Part shown: in pieces, positions 1-64,000 of the stretch
Numbering within the stretch: position 1 is the stretch's first letter
Layout of the letters: each line of letters begins with the position of its first letter
Program-made: the position numbers and the translations under genes
Source of the DNA: an uncultured Spirochaetia bacterium
Lineage (GTDB): Bacteria; Spirochaetota; Spirochaetia; SZUA-6; Bin103
Length of the DNA: 64,000 nt
Direction of reading: 5' to 3'
Assembly (NCBI GenBank): GCA_958296075.1
Contig: CATQHW010000002.1
Location: forward strand, 496,001 to 560,000
Notes under the pieces: model-generated
Told to the model about the DNA's origin: nothing
The model's database searches: none
Seen by the model: the letters and a program-made list of their open reading frames with translations, nothing else

Positions 1-2
1 AT

Positions 3-188
3 CACGTCTTCGGGGTGGCGCTGGGCGTCGCCGAAGGGGTGGTCATCGGCGCCGTCGTGATCGCCGGCATGCACGCCCAGCCGTGGTTCGAGGTCGCCGC
101 GATCCTGGAGGGGAGTGTGGCGGCGCAGATGGCCGAGCAGATCCTGGGGATCGGCTCGCCAGCGGTCGAGGGCGCGATCGATGTTTGA
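3..188 (+). CDS. CvpA-like membrane protein, C-terminal end (partial)
   Basis: The window opens inside this gene; about 61 C-terminal residues are visible and end in TGA at 186-188. The visible part has a glycine- and valine-rich membrane helix (VFGVALGVAEGVVIGAVVIA), then PWF and a short amphipathic tail. This fits the end of CvpA/colicin V production family proteins, which finish with such a helix followed by a PWF-type segment. Its last 8 bases overlap the ATG of the next gene. Position just before holB, a PAS kinase and an NtrC-type regulator agrees with the order I recall from Borrelia and Treponema, which supports the call. Too little is visible to be sure. Confidence 0.5.
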   Translation, partial: HVFGVALGVAEGVVIGAVVIAGMHAQPWFEVAAILEGSVAAQMAEQILGIGSPAVEGAIDV

Positions 189-1341
189 CGGCCTCATCGG
201 CCACGACGTCACCGCCGCGCGCCTGCGTGACGCGGTGCGGGACGGATCGCTCGCGCCGGCCGTCCTGTTCGAGGGGCCGCCGGCCGCCGGCAAGCTGACC
301 GCGGCGCTGGAGCTTGGCCGTGCGCTGAACTGCGCGGCCGGCGCTCCGCCGGATTGCCGCTGCGCGTCGTGCGGGAACCACCGGGCGCTGCAGGACCCGC
401 ACGTGCTGACGGTGGGCGGCCGCGACTTCGCCGCCGAGATCGCCGCCGCGTCGGCAGCGCTCAGCCGCTCCCCCGCGCCTGCGTCCCGCGAGCTGTTCGT
501 GCGCTCGGTGCGCGCCCTGACCCGCCGGTTCGACGACCTGCTATGGACCGGCTCCGAGCCACGACTGCGCCGCCTGCGATCCCGCGTGGCCGACCTGGAG
601 GACCGCCTGGAACGGTCGCGCACCGGCGGCGCGGCGGACGCCGCGGCCGAGCTGGCGCGCGCGGCGAACCTGGAGGCGGTATCGGTGAACGCCGTGCGCG
701 CGATCGAAACCTGGGCGCGGGTGGCGACCCCGGGGGTCAAGGTGATCATCGTGGAGGTGCGGCGCTGGCTGCCGGAGCCGGCATCCAACGCGCTGCTGCG
801 CACGGTCGAAGAGCCGCCGCGGCGCACCCACTTCATCTTTACCGCCCCTTCATCGCAGGCGCTCATCCCCACCCTGCTGTCGCGGCTGGCGCGCTATCGG
901 TTCGGCGACCGGAGTCGGGCCGATCAGCGCCGCGTGATCGCGGAGGTGTTCGGCGACCCGCAGGCCGCCGCCACCACGATAGCCGACTACCTCGCCGCCG
1001 CCGGCGCGGCGGTCGCGTCCGCCGGCGCATCCGACGATCTGCGGCGCGCTGCGGCGCGGTTCTGCGATGCTGCGCTGGCGGGCGGCGCGGACGCCGCCGC
1101 CGTCCCGACGGCCGACCGCGACGCGGGTTTCGCGTTCCTGCAGGCCTGTTCCGAGCGCCTGCGAGCCCTGCTCAGGTCGCCGGCGCGCGCCGCCGAGGTG
1201 CAGCGCATCGAGCGCTGGTACCGCTTTCTCGACGACGCGGCATGGAGGGTGAAGACCATGAACATGAGCCCGGAGGCGACCATCGCCGACATCGCGCGCC
1301 GCATGGCTGCCGGCGGCGATCCGCCGATGAGGCGCTGGTGA
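181..1341 (+). CDS. holB: DNA polymerase III subunit delta' (HolB-like)
   Basis: Clamp-loader ATPase-fold subunit (386 aa) that helps place the sliding clamp on primed DNA. The start is ATG 181 (MFDGLIGH), which overlaps the previous stop; an upstream GTG would run far into that gene. Seen: a P-loop-like GPPAAGK near residue 35, a cysteine cluster (CRCASC) near residue 60 like the Zn module of DnaX/HolB proteins, and the typical family run SNALLRTVEEPP followed by THFIFTA and LLSRLARYRF, the sensor-1/SRC-like region. The middle (residues 80-170) is alanine/arginine rich and poorly conserved. It is translationally coupled to the kinase gene downstream (4-base GTGA overlap). Function as a clamp-loader subunit is known for the family; delta' rather than tau is inferred from length and the lack of a tau tail. 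Confidence 0.88.
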   Translation: MFDGLIGHDVTAARLRDAVRDGSLAPAVLFEGPPAAGKLTAALELGRALNCAAGAPPDCRCASCGNHRALQDPHVLTVGGRDFAAEIAAASAALSRSPAPASRELFVRSVRALTRRFDDLLWTGSEPRLRRLRSRVADLEDRLERSRTGGAADAAAELARAANLEAVSVNAVRAIETWARVATPGVKVIIVEVRRWLPEPASNALLRTVEEPPRRTHFIFTAPSSQALIPTLLSRLARYRFGDRSRADQRRVIAEVFGDPQAAATTIADYLAAAGAAVASAGASDDLRRAAARFCDAALAGGADAAAVPTADRDAGFAFLQACSERLRALLRSPARAAEVQRIERWYRFLDDAAWRVKTMNMSPEATIADIARRMAAGGDPPMRRW

Positions 1342-2497
1342 GCCGGTTCTATCAGAAGGCGATCGAACGGCTTGATCGTCTCGACCCGATGCAGGCCGGC
1401 ACGCTGCTGCGCGGTCTGGCGGCGGACAACGACCTGTTGGCGATGGTGTTGGAGTCGATGACCGACGGCATCATCGTCCTGGACGAAGCGCACGGCATCC
1501 GCCTGATCAATAAGGCGGCCGAGCGGCTGCTGCCGTTCGCGGCCGACGAGCTGACCGGCCGCGCGGTCTGGCAGGTGATCGGCGACGAACAGGTGGCCGC
1601 GTTCCTGCACGACACCCTGATCGGTTCCGATCGGGTCCTGGACGGCGAGTTCACCCTGGAGGGCGCCCATGCCGCAACGCTGGAGATCACCATCGTGCCG
1701 CTTGTGCGCGAGCGACGCATCGAGGGCAGCCTGGTGCACGTGGAAGACATCACCGAGCGCCGTGCGGAGGCGGCGCGGCTGCGCCGGGCGGAGCACCTGG
1801 CGTCGATGACCACGCTCGCCGCCGGCGTCGCGCACGAGATACGCAACCCCCTCACGTCGATGAGCATCCACCTGCAGCTGATCCAGCGCGCCCTGCGCGG
1901 CCGCCAGACGGCGCCGGCCGAGATCGACGAGAGCCTGCACACGATGACCGAGGAGATTCGGCGGCTCAACAAGATCGTGGTCGATTTCCTGTTCGCGGTA
2001 CGGCCGATGAACTCGGAGCTGCGCGAGGGCGACATCAACGACGTGCTGCGCCCCCTGCTGGCGTTCCTTCGCCCCGAGCTGAGCGCGAGCGGCATCGAGG
2101 TGGTCGAGAAGCTGGCGGCGCGGTTGCCGCCGGCGCAGATCGACGAACGTCTGCTGCGCGAGGCGCTGCTGAACATCGTCAAGAATGCCCAGGAGGCGAT
2201 GGCGGCGGGCGGCACGCTGACAGTCGGCACCGTCCTGGAGGGCGAGCGCGTCTGCATCACGGTGCGGGATACCGGCACCGGCATCCCCGACGACATTACC
2301 GATAAGATATTCGAGCCGTACTTCACGACTCGGGAGTTCGGCTCCGGGCTCGGCCTGACGCTCACCTACAAGATCATCAGGGAGCACGCCGGCGACATCG
2401 AGGTCTCCTCCAAGCCGGGGGCCGGCACCACGTTCCGCGTGCGCATTCCGGTCTCCCCGCGCGCGCGGCGTATGTTGGAATATCGGGCGGTAGCGGG

Positions 2498-2501
<4 letters not shown>
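1338..2501 (+). CDS. Cytoplasmic PAS-domain sensor histidine kinase (NtrB/Hk2-like)
   Basis: Two-component sensor kinase of 387 aa. GTG 1338 overlaps the holB stop by four bases (GTGA), which sets the start. A PAS domain spans about residues 35-140 (VLESMTDGIIVLDE..., ending in VEDITER). The HisKA box is AHEIRNPLTS with phospho-acceptor His166. The HATPase domain has an N box (NIVKNAQEAM), G1 (DTGTGIP), F box (FEPYFTT) and G2 (GSGLGLT). No membrane segment is visible, so it is soluble like NtrB and Borrelia Hk2. The next gene overlaps it by ATGA and encodes an NtrC-type regulator, its obvious partner. The PAS ligand cannot be told from sequence. Confidence 0.93.
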
Positions 2502-3862
<1,361 letters not shown>

Positions 3863-3882
3863 CGGCGCCGCCGAGCCGGTCG

Positions 3883-4296
3883 CTACGAGGTGCCGGAGGC
3901 CGCGCGGATACGGTTGAAGGAGGCGTTGAGCTTCGCGGAAATCTGGGTGGCGACCCGCTGCCGTTCGGGATCGTCCGCGTACCGGTCGGGATGGTAGGTG
4001 CGCATGAGCCGCCGGTACGCCCGCTTGACGGTCTTGAAGTCGGCTCCCGGCTCCAACTCCAGGTTGCGGTAGTCCTGCGCCGCCGCCCTCGAACCGGTGT
4101 CGGCCCCGGCCGATCCGGGGCCGCCGGCAGATCCGCGGTCCGCGGTCCGGTCGCGCGACTCGCCGGTGCGCAGGTACTCCTCCAGCTCCTCCCACGCCTC
4201 CGAATAGATGCGGTCGGTCCGTCGCCGGTCCGGCTCGGCGTCCGGCTTGAGCAGTGTCCTGATGACCCGCTCGACGCGGGCGAAGAACGCGTCCAT
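3883..4296 (-). CDS. Small J-domain (DnaJ-like) protein
   Basis: 137-aa protein with an acidic helical N-terminus (residues 1-45), a low-complexity Gly/Ala/Asp linker (46-74) and a C-terminal J domain (75-137). The HPD tripeptide that stimulates Hsp70 ATPase is present at 102-104 (YHPDRY), preceded by the basic helix VKRAYRRLMRT. There is no G/F region, zinc finger or CTD, so it is a class III J protein, presumably a dedicated co-chaperone rather than a general DnaJ. It is transcribed towards the response regulator gene, 20 bases from its stop. Start ATG 4296. The client is unknown. Confidence 0.8.
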   Translation of the reverse strand: MDAFFARVERVIRTLLKPDAEPDRRRTDRIYSEAWEELEEYLRTGESRDRTADRGSAGGPGSAGADTGSRAAAQDYRNLELEPGADFKTVKRAYRRLMRTYHPDRYADDPERQRVATQISAKLNASFNRIRAASGTS

Positions 4297-4424
4297 CGCC
4301 GCGTGATCCTACCGGTCTCCGGGGCGGGAAACAACCGACCTCGGCATCGATCCGCGCGATCGCCGTCGTCGGTCGGCCTCATTGACGGGCCGCTGGAGCG
4401 CATGAACACTACGCGGAGGGTACC

Positions 4425-5759
4425 ATGGCACCGCCGTTTGAGCCGCCGCGCGACATCTGGAAGGTCAATCAAAGCTTACAGCTTGATGAGCACCTCGACG
4501 GCGACCGGGATCCGCGTTGGGTCGATACCGAAGCGGCGCGCGGTGAGTACAGCCTGAACCTACTCTGTAAGGCGCTGGGCGTGGACCGCGCCCAGCGAAG
4601 ATTGACGGCGCCCGAGCGCGGTTACTACCTGTTCTGCGGCCACCGCGGCTGCGGAAAGAGCACCGAGCTCCGCCGTATCGTCCATGAGCTCGACCACAAG
4701 GCTCTCTATTACGTGGTGTTCGCTGACGCGGCGCAAGAACTCGACGTCAACAACCTGCGGTACCCGGATGTCCTGCTTCACCTCGCCAGCAAGCTCATCG
4801 CACGACTCGCTAGTGACAATATTCGTGTTGAGTCGGTATATCTGGACAAGCTCCAGGACTGGTTTACGGAGCGCGTCGAGAAGACGGAAAAGACCAAGGA
4901 GTTTGCGCTGGAAGCCAAAGCCGGCGCCAAGGCCAATGTCGGACTTCCTTTCCTGGCTAGTGTATTCGCTCATATCAGCACCGCATTCAAGACCAACACC
5001 ACACACAAGGACGAACTGAGACATACATTACGGAACCATTTCACTGACTTCTCGGAAGGGTTCAATCAACTCATCACCGTCGCCGAAGATAGGAAGATAG
5101 GTATAGGACGCCGTATACTGTTCGTAGTCGACGGCACCGATCGTCTCGGCGGCGTTGACGCGCAAGCGTTCTTCATGGCGGACGTGCATCAACTGCAACA
5201 GGTGCTCGGAATGTTCGTGTATTGCGCACCGGTTAACCTGACTTACGAAGGGAATAACGTCGGGCAGAACTTCAATAGCATCTTTCGCTTGCCGATGATC
5301 AAGGTTGCGAACCGCGACGGCTCGCGGCATGAAGAAGGGTACACGGCGATGCGCGATATGCTGCATCGCCGCGCCGCGCCCGAACTGTTCGACGCCGGCG
5401 TCGCCGACCGCCTGATCGCGCACAGCGGCGGTCATCCCCGTGATCTTCTGAGACTCCTCATGAACGCCTTCAAGCACGCCGAGCACGACCGTTTCGATGA
5501 TGCTTCAGCTCATCGAGCGGTGCGTGAATTGGCGACAGACTACCGGCGCATCCTACGGTCGGACGATTATCAACTCCTGGCAAGCATCGACGCCGATACC
5601 CCTCCGCGGTCAGGCTCCGAGCGGACTCGCGAGCTGCTCTACAACTTGGCTCTGTTTGAGTACAACGACTACAACTTCTATCGGCGCAGCCATCCGGTAA
5701 TACGTACCACACAGGAGTACGCGGCGGCGCAACCAGACGTCACCGACTCCGATGAGTGA
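4425..5759 (+). CDS. P-loop ATPase of a two-gene ATPase/TPR unit
   Basis: 444-aa single-domain ATPase. Walker A is GHRGCGKST at residues 72-80 and Walker B ILFVVDGTD at about 231-239; the sequence between is helical and partly charged. The C-terminal part has SGGHPRDLLRLL, typical of the sensor/lid region of AAA/STAND-like NTPases. No DNA-binding motif or membrane segment is clear. RBS GGAGGG lies 6 bases before ATG 4425; a weak TTGACG (-35-like) lies about 40 bases upstream. Base composition is clearly AT-richer than the flanks, suggesting transfer. It overlaps the next gene by 8 bases (ATGAGTGA), so the two products are likely made together and act together. I recall similar ATPase/TPR pairs in cyanobacteria; the function is unknown. 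Confidence 0.8.
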   Translation: MAPPFEPPRDIWKVNQSLQLDEHLDGDRDPRWVDTEAARGEYSLNLLCKALGVDRAQRRLTAPERGYYLFCGHRGCGKSTELRRIVHELDHKALYYVVFADAAQELDVNNLRYPDVLLHLASKLIARLASDNIRVESVYLDKLQDWFTERVEKTEKTKEFALEAKAGAKANVGLPFLASVFAHISTAFKTNTTHKDELRHTLRNHFTDFSEGFNQLITVAEDRKIGIGRRILFVVDGTDRLGGVDAQAFFMADVHQLQQVLGMFVYCAPVNLTYEGNNVGQNFNSIFRLPMIKVANRDGSRHEEGYTAMRDMLHRRAAPELFDAGVADRLIAHSGGHPRDLLRLLMNAFKHAEHDRFDDASAHRAVRELATDYRRILRSDDYQLLASIDADTPPRSGSERTRELLYNLALFEYNDYNFYRRSHPVIRTTQEYAAAQPDVTDSDE

Positions 5760-7773
5760 AGCCGACACTTGGCCTCTCCGTTCGGAACATTCCGGCGCGC
5801 TGCTGCGGCTTCGCCGGCTGGTAGAAGACAGGCGGTCGTTTTCCCTCTGCTTCCTGACCTATTCCGATAGTGCCTATCGCGACACCGCGGCCACCTTTCT
5901 GGAGACGCTGCTGGGAGCGCGGCTGCGCGTGGTCATAGATCGCGCTACCCGAATCGGCACCGAAGAGCTGTTCGAGCGACTGCGCGATGCTGCGCACGAA
6001 GGTCCGGTACAGGTCAGCGGCCTGGAACGGTGGCCGGATGGATTGGATGACCTGTTGCAGCGGCTGAACTATCGCCGGGAAGCGCTGGCCGCGCGTTGCC
6101 AGCGCCCCTTGTTGGTGTGGATTCGGACCTGCGACGTGAATGCGGTGGCGATCGGCGCCGCGGATCTCTGGGCGTGGCGCTCCGGCGTGTTCGATTTCAC
6201 GCTGCCTGCGTCCACCGATCTTCCTGATTTGCAGCAAACCCGAATCAACCGCAATTCCGCTGAGGCACCCAAGCGTCAGGAGCGTTTGACGGAATTGAAA
6301 CGGCATCTCCGCACGCGCTTGGCATTGCGTCCAGTAGACGTGGACTTGCTGATCGAGCTCGGTGATTTGCAGCGATCCATCGGCCAACCGGATGATGCGA
6401 AGGACTCCTACTCGAGTGCTCTGACGGCACTGTCAGACATGGACGACCACCGGCGCCTAGTCATCGCTCAGGGTCGGATCGCCGACATCCTGCAGACCCG
6501 CGGCGACCTGGACGCGGCGCTGCGCATTCGTACGGAAGAGGAGATTCCCGTCTACGAACGCCTTGGGGACGCGCGCTCGGTGGCCATTACCAAGGGCCGG
6601 ATCGCCGACATCCTGGAGGTCCGCGGCGACCTGGACGCGGCGCTGCGCATTCGCACAGAGGAGGAGATTCCCGTCTACGAACGCCTTGGGGACGCGCGCT
6701 CGGTGGCCATTACCAAGGGCCAGATCGCCGACATCCTGGAGGTCCGCGGCGACCTGGACGAGGCGCTGCGCATCCACAAGGAAGAGCTACTGCCGGTGTT
6801 CAAACGCCTTGAGGACGAGCGCTTGGTAGCCATTACCAAGAGCCGGATCGCCGACATCCTGCAGACGCACGGCGACCTGGACGAGGCGCTGCGCATTCGC
6901 ACAGAGGAGGAGATTCCCGTCTACGAACGCCTTGGGGACGCGCGCTCGGTGGCCATTACCAAGGGCCAGATCGCCGACATCCTGGAGGTCCGCGGCGACC
7001 TGGACGAGGCGCTGCGCATCCACAAGGAAGAGCTACTGCCGGTGTTCAAACGCCTTGAGGACGAGCGCTTGGTAGCCATTACCAAGAGCCGGATCGCCGA
7101 CATCCTGCAGACGCACGGCGACCTGGACGAGGCGCTGCGCATCCGTACGGAAGAGCTACTGCCGGTGTTCAAACGCCTTGGGGACGTGCGCTTGGTGGCC
7201 ATTACCAAGGGTCGGATCGCCGACATCCTGCAGGCGCGCGACGACCTGGACGCGGCGCTGCGCATTCGTACGGAAGAGCTACTGCCGGTGTTCAAACGCC
7301 TTGGGGACGTGCGCTTGGTGGCCATTACCAAGGGTCGGATCGCCGACATCCTGCAGGCGCGCGACGACCTGGACGCGGCGCTGCGCATTCGTACGGAAGA
7401 GGAGATTCCCGTCTACGAAGGCCTTGGGGACGTGCGCTCGGTGGCCATTACCAAGGGTCGGATCGCCGACATCCTGCAGGCGCGCGGCGACCTGGACGCG
7501 GCGCTGCGCATTCGTACGGAAGAGCTGCCCGTCTATGAACGCCTTGGGGACGCGCGCTTGGTGGCCATTACCAAGGGCCGGATCGCCGGCATCCTGCAGG
7601 CGCGCGGCGACCTGGACGCGGCGCTGCGCATTCGAGTCGAAGAGGAGATTCCCGTCTATGAGCGTCTGGGGGATGAGCAATCGCTTGCCGCCGCCCAGTT
7701 GCAGATCGAACGACTACGCTTGCTCACCACAGGGGTAACGCTGCACCACCAAGGCACGACGGCTGGGCGGTGA
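5752..7773 (+). CDS. TPR-repeat protein with novel N-terminal domain (partner of the upstream ATPase)
   Basis: 673-aa protein. Residues 1 to about 200 form a globular domain (FLTYSDSAYRDTA, RPLLVWIRTCD, then LWAWRSGVFDF) that looks like a P-loop-fold relative without a Walker A; I recall the WxWRSGVF motif from N-terminal domains of cyanobacterial TPR proteins. A degenerate TPR follows (DLLIELGDLQRSIG). From about residue 242 there are ten tandem TPR-like units of 41 residues (one of 40) with consensus RIADIL..RGDLD.ALRI...E...PV..RLGD.R.VAITKG. Units are nearly identical at DNA level. ATG 5752 overlaps the ATPase gene. The array probably forms a superhelical ligand- or protein-binding surface. 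Effector activity, if any, should be in the N-terminal domain. No catalytic motif is recognised. Confidence 0.82.
   Translation: MSEADTWPLRSEHSGALLRLRRLVEDRRSFSLCFLTYSDSAYRDTAATFLETLLGARLRVVIDRATRIGTEELFERLRDAAHEGPVQVSGLERWPDGLDDLLQRLNYRREALAARCQRPLLVWIRTCDVNAVAIGAADLWAWRSGVFDFTLPASTDLPDLQQTRINRNSAEAPKRQERLTELKRHLRTRLALRPVDVDLLIELGDLQRSIGQPDDAKDSYSSALTALSDMDDHRRLVIAQGRIADILQTRGDLDAALRIRTEEEIPVYERLGDARSVAITKGRIADILEVRGDLDAALRIRTEEEIPVYERLGDARSVAITKGQIADILEVRGDLDEALRIHKEELLPVFKRLEDERLVAITKSRIADILQTHGDLDEALRIRTEEEIPVYERLGDARSVAITKGQIADILEVRGDLDEALRIHKEELLPVFKRLEDERLVAITKSRIADILQTHGDLDEALRIRTEELLPVFKRLGDVRLVAITKGRIADILQARDDLDAALRIRTEELLPVFKRLGDVRLVAITKGRIADILQARDDLDAALRIRTEEEIPVYEGLGDVRSVAITKGRIADILQARGDLDAALRIRTEELPVYERLGDARLVAITKGRIAGILQARGDLDAALRIRVEEEIPVYERLGDEQSLAAAQLQIERLRLLTTGVTLHHQGTTAGR
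6475..7707 (+). repeat. Ten tandem 123-bp in-frame repeats (one of 120 bp)
   Basis: The codons for ADIL recur at 6481, 6604, 6727, 6850, 6973, 7096, 7219, 7342, 7465 and 7585, that is eight intervals of 123 bp and one of 120 bp (a GAG/ATT codon lost in unit 9). Two unit flavours exist: one ending EEEIPVYERLGDARSV and one ending EELLPVFKRLxDxRLV. Units 3+4 and 5+6 start as the same 246-bp doublet, so the array grew by unequal exchange of doublets. Synonymous positions are also conserved, which points to recent duplication or gene conversion rather than selection on protein alone. Confidence 0.95.
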
Positions 7774-7977
7774 ATACCACGGGCCCAGAACGAACCGGAC
7801 GACCGGGTCGCCACCACGTGGATGCGGGCCGGTCGCGACGCCGCAGGGCGCGCGGTGACGCCATCAGGCAATCCCCAGACCGGGCCGTTCCGGGTGGCCG
7901 GCGCCGCGCCCGGGCGACACCATGGCGGTGCACCTGGAAAAGCGGTGTCAGACCGACTTGCGATCACCGAAGAGAAC

Positions 7978-8009
7978 GCCGGCCCGCTCCCCGAACGAAG
8001 CGGGCCGGC
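7978..8009 (-). terminator. Hairpin terminator between the TPR gene and groES
   Basis: Perfect 11-bp inverted repeat GCCGGCCCGCT / AGCGGGCCGGC with a 10-base loop. On the minus strand it lies 16 bases past the groES stop and is followed by GTTCTCTTC, a weak T-rich tail. It may also stop transcription from the convergent TPR gene. The rest of 7774-7977 holds no gene I can support. Confidence 0.65.
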
Positions 8010-8025
8010 GCGCGCGCAAGATGCG

Positions 8026-8292
8026 CTAGGCGACGACCGCCAGCACGTCGGCGGCTTTGATGATGAGTTGCTCCTCACCTTCCACCTTGATCGTGGTGCC
8101 CGCGTACTTGTCGTAGATGATCTTGTCGTCCACCTGGACCTTGATCTCGTCCTTGTCGTCGCCGATCGCCAGTACGACCCCTTCCTGGGTCTTCTCCTGG
8201 GCGGTCTGGGGAATGTAGATACCGCCCGCGGTCTGCGTCTCCGCGTCGACAGTCTTGACCAGAATTCTGTCACCGATGGGCTGAACCTTCAT
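8026..8292 (-). CDS. groES: Co-chaperonin GroES
   Basis: Small Hsp10 ring subunit (88 aa) that caps GroEL for protein folding in the cytoplasm. The fold is complete: start MKVQPIGDRILVK, mobile loop (TQTAGGIYIPQTAQEK with the IYIP-type GroEL-binding tripeptide), and the end EEQLIIKAADVLAVVA. RBS GAGGAA lies 6-8 bases before the ATG. A sigma-70 promoter is found upstream (8368-8396) and a hairpin terminator downstream, so it appears monocistronic. groEL is not adjacent; separate groES and groEL loci are known in spirochaetes. No CIRCE element (TTAGCACTC-N9-GAGTGCTAA) is present in the leader. Confidence 0.97.
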   Translation of the reverse strand: MKVQPIGDRILVKTVDAETQTAGGIYIPQTAQEKTQEGVVLAIGDDKDEIKVQVDDKIIYDKYAGTTIKVEGEEQLIIKAADVLAVVA

Positions 8293-8367
8293 TGAGCTTC
8301 CTCGCTGTTTGGATGAGTGTAGCGCCGGCCGAAGCCGTGTGGCGCCTTGTTGATTTGATCGCTGGCA

Positions 8368-8396
8368 AATATACGACCGGCCGGCGGGGTCGTCAA
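8368..8396 (-). promoter_or_regulatory. Sigma-70 promoter of groES
   Basis: On the minus strand TTGACG (8396-8391), a 17-bp spacer, then TATATT (8373-8368). Both hexamers are near consensus and the spacing is ideal. It predicts a transcript start near 8361 and a leader of about 70 bases before the groES ATG. Confidence 0.75.
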
Positions 8397-8462
8397 GACC
8401 GAACGAGATTCGGAGCGCGCGGCGCCGATTCGGGTAAATCTGACACGGATTGATGCCGATAA

Positions 8463-8488
8463 TGGGTCATCCGGGTCATTGTGACCCA
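8463..8488 (+). promoter_or_regulatory. Candidate enhancer dyad (activator site) upstream of the sigma-54 promoter
   Basis: TGGGTCA (8463-8469) and GGGTCA (8473-8478) are followed by TGACCCA (8482-8488); the core GGGTCA-TTG-TGACCC is a perfect dyad. It lies about 120 bp upstream of the expected start of the sigma factor transcript, where sigma-54 activators usually bind. Binding by the NtrC-type protein of this window is inferred only. Confidence 0.5.
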
Positions 8489-8573
8489 CCGCGATGGCGC
8501 GCCAGCGCCGGCGTTCAAAATAAAGTACAGCAACCGTAACGAGATACGGCTATCGGGAGCGGCGTCGCCAAGG

Positions 8574-8589
8574 TGGCACGCATCTTGCT
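8574..8589 (+). promoter_or_regulatory. Sigma-54 (-24/-12) promoter of the sigma factor gene
   Basis: TGGCACG-CATC-TTGCT matches the RpoN consensus TGGCACG-N4-TTGCW at every fixed position, with GG (8575-8576) and GC (8587-8588) separated by exactly 10 bp. The start of transcription should fall near 8600, about 15 bases before ATG 8615, with a GGAACGAG ribosome site between. This rules out GTG 8573 as the start codon because it would lie upstream of the transcript. Confidence 0.85.
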
Positions 8590-8614
8590 TGATAGTGTTG
8601 CAAGGAACGAGCAC

Positions 8615-9463
8615 ATGCCAAGAGAGACATCCACCGACGACAGCGTCCTCGCGCGGTACCTGCGCGAGATCAATCGCATTCCGTTGCTCACCAGGGACCA
8701 GGAGGAGCGCTTGGCCCGCAAGGCGGCGGCCGGCGACAACGGGGCCAAGGAGGGCTTGGCGCGCGCCAACCTCCGGTTCGTGGTCAACGTCGCCAAGCGG
8801 TATCAGAATCAGGGGCTGCCGCTTCTGGACCTGATCAGCGAAGGGAACATCGGGCTGCTGCACGCCATCGAGCGCTTCGACGTGGACAAGGGGTACCACT
8901 TCATCTCGTACGCCGTGTGGTGGATCAAGCAGGCGATCCTGAAGGCGGTGTGCGAACAGTCCCGCCTGATCCGCCTGCCGCTGAACCGCGCCAACGAGTT
9001 GGTGCAGATCGACCGTGCGCGCAAGGAGTTGCAGAGCGAGACCGGCAAGGAGGGCAGCGCCGAGCAGGTCGCCCAACGGCTGCAGCTCAAGCCGGCGCTG
9101 GTCGAGGAGCTGACCTCGATCTCCCGCGAGCTGGTCTCGCTCGACGCGCCGATGTACGCCGATTCCGAATCGGCCAACCGGTCGGAGTTCGTGGAGGACC
9201 GGAAGGGAGAGGCGCCGGACGAAAGCGCCCTGATGCGGTCGCTCCGCGAAGACATCGCCACCGTGCTCCGCTCGCTCACCAGCCGCGAGGCGGACATCAT
9301 CAAGCATCGGTTCGGGCTGGAGGGGCGCCGCCCGCTCTCCCTGAAGGAGATCGGGCTTCGCTACCATCTGACCAAGGAGCGCATCCGTCAGATTGAGAAG
9401 AAGGCGCTTCGCCGGCTGCGCCACCCGTCGCGGGCGCAGCACTTGGAGGCTTACGTAGCCTAG
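8615..9463 (+). CDS. Sigma-70 family RNA polymerase sigma factor (RpoS/RpoD-like, no region 1.1)
   Basis: 282-aa sigma factor. It starts at region 1.2 (DSVLARYLREINRIPLLT) without region 1.1, then region 2 (LRFVVNVAKRYQNQG, GNIGLLHAIERFD, the -10-reading YHFISYAVWWIKQAI), region 3 and region 4 (LTSREADIIKHRFGLEG, helix-turn-helix KEIGLRYHLTKERIRQIEKKALRRL). The short length, about that of Borrelia RpoS, and the sigma-54 promoter point to an alternative sigma of the RpoS kind rather than the housekeeping factor; short primary sigmas exist, so this is an inference. ATG 8615 is chosen because it follows the predicted transcript start and the GGAACGAG ribosome site. It is divergent from groES. 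Confidence 0.92.
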   Translation: MPRETSTDDSVLARYLREINRIPLLTRDQEERLARKAAAGDNGAKEGLARANLRFVVNVAKRYQNQGLPLLDLISEGNIGLLHAIERFDVDKGYHFISYAVWWIKQAILKAVCEQSRLIRLPLNRANELVQIDRARKELQSETGKEGSAEQVAQRLQLKPALVEELTSISRELVSLDAPMYADSESANRSEFVEDRKGEAPDESALMRSLREDIATVLRSLTSREADIIKHRFGLEGRRPLSLKEIGLRYHLTKERIRQIEKKALRRLRHPSRAQHLEAYVA

Positions 9464-9598
9464 GGGCCTATCCCTTCCTTTGGACTGGATCGCATCGGTG
9501 AGCCGGTGCGACCGGGCCGGTCGTGCTTGACAGCGTGAGGCTTGGCCTTTCTCCTACGGGGACCACACTCGGTCGCAGGACGGGGAGAGAGGGCACAC

Positions 9599-12310
<2,712 letters not shown>

Positions 12311-12340
12311 CGGGCCGCCCGGCGGCGGCGCGCGGCCGGC

Positions 12341-13240
12341 CTACCTGAAGGTCGATCCCTTCAGTTCGCGCTGCATCTCGTAGATCGAGCCCGACCGGAT
12401 CGGCGGCGGCTGCGGCAGGCGCACCGGCGCGGAGGTCATGCGCACCTCATTGGTAGCCTCGCCGCGTACGAAGGTGGCGCGGTACTGGTCCCAGCTCATC
12501 TGCCCGCCGGCGATCCAGATCGGGTAGGCGTCGCCCGCGCAGTACATCAGCAGGAGCAGCCGGCGCGGCGTCTCGGAGGTGTTGGGCAGCGATCCGTGCA
12601 GCGTGCGGACGTGGTGAATGGAGACGCCGCCGGCTGCTACCTCGATCGGTTCCGCGTCGGCAAGGTCGAAGGACAGCTCGGTGACCGCGCCCACGAAGGC
12701 GCCGTCCTGGTTGTGGTCCAGGACCGGGCCGCGATGCGATCCCGGAATCGCCAGCAGACAGCCGTTTTCGCGCGTCATGTCGTCGATGGCGACGCCCACC
12801 GCCAGCACGTCGTCGTTGGTGTGCGGGTAGAACGCCCAGTCCTGATGCCAGTGCACGGGGCTGCCGAAATCGCCCGACTTCATGTTGAGCTTGGTGCCGT
12901 GCGTGCGCACCGCGTAGGTGCCCACGAGCTGGCTGGTCATCTCCACGATCCCGTCGTCGCGCAGGACCCGGTCGTACGCCTCGTGCACCAGGTGCGGCTC
13001 CTTGAGGCGACGCAGCTTGGGGGCTTCCGGCGTATGGTCCGGCTCCAGGTCGAAGACCTCGGTGTGCTCGGTGACGGCGCGCGACCGCTCGACGAAGTCG
13101 TCGGTGACGGCCCGCAGCTCGGCCACCTGCTCGTCCGGCAGGACCCCCTCCACGGCGATGAAACCGCGCTCGTGGTACTCGTCGATCTGCGCCGGTGTCA
13201 GCGCCTTCGTCATCGGTCGTGTCAGTTCTGGTGTCAGCAT
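12341..13240 (-). CDS. Phytanoyl-CoA dioxygenase (PhyH) family protein
   Basis: Fe(II)/2-oxoglutarate oxygenase of 299 aa, double-stranded beta-helix fold. The iron-binding HxD is in HWHQDW, the distal His in TLHGSLPNTS, and the 2-oxoglutarate-binding Arg in ETPRRLL. RBS GGAGGGAG lies 7 bases before ATG 13240. It is downstream of the RraA-like gene on the same strand (83-base gap), so the two may be co-transcribed and act on related hydroxylated or keto-acid substrates. Bacterial PhyH members hydroxylate many small molecules; the substrate cannot be predicted. Confidence 0.88.
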   Translation of the reverse strand: MLTPELTRPMTKALTPAQIDEYHERGFIAVEGVLPDEQVAELRAVTDDFVERSRAVTEHTEVFDLEPDHTPEAPKLRRLKEPHLVHEAYDRVLRDDGIVEMTSQLVGTYAVRTHGTKLNMKSGDFGSPVHWHQDWAFYPHTNDDVLAVGVAIDDMTRENGCLLAIPGSHRGPVLDHNQDGAFVGAVTELSFDLADAEPIEVAAGGVSIHHVRTLHGSLPNTSETPRRLLLLMYCAGDAYPIWIAGGQMSWDQYRATFVRGEATNEVRMTSAPVRLPQPPPIRSGSIYEMQRELKGSTFR

Positions 13241-13323
13241 GGTCAACTCCCTCCGCCCGACCCCGATGATACCGATCCGGCGGCGAGCCTGCGAGTAGCG
13301 CCGCGGCCGGCGGGCTCGGCGGT

Positions 13324-14040
13324 TTAGCGCTTCACGTACTGGTGGCCGCCCATGATGGCCCGCACCTCTTCCACGCCGCGCGCCTGCAGCAGGCGGCCGA
13401 CGCGGTCCTCTTCCTCCGCCAGCAGGAGCTTGGCATTGGTGACCACCTCTTCCAGGCGGGAGGCCGGAAACTTCACCGCGCCGTTCTCGTCCATGTGGAC
13501 GATCTCGCCGGGCGCTACGTCCATGCCGGACAGGCGGACCGGTACCTGTATCGCGTGCAGCGCCTGCGGGCCGTGGCCGGCGCAGACGCCGCGGGTGAGA
13601 TACTGGAACTTCATGGGACGTATCTCGTGGATGTCGCGGGAGGGGCCGTTGGAGATCGCACCGACCGCGCCGCACGCGCGCAGGGCGGAGGTCATGTTGC
13701 CGCCGGACAGCCCCACCTTGTCGGCCAGCGCCGGCGGGAAGCGCTGCTCGAAGCAGAAGATCGACGGCCCGCCGAGCTTGTCGGCCGCTTCCAGGACGCC
13801 CATCAGGGTCAGCGCCGAGTAGGCGGGATCGGGGACCCCGTACACGCAGGTCACCGCGTGCCCGGCCACCGGTCCCAGTTCCGGGTACCAGCACGACAAC
13901 CGGTTGTCGGTGTACCAGTTCGACTCCCACGGATGGTAGAGCTCCAGGCACAGGGCGTGGCCGGGATAGGTGGCCACCACGTTGGTCACCGTGGGGGTGT
14001 CGATCCTCCGGAGCTCCTCCAGGAGGGCTGCGTCTGACAT
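13324..14040 (-). CDS. RraA family protein (aldolase/decarboxylase-like)
   Basis: 238 aa of the RraA/HMG-aldolase family, whose members either cleave 4-hydroxy-4-methyl-2-oxoglutarate, decarboxylate oxaloacetate, or bind RNase E. The family fold is seen in the central GPSRDIHEIRPM region (Arg-Asp for the metal and substrate site) and the end VAPGEIVHMDENGAVKFPA. ATG 14040 follows GGAGAC. The context with PhyH and sugar-acid genes favours a catabolic lyase over an RNase regulator. It is divergent from the YgjP-like peptidase gene. Confidence 0.8.
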   Translation of the reverse strand: MSDAALLEELRRIDTPTVTNVVATYPGHALCLELYHPWESNWYTDNRLSCWYPELGPVAGHAVTCVYGVPDPAYSALTLMGVLEAADKLGGPSIFCFEQRFPPALADKVGLSGGNMTSALRACGAVGAISNGPSRDIHEIRPMKFQYLTRGVCAGHGPQALHAIQVPVRLSGMDVAPGEIVHMDENGAVKFPASRLEEVVTNAKLLLAEEEDRVGRLLQARGVEEVRAIMGGHQYVKR

Positions 14041-14242
14041 ACGGGTCTCCTCATGTTCGTGTCGTTCCTGTCGGCCGTCTCCAGCCGGTAGCGAATCACG
14101 GTCCGAACCGCCTCAGTCTACCGTATCGCCCGGCCGACCGGAACGCCGATGATTGGGGACCGAATGCGCCAGGGTGTGCCCGGACGCCATGTATGGCAGC
14201 ATGATCGAGCAGGCGTGCTTAGGTGATGCGAGGGCATGGGCG

Positions 14243-15049
14243 GTGACCGGCCGTGACCGGGTGCGCGTGGGCGACGCCACCATCGAGTACGACGTCCGTC
14301 GCAGCGCGCGGCGCCGCAAGACGGTGCAGATCAGCGTGGACCGCGACGGCGTTCGGGTCGCCGCGCCGGCCGGCATCGCCGACCGGGAGCTGCGCGACAT
14401 CGTCGTCAAGCGAGCGCCGTGGATTCTCCAGCACGCCAACGCGCAACCGGCCACCGCCGAGCCAACGCGGTTCGTCAGCGGCGAGACGCTGCCCTACCTC
14501 GGCCGCGACGTGCGCATCGTGGCCGCGCCGGCCGGCCGGCCCTCGGCGGCGGTCACGTTCGACTGCGGCGGTCTGCGGATAGCCGTGCCGGCGCATCTCC
14601 CGGAGGTCGAGCGCCGCGAGACGGCCCGCGGCGCCGTGGTAGAGTGGTATCGCCTCCGCGCGGCGGAAGACATCCCGGCGCGTGTCGACCGGTGGCGGCG
14701 GCTCCTCGGCGAGGGCGCCAACCCTCGTATATTGATTCGCGACCAGCGCTGCCGGTGGGGAAGCTGCGCGGCCGACGGTACGTTGCGCTTCAACTGGCGC
14801 GCGATGATGCTCGAACCATCGCTGATCGATTACATCGTGGTGCACGAGTTGACCCACCTGAAGGTGCGCAATCATTCGGCCGCCTTCTGGAACCTGGTGG
14901 CTCGATCGATACCCGACGTGCAGCAGCGCCGCCGGAGGCTCAGGGAAGTGGGCCGGACGCTTCCCGCTCTGACCGCCGCTCCGCCGGCGCGTCCCGATCA
15001 GCCGGCCAGCCAGGCGGCGCGGCGACGGTGGGCGGCTACGTACTGGTAG
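14243..15049 (+). CDS. YgjP-like (DUF45/M48-type) metallopeptidase family protein
   Basis: Zinc-peptidase-fold protein, about 268 aa. Seen: RRSARRRKTVQISV at the start, the family hallmark RCRWGSCAADGTLRFNW, and the zinc motif HELTH followed by LKVRNHSAAFW. Start is uncertain: GTG 14243 follows GCGAGGG and fits where homology begins; ATG 14189 or 14201 would add 14-18 residues without a good ribosome site. The last 52 bases overlap the end of the convergent enolase-superfamily gene, so its basic Pro/Ala/Arg tail is encoded by the complement of that gene. The cellular substrate of this family is not well known. Confidence 0.85.
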   Translation: MTGRDRVRVGDATIEYDVRRSARRRKTVQISVDRDGVRVAAPAGIADRELRDIVVKRAPWILQHANAQPATAEPTRFVSGETLPYLGRDVRIVAAPAGRPSAAVTFDCGGLRIAVPAHLPEVERRETARGAVVEWYRLRAAEDIPARVDRWRRLLGEGANPRILIRDQRCRWGSCAADGTLRFNWRAMMLEPSLIDYIVVHELTHLKVRNHSAAFWNLVARSIPDVQQRRRRLREVGRTLPALTAAPPARPDQPASQAARRRWAATYW

Positions 15050-16140
15050 TCGTAGTCCGGGTCCGCGTCGACCGGGATGGCGTTGCCGCGCGGCGGGTAG
15101 CGGGCGATCGCCTCCTCGTCCAGATCGACGCCGAGCCCGGGGCGGTCGGGCACCAGGATGTGCCCGTCCTCGATCGCCGGCTGGCCGGTCATCACCTCGT
15201 AGCGCTGCGGCACGTCGTTCACGAGGTACTCGTGGATCAGGTAATTCGGCAGGGTCGCGAGCAGATGGATCGCCGCCATCTCCGCTACCGGCCCGAGCGA
15301 GCCTTGATGCGGCGCCACCATCACCTGATGGGCCTCGGCGATGGCGGCCAGCTTCTTCATCTGCCAGAGCCCGCCGAAACGGCCGGTGTCTGGCTGCGCG
15401 ACGTCGATGACGCCGCGCTCGATCAGCGGGCGGAGCGCGAACATGCCGGGATACGCCTCGCCGATCGCGATCGGCAGATCGACCGCCTGCGCGACCCGCG
15501 CCAAACCGCCAGCGTCCAAGGCCGAGACCGGATCCTCGTAGAACAGCAGCCCATAGCGTTCCAGCCGCCGCCCCAGCGAGATCGCGTCGGCCGGCGTCTG
15601 CCAGGGGCCGCCTCCGGCGTCGACCATCAGGTCGATGTCGGGGCCGAACTCGCCGCGCAGCTTCCGGACGCGGCTCACCGCGTCCCGCCATCCGAACAGC
15701 TTCATCGCCGTGAATCCGCGGTCGGCCAGTTCGCGCGCCCGTCCGTCGTCGAAGGCGTGGCCGTAGAGCCGGATGCGGTCGCGCATCTTGCCGCCCAGCA
15801 GGTTCCAGACCGGCGTGCCGAGCGCCTTGCCCTTCAGGTCCCAGAGCGCCAGCTCGATGCCGGTGACGGCGCCGCTGCCGACCACGCCGGTCATGCCGTG
15901 CCCCTGCGTGGAAGCGTACAGCTTCTGCCAGATCCGCTCGATCAGGAACGGGTCCTCGCCCACGACAAGCGGCGTCAGGTCCGCGATGGCCGTCTGCACG
16001 ACCCGCGGCCAGCCCCAGCACTCGCCGACGCCGTAGAGCCCCGCGTCGGTGTGGAGCTTGACGAACAGCCAGTGCCGCCAGGACGCGCGCTCGGGCGTGC
16101 CGCCGGAAACCAGGAACGTGCGAACTTCGGTGATGCGCAT
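14998..16140 (-). CDS. Mandelate racemase/muconate lactonizing enzyme family (acid sugar dehydratase-like)
   Basis: Enolase-superfamily enzyme, 380 aa. An N-terminal capping domain is followed by a barrel with metal-ligand residues in LMVDAGGG (Asp), FYEDPVS (Glu) and AIGEAYPG (Glu). The second catalytic base is the His of VAPHQGSLGP, as in the mandelate racemase and galactonate dehydratase subgroups; the usual KxK is replaced by MKLFGW, so only the first Lys remains. Such enzymes dehydrate sugar acids. ATG 16140 follows GGAGTTCGCC. It ends inside the convergent peptidase gene (52-base overlap). Confidence 0.88.
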   Translation of the reverse strand: MRITEVRTFLVSGGTPERASWRHWLFVKLHTDAGLYGVGECWGWPRVVQTAIADLTPLVVGEDPFLIERIWQKLYASTQGHGMTGVVGSGAVTGIELALWDLKGKALGTPVWNLLGGKMRDRIRLYGHAFDDGRARELADRGFTAMKLFGWRDAVSRVRKLRGEFGPDIDLMVDAGGGPWQTPADAISLGRRLERYGLLFYEDPVSALDAGGLARVAQAVDLPIAIGEAYPGMFALRPLIERGVIDVAQPDTGRFGGLWQMKKLAAIAEAHQVMVAPHQGSLGPVAEMAAIHLLATLPNYLIHEYLVNDVPQRYEVMTGQPAIEDGHILVPDRPGLGVDLDEEAIARYPPRGNAIPVDADPDYDYQYVAAHRRRAAWLAG

Positions 16141-16239
16141 GGCGAACTCCGATTTCAGAGGAAGACCGCCGGCGATATCCCGAATCGCCGGCCGAGGGCG
16201 AGCCGGGTCAGGCAGGTGGCCAGATCGACCGGTTGCCCG

Positions 16240-17997
16240 CTACGCACACGCAGGGTCGCTTGGCACGGCGTCGCAGAAGATCATCTCCCAGCCGTGGAAG
16301 ACCACGATCAGGCCGGTGAAGCGCACCCCGGGAAACTGCCGGGCCAGGCGCTCGTCCGCCAGATAGCGCGTCAACTGCTCCCCGGCCTCCTCCACCGCCG
16401 CCGCGATCGCCTCCCGGTCCGCTGACGCCGAGCGCGCGCGGTACTTGAGCTCGATCAGGTAGCCGCGGCGCAGGTGCGGAAAGCCGGCGACCAGCGGTTC
16501 CAGGCAGATGTCCGCGTGCCCCTTGCCCAACTCCGCCTCCGACCGGAACACGTAGTAGTCGGTCACGCTCAGATAGGCCGCCAGAAACCCCTGGATCACC
16601 TTCTCCCCCGCGATGTAGTCCCGGATCCCCGTCTGCCGCGCAATCGCCTCGCTCAGGTAGTCGAACACCGGCCGCCACTCGCCCTCGTTGGCCATACGCA
16701 TCATCAATTGCTCGAACCGGAACAGGTTGACCGAGAACACCTCGACGTCGCGGTAGCCGTCGCGCAGGAAGCCGTACATCAGCCGCTTCACGGTCTGGTT
16801 CGGGATCGCCAGCCGCGGCGTGCCCTGCGCTACGTCGCGGATGCTCAGCAGCCCGAAGAAGTGCAGCAGGGAGAGAAAGTGCTCCGGCTCGGCGAGCCGC
16901 TCCAGGGGAAAGCCGGGATGGATGCGGGCGGCGACCTGCTCCTCGCCGATGACGTTTCGCAGCAGATCGAAGTTGCCGTTCAACCGCCGGCCGACCACCA
17001 GCAGGTGACGCAGCTTGCCGTAGTCGATGCGCACGTTGGTGTCGATCAGGTAGTTGGGCATCCGCCGATTGGGAATCGACTGTTTCAGGTAGTAGAGCAC
17101 CATGTCGGTGTTGTAGAGATCGACGGCGGCCTCTTCCGCGAAGCGGTAGCCGTTGTACCACTCGCCCATGATCCCCATGGCAGTGCCGGCGTCCTGGTCG
17201 AACACGCCCAGGTCTCGGTACGTCTCGACCAGGCGCCGTACTTCCGCCTCGGTGAAGCCGACCATCTCGTTGAAGTCCAGGTCCAGACTGATGTTGGCGC
17301 CGATGTTGACGTCGTCCATGGTGACCGGCGACACGCCGGTGATGAACAGCCGCTCCAGCCCGCCGCCGGTGCGGTCGGCGCCGCCCTTGAGGGCGGCGAA
17401 GAAGTTGCGGTAGAAGCCGCCGCCGTGGGTGCAGGAGTGGTACGCCTCCGCGCCGTGGTACGCCAGCACGGTGTTGGCGAAGTTGTCGTACTCGTCGATC
17501 AGCGCGTACAGCGGGATATCGTGGTCGCCCGCGTACCGGAACAGCGCGGAGAGCTTCTCGTCGATGGTGGGCGGCGTGAGTATCCGCCGCTGCGCCGCCT
17601 CGGGAAACAGGTCGGGATGCCGCTCCAGCGTCCCCTGGAGCTCTATGAGGCAATAGCCTTCGAACGAGCGCTCCAGCGTCTCGAGCTTGTCGTTGACCAT
17701 CGAGAAGTTGAAGCGCAGGGTAACGTAGCGGCTGCGCTCCTCGGTCGGATTGCGGCCGATGTCGGTGCCGGCGAACGTGGCGTCGAACCCATCGGCCCAG
17801 AAGCGGTCGTAGTAGTTCTCCAGCAGCGACACCCACAGCGACTTGCCGAAGCGTCGCGGGCGGATCAGGAAGGCGTAGCGCTCCTGCTCCAGCCGGCGCA
17901 CGAAGCGCGTCTTGTCGACGTACAGCCACCCGTTCCAGCGGATGCGCCGGATGTCGGCTTCGCCGTAGGGAATGCGCGGGTAGGGGAGCGTGGTCAT
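16240..17997 (-). CDS. AAA-ATPase-like/PD-(D/E)XK nuclease-like protein (DUF1703 type)
   Basis: 585 aa. The N-terminal AAA-ATPase-like domain starts YPRIPYGEADIRRIR and YVDKTRFVRRLE, with P-loop RPRRFGKSL near residue 46 and a Walker B-like ALIDEYDNF. The C-terminal domain carries a PD-(D/E)XK signature: GHADICLEP (Asp) then YLIELKY (ExK) and FTGLIVVFHGWEM. The family is common, often multi-copy, in spirochaetes, Bacteroidetes and Chlorobi; its role is unknown, with mobile or defence-related functions suspected. ATG 17997, divergent from the DNA polymerase gene. Confidence 0.88.
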   Translation of the reverse strand: MTTLPYPRIPYGEADIRRIRWNGWLYVDKTRFVRRLEQERYAFLIRPRRFGKSLWVSLLENYYDRFWADGFDATFAGTDIGRNPTEERSRYVTLRFNFSMVNDKLETLERSFEGYCLIELQGTLERHPDLFPEAAQRRILTPPTIDEKLSALFRYAGDHDIPLYALIDEYDNFANTVLAYHGAEAYHSCTHGGGFYRNFFAALKGGADRTGGGLERLFITGVSPVTMDDVNIGANISLDLDFNEMVGFTEAEVRRLVETYRDLGVFDQDAGTAMGIMGEWYNGYRFAEEAAVDLYNTDMVLYYLKQSIPNRRMPNYLIDTNVRIDYGKLRHLLVVGRRLNGNFDLLRNVIGEEQVAARIHPGFPLERLAEPEHFLSLLHFFGLLSIRDVAQGTPRLAIPNQTVKRLMYGFLRDGYRDVEVFSVNLFRFEQLMMRMANEGEWRPVFDYLSEAIARQTGIRDYIAGEKVIQGFLAAYLSVTDYYVFRSEAELGKGHADICLEPLVAGFPHLRRGYLIELKYRARSASADREAIAAAVEEAGEQLTRYLADERLARQFPGVRFTGLIVVFHGWEMIFCDAVPSDPACA

Positions 17998-18080
17998 TGC
18001 GCAGCCTGGACCGCCGACTCTACCGGCTCGGGAGCGCGTCCGGCAACTTCATGGGGTGAGGCGTCCGCCTGCCGGCGATA

Positions 18081-18120
18081 TCTCATAATGAGACACGGTC
18101 CAGGTAGACGATCTCATAAG
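18081..18120 (+). promoter_or_regulatory. Inverted repeat and repeated half-site upstream of the family B polymerase gene
   Basis: TCTCAT-A-ATGAGA is a perfect 13-bp dyad at 18081-18093, and its half TCTCATAAG recurs at 18112-18120, 31 bp on (three helical turns), just before the GGAGGAGGGG ribosome site. This has the look of an operator, for example for a damage-response repressor, in the region shared by the divergent genes. No protein can be assigned. Confidence 0.45.
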
Positions 18121-18136
18121 GAGGAGGGGTAGTCGG

Positions 18137-20509
18137 GTGAGTGGGTTCGTCGGCTACATCCTCAACGCGACCTACGTCACCTCCGGCCCGCGCGGCCGCG
18201 CGGTCGTCCATCTGTACGGTACGTTACAGGACGGCCGCCCGTTTCTGGTCCGTGACGGCCGCGACGCGCCCTGCTTCTATATCGAGCGCGCCGATCGGGC
18301 GCGGGCGTCGCTTGCGGGGGCGCCCCGGCCGGCGTCGACCCGGCTCCGCACGCTCCACGGCGCGCCCGTGCACCGCGTGGAGCTGGCGCATCCCCGGCAG
18401 GCGCCGGTGCTGCGCGATCGGCTGCACCGAGCCGGCGTGCGCACCTACGAGGCGGACGTCCGTTTCGCCTATCGCTATCTCATCGATCGGGGCATCCGCA
18501 GCGCCGTGCGGATACACGGCAGCCCGCTTTCCGCCGGCGGGAATTGGCCGCGGACCGCGGTCTTCGACGACCCGACGCTGGAGCCGGCCGACTGGACGCC
18601 CGATCTGACCACGCTGTCGATCGACATCGAGACCGATCCCAAGGCGCACCGCATCTACTCGGCGGCGCTGTGGGGCTGCGGAGCGCAGGAGGTGCTGCTG
18701 TGGTGCCCGGACGAGGCGGCGCGCGCCGCCTGTCCGAGCGGCGCCGTTCCGTGCGCGGACGAGGCGGAGCTGCTCACCGCCCTCTGCCGGCGCATCCGCG
18801 AGCTCGACCCTGACGTGGTGACCGGCTGGAACATCATCGACTTCGACCTGCCGGTGCTGCTTCGCCGGGCGGCTGCCGCCGGCGTGACGCTGGAGCTGGG
18901 CCGTGCGCCGGGGGAACTTCGCCAGCGGGACGGCGGCGCGCGCCGGTCCAGTGACTCGGTGTTCATCGCGGGGCGCACCGTGCTCGACGGCATTCGCCTG
19001 CTGCGGGCGGTCGCGCTGCGGCTGCCGGGCTACGGCCTGGAGAGCGCCGCCCGCCACATCCTCGGCGAGGGCAAGACGTTCGCCGCCGCCGATCACGCCG
19101 CCGAGATACAACGCTGTTTTGCGCAGGATCCGGAGCGGTTCGTGCGGTATAACCTGACCGACGCGCGGCTGGCGTACGACATCCTGGAGAAGCTGAAGCT
19201 GGTGCCGTTCACCGTACAGCGAAGCCTGCTCACCGGCATGCCGCCCGACCGCGCCGGCGCCTCCATCGCCGCCTTCGACTTCCTGTACCTGTCGCGCCTG
19301 CGGGAACGGGGCGTGGTCGCCCCCACCGTCGGGGTCACGCAGGACGACGCCGCCGCGCAGCGTCAGCCGGGCCAACAGGGCGGGCACGTCCTGGCATCGC
19401 AATCGGGGCTGCACGACGGCGTGCTGGTGTTCGACTTCAAGAGCCTGTATCCCAGCATCATCCGCACCTTCCAGATCGATCCGCTCGGGCTGATCCGGGA
19501 GCCGACTCCGGACGGCCCGGACGACGGCGCGATCCAGGCGCCCAACGGCGCCCGGTTTCGCCGGCAGCGCGGCATCCTGAGCAGGCTATTGGACGATTTG
19601 TTCGCGAGCCGCGAGCAGGCCGATCGGAACGGCGACGCGGTGGCGGCCAACGCCATCAAGCTCCTGATGAACTCCTTCTACGGGGTGCTGGGCACGCCGT
19701 CCTGCCGGTTTCACGACCCCCGACTGGCCAATGCCATCACCGGCTTCGGCAAGCACTTCCTGCTGTGGGCCAAGACGTGGATGGAACGGCGCGGGCTCCG
19801 CGTGCTGTATGGCGACACGGACAGCCTGTTCGTCGCGTCCGGCGAAGCCGGCGCGCGCGCGCAGGGCGAGCGGCTTGCCGCGGAGCTGACCGCAGACCTG
19901 GCCCGCTACGTCGCGGAGACCTGGCGGGTGCGGAGCGCGCTTCGCCTGGAGTTCGAGACGCTGTTCGACCGGCTGTTCCTGCCGCCGCTGCGCTCGGGCG
20001 AGCGCGGCGCCACCAAGCGGTACGTGGGCCTGTCCGCCGGCCGGCTCCACTTCACCGGCATGGAGGTCGTGCGCAGCGACTGGACCGAGCTGGCGCACGA
20101 GGTCCAGCGCGAGCTCTACGGCCGCCTGTTCGCCGGCGATCCGGTCGAGGACTACCTGCGGCAGGTGATCGGCGAGGTCGCCGCCGGACGACGCGACCGA
20201 CAACTCGTCTACCGCAAGGCGCTCCGCAAGGGGGTGCAGGAGTACCGGGCGCCGCCGCCGCACGTAGTGGCCGCCCGCAAGCGGGGTGCGCTGGCCGCCA
20301 AGGAGTTGCGCGGCGTGATCGATTACGTCATCACCGTCGAGGGACCGGAGCCCGCCGGCGGGCGGCGGAACCGGATCGACTACGAGCACTACGTCGAGCG
20401 CCAGCTCCGGCCGGTCGCCGAGCCGGTGCTGGGCGTCCTGCAGCGGGACTTCGACGAGGTCCGCCGTAACCAGCGCCAGTTGGAACTGTTCCCGGCAACT
20501 CCGGCCTAG
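18137..20509 (+). CDS. polB: Family B DNA polymerase (Pol II type)
   Basis: 790-aa DNA polymerase with 3'-5' proofreading. Exo I is SIDIET (Asp163, Glu165), Exo II WNIIDFD, Exo III YNLTDARLAYD. Polymerase motif A is DFKSLYPSI (Asp433), motif B KLLMNSFYG, motif C YGDTDS (Asp560 and Asp562), then KRYVGL. All catalytic residues are present, and the length matches E. coli Pol II. GTG 18137 is chosen after AGGAGGAGGGG. E. coli polB is SOS-induced and restarts stalled forks; here a dyad lies in the promoter region. The gene is patchily distributed in bacteria and may have been acquired. Confidence 0.95.
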   Translation: MSGFVGYILNATYVTSGPRGRAVVHLYGTLQDGRPFLVRDGRDAPCFYIERADRARASLAGAPRPASTRLRTLHGAPVHRVELAHPRQAPVLRDRLHRAGVRTYEADVRFAYRYLIDRGIRSAVRIHGSPLSAGGNWPRTAVFDDPTLEPADWTPDLTTLSIDIETDPKAHRIYSAALWGCGAQEVLLWCPDEAARAACPSGAVPCADEAELLTALCRRIRELDPDVVTGWNIIDFDLPVLLRRAAAAGVTLELGRAPGELRQRDGGARRSSDSVFIAGRTVLDGIRLLRAVALRLPGYGLESAARHILGEGKTFAAADHAAEIQRCFAQDPERFVRYNLTDARLAYDILEKLKLVPFTVQRSLLTGMPPDRAGASIAAFDFLYLSRLRERGVVAPTVGVTQDDAAAQRQPGQQGGHVLASQSGLHDGVLVFDFKSLYPSIIRTFQIDPLGLIREPTPDGPDDGAIQAPNGARFRRQRGILSRLLDDLFASREQADRNGDAVAANAIKLLMNSFYGVLGTPSCRFHDPRLANAITGFGKHFLLWAKTWMERRGLRVLYGDTDSLFVASGEAGARAQGERLAAELTADLARYVAETWRVRSALRLEFETLFDRLFLPPLRSGERGATKRYVGLSAGRLHFTGMEVVRSDWTELAHEVQRELYGRLFAGDPVEDYLRQVIGEVAAGRRDRQLVYRKALRKGVQEYRAPPPHVVAARKRGALAAKELRGVIDYVITVEGPEPAGGRRNRIDYEHYVERQLRPVAEPVLGVLQRDFDEVRRNQRQLELFPATPA

Positions 20510-20527
20510 CGTAGAATGGGGCGCGTC

Positions 20528-21355
20528 ATGAGAATCGTACGGTACCAGCGGAACGGCGCGATCGGGTACGGCCGGCAGCGTGCCGGCGGGTCGATCGTCG
20601 CCATCGACGACGGTCCGGCGGCGGCCGCAGGACGGGCGTGGGAGGTAGACCTGGACGCGGCGGACGGGCCGATCGTCGAGGACGCGACGTTGCTGGCGCC
20701 GGTGGCGCCGGCCGGGCTGCTATGCATCGGCCTCAACTATCGCCGGCACGCGGAGGAGTCCGGGGCCGATGTTCCCGAGCATCCGATCGTCTTCATGAAG
20801 CTACCGTCCGCGGTGCAGCATCCGGGAGCGGATATCGTGCTGCCGCGCCGGCTGCGCAGCGATCAGGTCGATTACGAGGCGGAGCTGGCGGTCGTGATCG
20901 GCCGGCGCTGCCGCAACGTCGGACGCGAGCAGGCGCTGGACTACGTGTTGGGGTACACCTGCGGCAACGACGTCAGCGCCCGCGACTGGCAGATACGGTG
21001 GGGCGGCGGCCAGTGGTGCCGGGGCAAGACCTTCGACACCTTCTGTCCCCTCGGCCCGGCCCTGGTGACCCCGCACGACATCCCCGATCCCAACGCGCTC
21101 GCCATCAAGACGGTCATCGACGGCCAGACCATGCAGGACTGGACGACGCGTGACATGATCTTCGACGTGCCGGCACTGATCGCCTTCCTGAGCGGCAGCA
21201 CCACCCTCGAGCCCGGCACGGTGATCATGACCGGCACCCCGCACGGCGTGGGCGGGGCGCGCACGCCGCCTCGGTTCCTGCAGCCGGGCGACACCGTGAC
21301 CATCGAGATCGAGTCGATCGGCGCCCTCACCAACCCGGTGGTAGCGGAGTCGTGA
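20528..21355 (+). CDS. Fumarylacetoacetate hydrolase family protein
   Basis: 275 aa; C-C-bond hydrolase or decarboxylase family acting on acyl-pyruvates. Seen: [12 protein letters not shown], the metal site [37 protein letters not shown] and MTGTPHGVG near the end. ATG 20528 is preferred (MRIVRYQ is the usual family start); ATG 20516 would add four residues. It lies 18 bases after polB and 19 before the next gene and could be read with both, though it is functionally linked to catabolism. Confidence 0.9.
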
Positions 21356-21374
21356 GCATGGCGAGGCGCGGAGC

Positions 21375-22136
21375 GTGGCCAGGCTGAGCGCGGAGCAGGC
21401 CGAACGGTTCCGCCGCGACGGCTACCTGATCGTCGACGGGCTGTTCGACACGGAGAGCCTGGAGCCGCTGCGGCGCCGCATTCGCCGGCTCGCCGCGCCG
21501 GATGCGCCGGCGCTCGCCAACGCGAAACGGCAGGTGGAGCCGCGCGTAGAGGCGGGCGAGCTGCGGGTCGCCGGCTACGCGGCGTCGCTGCGCAAGATGG
21601 CGCACGTGGCGTTCGAGGATCCGGTCTTCATGGCCCATGCGCGGGACCGCCGGATCGCCGACATCATCGAGTCGCTGCTCGGCCCCGATATCGTGCTGGC
21701 GCAGGACCAGTTGTTCATGAAGCCGCCGCGCGTCGGCTCACGGCAGGCGTTCCATCAGGACTCGCCGCTCGGCTTCCACCTCGATCCGCCCGATCTGATG
21801 GTCACCTGTTGGTGCGCCCTGGATGAGGCGACCATCGCCAACGGCTGCCTGTGGATGATTCCGGGAAGCCACCACGACGGGGTCACGGACCGCGAGAGGT
21901 GGCAGCGCTACGAGCCGGCCGGCGGGGTGGAGCCGCCGGAGGCGCGGCCCATCGAGCTGGCGCCGGGAAGCTGCAGCTTTCATCACGGCCTGATCCTCCA
22001 CGCCAGCCGCCCCAACCTGACCGACCGGCCGCGCTGCGGCTACGCCACCCACTACGCCAGCGCGCGCTGCCGGTTCCGGGGCGAGCGGGGCGATCACGTG
22101 ACGATCCGCGGCCGCCGCTTCCCGGGCTGCGTGTAA
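21375..22136 (+). CDS. Phytanoyl-CoA dioxygenase (PhyH) family protein
   Basis: Second Fe(II)/2-oxoglutarate oxygenase of the window, 253 aa. The iron HxD is in FHQDSPL, the distal His in HHGLILHASRPN, with Arg in TDRPRCGYATHY. Typical PhyH start LSAEQAERFRRDGYLIVDGLF from GTG 21375. It follows the FAH-like gene by 19 bases, suggesting a joint operon. It is only weakly like the PhyH at 12341-13240 (different lengths and different active-site flanks), so the two probably act on different substrates. Confidence 0.87.
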   Translation: MARLSAEQAERFRRDGYLIVDGLFDTESLEPLRRRIRRLAAPDAPALANAKRQVEPRVEAGELRVAGYAASLRKMAHVAFEDPVFMAHARDRRIADIIESLLGPDIVLAQDQLFMKPPRVGSRQAFHQDSPLGFHLDPPDLMVTCWCALDEATIANGCLWMIPGSHHDGVTDRERWQRYEPAGGVEPPEARPIELAPGSCSFHHGLILHASRPNLTDRPRCGYATHYASARCRFRGERGDHVTIRGRRFPGCV

Positions 22137-22151
22137 GGCGCCCCGGCGGCG

Positions 22152-22850
22152 CTACAGGTCGACCGCCATCAGCCGCAGGATCTTCGTCACGTAGTCGCGG
22201 GTCTCGTCAGGGACGTGCGCCATGACACGGGCCCACTCGGCGCACGCCGTCTCGCAGCGGTCCTGCGCTCGCAGCACGCGGCTGCGCCCGCCGTTGTAGC
22301 TGGCAAAGGTGAACGCCAGGCGCTGGCGGCGGTCCGGGATGTCGTCCCAGAGATCGTACAGCCGCCGGTTGTAGAAGACCCCGGCGGCGATGTTCTGGCC
22401 CGGGTCTTCGATGTCGGCGATCGCCATCGACGACTGGGCGGCGATCTCCGCGAAGGTCGCCGGCATGATCTGCATGATCCCCTTGGCGCCGACCCCGCTG
22501 GTGGCGTCCTCGCGCAGCGCGGATTCGGTGATGCCCTGCGCCTTGAACCACCGCCAGTCGAAGGCGACGCTGAAGAATCGCTTCGAGTACTTCCGGAAGT
22601 GGCCGTCGAACCGGGCCGTCCACTGGTCGTCCTCGACCGGCAGCCGGCCGCGAAGGTCGGCGGCGGCCGGGTGTTCGCTCTGCGCCGGGACGGCGGCGGA
22701 TCGCGGTCCGTCCGCCGGGCCCTCGCCGGCCGGCGCGCAGCCCACCGCGACGATGGCGAGCGCGGCGATGGCGATCACGGCGATATTGGGCACGGCGATA
22801 TTGGGCACGGCGATACCCGGCGGTGATCGCGTCGCGTAGATGGCGGTCAC
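22152..22850 (-). CDS. Lytic transglycosylase (SLT domain), putative lipoprotein
   Basis: 232 aa. A signal peptide with an unusual in-frame repeat (IAVPN-IAVPN-IAV) ends in VAVGC, a lipobox, so the mature protein is probably anchored by Cys in an outer or inner membrane. The SLT domain has catalytic Glu in TESALREDAT, then GVGAKGIMQIMPAT, NIAAGVFYNRRLYD and ASYNGGRSRV, the full MltE/MltF-type set. It cleaves peptidoglycan glycan strands. Start ATG 22850; the DUF350 gene begins upstream on the same strand, 22 bases away, so the two may be one unit. Confidence 0.87.
   Translation of the reverse strand: MTAIYATRSPPGIAVPNIAVPNIAVIAIAALAIVAVGCAPAGEGPADGPRSAAVPAQSEHPAAADLRGRLPVEDDQWTARFDGHFRKYSKRFFSVAFDWRWFKAQGITESALREDATSGVGAKGIMQIMPATFAEIAAQSSMAIADIEDPGQNIAAGVFYNRRLYDLWDDIPDRRQRLAFTFASYNGGRSRVLRAQDRCETACAEWARVMAHVPDETRDYVTKILRLMAVDL
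22787..22825 (-). repeat. Short 15-bp tandem repeat in the signal peptide of the transglycosylase gene
   Basis: The string CACGGCGATATTGGG is repeated on the plus strand with a partial third copy and encodes IAVPN twice plus IAV. Such repeats slip easily; a one-unit change keeps the frame and would change signal peptide length. Confidence 0.7.
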
Positions 22851-22872
22851 GGCTACTTCGGCTCGGAGCCGG

Positions 22873-23112
22873 TCAGTTCAGCCCCAGGCCGATCACCAGG
22901 CCGACGGCGACGCCGATGCCCACGAACATGCCGGCCACCATCACCCCGACCGCGGTGTTGCCCTTGAACAGTTGTTCATTGGTGTCGAATCGGGTCACGT
23001 GGTCGATCACCTTGAAGCCGAAGTACATGAACGCGATCGCGCCGCTGCCGCCGATCACCGCGTACAGCAGGTTCAGCAGGACGACTTGGTAATCGAAGAG
23101 ACCAAAGTTCAT
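22873..23112 (-). CDS. DUF350 small membrane protein
   Basis: 79-aa protein with two membrane helices: residues 9-30 (VVLLNLLYAVIGGSGAIAFMYF) and 53-77 (AVGVMVAGMFVGIGVAVGLV), joined by a charged loop DHVTRFDTNEQLFKGN. This matches one half of the DUF350 family. ATG 23112 follows GGAAAGAGA. Directly upstream of the transglycosylase on the same strand. Function unknown; many relatives sit near envelope genes. Confidence 0.8.
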   Translation of the reverse strand: MNFGLFDYQVVLLNLLYAVIGGSGAIAFMYFGFKVIDHVTRFDTNEQLFKGNTAVGVMVAGMFVGIGVAVGLVIGLGLN

Positions 23113-23174
23113 ATTCTCTTTCCGTGTGGTGGTACGGTTGGCACCGAGGGCCGGATGAATGATAATGGGACCGC

Positions 23175-24155
23175 ATGGGAGATGCACGTGACGCCATCGC
23201 CGCTCCGCTGATCGATCCCTTCGGCCCGGACGCCGGCGGCGTCTGGCTGAAGGGCAACCTGCATGCCCACACCACGGAGTCGGACGGCACGGCGGAACCG
23301 GCGCGGCGCGCCGCCCAGTACCGGGAGCGCGGCTACGACTTCCTGTGCCTTTCCGACCACCATCGCCTGACGCGCGTGGACCGCGTGCCGGCCCCGCCGG
23401 GGCTGACACTGATCCAGGGCGCGGAGCTGCATCCCGACAACCCGTTCGGGGGACAGAAGTATCACCTGCTTGCCTACAATATGACCGCCGACCTGGACGC
23501 CGAGCGGATGCCGCCGCAGCACGTCATCGACTCGGTGCGCAAGCAGGGCGGTTCGGTGTGGCTGGCGCATCCACACTGGATCGGGATCAACGTCCGGCGC
23601 GACGTCCTGCCGCTGACCGGGCTTGCGGGGATCGAGGTGTTCAACACGATCTGCCAGCGTATGGGCCGGGGCGAGTCGGCGGTGATATGGGACGACTGGC
23701 TCGACCACGCCGACCGCCTGCTGCCGGCGATCGCCAACGACGACTGTCACGGCGGCCCGGAATACGGCGATGATCTGTTCCAGGGTTGGACGATGGTGCG
23801 CTCGGCCGATCGGACGCCGCAGGCGATCATCGCGGCTCTGGAGCAGGGTGCGTCGTATTGCACGACGGGACCGGAGATACGATCGCTGCGGATCACGCGT
23901 CCGGCGAGTCTCGAGCTGCGCTCGCGGCCGCTTCGCCTGGAGGTGAGCTGCTCGCCCGCGGTGCGGGTGACCGCGGTCTGCAGCCGCCGCGGCGCCGACT
24001 ATCCTGCCGGTCCGCTCGACCCGGCGCGGCCCTTCGAGCGCGCCGTGCTGCCGCTGCCGCTTGCCGACTGGGTGCGCGTCGAGATCGCCGACGTGCACGG
24101 CCGCAAGGCGTGGAGCAACCCCGTCGACCTGACCGGCCTCGCTGCGGCCGGCTGA
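23175..24155 (+). CDS. PHP-domain metallohydrolase (CehA/McbA-like)
   Basis: 326 aa. PHP motif I is NLHAHTTESDG, motif II CLSDHHRLT, later HPDN, AHPHW and ANDDCHGG supply further metal ligands. PHP enzymes use a trinuclear metal site to cut phosphoesters or other ester bonds. The C-terminal part (residues 220-326) is a beta-rich domain ending RKAWSNPVDLTG, as seen in CehA/McbA relatives. Start ATG 23175. It is convergent with the Ldh2-like gene. Substrate unknown. Confidence 0.85.
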   Translation: MGDARDAIAAPLIDPFGPDAGGVWLKGNLHAHTTESDGTAEPARRAAQYRERGYDFLCLSDHHRLTRVDRVPAPPGLTLIQGAELHPDNPFGGQKYHLLAYNMTADLDAERMPPQHVIDSVRKQGGSVWLAHPHWIGINVRRDVLPLTGLAGIEVFNTICQRMGRGESAVIWDDWLDHADRLLPAIANDDCHGGPEYGDDLFQGWTMVRSADRTPQAIIAALEQGASYCTTGPEIRSLRITRPASLELRSRPLRLEVSCSPAVRVTAVCSRRGADYPAGPLDPARPFERAVLPLPLADWVRVEIADVHGRKAWSNPVDLTGLAAAG

Positions 24156-24214
24156 CCGGATTGAGCCGGCCCCAGGCAAGCGGTCGAACCCGTGGAGTGA
24201 CGCCTCGGCGAGGT

Positions 24215-25303
24215 TCAGCCCTGCGCGGCGCCGGCTATGCCGCCGCCGTCGATGCCGAGGCTGCCGGCCGCAGCGACGAAGCGGTCCCAGACGTCGCGCG
24301 CGATCGGGATACCGTGCCGCTGCCGGTGGGAGCGCGTGCGCGCCTCCGCCAAACCCGGATAGAGCACCCGATCGTTGCCGGCGGCCGGTCGGCTCTCGCG
24401 GACCGCCGCGAGCAGCGCGTCGTTGCCATCCAGCACCCCCTGCAGCGGCTGGAACAGGTCGGCGCGCAGCAGCAGAAAGGTCGCCCCCTGATGGCGCATG
24501 AGCGGTACGCCCTCGTCCGGCACGACATGCGCGTCGGCGCCGGTGAACAGCCGGCCGAGCAACTCCACCGCCAGCATGAGCGCGTACCCCTTGTGCCCGC
24601 CGGTCTCCCCGCCGAACGGCAGGTACGCGCCGCCGGCGAAGAAGTCGTTCGGATCGGTGGTGGGGCGCCCGGCAGCGTCGACGATGCTGCCCGGCGGTAG
24701 ACGCTCGCCGCGAGCCTGCGCGTTGGCCACCTTGATCCCCGACAGCGCCGTGGTGGCAAAGTCGATGATGACCGGCGCCTCGCCACCGGCGGGAAAGCCC
24801 ATGCAGAACGGGTTGGTGTCCAGCAACCGGTCGCGGCCCCCGAACGGAGCGGCGCGGGCGCCGGTCACCGCAAAGCCGCCGGCGCAGATGAGCGAAATCA
24901 GCCCCTCTGCGGCTGCCAGCTCCGCGTAGTGCCCCAGGCGGCCGATGTGGTTGGCCCGTACCAGGGCGCCGACCGCGACGCCGGCGTCGCGCGCCAGCGG
25001 GATCGCCGCGCGGGTCACGTGCTCGGCGGCGACCTGGCCGAAGGTCAGCTCGCCGGACACCAGCAGGCGGCCTGCCGCCCGCTCCACGACGCGCGGCTCG
25101 GCGGCCGGCACCAACTCACCCCGCTCGATCTCCTGCAGATAGCGGGGGACATGGTAGATGCCGTGCGTCTGCACGCCGGCCAGCTCGGCGCCCACCAAGT
25201 GCGTGGCCAGGGTGCCGGCGGCGCGCTCGCCGGCACCGGCCGCGGCCGCCGTGCGTGCGACCAAGCCGTGCAGCGCGCCGGCCCCCACTACGACACGTTC
25301 CAT
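24215..25303 (-). CDS. Malate/L-lactate/ureidoglycolate dehydrogenase family (Ldh2) oxidoreductase
   Basis: 362 aa, NAD(P)-dependent dehydrogenase with the unusual Ldh2 fold (not Rossmann). Seen: THGIYHVPRYLQ (substrate Arg and His), ANHIGRLGHYAE (catalytic His), DTNPFCMGFP, VIIDFATTALSGIKV and GGHKGYALMLAVELL. ATG 25303 is chosen; an in-frame ATG at 25351 would add 16 residues. The enzyme interconverts 2-hydroxy and 2-oxo acids; its place among sugar-acid and oxygenase genes supports a catabolic role. Confidence 0.88.
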   Translation of the reverse strand: MERVVVGAGALHGLVARTAAAAGAGERAAGTLATHLVGAELAGVQTHGIYHVPRYLQEIERGELVPAAEPRVVERAAGRLLVSGELTFGQVAAEHVTRAAIPLARDAGVAVGALVRANHIGRLGHYAELAAAEGLISLICAGGFAVTGARAAPFGGRDRLLDTNPFCMGFPAGGEAPVIIDFATTALSGIKVANAQARGERLPPGSIVDAAGRPTTDPNDFFAGGAYLPFGGETGGHKGYALMLAVELLGRLFTGADAHVVPDEGVPLMRHQGATFLLLRADLFQPLQGVLDGNDALLAAVRESRPAAGNDRVLYPGLAEARTRSHRQRHGIPIARDVWDRFVAAAGSLGIDGGGIAGAAQG

Positions 25304-25433
25304 CCGCTCGGCAGGCACACTACTACGCGGTAGCCGGACCGCGCGATGCACTACCCTTCCGGCACGACCCGTGGAGACCGCCTGCGCGGCGCATCACGTC
25401 ATCACGAACCGGCGGCTGCGGCCGGACGGCAGG

Positions 25434-26300
25434 ATGGACGCCTGGCACCCGAAGCCGGACCCTGCCGGCACGATCCGTCACGCGACGGTGCCGGTGGCTG
25501 CGTTGTCCCGCCGCGACCACCGGCCGGAGCCGGTCGACGTCGACCGCCTGTGCGGCGCCGTACGCGTAGGCCTGCGACGGCAGGACGACCGGCACCGCGA
25601 CGTCCTGTTCTTCATCCACGGCCACCTCCTGCTTCTGCCGGGACTGCGGCTGGGGCTGCTGCGCGCGCTTCACGACCGGTACGCCGCCGGGCCGCACGGG
25701 CCGGTCGGGGTAATCGTCTTCTTCTCCTGGCCGGACCGCGGCTGGCCGTGGTCGGAGGACGAAGAAGCCTACCGCGCCGGCCGCGCCTTCTTCGCGGGCA
25801 GCGCGGGTCTGCTGGCGGCGCTGCGCGACGCCGCCGGCGGTCGCCTGCACCTGCTGGTGCAGTCGTTCGGCCATCACCTGCTGGCCGGGATGGTGGCGCA
25901 GGCGGTCGCTGCCCGGCATGACGCGCCGCCGTTTCGGAGCTGCCTGCTGGCCGGCGCCGACGTCCCGCAGGCGGCGATCGGCCCCGGCGGCGTCACGGTG
26001 AGCAGCCGCGGCGATGCGGGCCGCAGCTACCGGTTCGACCAGTTGCACCGGCTCGGCGAGCGGACGGTCGTCTACTATGACCCGCGCGACCCGATCCTGC
26101 CGGGCTCGCGGCGACTGATGATGGTCCGCTATCGCCGGCTGGGCCGCGCCGGCTGCGCCGGCCTGCAGGTCCCCCGCCACGTCACCTGTCGCGACGTCAG
26201 CGCCGCCGGCGACCTGCCGGCCTGGCCGCTGGCGCGCCACCGGGCGTTCATCACCTCGCCGGCTGTCGCGGCGATGATCGCCGCTCAGATTCGCTCCTGA
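25434..26300 (+). CDS. Alpha/beta hydrolase-like protein (DUF900-like)
   Basis: 288 aa. Alpha/beta hydrolase pattern: strand and oxyanion region DVLFFIHGH, VIVFFSWPDRG, YRAGRAFF, and a nucleophile elbow LLVQSFGHHLL where Ser sits in QSFG, close to the HSMG of DUF900 proteins. The last His may be within ARHRAF. ATG 25434 is the first reasonable start; the open frame upstream is antisense to the Ldh2 gene. Its end overlaps the convergent TauD-like gene by 16 bases. No known substrate. Confidence 0.7.
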   Translation: MDAWHPKPDPAGTIRHATVPVAALSRRDHRPEPVDVDRLCGAVRVGLRRQDDRHRDVLFFIHGHLLLLPGLRLGLLRALHDRYAAGPHGPVGVIVFFSWPDRGWPWSEDEEAYRAGRAFFAGSAGLLAALRDAAGGRLHLLVQSFGHHLLAGMVAQAVAARHDAPPFRSCLLAGADVPQAAIGPGGVTVSSRGDAGRSYRFDQLHRLGERTVVYYDPRDPILPGSRRLMMVRYRRLGRAGCAGLQVPRHVTCRDVSAAGDLPAWPLARHRAFITSPAVAAMIAAQIRS

Positions 26301-27367
26301 CCTCCGGCGGCCCGCTGACCTCCGGCGGTATGGCCGGCCGCCCACGCGCGGTGGCGCGCGTAGCTGTGCCGGAACTCACGGGTGGCGGCGAACGCCGGCG
26401 GCAGCGGCCGGCCGCCCGGCAGGGTGAGCCACAGGCGCAGCATCAGCCGGCCCGCGTCGTCGTCGCCGTCGGCGAAACCGGACCGAGCGTGCAGCACGTC
26501 GTAGTTGTTGGCGATGAGCAGGTCGCCGGGCCGCATCGCAAACTCGAACGCCAGCTCGTCGCAGGCCGCGTCGAGCTGGTCGAGCGCCGCCCGCTGTGCG
26601 CCGGTGAGCGGCGGCACCTCCGCGAAGCGCTGCGCGGAGTCGATGTACTGCCGCTTGTAGAGCGTGCAGAGCCGTCCGCGGTGGAAGTTGAACACCGGCA
26701 CCGTCTGGTACGGCCGGGCGCCCTCCGCCTGCTGGCCGCGCAGGTCGAAGTGAAACGGCTGTTGCAGGACCATCGCCAGCTCCGGGTCGCGGCGCACGAT
26801 CCGGTTGAAGACGGCTACGCTGCTGACGATCCTGCTCCGCCCGCCGCCCGCGGCGGCGCGCACGCACAGCAGCATGAAGGCGTCTGCGCCGTCGTTGTGG
26901 AACCCCAGGTCGCGGTTGGTCTGAAAGTAGCGCACGTCTGCGGCGCCGATGTCCCGCCCGGTGTCCTGCACGCGGTGCAGGAGCCGGCCGTCGCGGTCCT
27001 GCGGCTCGGCGGTGCCGACGTGGGTGCCGAGCCTCCACAGCAGCGCCTCGGCCTCCCGTTCGGTGCGCTGCGTCACCGGCACGCCGCGCAGCAGCACGAC
27101 GCCGCGGCCCCCTTCGAGCCGGCGGCGGATGTCGCGGCACACGCCGGCCAGGGCCGGCAGCGGGAAGTCCTGGCGGGTCACCGTACCGGGCACGGCGCCG
27201 CCGGCCGTGCCCGCCGCGGTCAACTCCGCCGCCTGCTCCGGCGTCACCGCGATCACCCAGTCATCGGTGCGATCGAGGTCGCTACCGTGCCACGCCGCAG
27301 GACTCGCCAGCGGCTCGCGCAGGTGCCGGCATCCATCGGCATTGGCATCGGTGTCGACGCCGGTCAC
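26285..27367 (-). CDS. TauD/TfdA-type Fe(II)/2-oxoglutarate dioxygenase
   Basis: About 360 aa. TauD-like: VVLLRGVPV, iron HxD in GFHNDGADAF, distal His in NNYDVLHARSGF and Arg in AGRLMLRLWLTLP. GTG 27367 is the likely start; other in-frame codons upstream would overlap the divergent gamma-glutamyltransferase gene. Similar proteins hydroxylate carnitine precursors or other small acids. It shares a promoter region with the gamma-glutamyltransferase gene at 27495. Substrate unknown. Confidence 0.85.
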   Translation of the reverse strand: MTGVDTDANADGCRHLREPLASPAAWHGSDLDRTDDWVIAVTPEQAAELTAAGTAGGAVPGTVTRQDFPLPALAGVCRDIRRRLEGGRGVVLLRGVPVTQRTEREAEALLWRLGTHVGTAEPQDRDGRLLHRVQDTGRDIGAADVRYFQTNRDLGFHNDGADAFMLLCVRAAAGGGRSRIVSSVAVFNRIVRRDPELAMVLQQPFHFDLRGQQAEGARPYQTVPVFNFHRGRLCTLYKRQYIDSAQRFAEVPPLTGAQRAALDQLDAACDELAFEFAMRPGDLLIANNYDVLHARSGFADGDDDAGRLMLRLWLTLPGGRPLPPAFAATREFRHSYARHRAWAAGHTAGGQRAAGGQERI

Positions 27368-27494
27368 TCTCGCGTTCCGATCGACCCGGCGGTTCGAATT
27401 CCAGATGCGGCGACGATACTTCAGGAGTCGGACGGCATCCAGGGCTCCGCGGCCACCGGCCCGGCGCCGCCGTGCTACGCTCGGATCAAGACCG

Positions 27495-29279
27495 ATGAAC
27501 GACTTCACGACCCGCCCGGAGATCCTGGGGCGCCGCTACGTGGTCACCTCCGGGCACTACCTGGCCACCGCGGCCGGCGCCCACGTCATGGAACGGGGCG
27601 GCAACGCCATCGACGCGGCGGCGGCCATGTGCATCTGCCTCAACCTGTTGGAGCCGTACGCCAACGGCATCGGCGGCGAGGCGCCGACCCTCATCTATTC
27701 CGCCGAGGAGGGCAAACCGTTCGCGATCAGCGGCATGGGCTGCTCGCCGGCGGCGCTCACCATCGACTACTGCCGCGAGCACGGCATCGACCTCATTCCC
27801 GGCGACGGCTTCCTGCCGGCCTGCGTGCCGGCCACCCTCGACACCTGGGCGTGCGCGGTGGCGCGCTTCGGCCGCCTCCGCTTCGCGGACATCCTGGCCC
27901 CCGCCATCGAGCTGGCCGAAGACGGCTTTCCGGTCTACCCGGCGTTCAGCCGCACCACCGCTGACCGGGCTGCGCTGTTTCTGGAGCGCTACCCCTCCAC
28001 CGCAGCGATCTACTGTCCCGGCGGCCGTATACCGCAGCCGGGCGAGCGGTTCCGCAACCCCGACTTCGCGGCGATGCTGCGCATGCTGGTCGCCGCCGAA
28101 GAGGCGTCCGGCGGCGGGCGGGAGCGCGGTGTCGAAGCGGCGCGCGACGCCTTCTACCAGGGCTCGATCGCCGAGCGCATCGTCCGCTTCATCGCCGAGC
28201 CGCTGCTCGACGCCAGCGGCGAGGAGCACGCTGGGCTGCTCACCATGGACGACATGGCCGCCTGGCGGGCGGCGGTCGAGGAGCCGTGCAGCGTCGACTT
28301 CCGCGGCGTCGAGGTCCACAAGTGCGGCCCGTGGACGCAGGGCCCGGTCTTTCTTCAGCAACTCCGGCTGCTCGACGGCTTCGACCTGCAGGGCATGGGA
28401 CACAACTCGGCCGAGTATCTGCACGCCGTGATCGAGTGCGCCAAGCTCGCCTTCGCGGACCGGGAGGCCTACTACGGCGACCCGGAACACGACCAGGTGC
28501 CGCTGGACCGGCTGCTGTCGGCCGGTTACGCCGACGACCGGCGGCGCTCGATCGGCGCCGATGCATCCGGGGAACTGGTCGCCGGACCGCTGGGAGCGGA
28601 GGTATCGGCGCTCGCCGACGTGCCGGCCGACCACCGCGCCGCGCTCGGCATCGGCGGCCGCCGGGCGGGAGCGGGCGCCGGCCACGCGCACATGGGCGAT
28701 ACCACGCACTGCGACGCCATCGACGCGGACGGCAACATGGTGTCATGCACCCCGTCGGGGGGCTGGATCGGCACCTCCCCGGTGGTGCCCGGGCTGGGTT
28801 TCGCGCTGGGGACACGCGCGCAGATGTTCTATCTCAACCCGAATCGTGCCAACTCCGCCGCCGGGCGCAAACGGCCGCGCGCCACGCTGACGCCCAGTCT
28901 GGTCACGCGCGACGGCCGCCCGGACCTGGTGTTCGGCACGCCGGGCGGCGACGGCCAGGACCAGTGGACGCTGCAGGTCTTCCTCAACCACGCCGTGTTC
29001 GGCATGCCGCTGCAGCAGGCGCTGGAGGCGCCGACGGTTCACTCGCTCCACTTTCCGTCGTCCTTCTATCCGCGCCGCGCGTATCGGCGGGGCGTCTCGG
29101 CCGAGAGCCGCATCGACGCGGGCGTGCTGGACGTACTGCGCCGCCGCGGCCACGAGGTGCGGATGACCGGGCCGTGGGCGCACGGCAAACCGATGGCCGC
29201 CCGCATCGACGCCAAGCACGGCGTGATCTGCGGCGGCGTTTCTCCCCGCGGCGCGATCGGCTACGCACAGGGATGGTGA
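27495..29279 (+). CDS. Gamma-glutamyltransferase family protein
   Basis: 594-aa Ntn hydrolase. The precursor cleaves itself before the catalytic Thr, here Thr403 in MGDTTHCDAID. Other family signs: GGNAIDAAAAM, NGIGGEAPTLIY, DMAAW, SGGWIGTSPVVPGLGF and FGTPGGDGQDQW. There is no obvious signal peptide from ATG 27495, unlike periplasmic glutathione hydrolases; many cytoplasmic family members act on acyl amides rather than glutathione. The open frame runs far upstream but that part is antisense to the TauD gene. It lies 16 bases before the MFS gene. Confidence 0.93.
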   Translation: MNDFTTRPEILGRRYVVTSGHYLATAAGAHVMERGGNAIDAAAAMCICLNLLEPYANGIGGEAPTLIYSAEEGKPFAISGMGCSPAALTIDYCREHGIDLIPGDGFLPACVPATLDTWACAVARFGRLRFADILAPAIELAEDGFPVYPAFSRTTADRAALFLERYPSTAAIYCPGGRIPQPGERFRNPDFAAMLRMLVAAEEASGGGRERGVEAARDAFYQGSIAERIVRFIAEPLLDASGEEHAGLLTMDDMAAWRAAVEEPCSVDFRGVEVHKCGPWTQGPVFLQQLRLLDGFDLQGMGHNSAEYLHAVIECAKLAFADREAYYGDPEHDQVPLDRLLSAGYADDRRRSIGADASGELVAGPLGAEVSALADVPADHRAALGIGGRRAGAGAGHAHMGDTTHCDAIDADGNMVSCTPSGGWIGTSPVVPGLGFALGTRAQMFYLNPNRANSAAGRKRPRATLTPSLVTRDGRPDLVFGTPGGDGQDQWTLQVFLNHAVFGMPLQQALEAPTVHSLHFPSSFYPRRAYRRGVSAESRIDAGVLDVLRRRGHEVRMTGPWAHGKPMAARIDAKHGVICGGVSPRGAIGYAQGW

Positions 29280-29295
29280 GGGCGGCGGCGATTCG

Positions 29296-30537
29296 ATGGG
29301 ATTGTGGTCGATGGGATTGTGGTCCGCGTGGCGGTCGCGCGGCAGCGCGATGCGCCACCGCGATTTTCGCTACCTGTGGCTGGGCAACTCCATCATCATG
29401 GGAGGCAACCAGGCCACCTTCATCGCCGCCGGCTACCTGGCCTATGAGCTGACCGACTCGGCGCTCATCCTGGGCGTGGTCAGCATGGGCTTCGCGCTGC
29501 CCATGCTGACGTTGTCGCTGTTCGGGGGCGCGCTGTCGGATCGCGTGCCGCGCCGCCGTATCATCCAGATCGGGCAACTCCTGATCGCGGCGAGCGCCGC
29601 CTCGGTGGTGGTGGCGCTGTACCTGGGCGTGGTCGCCTGGGGTCACCTGCTGGCGGCGTCGGCGGTGCAGGGCGTGGCGTTCGCCTTCGTGGTACCGGCG
29701 CGTCAGTCGCTGATCGTCGACATCGTCGGCGACGACCTGGCCGGCAATGCCGTGGCGCTGGTATCGATATCGTTCAGCCTCACCAGCCTGCTGGGACCGG
29801 CGCTGGCGGGGATCATGTACGACGCCGTCGGTCCGTTCGGGGTCTACGTCGCGGTCCTGGTCGCCGATCTGCTCGCGGTCGCTTGCACCGGTCTGGTGCG
29901 CCAGCCGGGCAAACCCGGCTCTCGGTCGCGGGGGGCGCGGTCTTTCCTCCGCGATATCGGCGCCGGGCTGCGCTATGCGCGCAACGACAAGATGGTGGTG
30001 GCGCTGATCGTGGTGGCGCTCGCCTTCACGGTGTTGGCAATGCCGTACCGGTCTCTGTTGCCGGTGCTGGTGGTCGACGTGTACGGGCAGGGGCCGCGCA
30101 CGCTGGGCCTGCTGTCCAGCATGGTCGGCCTGGGCGCTATCCTGGGCTCCTCCTACGTGGCGTGGGCGGGACGGCGGTGTCGCGGCACGCTGCTGTTGGG
30201 CGGCGCCGTCGCGTCCGGCGTCGGGCTGGTGCTGATCGGCGCGGTGCCGGTGCTGCCGATGGCGGCGGCGTTGACCGCCATGATCGGCATCGGCGACGCG
30301 CTGCGGCGGGCGCTCAACCAGGCGTTGCTGCTGGAGGTCGCCGACGCGGAGTATCGAGGCCGGGTGGTGAGCATCTACGCGATGAACTTCGGGCTCACGC
30401 CGGCCGGCGCCCTGCCGGCCGGCGCGCTGGCCGAGCTGCTCGGCGTGCGCTTGGCGCTGGCGATCTTCGGCGTGCTGCTGGTCGGTCTTGCGGTCATCAT
30501 CGCGCTGCGCAGCCCGCGGCTGCTGCGCTACCAGTAG
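29296..30537 (+). CDS. MFS transporter (EntS/MFS_3-like)
   Basis: 413-aa membrane carrier, 12 hydrophobic segments expected. The A-like motif GGALSDRVPRRR is between helices 2 and 3, and a second charged loop GRRCRG between 8 and 9; the last helices end LAVIIALRSP. Start is uncertain: the N-terminus MGLWS-MGLWS is a duplicated 15-bp element, and MRHRDF (ATG 29350) is where MFS_3 homology begins. Probably co-transcribed with the gamma-glutamyltransferase, so it may move the same compound or a product. Confidence 0.88.
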   Translation: MGLWSMGLWSAWRSRGSAMRHRDFRYLWLGNSIIMGGNQATFIAAGYLAYELTDSALILGVVSMGFALPMLTLSLFGGALSDRVPRRRIIQIGQLLIAASAASVVVALYLGVVAWGHLLAASAVQGVAFAFVVPARQSLIVDIVGDDLAGNAVALVSISFSLTSLLGPALAGIMYDAVGPFGVYVAVLVADLLAVACTGLVRQPGKPGSRSRGARSFLRDIGAGLRYARNDKMVVALIVVALAFTVLAMPYRSLLPVLVVDVYGQGPRTLGLLSSMVGLGAILGSSYVAWAGRRCRGTLLLGGAVASGVGLVLIGAVPVLPMAAALTAMIGIGDALRRALNQALLLEVADAEYRGRVVSIYAMNFGLTPAGALPAGALAELLGVRLALAIFGVLLVGLAVIIALRSPRLLRYQ

Positions 30538-30725
30538 CCGGGCGATGGCAGCATTGTTCACCACCTGCGTCGAGGCCGCCGTCAACCATCCAACCGATCC
30601 GATCGCCGGCCGAGCTACTGCGTGCGTCGAAAGAGGTAGCCGCACGCGATCGTCGGGATGGCGGTCGTAGCGGGCGTGGAGCGCTGCCACGTCGACCGGT
30701 ACCGTCACCGTTGCGGCGTGTTTCG
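30538..30725. other. Gap between MFS gene and beta-propeller-like gene
   Basis: The minus strand here keeps a short protein-like reading frame (from near 30733: VTKHAATVTVPVDVAALHARY, then DRHPDDRVRLPLSTHAV) with good codon bias that then runs into antisense of the MFS gene. It may be the start of a deleted gene. I do not recognise it. Confidence 0.3.
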
Positions 30726-31730
30726 TCACCCGACCGTGGTAAGGCAGGGGGGCAGCGGGTCGAATCCGGCCGGCAGCGGCGCGATCGCGTAGACCGCTTC
30801 GCGGGAGGACGCGCACAGCGTGAGTGTACGGACGATCTGCGCCGTGCTCAGGTCGACGACCAGGAGCCGGTTGCGCTCGCCGACCAGCAGCCGGTCGCCG
30901 CCGGCTGGGCAGAGGCCGCGCAGGAACCCGTGCGGCGCCGGCGGCGCCAGCGTCAGCGAAGCGGCGGCCGTGCCGCCCGGCCGAAGGATGCGGAGCGCGC
31001 CGGCGCCGGTGTCGAGCGTCAGGACCGCGCCGTCGGCGAGCGGCACGACGTTGTGGATCGGCACCGCGGCGCCGTCAGCGACCGGGACCGGCGCGCCGCG
31101 TCCGTCGGCGCGCGCGATCATGCCGCGGCGGGGGCGGTCGGGCGCGGCCGCCTCAACCCGCCCCAGCGTCACCACCGGCGCGCCGTCCGCGTCGAAGCCG
31201 ATGCCGTTGGCGTGCAGGAGGTCGCTCTCCGCCGGCACGTAGCCGGCCGGGTCGCGATAGTCGGCCGCCGCCGCGAAGCGCGAGCGGTCGCCGGCGAGCG
31301 ATGCGGCCGGGCGCAGGTCGACCAGGTCGGTCAGACGGCCGGCCGCATCGAACGCCGCCAGCGCGTCGTTGGCGGTCGAGCAGACCCACAGGCGGTCGTC
31401 GTGGGCGGCGATGTCATGCACGTTGCCGCACCACGGGTGGCTGATCTCGGCAAGCCGTCGCCAGGAGCGATCGAAGTGGAGGACCGCGGCGCCGTTGGCC
31501 ACGTACACCGTGTCGCCGTCGGCCGCCAGCCCGCGGCCGCCGCGGATGCCGCCGCGCGGGTTCGGCTCCCGGTGCAGATGAGGCGGCGGCGGGACCGGGC
31601 ACGCGCTCTCCACGCCGCCCTCCGGGTCCACGACGTACAGGTGTCCGCACGCCTCGTCGGGCCGGCTGCCCCGGTAGATCGTCGACACCAGAAAGCGCTC
31701 CTCCGCCGGCGCTTGCCGCTTGCTGTCCAT
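30726..31730 (-). CDS. Beta-propeller-like protein (DUF4915/TIGR03032-like), unknown function
   Basis: 334 aa of repeated beta strands: CGHLYVVD, GDTVYVANGAAVLHFD, DRLWVCSTANDALAAFD, GAVLTLDTGAGALRI and DRLLVGERNRLLVVD are spaced like blades of a propeller. The order and the WCGNVHDIA and HNVVPL stretches resemble DUF4915-type proteins. No signal peptide, so it is cytoplasmic. Start ATG 31730. Divergent from the ABC operon. Function not known. Confidence 0.65.
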   Translation of the reverse strand: MDSKRQAPAEERFLVSTIYRGSRPDEACGHLYVVDPEGGVESACPVPPPPHLHREPNPRGGIRGGRGLAADGDTVYVANGAAVLHFDRSWRRLAEISHPWCGNVHDIAAHDDRLWVCSTANDALAAFDAAGRLTDLVDLRPAASLAGDRSRFAAAADYRDPAGYVPAESDLLHANGIGFDADGAPVVTLGRVEAAAPDRPRRGMIARADGRGAPVPVADGAAVPIHNVVPLADGAVLTLDTGAGALRILRPGGTAAASLTLAPPAPHGFLRGLCPAGGDRLLVGERNRLLVVDLSTAQIVRTLTLCASSREAVYAIAPLPAGFDPLPPCLTTVG

Positions 31731-31823
31731 CTACCTACATTGTAACGTGGTGAGCCGAGCGCGGCCTGCGAACGCCGCCCGCGCGGCGCCCACCGACACC
31801 AACACCGTATACGGTCTGAGGCG

Positions 31824-32777
31824 ATGATCGAGGTCACGAACGTCACCAAGCGCTACGGTACGCATACCGCCGTGGACGATGTCAGCTTCCGCGTCGAAGA
31901 CGGTGAGGTAGTCGGCTTCCTGGGCCCGAACGGTGCGGGGAAGTCGACTACTATGAACATCATCACCGGCTTCCTGTCGGCGACCGACGGCACGGTCACC
32001 GTCGACGGCATCGACGTCCTGGAGGATCCGATCGGCGCCAAACGCACGCTCGGCTACCTGCCGGAGCTGCCGCCGCTGTACGTCGACATGACGGTGCGCG
32101 ACTACCTGCGGTTCGTCGCCCGCGTGAAGGGAGTCGATCGCGCGGACCGCGACGACGCCAATGAACAGATCATGCAGTCGGTCGGCATCGATCACGTCGC
32201 CGATCGCCTGATCCGCAACCTCTCGAAAGGCTACCGGCAGCGCGTCGGACTGGGACAGGCGCTGGTCGGCGATCCCAAGGCGCTCATCCTGGACGAGCCC
32301 ACGATCGGGCTCGACCCGCACCAGATCATCGAGATGCGCGATCTGGTGCGCACGCTCGGCCAGCAGCGCACCGTCATCCTCAGCTCCCACATCCTGCCGG
32401 AGGTGTCCGCAGTCTGCGAGCGCGTCATCATCATCAGCCACGGCAAGATCGTGGCCAGCGACACGGCCGAGAACCTGGGCAAGGCGCTCGCCGGCTCCGG
32501 CCGCCTGTCGCTGCGCGTGAAGGGCGCCGCGGACGCCGCCCAGGCGGTGATCAACAAGGTGGACGGCGTGCGGTCGGTGCGGGTCACCGGCCGGAGCGAC
32601 GCCGCCGGCGCCGTCGACCTGGAGGTGGAAACCGGTGAAGCCGACCCGCGGGAGGCTATCTTCTTCGCCCTCGCCTCTGCGAAGCTGCCGCTGCTCGGCC
32701 TGCGGTCGCTGGAGGTGACGCTGGAGGAGATATTCCTGCAGCTCACCGAGAACGATTCCGAGCAGGAGGACGGCTGA
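31824..32777 (+). CDS. ABC transporter ATP-binding protein (gliding-type, GldA-like)
   Basis: 317-aa ATPase. Walker A is GPNGAGKST, signature LSKGYRQRV, Walker B LILDEPT, H-loop SSHILPEV. A C-terminal 80-residue extension (SGRLSLRVKGAADAAQAVINK) is typical of ABC-2 exporters such as GldA. First gene of a four-gene operon with a permease, a GldG-like protein and a DUF4340 protein; each gene follows within a few bases. The cargo is unknown. The 93 bases before it separate it from the divergent propeller gene. Confidence 0.93.
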   Translation: MIEVTNVTKRYGTHTAVDDVSFRVEDGEVVGFLGPNGAGKSTTMNIITGFLSATDGTVTVDGIDVLEDPIGAKRTLGYLPELPPLYVDMTVRDYLRFVARVKGVDRADRDDANEQIMQSVGIDHVADRLIRNLSKGYRQRVGLGQALVGDPKALILDEPTIGLDPHQIIEMRDLVRTLGQQRTVILSSHILPEVSAVCERVIIISHGKIVASDTAENLGKALAGSGRLSLRVKGAADAAQAVINKVDGVRSVRVTGRSDAAGAVDLEVETGEADPREAIFFALASAKLPLLGLRSLEVTLEEIFLQLTENDSEQEDG

Positions 32778-33640
32778 TGGCAGCCATCTGGTGGCGCGAG
32801 CTTCGCGCCTATTTCCAATCGCCCTTCGGGTACATCTCGATGGGGCTGTTCCTGGTGCTGTTCGGCATCACCTTCACGTTCAGCGTCGCGTTCCCGCGCA
32901 GCCCGCTGTACGGCGGGGTGCTGGCGCAAATGCGCTTCATGCTGATCTTCGTCATCCCGGTGCTCACCATGCGGCTGTTCACCGAGGAGCGGCGGCTGCG
33001 CACCGACCAGTTGCTCCTGACCGTGCCGCTGCAGCTCACCGACATCGTCCTGGGCAAGTTCGGCGCCGCCATGACCGTGCTCATCGTCATGCTGCTGATC
33101 ACGGCGACCTATCCTATCGCGCTATCGTTCTTCGGCTCGCTGCCGGTCGGTGAGATCGTAACCGCGTACGTCGGCTTCCTGCTGCTCGCGGCAGCGTTCG
33201 TGGCGGTCGGCTGCTTCATCTCCGCGACCACGGAGAGCTTGGTGGTGGCGGCGATCGTCACCTTCGTGACCCTGTTTCTGATGTGGGTGATGCCCGGGCT
33301 GCAGCAGCTGATCCCCGCCGACCAGTCGGCCGGCATCATCTTCACCGCGGCGCTGGGGGCCGGCGTGGCCGGGCTGACCTTCCTGGCCACCCGCAACGTC
33401 ATCGTCACGGGCGGGGCGGCGATCGTCGCGGCGGCCGTGATGGTGGTGATCGTCGTGCTCGACATCACCTTCTACGACACCTTCATCAACCGGTTCCTGG
33501 TCTGGTTCTCACCGGTGGACCGGTACGACACGTTCGCCCGCGGCCTCCTGAACCTCAGTCCGATCGTCTACTACCTCACCTTCAGCGCCTTCTTCCTGCT
33601 GCTGACGGTGCGGATGATCGACAAGCGGCGCTGGGCCTGA
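32777..33640 (+). CDS. ABC-2 type permease (GldF-like)
   Basis: 287-aa integral membrane protein, six hydrophobic segments. Begins IWWRELRAYFQSPFGYI, as in GldF-type permeases, and has VLTMRLFTEERRLRTDQLLLT, the cytoplasmic coupling helix region. ATG 32777 shares its A with the stop of the ATPase gene (TGATG), so translation is coupled. Works with the ATPase and the two accessory proteins downstream. Confidence 0.92.
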   Translation: MAAIWWRELRAYFQSPFGYISMGLFLVLFGITFTFSVAFPRSPLYGGVLAQMRFMLIFVIPVLTMRLFTEERRLRTDQLLLTVPLQLTDIVLGKFGAAMTVLIVMLLITATYPIALSFFGSLPVGEIVTAYVGFLLLAAAFVAVGCFISATTESLVVAAIVTFVTLFLMWVMPGLQQLIPADQSAGIIFTAALGAGVAGLTFLATRNVIVTGGAAIVAAAVMVVIVVLDITFYDTFINRFLVWFSPVDRYDTFARGLLNLSPIVYYLTFSAFFLLLTVRMIDKRRWA

Positions 33641-33649
33641 GGAGGGACG

Positions 33650-35086
33650 ATGGAGTTCAAGGATCTGTTTTCGTTCGACTTCAAGGAGCAGAAGAAGGTC
33701 CGCTACGGCGGCTACGCGACGCTGGTTTCCCTGATCGCAGTCGCGGGCCTGGTGCTGGTCAATCTGGTAGTGGACCAGCTCGACCTCGAGTTCGACCTGA
33801 CCGAGAGCGGCATCTACTCGCTGTCCGAGCAGTCCAGGCAGGTGGCCGACGGGATCGAGGAGCCGGTGACCATCTACGGCGTCTACGCGCTGGGCGACGA
33901 GAATCCGGAGATCGACGACATCCTCAACCTCTACGCCGACCGGTCCAGGAACATCACCGTGAAGACCCTGGACCCGGAGCGCAGTCCCACGCAGGCCGAT
34001 CGCTTCGACGACGAGGGCGGTCTGCGGGCCGGCGACCTGGTGGTGGCGGGCGCCGACAAGCACCGCGTGATCAGCGTCTTCTCGCTGCGGCTCACGCAGA
34101 ACAACCGCCAGATCGGGCTCAACGTGGAGCAGCAGGTCACCTCCGCGTTGCTGTTCGTGACTTCGGACCAGGATCCGAAGATCTATTCGATCATCGGCCA
34201 CCGCGAGCAGAACGTCACCGCTCTGGGGCTGCGCAGGATCCTGGAGATCGAGAACTTCGCGCTGGAGGACCTGAATCTGCTGCAGGTCGAGGCGATCCCG
34301 GAAGACGCGACGATCGTGATGGTCGCCGCGCCCACTACCGACTATACCGAGGACGAGGCGGCCAAGCTGCGCGCCTATCTGGAAGGCGGAGGCAAGGCGA
34401 TCTTCGCGCTCAGCAAGGTCACCGACGTCGACCTGGTCAACCTCAACGGCCTGCTGCGCAGCTACGGCGTCCAGTTCCGCCAGGAGTGGGTGTTCGAGCG
34501 GGACTCGCGCCGCCACCTGCCGAACCAGCCCAATCTGCTGGTGCCGGAAGTGGTGAGCCACCCGATCACCTCGCCCATCTCGCTCGACCGGCGGCTGGTC
34601 GTGCTGCCGGCGCCGGCGTGGATCGAGGAGCTGGAGGTGCGCCGCCGATCGCTCGAAATTCAGCCTTTGCTGGAGAGCTCCGCCGAGGCGTTCGCGCGCG
34701 CCGAGCTCGTCGCCACCGAAAGCGGCGAGTTGCTGCCACAGGAGGGCGATGCACGCGGGCCGTTCAAACTCGGGGTCGCCGTCACCGACCCCGCACCGAC
34801 CGTCGAAGGCGACGACACGCGCATCGTCGTGCTGTCCACCGCCTTCTTTCTGCGCGGGGATTTTCAGCAATCGTTTCCCGGCAACGTCGATCTGATCGTG
34901 AACAGCATCAACTGGGTCTTCGAACGGGAGGAGACGATCTCGGTGCGCCCCAAGTTCACGCTGATGCTGCCGCTGCGTCTCAACAACCTGTCGACCTGGA
35001 TTTTCACCGGGGCGGTCGTGGCGGTGGTGCCGCTGCTCGTGCTGGGGGCCGGCTTGGTCGTCTGGCTGCGGCGCCGGCACCTGTAG
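33650..35086 (+). CDS. GldG-like ABC accessory protein (ABC_transp_aux type)
   Basis: 478 aa. One N-terminal membrane helix (residues 23-45, YATLVSLIAVAGLVLVNLVV), an outer domain with LTESGIYSLSEQSRQV and EEPVTIYGVYALG (the GldG family start), and a C-terminal helix (about 450-475, WIFTGAVVAVVPLLVLGAGL) before a basic end. The middle has a Rossmann-like VMVAAPTTDYTEDEAAKLRAYLEGG. ATG 33650 follows GGAGGGACG. Part of the exporter complex at the inner membrane. Confidence 0.88.
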   Translation: MEFKDLFSFDFKEQKKVRYGGYATLVSLIAVAGLVLVNLVVDQLDLEFDLTESGIYSLSEQSRQVADGIEEPVTIYGVYALGDENPEIDDILNLYADRSRNITVKTLDPERSPTQADRFDDEGGLRAGDLVVAGADKHRVISVFSLRLTQNNRQIGLNVEQQVTSALLFVTSDQDPKIYSIIGHREQNVTALGLRRILEIENFALEDLNLLQVEAIPEDATIVMVAAPTTDYTEDEAAKLRAYLEGGGKAIFALSKVTDVDLVNLNGLLRSYGVQFRQEWVFERDSRRHLPNQPNLLVPEVVSHPITSPISLDRRLVVLPAPAWIEELEVRRRSLEIQPLLESSAEAFARAELVATESGELLPQEGDARGPFKLGVAVTDPAPTVEGDDTRIVVLSTAFFLRGDFQQSFPGNVDLIVNSINWVFEREETISVRPKFTLMLPLRLNNLSTWIFTGAVVAVVPLLVLGAGLVVWLRRRHL

Positions 35087-35097
35087 AGGCAGGAGCG

Positions 35098-36462
35098 GTG
35101 AAGCGCGGAATCCTGCTGGCCGTCTTCGGCGTCGCCATCGCGGCATTGGCAGGCGCGTATCTGTTCCTGATCAACCGTCCGGAGCCGCCGCCTCCGCCGC
35201 TGCCGGATGACAACGTCAAGGTGCTCCAGGTCCCGGATGAGGACATCTTGGGGATCGATCTGCGCACGCCCGACACCGAACTGTCGCTGCGCCGTCAGGG
35301 AGATGCCTGGGTCGTGCCGGGACACGAGGACGCGGAGCTCGATCCGAACCGGGTCCTCACGGTAGTGTCCATGTTCGCGCGGCTGTGGGCCCGAGACGTG
35401 GTGGCCGAGGACCCGGACGATCTGTCGATCTACGGCCTGGACCGCGGCGACATCATCGGCCGCGTGAAGCTGGCCGACGGCACGGAGCGCACGGTCACCT
35501 TCGGCGACCGCACGCCGAGCCGCAACACCGACTACATCATGATCGACGGCGATTCGCGGGTATTCACGGTCTGGCAGAACAACAAGAACCAGATGGCGTG
35601 GTCGATCGACGACCTGCGCGTGCGCCGGTTGCCCCGCGTGGAGACCGCTACGGTGAATCGGCTGGTGGTGGTGAACGAGCACGGCACCATGGAGATCGTC
35701 CGCTACTTCGAGCCGCACGGAATGCCGCACGTCATTTCCCGCGACGTGATGGTGCAACCGTACGCCATGCAACGCGGGGCGGACGGTGAGAAGGTCGAGG
35801 AACTGATCAACGCCGCATCGGCCATTCGCGTCGACGAGTTCATCGCCGATCAGGCCGGCGACCCGGCCGCCTACGGGCTGGCGCCGCCGCGCATGGAGCT
35901 CATCGTCAACCACGGTCAGGGGATCCTGCACCTGCAGATCGGCAGCGGCTACGGCCGCGACCGGCTTTACGTGAAACAGGCCCAGGAACCTGCCGTCTAC
36001 GGCATCGACCAGCGCGACGTGCAACGGTTCCTCGACACGGCTCCGTTCGATCTGGTCAGCCGCTTCCTGGCGCTGGTCAACATCACCGCGATCGATCTGG
36101 TGACCGTGGAAATAGACGAAGAGTCCCATACGCTCGACGTGATCCGCGACGGGGAGGAAGAGACCTTCACGCTGAACGGCGCCTCCCTTGCGGAGGATCC
36201 CGCCAAGAAGCTGTACCAGGCGATCATCGGGCTGATCGCGGACCTGGAACTGCCCGGCGAGCCCCCGGCGGGAGACCCCACGATCCGGATCGGCTACGTG
36301 CTGGACCCGGGGCCGCCGGAGCGGATCGAGGTGGGCCTGATCCCCTACGACCAGGACTTCTACGCCGCCGAGGTCGAGGGCGCGCGCGAGTTCCTGATCG
36401 CTTCGCGGGTCGTGCAGCGGCTGCCGGAGGCGATCCAGCTCGCCCTGACCCACACCGAGTAG
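35098..36462 (+). CDS. DUF4340 domain protein of the ABC operon
   Basis: 454 aa. N-terminal membrane anchor (ILLAVFGVAIAALAGAYLFLI) followed by a Pro-rich linker and a long, repeated beta-rich region in which LSIYGLDRGD and AAYGLAPPRMELIVN are family repeats (YGL motif). GTG 35098 is chosen after AGGCAGGAGCG; it is 11 bases after the GldG-like stop. DUF4340 genes usually close gliding-type ABC operons. The protein should be outside the inner membrane and could form the exporter's outer module. Precise role unknown. Confidence 0.87.
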   Translation: MKRGILLAVFGVAIAALAGAYLFLINRPEPPPPPLPDDNVKVLQVPDEDILGIDLRTPDTELSLRRQGDAWVVPGHEDAELDPNRVLTVVSMFARLWARDVVAEDPDDLSIYGLDRGDIIGRVKLADGTERTVTFGDRTPSRNTDYIMIDGDSRVFTVWQNNKNQMAWSIDDLRVRRLPRVETATVNRLVVVNEHGTMEIVRYFEPHGMPHVISRDVMVQPYAMQRGADGEKVEELINAASAIRVDEFIADQAGDPAAYGLAPPRMELIVNHGQGILHLQIGSGYGRDRLYVKQAQEPAVYGIDQRDVQRFLDTAPFDLVSRFLALVNITAIDLVTVEIDEESHTLDVIRDGEEETFTLNGASLAEDPAKKLYQAIIGLIADLELPGEPPAGDPTIRIGYVLDPGPPERIEVGLIPYDQDFYAAEVEGAREFLIASRVVQRLPEAIQLALTHTE

Positions 36463-36499
36463 CCAGTCCGGCACATCCCGCCGGCTGGCAGCGGAAGAC

Positions 36500-36781
36500 T
36501 TGGACAAGGTCGTGGCCGCGCTGGGTGAATACGACAGCGCCGACACGGAAAAGTGGATCCCCGATCTGCAGCGGATCGATCAGCGGGATCTGTCAGCGAG
36601 CATCGCAACGGTAGTCAGCAACGCGCGCGACCGGATAGAACCATTCATCGAGAATGAGCTGGCGTCGTTCCAGCCCACGCTGAGGATGGCGCAGCAACAG
36701 GAGGGCGGCGACGGAGCTGGACAAGACGACAGTGACCCGTGCGATGTCCAAAGCTATGTCGAGCATGTCCAGCGACGATGA
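36500..36781 (+). CDS. Hypothetical short frame, doubtful
   Basis: 93 codons from TTG 36500. The first two thirds read like protein (ALGEYDSADTEKWIPDLQRI, then DRIEPFIENELASF), with acid-rich helices, but there is no ribosome site, it starts with TTG, and the end is low complexity. It could be a truncated gene. It overlaps the opposite-strand remnant around 36780. No family recognised. Confidence 0.25.
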   Translation: MDKVVAALGEYDSADTEKWIPDLQRIDQRDLSASIATVVSNARDRIEPFIENELASFQPTLRMAQQQEGGDGAGQDDSDPCDVQSYVEHVQRR

Positions 36782-36930
36782 TGCGCCACGTCTCGGCGGT
36801 TGCTGCCGGCTCCTCCCATCCGGTCTGCCGTAGCGCGCTGTTGAGCAGCCTCATATTCGGGTCCGGCCAGCCGGATCGGAGAGGTAACCCAGGCGAGGTC
36901 GTAGAGATCGCGTCCCTTGGTGCCGCAACC
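36765..36930 (-). pseudogene. Remnant of an AbiEii-type nucleotidyltransferase toxin gene
   Basis: On the minus strand, near 36930-36860, a short frame reads CGTKGRDLYDLAWVTSPIRL. KGRDLYDLAW is the hallmark of the C-terminal part of AbiEii/AbiGii nucleotidyltransferases. The next expected block, PNMRLLNSALRQTGW followed by EEPAATAETWR, is present but in another frame, so a frameshift lies near 36860. Nothing of the catalytic N-terminus (GG-S motif) remains. The piece is an inactive relic, probably from a type IV toxin-antitoxin system. Confidence 0.65.
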
Positions 36931-36968
36931 ACATGTCCGTCACGGACGGGCCGCATGAGGCTGTAGCG

Positions 36969-37991
36969 GTGGAGTATCGGCAACTCGGCACCACGTGCAT
37001 CCGCGCCTCGGCGCTCTGTCTAGGCGTCGCGTTCCGCGGTCACCCCGCCCGAGGCCGCACGGAAGCGGATTGCGCGGCGACGATAGAGCGGGCGGTGGAA
37101 CTCGGTATCAACTTCATCGACTGCGCCAACGTGTACGGCCGCGGATGGCGTGAGGACCTCCTCGGCCGGACCGTCAAGCGCCTGGGCAATCGCCACGAAC
37201 TGGTGATCACGACCAAGGTGGGTCAGGAGATGGGCGACGCTCCGTCCGAGCGGGGGCTGTCGCGCGGCCATATCCTGCAGGAGATAGACAACAGCCTGCG
37301 CCGCCTGCGGTTGGATTACGTGGACATCTACCTCATGCACCAGGCGGATACGACCGTGCCGCTGGAGGAATCGTTGCAGGCGATGGACGACGTGGTCCGG
37401 CAGGGCAAGGCCCGGCACGTAGGGGTGAGCAACCACGATGCGGCGGAGGTGGTGGAGCTGTTGTGGGCGGCCGAACGCGAACGATTCGCCCGTCCGGCGA
37501 TGCTCCAGTACCAGTACAGCCTGCTGCACCGATGGCACACCGAAACCGACATCATACCGCTGTGCGAACGGCATGGTCTGGGGCTGATGACCTACAGTCC
37601 CGTCGCCATCGGCCTGCTGACCGGTCAGGTGCGGGCCGGGCGGCGGATTCCGGCCGGCAACTACTGGCACGGCCGAGCCGACGCCGGCCGGGTTCTGGGC
37701 TATGCCGAGCCGATCATCGCCGTTCTGGTCGACGTCGCGCGCGAGCTGGGAAAGACGCCCGCGCAGGTCGCGGTCGCGTGGCTGCTGGCGAATCCGGCGG
37801 TCAGTGCGCCGATCCTGGGTCCCGACCGGCCGGAGCACGTCGATGAGCTGGTGGGCGCGGTGGGCTGGCGGTTGCCGCCGGAATCGAAGGCGGCTCTCGA
37901 CGAGGTTTCGGCCGGCGGCGGTCCGTTCGAGATGAACCGCGGCGGTCTGCGCGGCATGAGGCGCCGGGCTCCCGGAAGCGGTGCGAGGTGA
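36969..37991 (+). CDS. Aldo/keto reductase
   Basis: 340-aa NADPH-dependent oxidoreductase, TIM-barrel fold. The catalytic tetrad is present: Asp and Tyr in IDCANVYGRG, Lys in VITTKVG, His in LMHQAD. Cofactor end: PAQVAVAWLLANPAVSAPILGPDR. GTG 36969 (VEYRQLGTT) is where homology begins, following GAGGCTGTA; an ATG at 36933 would add 12 residues. Similar to potassium-channel-type and sugar aldehyde reductases. Convergent with the FGGY kinase; substrate unknown. Confidence 0.9.
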   Translation: MEYRQLGTTCIRASALCLGVAFRGHPARGRTEADCAATIERAVELGINFIDCANVYGRGWREDLLGRTVKRLGNRHELVITTKVGQEMGDAPSERGLSRGHILQEIDNSLRRLRLDYVDIYLMHQADTTVPLEESLQAMDDVVRQGKARHVGVSNHDAAEVVELLWAAERERFARPAMLQYQYSLLHRWHTETDIIPLCERHGLGLMTYSPVAIGLLTGQVRAGRRIPAGNYWHGRADAGRVLGYAEPIIAVLVDVARELGKTPAQVAVAWLLANPAVSAPILGPDRPEHVDELVGAVGWRLPPESKAALDEVSAGGGPFEMNRGGLRGMRRRAPGSGAR

Positions 37992-38061
37992 ACGCCCAGT
38001 ACCTCCCGCCGCTGCCGGTGTTTTCATGGGGTTGCGAGCGGTGCGGGGGTTGAACCGGCGT

Positions 38062-39528
38062 TCATGGATCGACCGTGCCGCGGTCTCCGCCGAGGTGCGG
38101 ATACAGCGGCTGCAACGCTTCGCCGGCGCGCCGGTAGGCGTCGAACAGCTCGGCGTACAGCCCGGCCAGCGACCGCTCCGGATCGAACTCGCGCCCCGGC
38201 CGTACCAGCGCCGCTGCCGCTGACGCCAAGTCCTCGAAATGACCTTCGGCGGTCAGCGCCACGCACGCGCAGCCGACCAGATCGGCTTCGGGGTTGGCCA
38301 GGGTCCGCACCGGCACGCCGGTGACGTCGGCCTTGATCCGGTTCCACGCGGCGAAGCGCGCCGGGCCGCCGCAGGCGGTCAGCCGCTCCACGCGGCACCC
38401 GTGCTCGGCCAGGATGGCGATGATCTGACGGATCGCGAATCCCACCGACTCCAGGACCGCGCGCGCCATCTCGTCCCAGCCGTGTCGTAGGGTCAGCCCC
38501 AGGAAGGCGGCGGTAGCCTGCGGGTTCCAGTGCGGGGTGCGCTCGCCCGACAGGTAGGGCAGGAACAGCGCGCGCCGCGCTCCGGCTGGCGCGGCGGCGC
38601 CACGCTCCACCGCGGCGCTGACCTCCACCGGGGCCGGCGACGCCGAGTGCGCAAGCCACGACAGCGCCCGCCCGCTGGCCGACGTCACGCCGCCCAGGTT
38701 GTGCAGTCCGTCGACCAGGTGCGGCGCAACGATAAGGCGCGGGTCGTCGACCGGCACGGGGCTGGCGTGGTTGATCCCTTCCGAACTCCCGCTACGGTCC
38801 AGGGTGCGGCCGGCCTCGACAGTGGCCGACCCGATCAAGGCCATCTGGAAGTCGGCGGCGCCGGCGTACACGCGGGCGCCCGCGGCGATCCCGAACTGCT
38901 CGGCTGCCCGCCGGGTGACCTGACCGATTTCCTCACCGGCGACGGCGAACGGTGGAAAGCGGGCGGCGTCCAAACCGAGCGCCGCCAGCGCCTCGTCCGA
39001 CCAGTAGAACCGGTCGACGCCGCGAGCGCCGATCGCGGTGTGCGCGCACCCCGTGAGCAGGAACACCACCCACTCCGCGCACGACAGCAGCCAGGCCGAG
39101 CGTTCGAACACGGCCGGCCGCTGCCTGGCCAGCCACAGCGCCTTGGGCAGCGGAAAGGAGGCGTCCACCGCGACCCCGGTCCGTGCGGCCACTTCGCCCG
39201 CTTCCTGCCGGGCGCGAGCATGCAGCCAAGTGAGCGCCGAGCCGACCGGCTCGCCGGCGGCGTCGCACGGGATCAGCGTCGGCCCGTTGCCGGTGACCAC
39301 GCAGGCGGTGACTGCCTCGGCCCCCTGAGGCAGGCGAGCGACCGCCGAGCGCACCGCACCTGACCAGACGTGCGCGTTGGTCTCCTCCCGCACCCCGTCG
39401 GCCGCCACCGGCGCGCGCCCGACGGCGGCGCACGAACCGGGCGCCGCCGAGCCAGCGCCCGTGCTGTTGCCCCCGGCGAACAGCGCGCACTTGACCGCCG
39501 TGGTGCCGATGTCGATCGCCAGGATCAT
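38062..39528 (-). CDS. FGGY family carbohydrate kinase (xylulokinase-like)
   Basis: 488 aa, phosphorylates a sugar or polyol. ATP-grasping start MILAIDIGTTAVKCALF; substrate-side WLHARARQEA; second domain with DRSGSSEGIN and LPYLSGERTPHWN, then TACGGPARFAAWNRIKADVTG and the end AFDAYRRAGEALQPLYPHL-like region. It starts five bases after the ligA stop on the same strand and is probably read with it, an odd partner for DNA ligase. Substrate cannot be set; xylulose is only the best guess. Confidence 0.88.
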   Translation of the reverse strand: MILAIDIGTTAVKCALFAGGNSTGAGSAAPGSCAAVGRAPVAADGVREETNAHVWSGAVRSAVARLPQGAEAVTACVVTGNGPTLIPCDAAGEPVGSALTWLHARARQEAGEVAARTGVAVDASFPLPKALWLARQRPAVFERSAWLLSCAEWVVFLLTGCAHTAIGARGVDRFYWSDEALAALGLDAARFPPFAVAGEEIGQVTRRAAEQFGIAAGARVYAGAADFQMALIGSATVEAGRTLDRSGSSEGINHASPVPVDDPRLIVAPHLVDGLHNLGGVTSASGRALSWLAHSASPAPVEVSAAVERGAAAPAGARRALFLPYLSGERTPHWNPQATAAFLGLTLRHGWDEMARAVLESVGFAIRQIIAILAEHGCRVERLTACGGPARFAAWNRIKADVTGVPVRTLANPEADLVGCACVALTAEGHFEDLASAAAALVRPGREFDPERSLAGLYAELFDAYRRAGEALQPLYPHLGGDRGTVDP

Positions 39529-39533
39529 GCCGA

Positions 39534-41609
39534 TCAGCCTGCGGACCGGCCCAGCAGGCGCAGGAATGCCCGCTCGTCGACGATCAGGACGCCTGCCGCT
39601 TCCGCCTTGGTCGCCTTGCCGCCGCCGCCGTTGCCCGCGAGCAGGTGGGTGGTAGCGCCGGATACCGCGCCGGTCACGGTGCCGCCGCGCATGCGGATCT
39701 CCTCCGCGGCCAGAGCCCGCGGCTTGAACGCCTCGAACGAGCCGGTGATGCACCACGTCTGACCGGCGAAGGGCTGTTCGCCGTCCGTGCCGGCCGGCTC
39801 CACGGCGAACCGCAGCCCGCGGGCGCGCAGCGCCGCGATCAGTCCGCGCGGCGTGGCCCGCCACGTCGCCATGCGCGAACCGGTCAGCGGGTCCGGTCTG
39901 CGCAGGTGCCGCATGATGCTCGCCGCCGTGCGTTCGCCGATGCCGTCGATGCCGGTGAACACCTCCGGGTCGCCGGAGTCGACCGCCGCGTACAGGCTGT
40001 CGATGTCGCGGAACCCCGCCTGCAGCAGGAGATCGGTCACCTTGGGCCCCAGCTCAGGCAACCCCAGCGCCGCCAGCACGATCGCGAACGGCTTGGCCTT
40101 GCTCGCCTCGATGCCGGCGGCGAGGGCGGCCACCGACCGCTCGCCGAATCCCTCCTCGCCCAGCAGTCGCTCCGGGTCGAAGCGGTACAGGTCGGCGACG
40201 TCACGCACCCATCCCCGGTCGACCAGCAGGTCGATCGTCGCCGGCCCGAGCCCGGCTATGTCCATCTGGTCACGGGCGATGAAGAACCGCAGGCGCCCGC
40301 GTACCTGATCGCGGCACCCGGAGTTGGGGCAGAATGAGTGCGCTCCCTGCACGGTGAGGGTGCTCCGGCAAGAAGGGCACTCCGGCGGCATGCGCCAGAC
40401 CGGCTGGCCCTCCGGGTCCTTCTCCAGCACCCGCTCCACCGCCGGGATGACGTCGCCGCGCTTCGACACGGCCACGGTGTCGCCCACCGCCAGCTCCAGG
40501 CTGTCGACGTAGTCCTGGTTGTGCAGCGTGACGTTGGCGATCGTCGAACCGGCGATCGGCACCGGATCGATGCGCGCGACGGGCGTCACCCGTCCGGTCC
40601 GGCCGACCTGCACCTGGATGGACCGCACCACGCTCACCCCCTCGGGCGCGTCGAACTTGACCGCGATCGCCCAGCGCGGGTGGTGCTCGGTGGAGCCCAT
40701 CGCCTCGCGCGCGGCCAGCCGATCGACCTTCAGCACCAAGCCGTCGATGTCGTAGGCGAGGTTCGGCCGCGCGGCGGCGCGCTCTGCCACGTACTTCGCC
40801 GCCGCCGCGGTGTCGATCACCGCGAACCCGTTGGAGCGATCGGCGCTGGCCGCGTCCTCCCGGATCACGGCGGTGGCGGGGTTGACGCGGAAACCGAGTC
40901 GGCGCAGTTGCGACAGCAGCGCGGTGTGCGTGGGCGGCGGGTCGGCCATGAAGCCTTCGTACACGAAGATCTCCAGCGGCACGGCGGCCACGTCGCGGCT
41001 CTTCACGCGCCGCAGGCTGCCGGCCGCGAAGTTGCGGGCGTTCGCGTACGGGGTCTCGACGCCGGCGTTGAGCACCTCGAACGCCCCGCGCCGGATGAAG
41101 ATCTCGCCCCGCACGGCCAGCGTCTCCGGTGCGTGGAGCCGCAGCGGCACCGTGCGGATGGTGCGCACGTTGGCGGTCACGTCGTTGCCGGTACGGCCGT
41201 TGCCGCGGGTGACCGCGCGCTCCAGCACGCCGTCGCGGTAGTGCAGCAGGATGGAGGTGCCGTCGATCTTCTCCTCGACCACGAAGGCGGTGGCGGGGTC
41301 GGCGGCCCTGGCCTTGGCCATCCAGCGCTCGACGCCGGCCATGTCGTACGCCTTGTCCAGGCTCAGTACCGGCACGGTGTGCTCGACCTCGGGGAGCTCC
41401 TGGGTCAGGTCGGAGCCGACCCGGCGGGTAGGCGAGTCCGCTCCGGCCAGCTCCGGATACCGGCTTTCCAGCTCCACCAGCGTCTCGAACAGGCCGTCGA
41501 ACTCGGCGTCGGAAGTCTCCGGCCGGTCCAGCACGTGATAGGCGTGTTCATGCCGCCGTATCTCCGCGGAGAGCCGCTCGATCTCCGCGGCAGCCTGGCG
41601 CTCGGTCAC
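39534..41609 (-). CDS. ligA: NAD-dependent DNA ligase
   Basis: Seals nicks in DNA with NAD+; essential in bacteria. 691 aa: Ia region (AEIRRHEHAYHVLD), adenylation domain with the nucleophile Lys in EEKIDGTS (KxDG), ANVRTIRTVPLRL, VRGEIFI; OB-fold VQVQVGRTGRVTPVARIDPV; zinc finger CPSCRSTLTV...CPNSGC; HhH region and a final BRCT domain (TWCITGSFEAF... to the end). GTG 41609 is the chosen start, since residues before it have no homology. Adenylation motif is EEKIDG instead of the usual EPKIDG. Confidence 0.95.
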   Translation of the reverse strand: MTERQAAAEIERLSAEIRRHEHAYHVLDRPETSDAEFDGLFETLVELESRYPELAGADSPTRRVGSDLTQELPEVEHTVPVLSLDKAYDMAGVERWMAKARAADPATAFVVEEKIDGTSILLHYRDGVLERAVTRGNGRTGNDVTANVRTIRTVPLRLHAPETLAVRGEIFIRRGAFEVLNAGVETPYANARNFAAGSLRRVKSRDVAAVPLEIFVYEGFMADPPPTHTALLSQLRRLGFRVNPATAVIREDAASADRSNGFAVIDTAAAAKYVAERAAARPNLAYDIDGLVLKVDRLAAREAMGSTEHHPRWAIAVKFDAPEGVSVVRSIQVQVGRTGRVTPVARIDPVPIAGSTIANVTLHNQDYVDSLELAVGDTVAVSKRGDVIPAVERVLEKDPEGQPVWRMPPECPSCRSTLTVQGAHSFCPNSGCRDQVRGRLRFFIARDQMDIAGLGPATIDLLVDRGWVRDVADLYRFDPERLLGEEGFGERSVAALAAGIEASKAKPFAIVLAALGLPELGPKVTDLLLQAGFRDIDSLYAAVDSGDPEVFTGIDGIGERTAASIMRHLRRPDPLTGSRMATWRATPRGLIAALRARGLRFAVEPAGTDGEQPFAGQTWCITGSFEAFKPRALAAEEIRMRGGTVTGAVSGATTHLLAGNGGGGKATKAEAAGVLIVDERAFLRLLGRSAG

Positions 41610-41694
41610 GGTTCGATCGTCTAGGGAAAACACCTGAGAAGATCGGTTGCGCGAAACTCCCCTCTGCACGCCTTTGGGCGCTGACTCTCGATCA

Positions 41695-42150
41695 CTATTC
41701 CGGCTCGCGGCGCGAGAAGCTGCGGAGCACACGGTCGAAGAGCGGCTCGCTGCCGACTTCGATTTCGATCAGGTAGTCCCTTTCCGCGGAGACCGGTGCT
41801 GCGGATCGGACCGTGACGATTCGGGTAGCCGCCGGCCCGGTACTCAAGTGGAGTAGCTCTGCGGCTGTCCGGGTCCCGTCCGAGACCACGTACACCGAGC
41901 CTCGGAAATCGTCCTCGGCAGTGCCGGCCGCCGGGACAGTCGCCGTCAGCGACCCGTCCGATCGGCGTTCGGCGGCGGCCGAGACGACTGCTGGAACGCG
42001 GACGGTCGCGGCCAGTAGCCAGAGCGCCGCGATCGTGGCGAGCGTGAGGAGCACGGTGCCGGCGGGGGTCGTGACAAAGATCGAGGAGACCAGACGCCCG
42101 GCGAGACTGCGGCCACCGAGCGTCGTCCCCGAGACTTCCTCCTTGACCAT
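41695..42150 (-). CDS. Hypothetical single-span membrane protein
   Basis: 151 aa with one membrane helix at about residues 28-48 (TPAGTVLLTLATIAALWLLAA) and a beta-rich outer part ending DYLIEIEVGSEPLFDRVL. No ribosome site stands before ATG 42150. It lies next to an ABC exporter pseudogene and could have been a partner of it. Family not recognised. It may itself be non-functional. Confidence 0.45.
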   Translation of the reverse strand: MVKEEVSGTTLGGRSLAGRLVSSIFVTTPAGTVLLTLATIAALWLLAATVRVPAVVSAAAERRSDGSLTATVPAAGTAEDDFRGSVYVVSDGTRTAAELLHLSTGPAATRIVTVRSAAPVSAERDYLIEIEVGSEPLFDRVLRSFSRREPE

Positions 42151-42223
42151 GAGACCGTACGATCATAAGGTAGGCCGATGGCCCTCGTCCATCTCTTTTC
42201 CCTGGCCGACCGGTGAAGCGGCC

Positions 42224-42506
42224 AAACACCTTTCGATACGCGCTGTCGGCGACACGATCCTCCTGGGGAGTTTTTCGACGCTCGTGGTGGAGAGCTTCCT
42301 GGGCACGTTCGTCGGCATGGCGCCGCCGTACGTCTATGCCCTGATTGCTCTTCGGCGCGGTGGTGCTGGTGAGCCATCTGGTCGTTTGCGTACTGATCCG
42401 TTGGGAGCTCGCCGTGGCCGGCGTCGTCCTGAGCGTGGGTCTCTATCTGTTGAGCAGAGTCGTCGCACGGAAACCGGAGAAGCGGCGGAAGCGCTCCGAG
42501 TCGTGA
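42224..42506 (+). pseudogene. Frameshifted membrane protein remnant
   Basis: Two frames must be joined: KHLSIRAVGDTILLGSFSTL to MAPPYVYALIAL in one, then FGAVVLVSHLVVCVLIRWEL to LYLLSRVVARKPEKRRKR in the next, ending TGA 42504-42506. Joined, they give two or three membrane helices and a basic tail. The frame change is near 42346-42352. It sits right before the ABC exporter remnant and was probably part of that locus. Confidence 0.45.
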
Positions 42507-42543
42507 GAGGCGACCGCAGCAACCATCTGCACGAACTCATACA

Positions 42544-43343
42544 GGCTGGAAGGACATCCGCACGCTGGGCATCGAGCGCCGATTCAGAGAATTGGATCTG
42601 GCATATGGCGAGCGCATGGTGCGTGGCGTCTATCGCCAACGTTTCTGGAACTACATTCGGTACACGATACGAGACCTGCGCGAGTTCGTCGTAGCGCGGG
42701 TGGTGATGTACGTTCTGGGGGCTTGGCAGATTCTGGCGGGCCAGCTCACCGTCGGCTCGCTGCTCGCGTTCGTCCGCTACTTCGAACGGGTGGTGGAGGC
42801 GAGCGAACAGATCGTCGGACTCCTTACCGATTGAACGAACGGCTCCGTCCGTGTGACGCTCGCTGGAGGTCGGCACCCGGCCGACTGCACGACCCGTCCG
42901 CCCGGACCGTGGTGCGGCGCCGGTCGCGCTGGCAGCCGCCGCGCTGCGCTTCTCCTACGAACCGGAACGACCGGTTGTCGACGGCATCGATCTCTCGGTT
43001 CCCGACGGCAGGGCGGTGGCGCTGGTGGGAGCGAGCGGAAGCGGAAAGACCACGCTGGTGCGCATGCTTGCGGGCTTGCAGACGCCCGCAGCCGGGACGA
43101 TCGCTCTCGGCGGAAAGACGTGACCCTTGCGCCGGAACGCCGTGTCGCGGAATGTGCCGTCGCGATGCAGGACAGTGTCCTGTTCAACCTTTCGATACGA
43201 GAGAATCTGCAGCTCGCCGACCCGCACGCAACCGATGAGGAGATTCTCGCCGCATGCGAAGCTGCGCGAATCGCGGCGTTCGTCGACACCCTGGAAGCCG
43301 GGCTCGATACGGTCATCGGCGAGCGAGGCATCAGGTTGTCAGG
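42544..43343 (+). pseudogene. Decayed ABC exporter (membrane domain plus ATPase)
   Basis: At least three frameshifts. The membrane half reads from WKDIRTLGIERRFREL to LLAFVRYFERVVEASEQI and ends in TGA at 42832-42834. After a shift, LNERLRP appears, then the ATPase half RFSYEPERPVVDGIDL with Walker A VGASGSGKTT, stopped by TGA 43121; a further shift resumes DVTLAPERRVAECAVAMQDS with Q-loop and NLSIRENLQL to GERGIRLSG, where the gene is cut off. The signature, Walker B and H-loop are missing. N-terminal membrane helices are also absent. Clear relic of a half-size exporter. Confidence 0.85.
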
Positions 43344-43447
43344 ACCTGTTCCGCTCACAGTTGAGATAGGTCGTGGATACCTCAGTGGTCGGTCGGCTCC
43401 CCTGCGTTGCCGGAGTACACGTGCAGCGCCACGATGGCCGGCAGCGC

Positions 43448-44173
43448 TCAGGGCGCCCTGGCGCTCGGGTCCTGGCGGTAGAAGGCGGCGAGTTGCGCGT
43501 AGACCGCCGGGTGCTCGCCGGCCAGGGTCTCCGGTAGCTCGAAGAAGTACTCGCTCGCCACCGCGAAGAACTCTTCCGGCGCCTCGGCCGCGTAGGGGTC
43601 GAGCGCGAAGTCGTCGGGCGCTTCGCACAGCGTCGTGTACGCCTCGGTGAACGCGCGAGCCCACGCGCGTGGGTCCATGCCGGCGTGCAGCGGCGGCCGG
43701 CCGTTCAGGCTCCCGTCGAGCGCATCCAGCTTGTGGGCGACCTCGTGGATGACGACGTTGAACCCGTCGCCCGCGCCCGACGCGTCGACGTCGGCCTGCG
43801 ACAGGACGATCGGCCCGCCCTCGTCCCAGGCTTCGCCCGACGCCTCCTCGACCCACTCGTGCACGACCCCGGCCTCGTCGACCTCCTCGAAGTCGGCGGT
43901 GAACCGTTCCGGCACGATCACCACGGTCGACCAGTCCGCGTACCAGTCCAGGCTCAGCCTCAGGATCGGCAGGCACGCCTGCGCCGCGACCCGCGCCAGC
44001 AGGACCGGGTCGAGCTCGGCGCCGCGCGCCGCCTCGAAGCGCTTGCCGGCAAGGAACCGTCCGGCCAGCGCACGCAGCCGCGTCCGTCCCGCGCGGTCGA
44101 GCCGCCGCAGGATCGCCAGGCGGGCGGTCGCCGCGCGCCATACGCGGGCGCTTTCGGCCCCATCCGTCGTCAC
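43448..44173 (-). CDS. MtfA-like zinc peptidase (M90 family)
   Basis: About 241 aa. Zinc site HEVAHKLDALDG (HExxH), then the family glutamate in ASEYFFELPE; before it SLDWYADWSTVVIVPERF and GGPIVLSQADVDASG. E. coli MtfA binds the Mlc repressor and controls glucose uptake; here only the peptidase fold can be claimed. Start set at GTG 44173 since the open frame beyond it is antisense to dnaE. It shares the short gap with dnaE (divergent). Confidence 0.85.
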   Translation of the reverse strand: MTTDGAESARVWRAATARLAILRRLDRAGRTRLRALAGRFLAGKRFEAARGAELDPVLLARVAAQACLPILRLSLDWYADWSTVVIVPERFTADFEEVDEAGVVHEWVEEASGEAWDEGGPIVLSQADVDASGAGDGFNVVIHEVAHKLDALDGSLNGRPPLHAGMDPRAWARAFTEAYTTLCEAPDDFALDPYAAEAPEEFFAVASEYFFELPETLAGEHPAVYAQLAAFYRQDPSARAP

Positions 44174-44209
44174 GTGGAATTCTCGCGCGGAACCGGATAC
44201 CGTTGGCCC

Positions 44210-47200
44210 GTGCCGCAGGCATCCGACTTCATCCATCTGCACGTCCACTCCGACCACTCGCTGCTCGACGGCGCGGCCACGGTGGAGGCGCTGGCCGAAT
44301 GCGCGCAGCGCCACTCCATGTCGCACTTGGCGCTCACCGACCACGGCAACATGTTCGGCGTCGCGCGCTTCGACCGCGCCTGCCGCGCGGCGGGAGTGAC
44401 GCCGATCATCGGCTGCGAGTTCTACCTGGCGCCCGGGTCGCGCCACGACCGCGGCGGCGACCACTCGCGATCGCACCACATGGGGCTGATGGCCGCCGAC
44501 GAGGTCGGGTACCGCAATCTCATGGCGCTGTCCACGATCGGCTATACGGAAGGCTTCTACTATAGGCCGCGCATCGACGACGAAGCGATCGCCGAGCACG
44601 CGGAAGGTCTGATCGGCTTCTCCGGCTGCATGTCCGGCAAGATACCGATGCTGCTGCAGCAGGACCGCCTGGACGAGGCGGCCGAGCTGGCCGGCCGCTA
44701 CCGCGACGTCTTCGGTCCCGGCCGATTCTACCTGGAACTGCAGGACCACGGCGCCCCGCCCGCCCAGAAGCTGCAGAACGAGCGCCTGCTCGACCTGGCC
44801 AGACGCACCGGTCTACCGCTGGTCGCCACCAATGACATCCACTACTGCGGGCGGGACGACGCCGATGCGCAGGACGTGCTGATCTGCATCGGCACCAACA
44901 AGCGGCGCTCGGACGCCGACCGGCTCAAGCAGGACCACCGCGAACTGTTCTTCAAGGGGCCGGCCGAGATGGCCGGGCTGTTCGCGGAGTTGCCGCAGGC
45001 GCTCGCCGGCACGCGGGCGATCGCCGAGCAGTGCACGCTGCAGATCCCGATGCCGGGCCCGCAGATGCCGACCTACGAGGTCCCGGCCGGCCATACCCAG
45101 GAGTCGTACCTGATCGCGCTGGCCGAGGAGGGCCTGCGCGAGCGTTACGGCAACCCCACCGAGGAGGCGCAGGAACGGCTGCGCTACGAGCTCGGCGTCA
45201 TCGGCAGCATGGGCTACGCCGGCTATTTCCTGATCGTGTGGGACTTCATCCGCTTTGCCCGCGAGCACGGCATCCCCGTCGGGCCGGGGCGCGGATCGGG
45301 CGCCGCGTCGCTGGTGGGCTACTGCCTGCGCATCACCGACATCGACCCGCTGCGCTACAACCTCTTGTTCGAGCGCTTTCTGAATGCCGAGCGGGTGACG
45401 TTGCCGGACTTCGACAATGACTTCTGCTACGAGCGGCGCGGCGAGGTGATCGACTACATCACCCGCAAGTACGGCGCCGACCGCGTCGCGCAGGTGATCA
45501 CCTTCGGCAGCCTCAAGGCGCGGGCGGTGGTCCGCGACGTGGCGCGCGTGCTGGAGATCCCGTACGGCGAAGCGGACGCCATCGCCAAGCTGATCCCGGG
45601 CGGACCGACCTCCGACCTGGGCGCCGCCCTCAAGCAGGAGGCGCGCCTGCAGGAAGTGCGGGAGCGGGGTGAGGTGTACCGCGAGCTGATCGACACCTCG
45701 CTGAAACTGGAAGGCCTCAGCCGGCACGCCTCCACCCACGCGGCGGCCATCGTCATCGGCACCTCTGCGCTGACCGACTTCGTGCCGCTCTACCGGGATA
45801 CGCGCACGGAGGCGATCTCCACCCAGTACTCGCACGAGTATCTGGAGGACTGCGGGCTGGTGAAGATCGACATCCTGGGCCTGAAGACCCTGACGCTGAT
45901 CGAGCGCACGCTGCCGATGGTGCGTGCGCGCGGCACCGAGCTCGATCTGCAGACCATCCCGGAGGACGATGAGGCGACCTTCGCCATGCTCGGCGAGGGG
46001 CGCAGCGCCTGCGTGTTCCAGTTCGAAAGCGCGGGTATGCGCGCCGTCCTGACGCGCGTGAAGCCGAACTGCGTCGAGGACCTGATCGCTCTCAACGCGC
46101 TCTACCGGCCAGGGCCGATGCAGTTCATCGATCAGTTCGTCGACGCCAAGTCGGGCCGCCGCCCGATCCGCCACAAGCTTCCGCAGTTGGAGCCGATCCT
46201 CCGCGAGACCTACGGCGTGATCGTCTATCAGGAGCAGGTGATGGAGATCGCCCGCGCAGTGGCCGGCTTCAGCCTGGGACAGGCCGACCTGCTGCGGCGG
46301 GCCATGGGCAAGAAGAAGATGACGGAGATGGAGCAGCAGCGCTCGCGCTTCGTCGACGGTGCGATAGCCAACGGCTTCGAAGGCGCGGCCGCCACCGAAC
46401 TGTTCGAGTCGCTGGTCCCGTTCGCGGAGTACGGGTTCCCCAAGACGCACGCGGCGCCGTACGCGGTGGTCGCCTACCGCACCGCGTACCTGAAGGCCAA
46501 CTTCCCGGCCGAGTTCATGGCCGCCAACCTCACCAACGAAATGCACGACACCGACAAGCTGGCCGAGTACGTGACCGAGGCGCACGAGCTGGGGCTGGAG
46601 GTGCTGCCCCCGTCCATCAACCGGTCGGCGGCGGACTTCAGCGTCGCCGGCGGCCGCATCGTGTTCGGCCTGCGCGGCATCAAGAACGTCGGCACGGGCG
46701 CGGTCGACTCGATCGTCACGGAACGCGACAACAACGGGTCGTACGGCGACTTCGTTGACTTCGTGTCCCGCATCGACCAGCACGCGGTCAACCGCAAGGT
46801 GATCGAGACGCTGATCCGCGTGGGGGCGTTCGACGGTCTGGGACACCATCGCGCTACGCTGTGGGAAAACCTGGAGCGGATGCTGGAGGCGGTCGACGCC
46901 GAACGCCAGCGCACCGCGCACGGCCAGCAGGACCTGTTCGCCGCCTACGAGGAGGTGCAGGACGCCAAGCCGGAGCTCGCGGAGCACCAGGAATGGGATC
47001 GGGCGGCGATGCTGCAGGACGAACGGGATCACCTGGGGATGTACTTCACCGGCCATCCGCTCGACGACTATCGGGAGCTGCGCCCGGCCAAGGGGATCGC
47101 CGAGTTGACGACGCTCGACTCGCGGCCCAACGGCTCGGGGGTCGCCGTGATCGGCATCGTCGGCGAGGTCCGGGAGATCGCGACCCGTTCCGGCCAGCGG

Positions 47201-47677
47201 ATGGCGTTCGCGCAACTGGAGGAATACGGCGTCACCGCGGAGGTGGTGATCTTCCCGGACGCGTTCGACGCCGGCCGCGAACGGCTCTCGACCGGTGCGG
47301 TGGTCGCCGTGCGCGGCCGGGTCGACCGTTCGCGCGGCAGCAGCAAGATCTTGGCGGAAGAGATCACGTCTCCCCAGGATCTGCCCGACCGCCCTTATCG
47401 AAGCGTTCACCTGCGCCTGCAGGCCAGCGAGCAGCGCGACTTGGTGGAGTTGCGGGACCTCTGCATGAGCCGCCCCGGGCAGTGCCGGCTCTTCCTGCAT
47501 TATGGCAACGGCGCGCCGGACGCCGCCGGGAACGGGGACGGAGAGGCGGGCGCCGGAGAGGCGGACGCCGGAGAGGTGGTGATCCGCGCCGGGCCGCAGC
47601 TATCGGTGGCGAGCGACGGCGAGATGATGCGCGCCCTGGAGGCGTCGCCACTGGTGGTGGAAGTATGGGCGGAGTGA
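44210..47677 (+). CDS. dnaE: DNA polymerase III alpha subunit
   Basis: Replicative polymerase of 1155 aa, DnaE type. The PHP domain begins FIHLHVHSDHSLLDG, then LTDHGNMFG. Palm aspartates Asp400/402/404 lie in PDFDNDF; the third catalytic Asp region is KIDILGLKTL. Fingers: GPGRGSGAASLVGYCL. Then HhH, OB-fold (VAVIGIVGEVREIATRSGQRMAF) and a C-terminal acidic/glycine tail. The PHP metal residues seem kept, so it could carry proofreading, though PolB also has an exonuclease. GTG 44210; upstream frame is antisense to the peptidase gene. Overlaps the YggT-like gene by 13 bases. Confidence 0.97.
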   Translation: MPQASDFIHLHVHSDHSLLDGAATVEALAECAQRHSMSHLALTDHGNMFGVARFDRACRAAGVTPIIGCEFYLAPGSRHDRGGDHSRSHHMGLMAADEVGYRNLMALSTIGYTEGFYYRPRIDDEAIAEHAEGLIGFSGCMSGKIPMLLQQDRLDEAAELAGRYRDVFGPGRFYLELQDHGAPPAQKLQNERLLDLARRTGLPLVATNDIHYCGRDDADAQDVLICIGTNKRRSDADRLKQDHRELFFKGPAEMAGLFAELPQALAGTRAIAEQCTLQIPMPGPQMPTYEVPAGHTQESYLIALAEEGLRERYGNPTEEAQERLRYELGVIGSMGYAGYFLIVWDFIRFAREHGIPVGPGRGSGAASLVGYCLRITDIDPLRYNLLFERFLNAERVTLPDFDNDFCYERRGEVIDYITRKYGADRVAQVITFGSLKARAVVRDVARVLEIPYGEADAIAKLIPGGPTSDLGAALKQEARLQEVRERGEVYRELIDTSLKLEGLSRHASTHAAAIVIGTSALTDFVPLYRDTRTEAISTQYSHEYLEDCGLVKIDILGLKTLTLIERTLPMVRARGTELDLQTIPEDDEATFAMLGEGRSACVFQFESAGMRAVLTRVKPNCVEDLIALNALYRPGPMQFIDQFVDAKSGRRPIRHKLPQLEPILRETYGVIVYQEQVMEIARAVAGFSLGQADLLRRAMGKKKMTEMEQQRSRFVDGAIANGFEGAAATELFESLVPFAEYGFPKTHAAPYAVVAYRTAYLKANFPAEFMAANLTNEMHDTDKLAEYVTEAHELGLEVLPPSINRSAADFSVAGGRIVFGLRGIKNVGTGAVDSIVTERDNNGSYGDFVDFVSRIDQHAVNRKVIETLIRVGAFDGLGHHRATLWENLERMLEAVDAERQRTAHGQQDLFAAYEEVQDAKPELAEHQEWDRAAMLQDERDHLGMYFTGHPLDDYRELRPAKGIAELTTLDSRPNGSGVAVIGIVGEVREIATRSGQRMAFAQLEEYGVTAEVVIFPDAFDAGRERLSTGAVVAVRGRVDRSRGSSKILAEEITSPQDLPDRPYRSVHLRLQASEQRDLVELRDLCMSRPGQCRLFLHYGNGAPDAAGNGDGEAGAGEADAGEVVIRAGPQLSVASDGEMMRALEASPLVVEVWAE

Positions 47678-48282
47678 CCGATCTGTTCCGGCTGCTGCAG
47701 GCGGTGGCGCTGGTCTACTTGGTGCTGGTCGCGCTGCGGATCATCGTCACGTGGTTCCGCGGCGCCGAGCACAGCGCGCCGACCGAGCTCCTGGCCCGCG
47801 TGACCGACCCCTATCTGCGGTGGTTCCGGCGCCTGCGGTTCCTGCAGATCGGCGTGCTCGACTTCTCGCCGGCGGCGGCGGTCCTGACCCTGATCGTCGC
47901 CGGCAACCTGCTGCAGCGGCTGGCGGCCTCCCAACGCGTCACGGTCGGCATCATCCTGGCGCAGGTCCTCCTGGTCACCTGGTCGGCGGCGTCGGTGCTG
48001 GTGGTCGTGTTCATGGTCATGTCGGTGGCGCGCGCGTTCATCGCCGCGATGCGCTGGGAGCATGGCGGTGGACTGTTGAACATGCTCGACCACACCCTGC
48101 AGCCGATGGTCACCTTCGTGTCCCGCCGGGTGTCGCTGGGCCGGTGGGTCATGGAGCGGAGTCAGACGGTGCAGAAGGTGGCCTACCTCAGCCTGATCGC
48201 GGCGCTGCTGCTGCTGGTGTTGGTCGCCGGCGGCGTGGTGGTGCGCTGGGCGGTCGCGCAGTTCATGAGCTCGCCGTTCTGA
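47665..48282 (+). CDS. YggT-family-like membrane protein
   Basis: 205 aa, about five membrane helices. Each half has YggT-like order: a long N-terminal helix (LLQAVALVYLVLVALRIIVTWF), the loop DPYLRWFRRLRFLQIGVLDFSP (a characteristic YggT stretch) and a helix; the second half has LDHTLQPMVTFVSRRVSLG and LLLVLVAGGVVVRWAV. YggT proteins are linked to osmotic shock tolerance or division-plane placement in some bacteria. ATG 47665 lies inside the end of dnaE, so the two are co-translated. Confidence 0.8.
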   Translation: MGGVTDLFRLLQAVALVYLVLVALRIIVTWFRGAEHSAPTELLARVTDPYLRWFRRLRFLQIGVLDFSPAAAVLTLIVAGNLLQRLAASQRVTVGIILAQVLLVTWSAASVLVVVFMVMSVARAFIAAMRWEHGGGLLNMLDHTLQPMVTFVSRRVSLGRWVMERSQTVQKVAYLSLIAALLLLVLVAGGVVVRWAVAQFMSSPF

Positions 48283-48356
48283 GCGGGGCCGCGCACGCGG
48301 GAATCGGCGCTGGGCGCGCCGAACGCCCCGGCGCGGCGCTCGCCTGGGACGACGAC

Positions 48357-50405
48357 GTGGCAGCGCTTCGCGGCGTCGGCGCCGCCACGCGGGAACGTCT
48401 GGCCCGGCTTGGCGTGCGCACCGTCGGCGATCTGCTGACCCACCTGCCGCGCGGATACCAGGACCGCCGGCGGCTGTTGCCGCTGGCCCAGGTCGCTTCC
48501 GGCAGCGACGCCTGCGTGAGCGCCACCGTGGTGCGCGTCGGATCGTTCCGTCATCGCGGCCGCCGCACGCCGGCGATCACGATCGCCGACGACGCCGGCG
48601 ATGCCGCCACGCTGTACGCGTTCGGCCGGCCGCAGTTCGGCCGGTCGCTGCTGCCCGGCCAGCGGGTGCTGGTGTACGGCCGGTTCGATCGCCGCGGCGG
48701 CCGGCTGTCGGCCGGCAGCTTCGAACTCATGTGCCCGCAGGAGGCGGCCGCCGGGGCGCTGGTGCCGGTCTATCCTGCCACCGCCGGGCTCACGCAACCG
48801 GCGCTGCGGCGCATGGTCGATGCGGTTCTGGCGGCCGCTGCGCCGCCGGAACCGTTTCGCGTTCCGGCCGAGACGGCGGCCGCCCGCCGCCTGCCGGACA
48901 AGGCGCAGGCGCTGGCGTGCGTGCACCGGCCGGCGAGCCTGGAGTCGGCGGAGGATGCGCGCCGCGCGCTGGCCTACGAGGAATTGTTCCTGCTGCATCT
49001 CCAACTGGCGCGCCGCTCGCCGGCCGGCCGGCCGCGGCCGGTGCGCCGGCGGGCCGGCCGGCTGCAGGCGGCGATGATCGAGCGGTTGCCGTTCGCGCTG
49101 ACCGACTCCCAGCGCACCGCCTTGGCGGAAATCGACGCGGATCTCTACGGGCCGCGCACTTCGGCGCGGCTGCTGCAGGGCGACGTCGGCTGCGGCAAGA
49201 CCCTGGTGGCGCTGCTCGCGGCGGCCGGCGTGGTCGATGCCGGCCAGCAGGCGGCGATCGTGGTCCCGTCGGAAGCGCTCTGCTTCCAGCACGCGGAAAC
49301 CGCCTCGCGGCTGCTGGAGCCGCTCGGCGTGCGGCTCGGGCTGCTGTCCGGCAGCACCGACCGGGCGGCCCGAGTGCTCCTGCTTGCGACCCTTGCCGCC
49401 GGCGGCGTCGACGTGCTGGTGAGCACGCACGCGGTGCTCTCGGAACCGGTCCGCTTCGCCGACCTGGGACTGGTGGTGATCGACGAGCAGCACAAGTTCG
49501 GGGTCGCCCAGCGCGCGGCCGTCGCCGCCAAGGCGCCCGCCGGCGACCTGATCCTGATGACCGCCACGCCGATTCCGCGCACCCTGGCGCTCACCTTCTA
49601 CGGCGACCTGACGCTCACCTCCATCGACGAGCAGCCGCCCGGCCGGCCGCCGCTGCGTACCCACCTGGTGCGCGGGGATCACCGGGAGCGGGTCTACCGG
49701 CACGTCGAATCCGAGCTGGCCGCCGGCCGCCAAGCCTATTTCGTCTGCCCGTCGATCGGCGGCGACGGCGCGGCGCCGGACGATACCGGCGATCTGTTCG
49801 CCGGCGCGCACCCACCGGCGGCCGCACCCGCCGCCGGCGCGAGCGATTCGTCCGCATCGGCGCGGGCGCTGCACACGCGCCTGCGGGAGCGGTTCGCCGG
49901 GCACCGGATCGGGCTTGTCCACGGCGCCATGGCCGCCGCCGAGCAGCGCGCGGTCCTGAGCGCGTTTCATGCCGGCGCCGTCAACGCGTTGGTGGCGACT
50001 ACCGTGGTCGAGGTGGGACTCGACGTGCCGAACGCTACCTGCATGGTGGTCGAACATGCCGAACGCTTCGGCCTGGCGGCGCTGCATCAGTTGCGCGGCC
50101 GCGTCGGCCGCGGCGCCGATCACGCGTATGCCTTCTTCATCTTCGGGAGCGAGCTCACCCCGCAGGCGGTTGAGCGGTTGCGGGCGCTCAAGGAACACGC
50201 CGACGGCTTCGCGCTGGCCGATCTCGATCTGGCGCTGCGCGGGCCGGGCGAGCTGTCCGGCACGCGCCAGGCGGGGATGCCGCCGTTGCGGTTCGCGCGT
50301 CTGGCCGCCGACCTGGACCTGATGCGCGAAGCGCAGGCGGACGCGCGCCGCCACCATCGCGCCGGCGGCGGGGCGCCGGACGGCGGGCGACCTGCATGCG
50401 GGTGA
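48357..50405 (+). CDS. recG: ATP-dependent DNA helicase RecG
   Basis: Reverses stalled replication forks and acts on Holliday junctions. About 682 aa. N-terminal wedge: GVGAATRERLARLGVRTVGDLL and PRGYQDRR; helicase motifs: QGDVGCGKT (I), DEQHKFGVAQR (II), MTATPIPRTLALT (III), then FVCPSIGG, VHGAMAAAEQ, ATTVVEVGLDVPNAT (V), HQLRGRVGRG (VI). The start is uncertain: GTG 48357 is the only good start codon near the beginning of homology. The acidic-alanine loop at 49780-49860 is an insertion. Overlaps rsmD. Confidence 0.93.
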   Translation: MAALRGVGAATRERLARLGVRTVGDLLTHLPRGYQDRRRLLPLAQVASGSDACVSATVVRVGSFRHRGRRTPAITIADDAGDAATLYAFGRPQFGRSLLPGQRVLVYGRFDRRGGRLSAGSFELMCPQEAAAGALVPVYPATAGLTQPALRRMVDAVLAAAAPPEPFRVPAETAAARRLPDKAQALACVHRPASLESAEDARRALAYEELFLLHLQLARRSPAGRPRPVRRRAGRLQAAMIERLPFALTDSQRTALAEIDADLYGPRTSARLLQGDVGCGKTLVALLAAAGVVDAGQQAAIVVPSEALCFQHAETASRLLEPLGVRLGLLSGSTDRAARVLLLATLAAGGVDVLVSTHAVLSEPVRFADLGLVVIDEQHKFGVAQRAAVAAKAPAGDLILMTATPIPRTLALTFYGDLTLTSIDEQPPGRPPLRTHLVRGDHRERVYRHVESELAAGRQAYFVCPSIGGDGAAPDDTGDLFAGAHPPAAAPAAGASDSSASARALHTRLRERFAGHRIGLVHGAMAAAEQRAVLSAFHAGAVNALVATTVVEVGLDVPNATCMVVEHAERFGLAALHQLRGRVGRGADHAYAFFIFGSELTPQAVERLRALKEHADGFALADLDLALRGPGELSGTRQAGMPPLRFARLAADLDLMREAQADARRHHRAGGGAPDGGRPACG

Positions 50406-50971
50406 CCGGCGGCGCGGCCCGCGGGCGCGCGCTCAGCGTGCCGGCCGGCGTCCGGCCGATGACCGCCCGCATGCGGGAGGCGCTGTTCGTGATCCTCGGC
50501 GCCGTACTCGGCGGCGTGCCGGGCGCGATCGACGGCGGCGTGCGCGGCCGCTCGTTCCTGGACCTGTTCGCGGGTTCGGGGCTCCTCTCGGCAGAGGCGG
50601 CCTCCCGCGGCGCGCGGCCGATCGTCGCGGTGGAGCGCGACGCGCGCAAACGGCGCACGATCCGCGAGAACGTCGCCGACGCCACGGCCGGCGCGGAGGC
50701 AACGGTGATCACCGCGCCGGCCGAACGGTTCGTCGTCGCCGCCGGCAGGCGTGGACAGCGGTTCGACGTCGTCTGTGTCGATCCTCCCTACCGGTACCGG
50801 CATAAGCAGGGGCTGCTCGCCGCGCTGGCGCAGGCGGACATCGTGGCAGCGACCGGCTGCCTGGTTCTCCACTGCCCGGCGCGCGACCCGCTCGACAGCG
50901 CGGCCGTGCCGCTTACGCTGATCGACCGCCGCCGCTACGGGCAATCCGCGCTGCTGCTGTTCCGGCCGTGA
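50396..50971 (+). CDS. rsmD: 16S rRNA (guanine966-N2)-methyltransferase
   Basis: 191-aa Rossmann methyltransferase that modifies G966 of 16S rRNA (E. coli numbering). Seen: [13 protein letters not shown] at the start, [15 protein letters not shown] loop [15 protein letters not shown], and catalytic motif VDPPYRY (DPPY). The ATG 50396 overlaps recG by 10 bases. Helps small-subunit decoding accuracy. Usual length for the family. Confidence 0.92.
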
Positions 50972-51004
50972 CGGGCGCCGCCCCTCGGCCCCGGCCGGCA
51001 GGGG

Positions 51005-51034
51005 TTGCAGCGCCCCGCGCATCGGTAGTAACCT
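51005..51034 (+). promoter_or_regulatory. Sigma-70-like promoter before tRNA-Thr
   Basis: TTGCAG (51005-51010), 18-bp gap, TAACCT (51029-51034), with a transcript start expected near 51041. The tRNA begins at 51055. A match of medium quality. Confidence 0.45.
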
Positions 51035-51054
51035 GCAGCCATGCACGAGGGGCT

Positions 51055-51127
51055 GCCTCTGTAGCTCAGCAGGTAGAGCACCTCCATGGTAAGGAGGGGG
51101 TCACCGGTTCAAGTCCGGTCGGAGGCT
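51055..51127 (+). tRNA. tRNA-Thr (GGT anticodon)
   Basis: 73-nt cloverleaf. Acceptor GCCTCTG pairs with CGGAGGC (one T-G pair), D stem GCTC/GAGC, anticodon stem CCTCC/GGAGG with loop ATGGTAA (anticodon GGT), T stem ACCGG/CCGGT with loop TTCAAGT. Discriminator T; CCA is not encoded. It is followed by rpmG, as in other spirochaetes. Confidence 0.95.
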
Positions 51128-51165
51128 CGTTGAGGGCCGTCCGCTCAGGGGTGACGTGCGTCCGC

Positions 51166-51194
51166 TTGACACGCGCCCGCGTTTCTCGTATTCC
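51166..51194 (+). promoter_or_regulatory. Sigma-70 promoter before rpmG
   Basis: TTGACA (51166-51171), 17-bp spacer, TATTCC (51189-51194). A strong match just upstream of rpmG, so the translation operon can start here as well as upstream of the tRNA. Confidence 0.75.
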
Positions 51195-51225
51195 TGTATC
51201 ACCCTTCGGCAACGGAGTACTCTCG

Positions 51226-51405
51226 ATGGCCAAGACCAAGGTGGTGGAGTTGGTGGCGCTGGCGTGCACGGAGCACGACGGCCTGGAACTTCGCAACTAC
51301 ACGACGACCAAGAATCGTCGCAATACGCAGGGCAAGCTGGAGCTCAGGAAGTACTGCGCCCGCTGCCGTACCCACACGGTGCATCGGGAGACCCGGGTCA
51401 AGTAG
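51226..51405 (+). CDS. rpmG: 50S ribosomal protein L33
   Basis: 59 aa, large-subunit protein. Starts [12 protein letters not shown], then [21 protein letters not shown]. It has Cys14 and His17 (CTEH) and a later CARC pair (Cys44, Cys47). Zinc-binding L33 uses two CxxC pairs; here the first pair reads CxxH. RBS GGAG sits nine bases before ATG 51226. The gene is followed by tRNA-Trp. Confidence 0.95.
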
Positions 51406-51469
51406 CCGGCGGCGTTCTTGAGACGGTTCGGGATCGAGGGCGAGCGGGCGCTGGACGAACGCATCGAAA

Positions 51470-51544
51470 AGGCCAGTAGCTCCAACTGGTTAGAGCGCCG
51501 GTCTCCAAAACCGGATGTTGCAGGTTCGAATCCTGCCTGGCCTG
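51470..51544 (+). tRNA. tRNA-Trp (CCA anticodon)
   Basis: 75-nt cloverleaf. Acceptor AGGCCAG pairs fully with CTGGCCT, D stem GCTC/GAGC, anticodon stem CCGGT/ACCGG with loop CTCCAAA (anticodon CCA), T stem GCAGG/CCTGC with loop TTCGAAT. Discriminator G; CCA tail not encoded. Lies between rpmG and secE, a common arrangement. Confidence 0.96.
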
Positions 51545-51568
51545 GAAGCGAGTTGAGGAAGCGATAGC

Positions 51569-51748
51569 GTGGGTCGGATCATTCAGTTCTTTCGCGAGAG
51601 CTACGCGGAGCTGCGCAAAGTGGCGTGGCCGAGCCGCGAAGAGGTCGCGAGCTCGACGAAGGTGGTGCTGGTGTCGGTCTGTCTCATCGCGCTCGCGCTG
51701 GGGCTGATCGACTTCCTGCTGTTCCAGGCGATCGATCTGGTCTTCTGA
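51569..51748 (+). CDS. secE: Preprotein translocase subunit SecE
   Basis: 59-aa single-span membrane protein that clamps SecY. Amphipathic N-terminus GRIIQFFRESYAELRKVAWPSR (the VAWPSR motif is the SecE hallmark) and a membrane helix VVLVSVCLIALALGLIDFLL. GTG 51569 follows TTGAGGAAGC. Starts 24 bases after tRNA-Trp and ends 58 bases before nusG. Confidence 0.94.
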   Translation: MGRIIQFFRESYAELRKVAWPSREEVASSTKVVLVSVCLIALALGLIDFLLFQAIDLVF

Positions 51749-51806
51749 AGCGGCAGGACGCAGAATCGCAACGGCTGGAAGGAACGGCTGAGGACGGGTT
51801 GCACGA

Positions 51807-52364
51807 ATGGCGAAGGGTTGGTACGTGGTCCACACCTACTCCGGGTTCGAGAACAAGGTGCACAAGCACTTGGCGCGGTTGATCGAGTCGTCGCGCATGC
51901 AGAACCACCTGTTCGATGCCAAGGTGCCGGCGGAGGACGTCGTAGAGGTCAAGGACGGCAAGAAGAAGGTGACATCCCGGAAGTTCCTGCCCGGCTACAT
52001 CCTGGTGGAGATGGACCTGGAAGGGGACGCGTGGATGGACGTGTGCGCGGCGGTCCGCCAGATTCAGGGGGTGACCGGCTTCGTCGGCGCCACCAAGAAC
52101 CGCAAGCCGCAGCCGATCTCCTCGGATGAGGCGCGCGATCTGCTGCAGAAGGCGGGAGAGATCAAGAGCGGCGACCGCACCCTGCGGCCCAAGCAGTCGT
52201 TCGTGATCGGCGAAAGCGTGCGCATCATCGACGGCCCGTTCGACTCGTTCACCGGCGCGGTGGAAGAGATCAACGAAGAAAAGGCGAAGCTGCGCGTGAT
52301 GGTCGGCATCTTCGGGCGCTCCACGCCCGTGGAACTCGACTTCATGCAGGTAGAGAAGGTCTGA
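51807..52364 (+). CDS. nusG: Transcription termination/antitermination factor NusG
   Basis: 185 aa; links RNA polymerase with Rho or ribosomes. NGN domain starts [16 protein letters not shown], then [12 protein letters not shown] and [11 protein letters not shown] domain at the end has [16 protein letters not shown] and [21 protein letters not shown] 51807. Usual place between secE and rplK. Confidence 0.97.
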
Positions 52365-52377
52365 AGGAGCGTCAAAC

Positions 52378-52809
52378 ATGGCCAAGAAACGGATCGCCGC
52401 GGTGGTCAAGGTGCAGGTGCCGGCGGGGCAGGCGACGCCGGCGCCGCCCGTGGGGCCGGCGCTCGGCCCGCACGGCGTGAGCGCGCCGATGTTCGTACAG
52501 CAGTTCAACGAGCGGACGAAGGGACTGGAGCCGGGGCTGACGACCCCCGTGGAGATCACGATATACGCCGACAAGACCTTTACCTTCGTGACCAGGACGC
52601 CGCCGGCGGCGGTGCTGATCCGCAAGGCGTGCGGCCTGGAGAAAGGCTCGCCGGAGCCCAACAAGGAGAAGGTCGCCACCATCTCGCGCGCGCAGCTCCT
52701 GGAGATCGCCCGGACCAAGCGCCCCGACCTCAACGCCCTGAACGACGATGCCGCCGTGTCGATCATCGCCGGGACCGCCCGCAGCATGGGCGTCACGGTC
52801 GAAGCCTGA
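52378..52809 (+). CDS. rplK: 50S ribosomal protein L11
   Basis: 143 aa, the GTPase-associated centre of the 50S subunit. Starts [32 protein letters not shown] and the RNA-binding C-terminal domain ([30 protein letters not shown]) are all present. RBS GAAGGAG precedes ATG 52378. Confidence 0.98.
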
Positions 52810-52840
52810 TCGGACCCGGTACGGAAAAGGAGACGAGTGC

Positions 52841-53512
52841 ATGGCACGGAACGGCAAGCGCTACCGGGCCGCCTATGAGGCGATCGACCGGCAGCGCACC
52901 TATCCGGTGGAGGATGGCTTGAAGCTGCTGAAGAGTCTGCCGCCGGCGAACTTCGATGAGACCGTGGAGGTCGCCGTACGCGTTACGCTCAAGGGAAACC
53001 AGACGGTGCGCGACACGATGGTGCTGCCGCACAGCTTCGAGCAGGAGCAGCGCATCCTGGTCTTCGCCGAAGGCGACAAGGCGCGGGAGGCGGAGGAGGC
53101 CGGCGCCGCCTACGTGGGCGGCCAGGACCTGATCGACCGTATCCGCGACGGCTGGCTGGACTTCGACGTGACCGTGGCGACGCCCGACATGATGCGCAGC
53201 GTCGGCCGGCTTGGCCCGATCCTGGGCCGGCGCGGCCTGATGCCGAATCCGAAGACGCGCACGGTCACCCAGGACGTGGCCGGCACCATAGCCGAGCTGA
53301 AGCGCGGGCGGGTGGAGTTCCGCGCCGATCGCACCGGGGTCGTTCACCTGCCGATCGGCAAGCTCGCCATGGGTGTCGAAGCGCTGGCCGAAAACGCGCG
53401 CTCGGTGATTTCGGAAGTGGAGCGCAAGCGGCCGGCCGACACCAAGGGCGACTTCCTGCGGAGCATCGCGGTCTGTACGACGATGAGCCCGGGCGTGAAG
53501 GTGGCGGTATGA
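52841..53512 (+). CDS. rplA: 50S ribosomal protein L1
   Basis: 223 aa. Binds 23S rRNA at the L1 stalk and, in many bacteria, represses its own operon. Seen: GKRYRAAYEAIDR, NFDETVEVAVRVTLK, GRRGLMPNPKTRTVT (the L1 signature). ATG 52841 follows AAAGGAGA. Its end overlaps rplJ by ATGA. Confidence 0.98.
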   Translation: MARNGKRYRAAYEAIDRQRTYPVEDGLKLLKSLPPANFDETVEVAVRVTLKGNQTVRDTMVLPHSFEQEQRILVFAEGDKAREAEEAGAAYVGGQDLIDRIRDGWLDFDVTVATPDMMRSVGRLGPILGRRGLMPNPKTRTVTQDVAGTIAELKRGRVEFRADRTGVVHLPIGKLAMGVEALAENARSVISEVERKRPADTKGDFLRSIAVCTTMSPGVKVAV

Positions 53513-54084
53513 GCGACGCCTCGAGCCCCCCGGAAGCGGTCGCCGCGCGCGAGCCGCAGCAGTACAAGATCGAAGCGGTGGCCAGCCTGCGCCAGATGTT
53601 GGAGCGGACGCCGAACGCCGTGTACGCGGACTACACCGGCCTGGACGTCGACGCGATGGCCGCGCTGCGGCGGGCGCTAGGCGAACAGGACGCCAAGCTG
53701 CGGGTGGTGAAGAACCGGTTTCTGCGGATCGCCCTCGATTCGATGGAGCTACCGACTTCCGACGCGTGCCTGACCGGCCCGACGGTGGTCGCGACCCTGG
53801 GCAGGGAGCCGAGCGCCGCCTGCAAGGTGCTCGTCGCCGCGCGGCGTGAGTGGCCGCTGGTGATCAAGGGGGCGATGGTCGACGGCCAGATCCTCGACCC
53901 GGCGCAGGTCGAGGCGTTCGCCGCCCTGCCGTCCCGCGAGCAGTTGTACGCTATGCTGTTGAGCGCCATGAACGGACCGGTCCGCTCGGTGGCCGGAGTA
54001 TTGCAGGGGGTGATCCGCAAGCTTATCGGCACGCTGCAGGCGGTCGCCGATCAGGGCGGCGCTGCGCATGAAGCAGACGGTTGA
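53509..54084 (+). CDS. rplJ: 50S ribosomal protein L10
   Basis: 191 aa, base of the L7/L12 stalk. Seen: [33 protein letters not shown] and the helix that binds L12 near the C-terminus. ATG 53509 overlaps rplA (ATGA); no L10 leader gap exists, so control must come from upstream. Confidence 0.96.
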
Positions 54085-54124
54085 CACGTCGACCGACAAG
54101 AAACGAAAAGCACAGGAGCAGACG

Positions 54125-54508
<384 letters not shown>

Positions 54509-54576
54509 CCGCGCCCACGACCACCGATCGACAACGGAACCGACGCGTCTCATCCCCGCTGACAGGAGGAGCATGC

Positions 54577-58071
<3,495 letters not shown>

Positions 58072-58122
58072 TGGGCGTTCGCGGTCGGCGGCCGCAGAGA
58101 TCCGACAGGAGGGGAGTAGCTC

Positions 58123-62385
<4,263 letters not shown>

Positions 62386-62457
62386 TCAGGGAGACCGGCT
62401 TGGCCCAGGCGACCGCCCCGGGGGGAAGCTGCTCCGCTTGACGTGCGGCGCCCGGCT

Positions 62458-62583
62458 CGGTTACCCTACGCTGTGGCGGGCCCGAAGCGGAGGCGGTGGG
62501 GCACGCGCGCTCATCGCCGTGCTGCCCAGAAAAGTAGGTCGGGGGTGCTTGACGCCCCCGTGTCGCAGCGCGTAGGGTAGCCG
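62458..62583. repeat. 14-bp inverted repeats about 98 bp apart
   Basis: CGGTTACCCTACGC (62458-62471) and GCGTAGGGTAGCCG (62570-62583) match as inverted copies at 13 of 14 positions. They flank the second promoter-like site. They could be ends of a small inserted element or two operator copies; no target-site duplication is obvious. Confidence 0.5.
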
Positions 62584-62630
62584 CTCGGTTTCTTGCAAGC
62601 CGCAGATACCGCAGTCAGCTTGAATCGCAT

Positions 62631-62649
62631 GCCGGCGGTGCCCGCCGGC
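62631..62649 (+). promoter_or_regulatory. Leader hairpin before rpsL
   Basis: GCCGGCGG-TGC-CCGCCGGC, a perfect 8-bp stem with a 3-base loop, 55 bases before the rpsL GTG. No T-run follows, so it is more likely an mRNA leader structure than a terminator. Confidence 0.5.
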
Positions 62650-62703
62650 CGAAAGGGTGGTGCCCATGAAGTGGGCGGTTCGTTGGAGTATGAGGAGACA
62701 GGA

Positions 62704-63078
62704 GTGCCGACGATAAATCAGCTCGTCCGTAACGGGCGCAAGCGCAGCACCAAGACCAGCAAGAGCCCCGCGCTGCAGTCGTGCCCGCAGAAGCGCGGCG
62801 TGTGCACGCGGGTGATGATCGTCACACCGCGTAAGCCGAACTCCGCCCTCCGCAAGGTGGCCCGCGTACGGCTGGTCAGCGGCGTCGAGGTGACCGCATA
62901 CATCCCGGGGATCGGACACAACCTGCAGGAACACTCCGTGGTGCTGATCCGCGGCGGGCGCGTCAAGGATCTGGCCGGTGTCCGTTACCACGTCGTGCGC
63001 GGAGCCAAGGACACGCTCGGTGTCGACGATCGGCGGCGCGCACGATCGAAGTACGGCACCAAGCGCCCCAAGACCTGA
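62704..63078 (+). CDS. rpsL: 30S ribosomal protein S12
   Basis: 124 aa. Starts at GTG 62704 ([12 protein letters not shown]) after GGAGACAGGA; length matches the family. The decoding loop reads [11 protein letters not shown], with Arg43 where most bacteria have Lys43; the second loop GVKD-type Lys ([12 protein letters not shown]) is kept. Arg43 gives streptomycin resistance in other species. Followed by rpsG. Confidence 0.98.
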
Positions 63079-63121
63079 CGGTCGGCCGCATCGCAACCGG
63101 GAAACGCAGGGAGTCGACGGA

Positions 63122-63592
63122 ATGCCTAGACGAAGCGTGAGCACGCAGCGGCGCGATGTGCGCGATGCGCGGTATCGCGACCCGCTGGCGGGACGGTTCA
63201 TCAACAGCATGCTGCTGCGCGGCAAGAAGTCGCTGGCGGCGCGCACCTTCTATCGGGCGCTCGACTACCTGGAAGGCAAGGGAGACGAAGAGGCGATCGC
63301 CATGTTTCGAAAGGCGGTGGCCAACATCAAGCCGCTGCTGGAAGTAAAGTCGCGCCGCGTCGGCGGGTCGACCTATCAGGTTCCGGTGGAGGTCCGCGAA
63401 GAGCGACAGGTCGCTCTGGCGATTCGCTGGCTGTTGCAGTTCGCTCGCGCCCGCCGAGGGCGCTCGATGGCCGAACGCCTGGGCGCGGAGCTCCTGGACG
63501 CCTACAACAACACCGGCTCGGCCGCCAAGAAGAAAGAGGACACGCACCGGATGGCCGAAGCCAATCGGGCGTTCGCGCACTACCGCTGGTAG
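63122..63592 (+). CDS. rpsG: 30S ribosomal protein S7
   Basis: 156 aa. Head assembly protein; binds 16S rRNA. Begins [17 protein letters not shown] (longer and more basic than the E. coli start), then [20 protein letters not shown] and [19 protein letters not shown], the S7 signature. ATG 63122. Ends 26 bases before fusA. Confidence 0.98.
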
Positions 63593-63618
63593 ACGGAAGA
63601 GACGGGAACGACGCGACG

Positions 63619-64000
63619 ATGGCGGAACGGACGAATCGGCGTGGATCGGGGCGGTCCCATCCACTGAACCGGACCAGGAATATCGGCATCATGGCGCACA
63701 TCGATGCCGGCAAGACCACCACGACCGAGCGCATGCTCTATTACACCGGGCGCAAGCACAAGCTCGGCGAAGTCCACGACGGTCAGGCGGAAATGGATTG
63801 GATGGAGTTGGAGAAGGAGCGCGGCATCACGATCACCGCCGCCGCCACTTCCTGCCCGTGGCGCGGCCACGACGTCAACATCATCGACACGCCCGGCCAC
63901 GTAGACTTCACGGTCGAGGTGGAGCGGTCGCTGTGCATCCTGGATGGCGCAGTGGCCGTGTTCTGCGCAGTCGGTGGCGTGGAGCCGCAGAGCGAGACGG
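63619..64000 (+). CDS. fusA: Translation elongation factor G, N-terminal part (partial)
   Basis: 127 codons visible before the window ends. G1 loop [13 protein letters not shown], switch I region [12 protein letters not shown]3 DTPGHVDF. A short basic extension ([19 protein letters not shown]) precedes the GTPase core. ATG 63619. tuf does not lie between rpsG and fusA; whether it follows cannot be seen. Confidence 0.97.

Follow-up and report, generated by a model that had tools for sequence, protein, structure and literature searches.

In the Rrp2-RpoN-RpoS cascade of Borrelia burgdorferi, a sigma-54 (RpoN) promoter of the -24/-12 type precedes rpoS, the gene for a group-2 sigma factor. This cascade has so far been regarded as an adaptation of Borrelia. 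According to a study of 2019, B. burgdorferi "has appropriated" RpoN for the transcription of rpoS (PMC6719511), and a broad comparative study gives the link between sigma-54 and sigma-S as an example from Borrelia (PMC3162934). The activator Rrp2 switches on Borrelia rpoS without an enhancer (PMC1976401).

Two other known systems share features with the locus described here. In Escherichia coli, a -24/-12 match, TGGCACAGTTGTTGCT, lies upstream of rpoH, likewise a gene of the sigma-70 family. The sigma-54 promoter of rpoH is one of several promoters there, and its product, unlike the sigma factor of this locus, is a heat-shock sigma of another family. Two-component sigma-54 activators (bEBPs) of the NtrC/AtoC type have the order receiver, AAA+ domain with GAFTGA and Fis-type HTH, and an enhancer about 100 bp upstream. 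The Rrp2-type regulator and the putative enhancer of this locus agree with this, but its dyad was found, in the DNA examined, almost only before one gene, which encodes a sigma factor.

The window, i.e. the whole 64-kb stretch of DNA that was analysed, comes from an uncultured, high-GC member of the Spirochaetia. Its features are as follows.

181-1341, forward strand: DNA polymerase III delta' (Pfam DNA_pol3_delta2), a synteny marker before the kinase-regulator pair, in the same place in Borrelia
1380-2501, forward strand: Hk2-type soluble PAS histidine kinase (Pfam PAS, HisKA, HATPase; 5' end uncertain), 33% identical to its Borrelia counterpart at the hk2 position
2498-3862, forward strand: Rrp2-type sigma-54 activator with receiver, AAA+ domain with GAFTGA and Fis-type HTH (Pfam), 50.7% identical to its Borrelia counterpart at the rrp2 position
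8026-8292, reverse strand: groES, divergent (Pfam Cpn10)
8472-8488, forward strand: putative bEBP enhancer CGGGTCA-TTG-TGACCCA, its first base 102 bp upstream of the -24 element (about -128 to -112)
8574-8589, forward strand: sigma-54 (RpoN) -24/-12 promoter element of the sigma gene (exact match, conserved before orthologues, RpoN logo)
8600, forward strand: predicted transcription start, from RpoN promoter geometry, counted from the C of the -12 GC at 8588
8602-8606, forward strand: ribosome-binding site AAGGA (from sequence), 8 nt before the ATG
8615-9463, forward strand: group-2 sigma-70 factor of the P1 clade, 282 aa (Pfam; below the NCBIfam cut-offs for RpoS and RpoD; tree)
9599-12310, forward strand: pyruvate phosphate dikinase gene (ppdK), a conserved neighbour that comes directly after P1 in 40 or more of 80 related loci

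The locus thus resembles the B. burgdorferi cascade in the RpoN promoter before a group-2 sigma gene, in its Hk2 and Rrp2 orthologues and in the order delta'-kinase-regulator, which is common to the window and the Borrelia genome. It differs in that its effector is, by the tree, a P1 sigma and not RpoS, and in that P1 has a conserved putative enhancer. The P1 system therefore lacks one defining feature of the cascade, RpoS as effector, and is best described as running parallel to it, as another arm of an ancestral circuit.

The -24/-12 element and RpoN

The element at 8574-8589 on the forward strand, TGGCACGCATCTTGCT, reads TGGCACG-CATC-TTGCT and matches TGGCAC-N5-TTGCW with an exact GG-N10-GC core (GG at 8575-8576, GC at 8587-8588). 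The exact RpoN consensus that a preliminary description of this DNA had placed before a sigma factor gene was thus confirmed. The ORF has 282 codons and ends at 9463, and its ATG, at 8615, is separated from the element by 25 nt (26 bp in that description). The predicted +1 at 8600, followed by AAGGA and the ATG, is a coherent 5' end. The strict pattern TGGCAY-N5-TTGCW has its sole match in the window, both strands included, at this element.

Upstream DNA of P1 genes, and of genes of a sister clade, S3, that includes Borrelia RpoS, was collected from genomes sampled evenly across the class Spirochaetia and scored over the 11 bases of TGGCAY-N5-TTGCW, a site being called at 10/11 or better. Such a site precedes 97/102 distinct P1 genes and 77 of the 79 distinct S3 genes, and none was called in the reversed upstream DNA of both together (0/184). 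Among named GenBank loci, from which eight misclassified sigma genes had been removed, the strict site occurs in none of 492 other gene upstreams. The column information gives the textbook RpoN logo, with surrounding columns near background, and positions that played no part in selection are conserved as well: R after TGGCAC carries 1.47 bits and T before it 0.78 bits. Related genomes are not independent samples; the elements nonetheless stand within otherwise diverged upstream DNA. Many of the sampled genomes are metagenome-assembled, and the Borrelia- and Treponema-like identities used here were inferred from evidence such as gene order and base composition.

Among P1 relatives outside the class, the close ones (53-59% identity) mostly retain the site, and more distant ones (about 50% identity, 330-370 aa) mostly miss it and form a natural negative control. 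A few P1 copies are without the element. Genomes of family f2 (L165, L166, L167, L170) have two P1 copies, which are divergent and about 4-5 kb apart in two genomes; the copy nearest the window's protein has lost the site and the other retains it. In two T. denticola-like genomes (G048 and G068; L160, L182, L276, L342), TAGCA replaces TGGCA at the P1 and S3 promoters alike, a parallel shift, and the RpoN DNA-binding domains score lower there too. One Borrelia-type rpoS promoter (L338, G126) has, unlike its relatives, a degenerate site, TGACATAATTGTTGTA.

The further marks of a sigma-54 promoter, namely rpoN in the genome, bEBP genes and a conserved upstream putative enhancer, are likewise found at the level of sequence. 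The assembly (4.05 Mb, 97.7% complete) contains an intact rpoN of 458 aa, on which the preliminary description had made its proposal depend. Since rpoN is nearly universal in the class (126/128 sampled Spirochaetia genomes), its absence cannot serve as a test. In the phylum, the best-assembled genome with no match to rpoN (G206) is without the site, and so are the rpoN-bearing members of its family. The preliminary description had also looked to other -24/-12 sites in the genome, and these exist: the exact matches, with that of the window, number five in all. One, a perfect site 27 bp before amtB, adjoins a bEBP gene, and RpoN is therefore very probably active in this genome, amtB being a classical RpoN target. 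Another perfect site precedes an RtcR-like sigma-54 activator gene (L129:4481-6303; G000 C1, about 76-78 kb), beside which a divergent ORF possibly encodes a CARF-type protein. The two remaining matches, both inside ORFs, look like chance.

The fate of rpoN is different in a Borrelia-type genome (chromosome of 917,330 bp), where the gene is broken (G043:C1:472400-472828) and rpoS retains its -24/-12 site (L163:16225, reverse strand). A truncated rpoN has been published for New World relapsing-fever species, B. turicatae among them (PMC8316131).

The P1 sigma factor and its relation to RpoS

Pfam recognizes in the 282-aa product a sigma protein with regions 1.2, 2, 3 and 4, in which region 1.1 is absent; it therefore belongs to group 2. 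This architecture, a length of about 280 aa and, in spirochaetes, an RpoN-type promoter are common to P1 and the RpoS/S3 clade, but the two are separate. The protein reaches 255.8 bits with the RpoS model (TIGR02394), whose cut-off is 378.7, and 259.6 bits with the RpoD family, whose cut-off is 354; Borrelia RpoS itself, with 214.8 bits, also falls below the TIGR02394 cut-off. In a tree of 61 sequences, which has several long branches and bootstrap values not fully settled, so that deeper placement is unsure, P1 forms one group (support 95/85) and S3, with Borrelia RpoS, another (94/97). All relatives found for the window's sigma gene are from Spirochaetota; the primary sigmas of Bacteroidota look similar to P1.

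Both P1 and S3 occur in about half of the 128 Spirochaetia genomes sampled. P1 was found in none of the nine Borrelia-type genomes sampled (family f24), and S3 was not found in the genome of the window. Above the cut-off for sigma region 3, this genome encodes only a full-length RpoD, a FliA-like sigma and the sigma of the window. The third sigma of the genome (C4:37418) was considered as an S3 member and rejected, being a FliA-like gene behind flhA. The RpoD is a separate protein of about 580 aa; had the window's sigma been the only primary sigma, this would have counted against the preliminary description. In another genome (G038), a very divergent RpoS-like sigma gene (L124:2279-3070) has a perfect -24/-12 site; like Borrelia rpoS, it adjoins tsaD and a polysaccharide deacetylase-like gene.

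The sigma gene of the window might be driven by an ordinary sigma-70 promoter, the -24/-12 match being accidental. With 5 occurrences in the genome (4.05 Mb), the exact pattern TGGCAC-N5-TTGCW is barely commoner than the reversed one, which has 3, so that a single match would say little by itself. Such an accident is nevertheless extremely improbable, given the class-wide conservation of the site with its clean controls and a promoter scan in which no sigma-70-type promoter appeared on the forward strand upstream of the sigma gene. The conservation settles the element as real and supports very well the proposal of the preliminary description that RpoN controls a second sigma factor; from sequence, the gene is almost certainly switched on by RpoN. 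A different question is whether the gene and Borrelia rpoS are orthologues, with the site belonging to the RpoN-RpoS cascade itself. Both group-2 sigmas are under -24/-12 elements and hk2-rrp2 is nearby in both genomes, as such orthology would have it, but the separation of P1 and S3 in the tree, the many genomes that carry both genes, the identity of just 32% to Borrelia RpoS and the score below the RpoS cut-off make it very improbable. The name "RpoS-like", used in the preliminary description, is thus rejected in the sense of orthology by the tree and the family cut-offs, and the sigma is assigned to P1.

Upstream dyads and the choice of activator

A dyad, TGTGTCA-N3-TGACACA, was found from words upstream of the -24 element of P1 genes. 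With the variants TGGGTCA/TGACCCA, its class-wide form is TGKGTCA-N3-TGACMCA. Of 96 distinct P1 upstreams, 75 have it with 12/14 matching bases or more, where local shuffles predict 0.15; its start is mostly 100-130 bp, and typically about 115 bp, before the -24 element. In named GenBank loci, a set that overlaps the class set but was fetched separately, 56/71 upstreams match it in 11/14 bases or more, while shuffles gave 1.8 and gene bodies 0/71. Of the 83 strong matches in the 2.07 Mb of DNA fetched (duplicates included), 82 lie just upstream of P1, and the one exception is at a contig edge, beside a -24/-12 site. With up to 2 mismatches allowed, 0.29 matches are expected in the 64-kb window, and the copy at 8472-8488 is the sole one. 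The P1 dyad is apparently an enhancer. Two other inverted repeats, CCGTA-N6-TACGG (8534-8549) and CCGAA-N5-TTCGG (8399-8413), were considered as activator sites and set aside, as the class-wide motif pointed elsewhere.

S3 promoters have a dyad of their own, TGTATA-N6-TATACA, about 111 bp upstream in 44/75 of them (5.2 expected), e.g., in L160 and L216; the P1 dyad is present in none of the 75. The S3 dyad is absent from the Borrelia S3 promoters examined, where 8/12 matching positions equal background. This absence fits the enhancer-independent activation of rpoS (PMC1976401), and Borrelia appears, from its promoters, to have kept one arm of the circuit and lost its enhancer.

The Hk2 and Rrp2 orthologues are encoded 4.7 kb upstream of the sigma gene. 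An Rrp2 orthologue occurs in 58/60 genomes of the class. In 33 genomes it shares a contig with P1, and in 26 of these the two are on the same strand, with the regulator gene 3-12 kb upstream. Its HTH contains the segment IGRKTLHRK in seven of eight aligned regulators, the Borrelia protein having IGRKTLHNK. The Rrp2 orthologue is thus a fairly likely activator of the P1 sigma gene, an assignment for which linkage is the evidence in a genome that encodes six strong bEBPs. One of the five others may bind the dyad instead, at a gene that would still depend on RpoN, with the linkage of hk2-rrp2 and P1 being a matter of gene order without regulation. The number of strong bEBPs, the enhancer independence of Borrelia Rrp2 at rpoS (PMC1976401) and the roughly 3-12 kb of other genes between the two loci are consistent with this. 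It is nonetheless rather unlikely, since the same-strand linkage persists across many families in which the order of other genes changes, the Rrp2 orthologue is about as widespread as P1, and the Fis-type HTH with its conserved segment is retained. If the Rrp2 orthologue does drive P1, S3 would probably have another activator, because its promoters carry a different dyad. Borrelia has nonetheless kept Rrp2 in the absence of P1, and both points count against the assignment.

Among the neighbouring genes, ppdK may be co-transcribed with P1, functionally linked to it or a target of P1. The divergent groES has a sigma-70-type promoter of its own, TTGACG-17-TATATT, at 8396-8368 (promoter scan). Between the regulator and groES, a TPR protein of 673 aa that contains many almost identical tandem repeats (5752-7773) and an adjoining AAA ATPase gene (4425-5759) have no relative in 80 related named loci.

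A proposed two-arm circuit in Spirochaetia

The activation of the group-2 sigma gene by RpoN from about 8600, through a phosphorylated bEBP on the dyad that is most likely the Rrp2 orthologue, and as one arm of an ancestral two-arm circuit, is held with good confidence. A signal would be passed by the Hk2-type kinase (1380-2501) to the Rrp2-type bEBP, which, once phosphorylated, would bind the dyad at 8472-8488. From there it would loop to the RpoN-RNA polymerase waiting at 8574-8589 and open the promoter at the expense of ATP, so that transcription could begin near 8600. The new P1 sigma would then redirect RNA polymerase to its own regulon.

The ancestral circuit would have consisted of two arms, one leading from RpoN to the P1 sigma and the other from RpoN to the S3 sigma, which in Borrelia is RpoS. 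Judged from the promoters, the RpoN-to-sigma cascade is class-wide, and what is known from the Lyme spirochaetes is one remnant of an old circuit. A fuller history has about an even chance of being right. In it, the ancestor of Spirochaetia, possibly of Spirochaetota, had an RpoN hub with two parallel group-2 sigmas, each with its own enhancer and probably its own bEBP, and Hk2-Rrp2 was at first the near single-target activator of P1. In Borrelia, P1 and the enhancers would have disappeared and Rrp2 would have been redirected to rpoS, enhancer independence being a derived remnant, and the P1 gene of T. pallidum would have kept its promoter and lost its enhancer. The suggestion of the preliminary description that the cascade is older or wider than the Lyme spirochaetes therefore holds across Spirochaetia, but the evidence stops at the spirochaetes; the genome, which it had called distantly related, belongs to the same class as Borrelia. 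That description had overlooked the putative enhancer at 8472-8488, the Hk2 and Rrp2 orthologues at about 1380-3862 and the presence in Spirochaetia of two sigma genes in parallel under RpoN promoters.

In a T. pallidum-like genome (1.14-Mb contig), P1 has a perfect -24/-12 site and is without the P1 enhancer dyad. By its position, this gene would be TP1012. The TP1012 sigma factor has been detected in the T. pallidum proteome (PMC5015957), and the regulation of sigma factors in T. denticola has been described as unclear (PMC7586716). A literature search, whose scope did not extend to subscription papers, found no report of RpoN control of the P1 sigma or of the class-wide pattern.

The same promoter logic thus stands before two sigma genes across Spirochaetia. 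Because it extends over the class, with its many environmental lineages, the circuit is probably older than parasitism. The findings provide a first hypothesis on how the P1 sigma of Treponema, TP1012 of T. pallidum included, is regulated, and the class-wide pattern suggests why Rrp2 of Borrelia works without an enhancer. They also offer free-living model organisms in which the original signal and regulon of the circuit may be studied.
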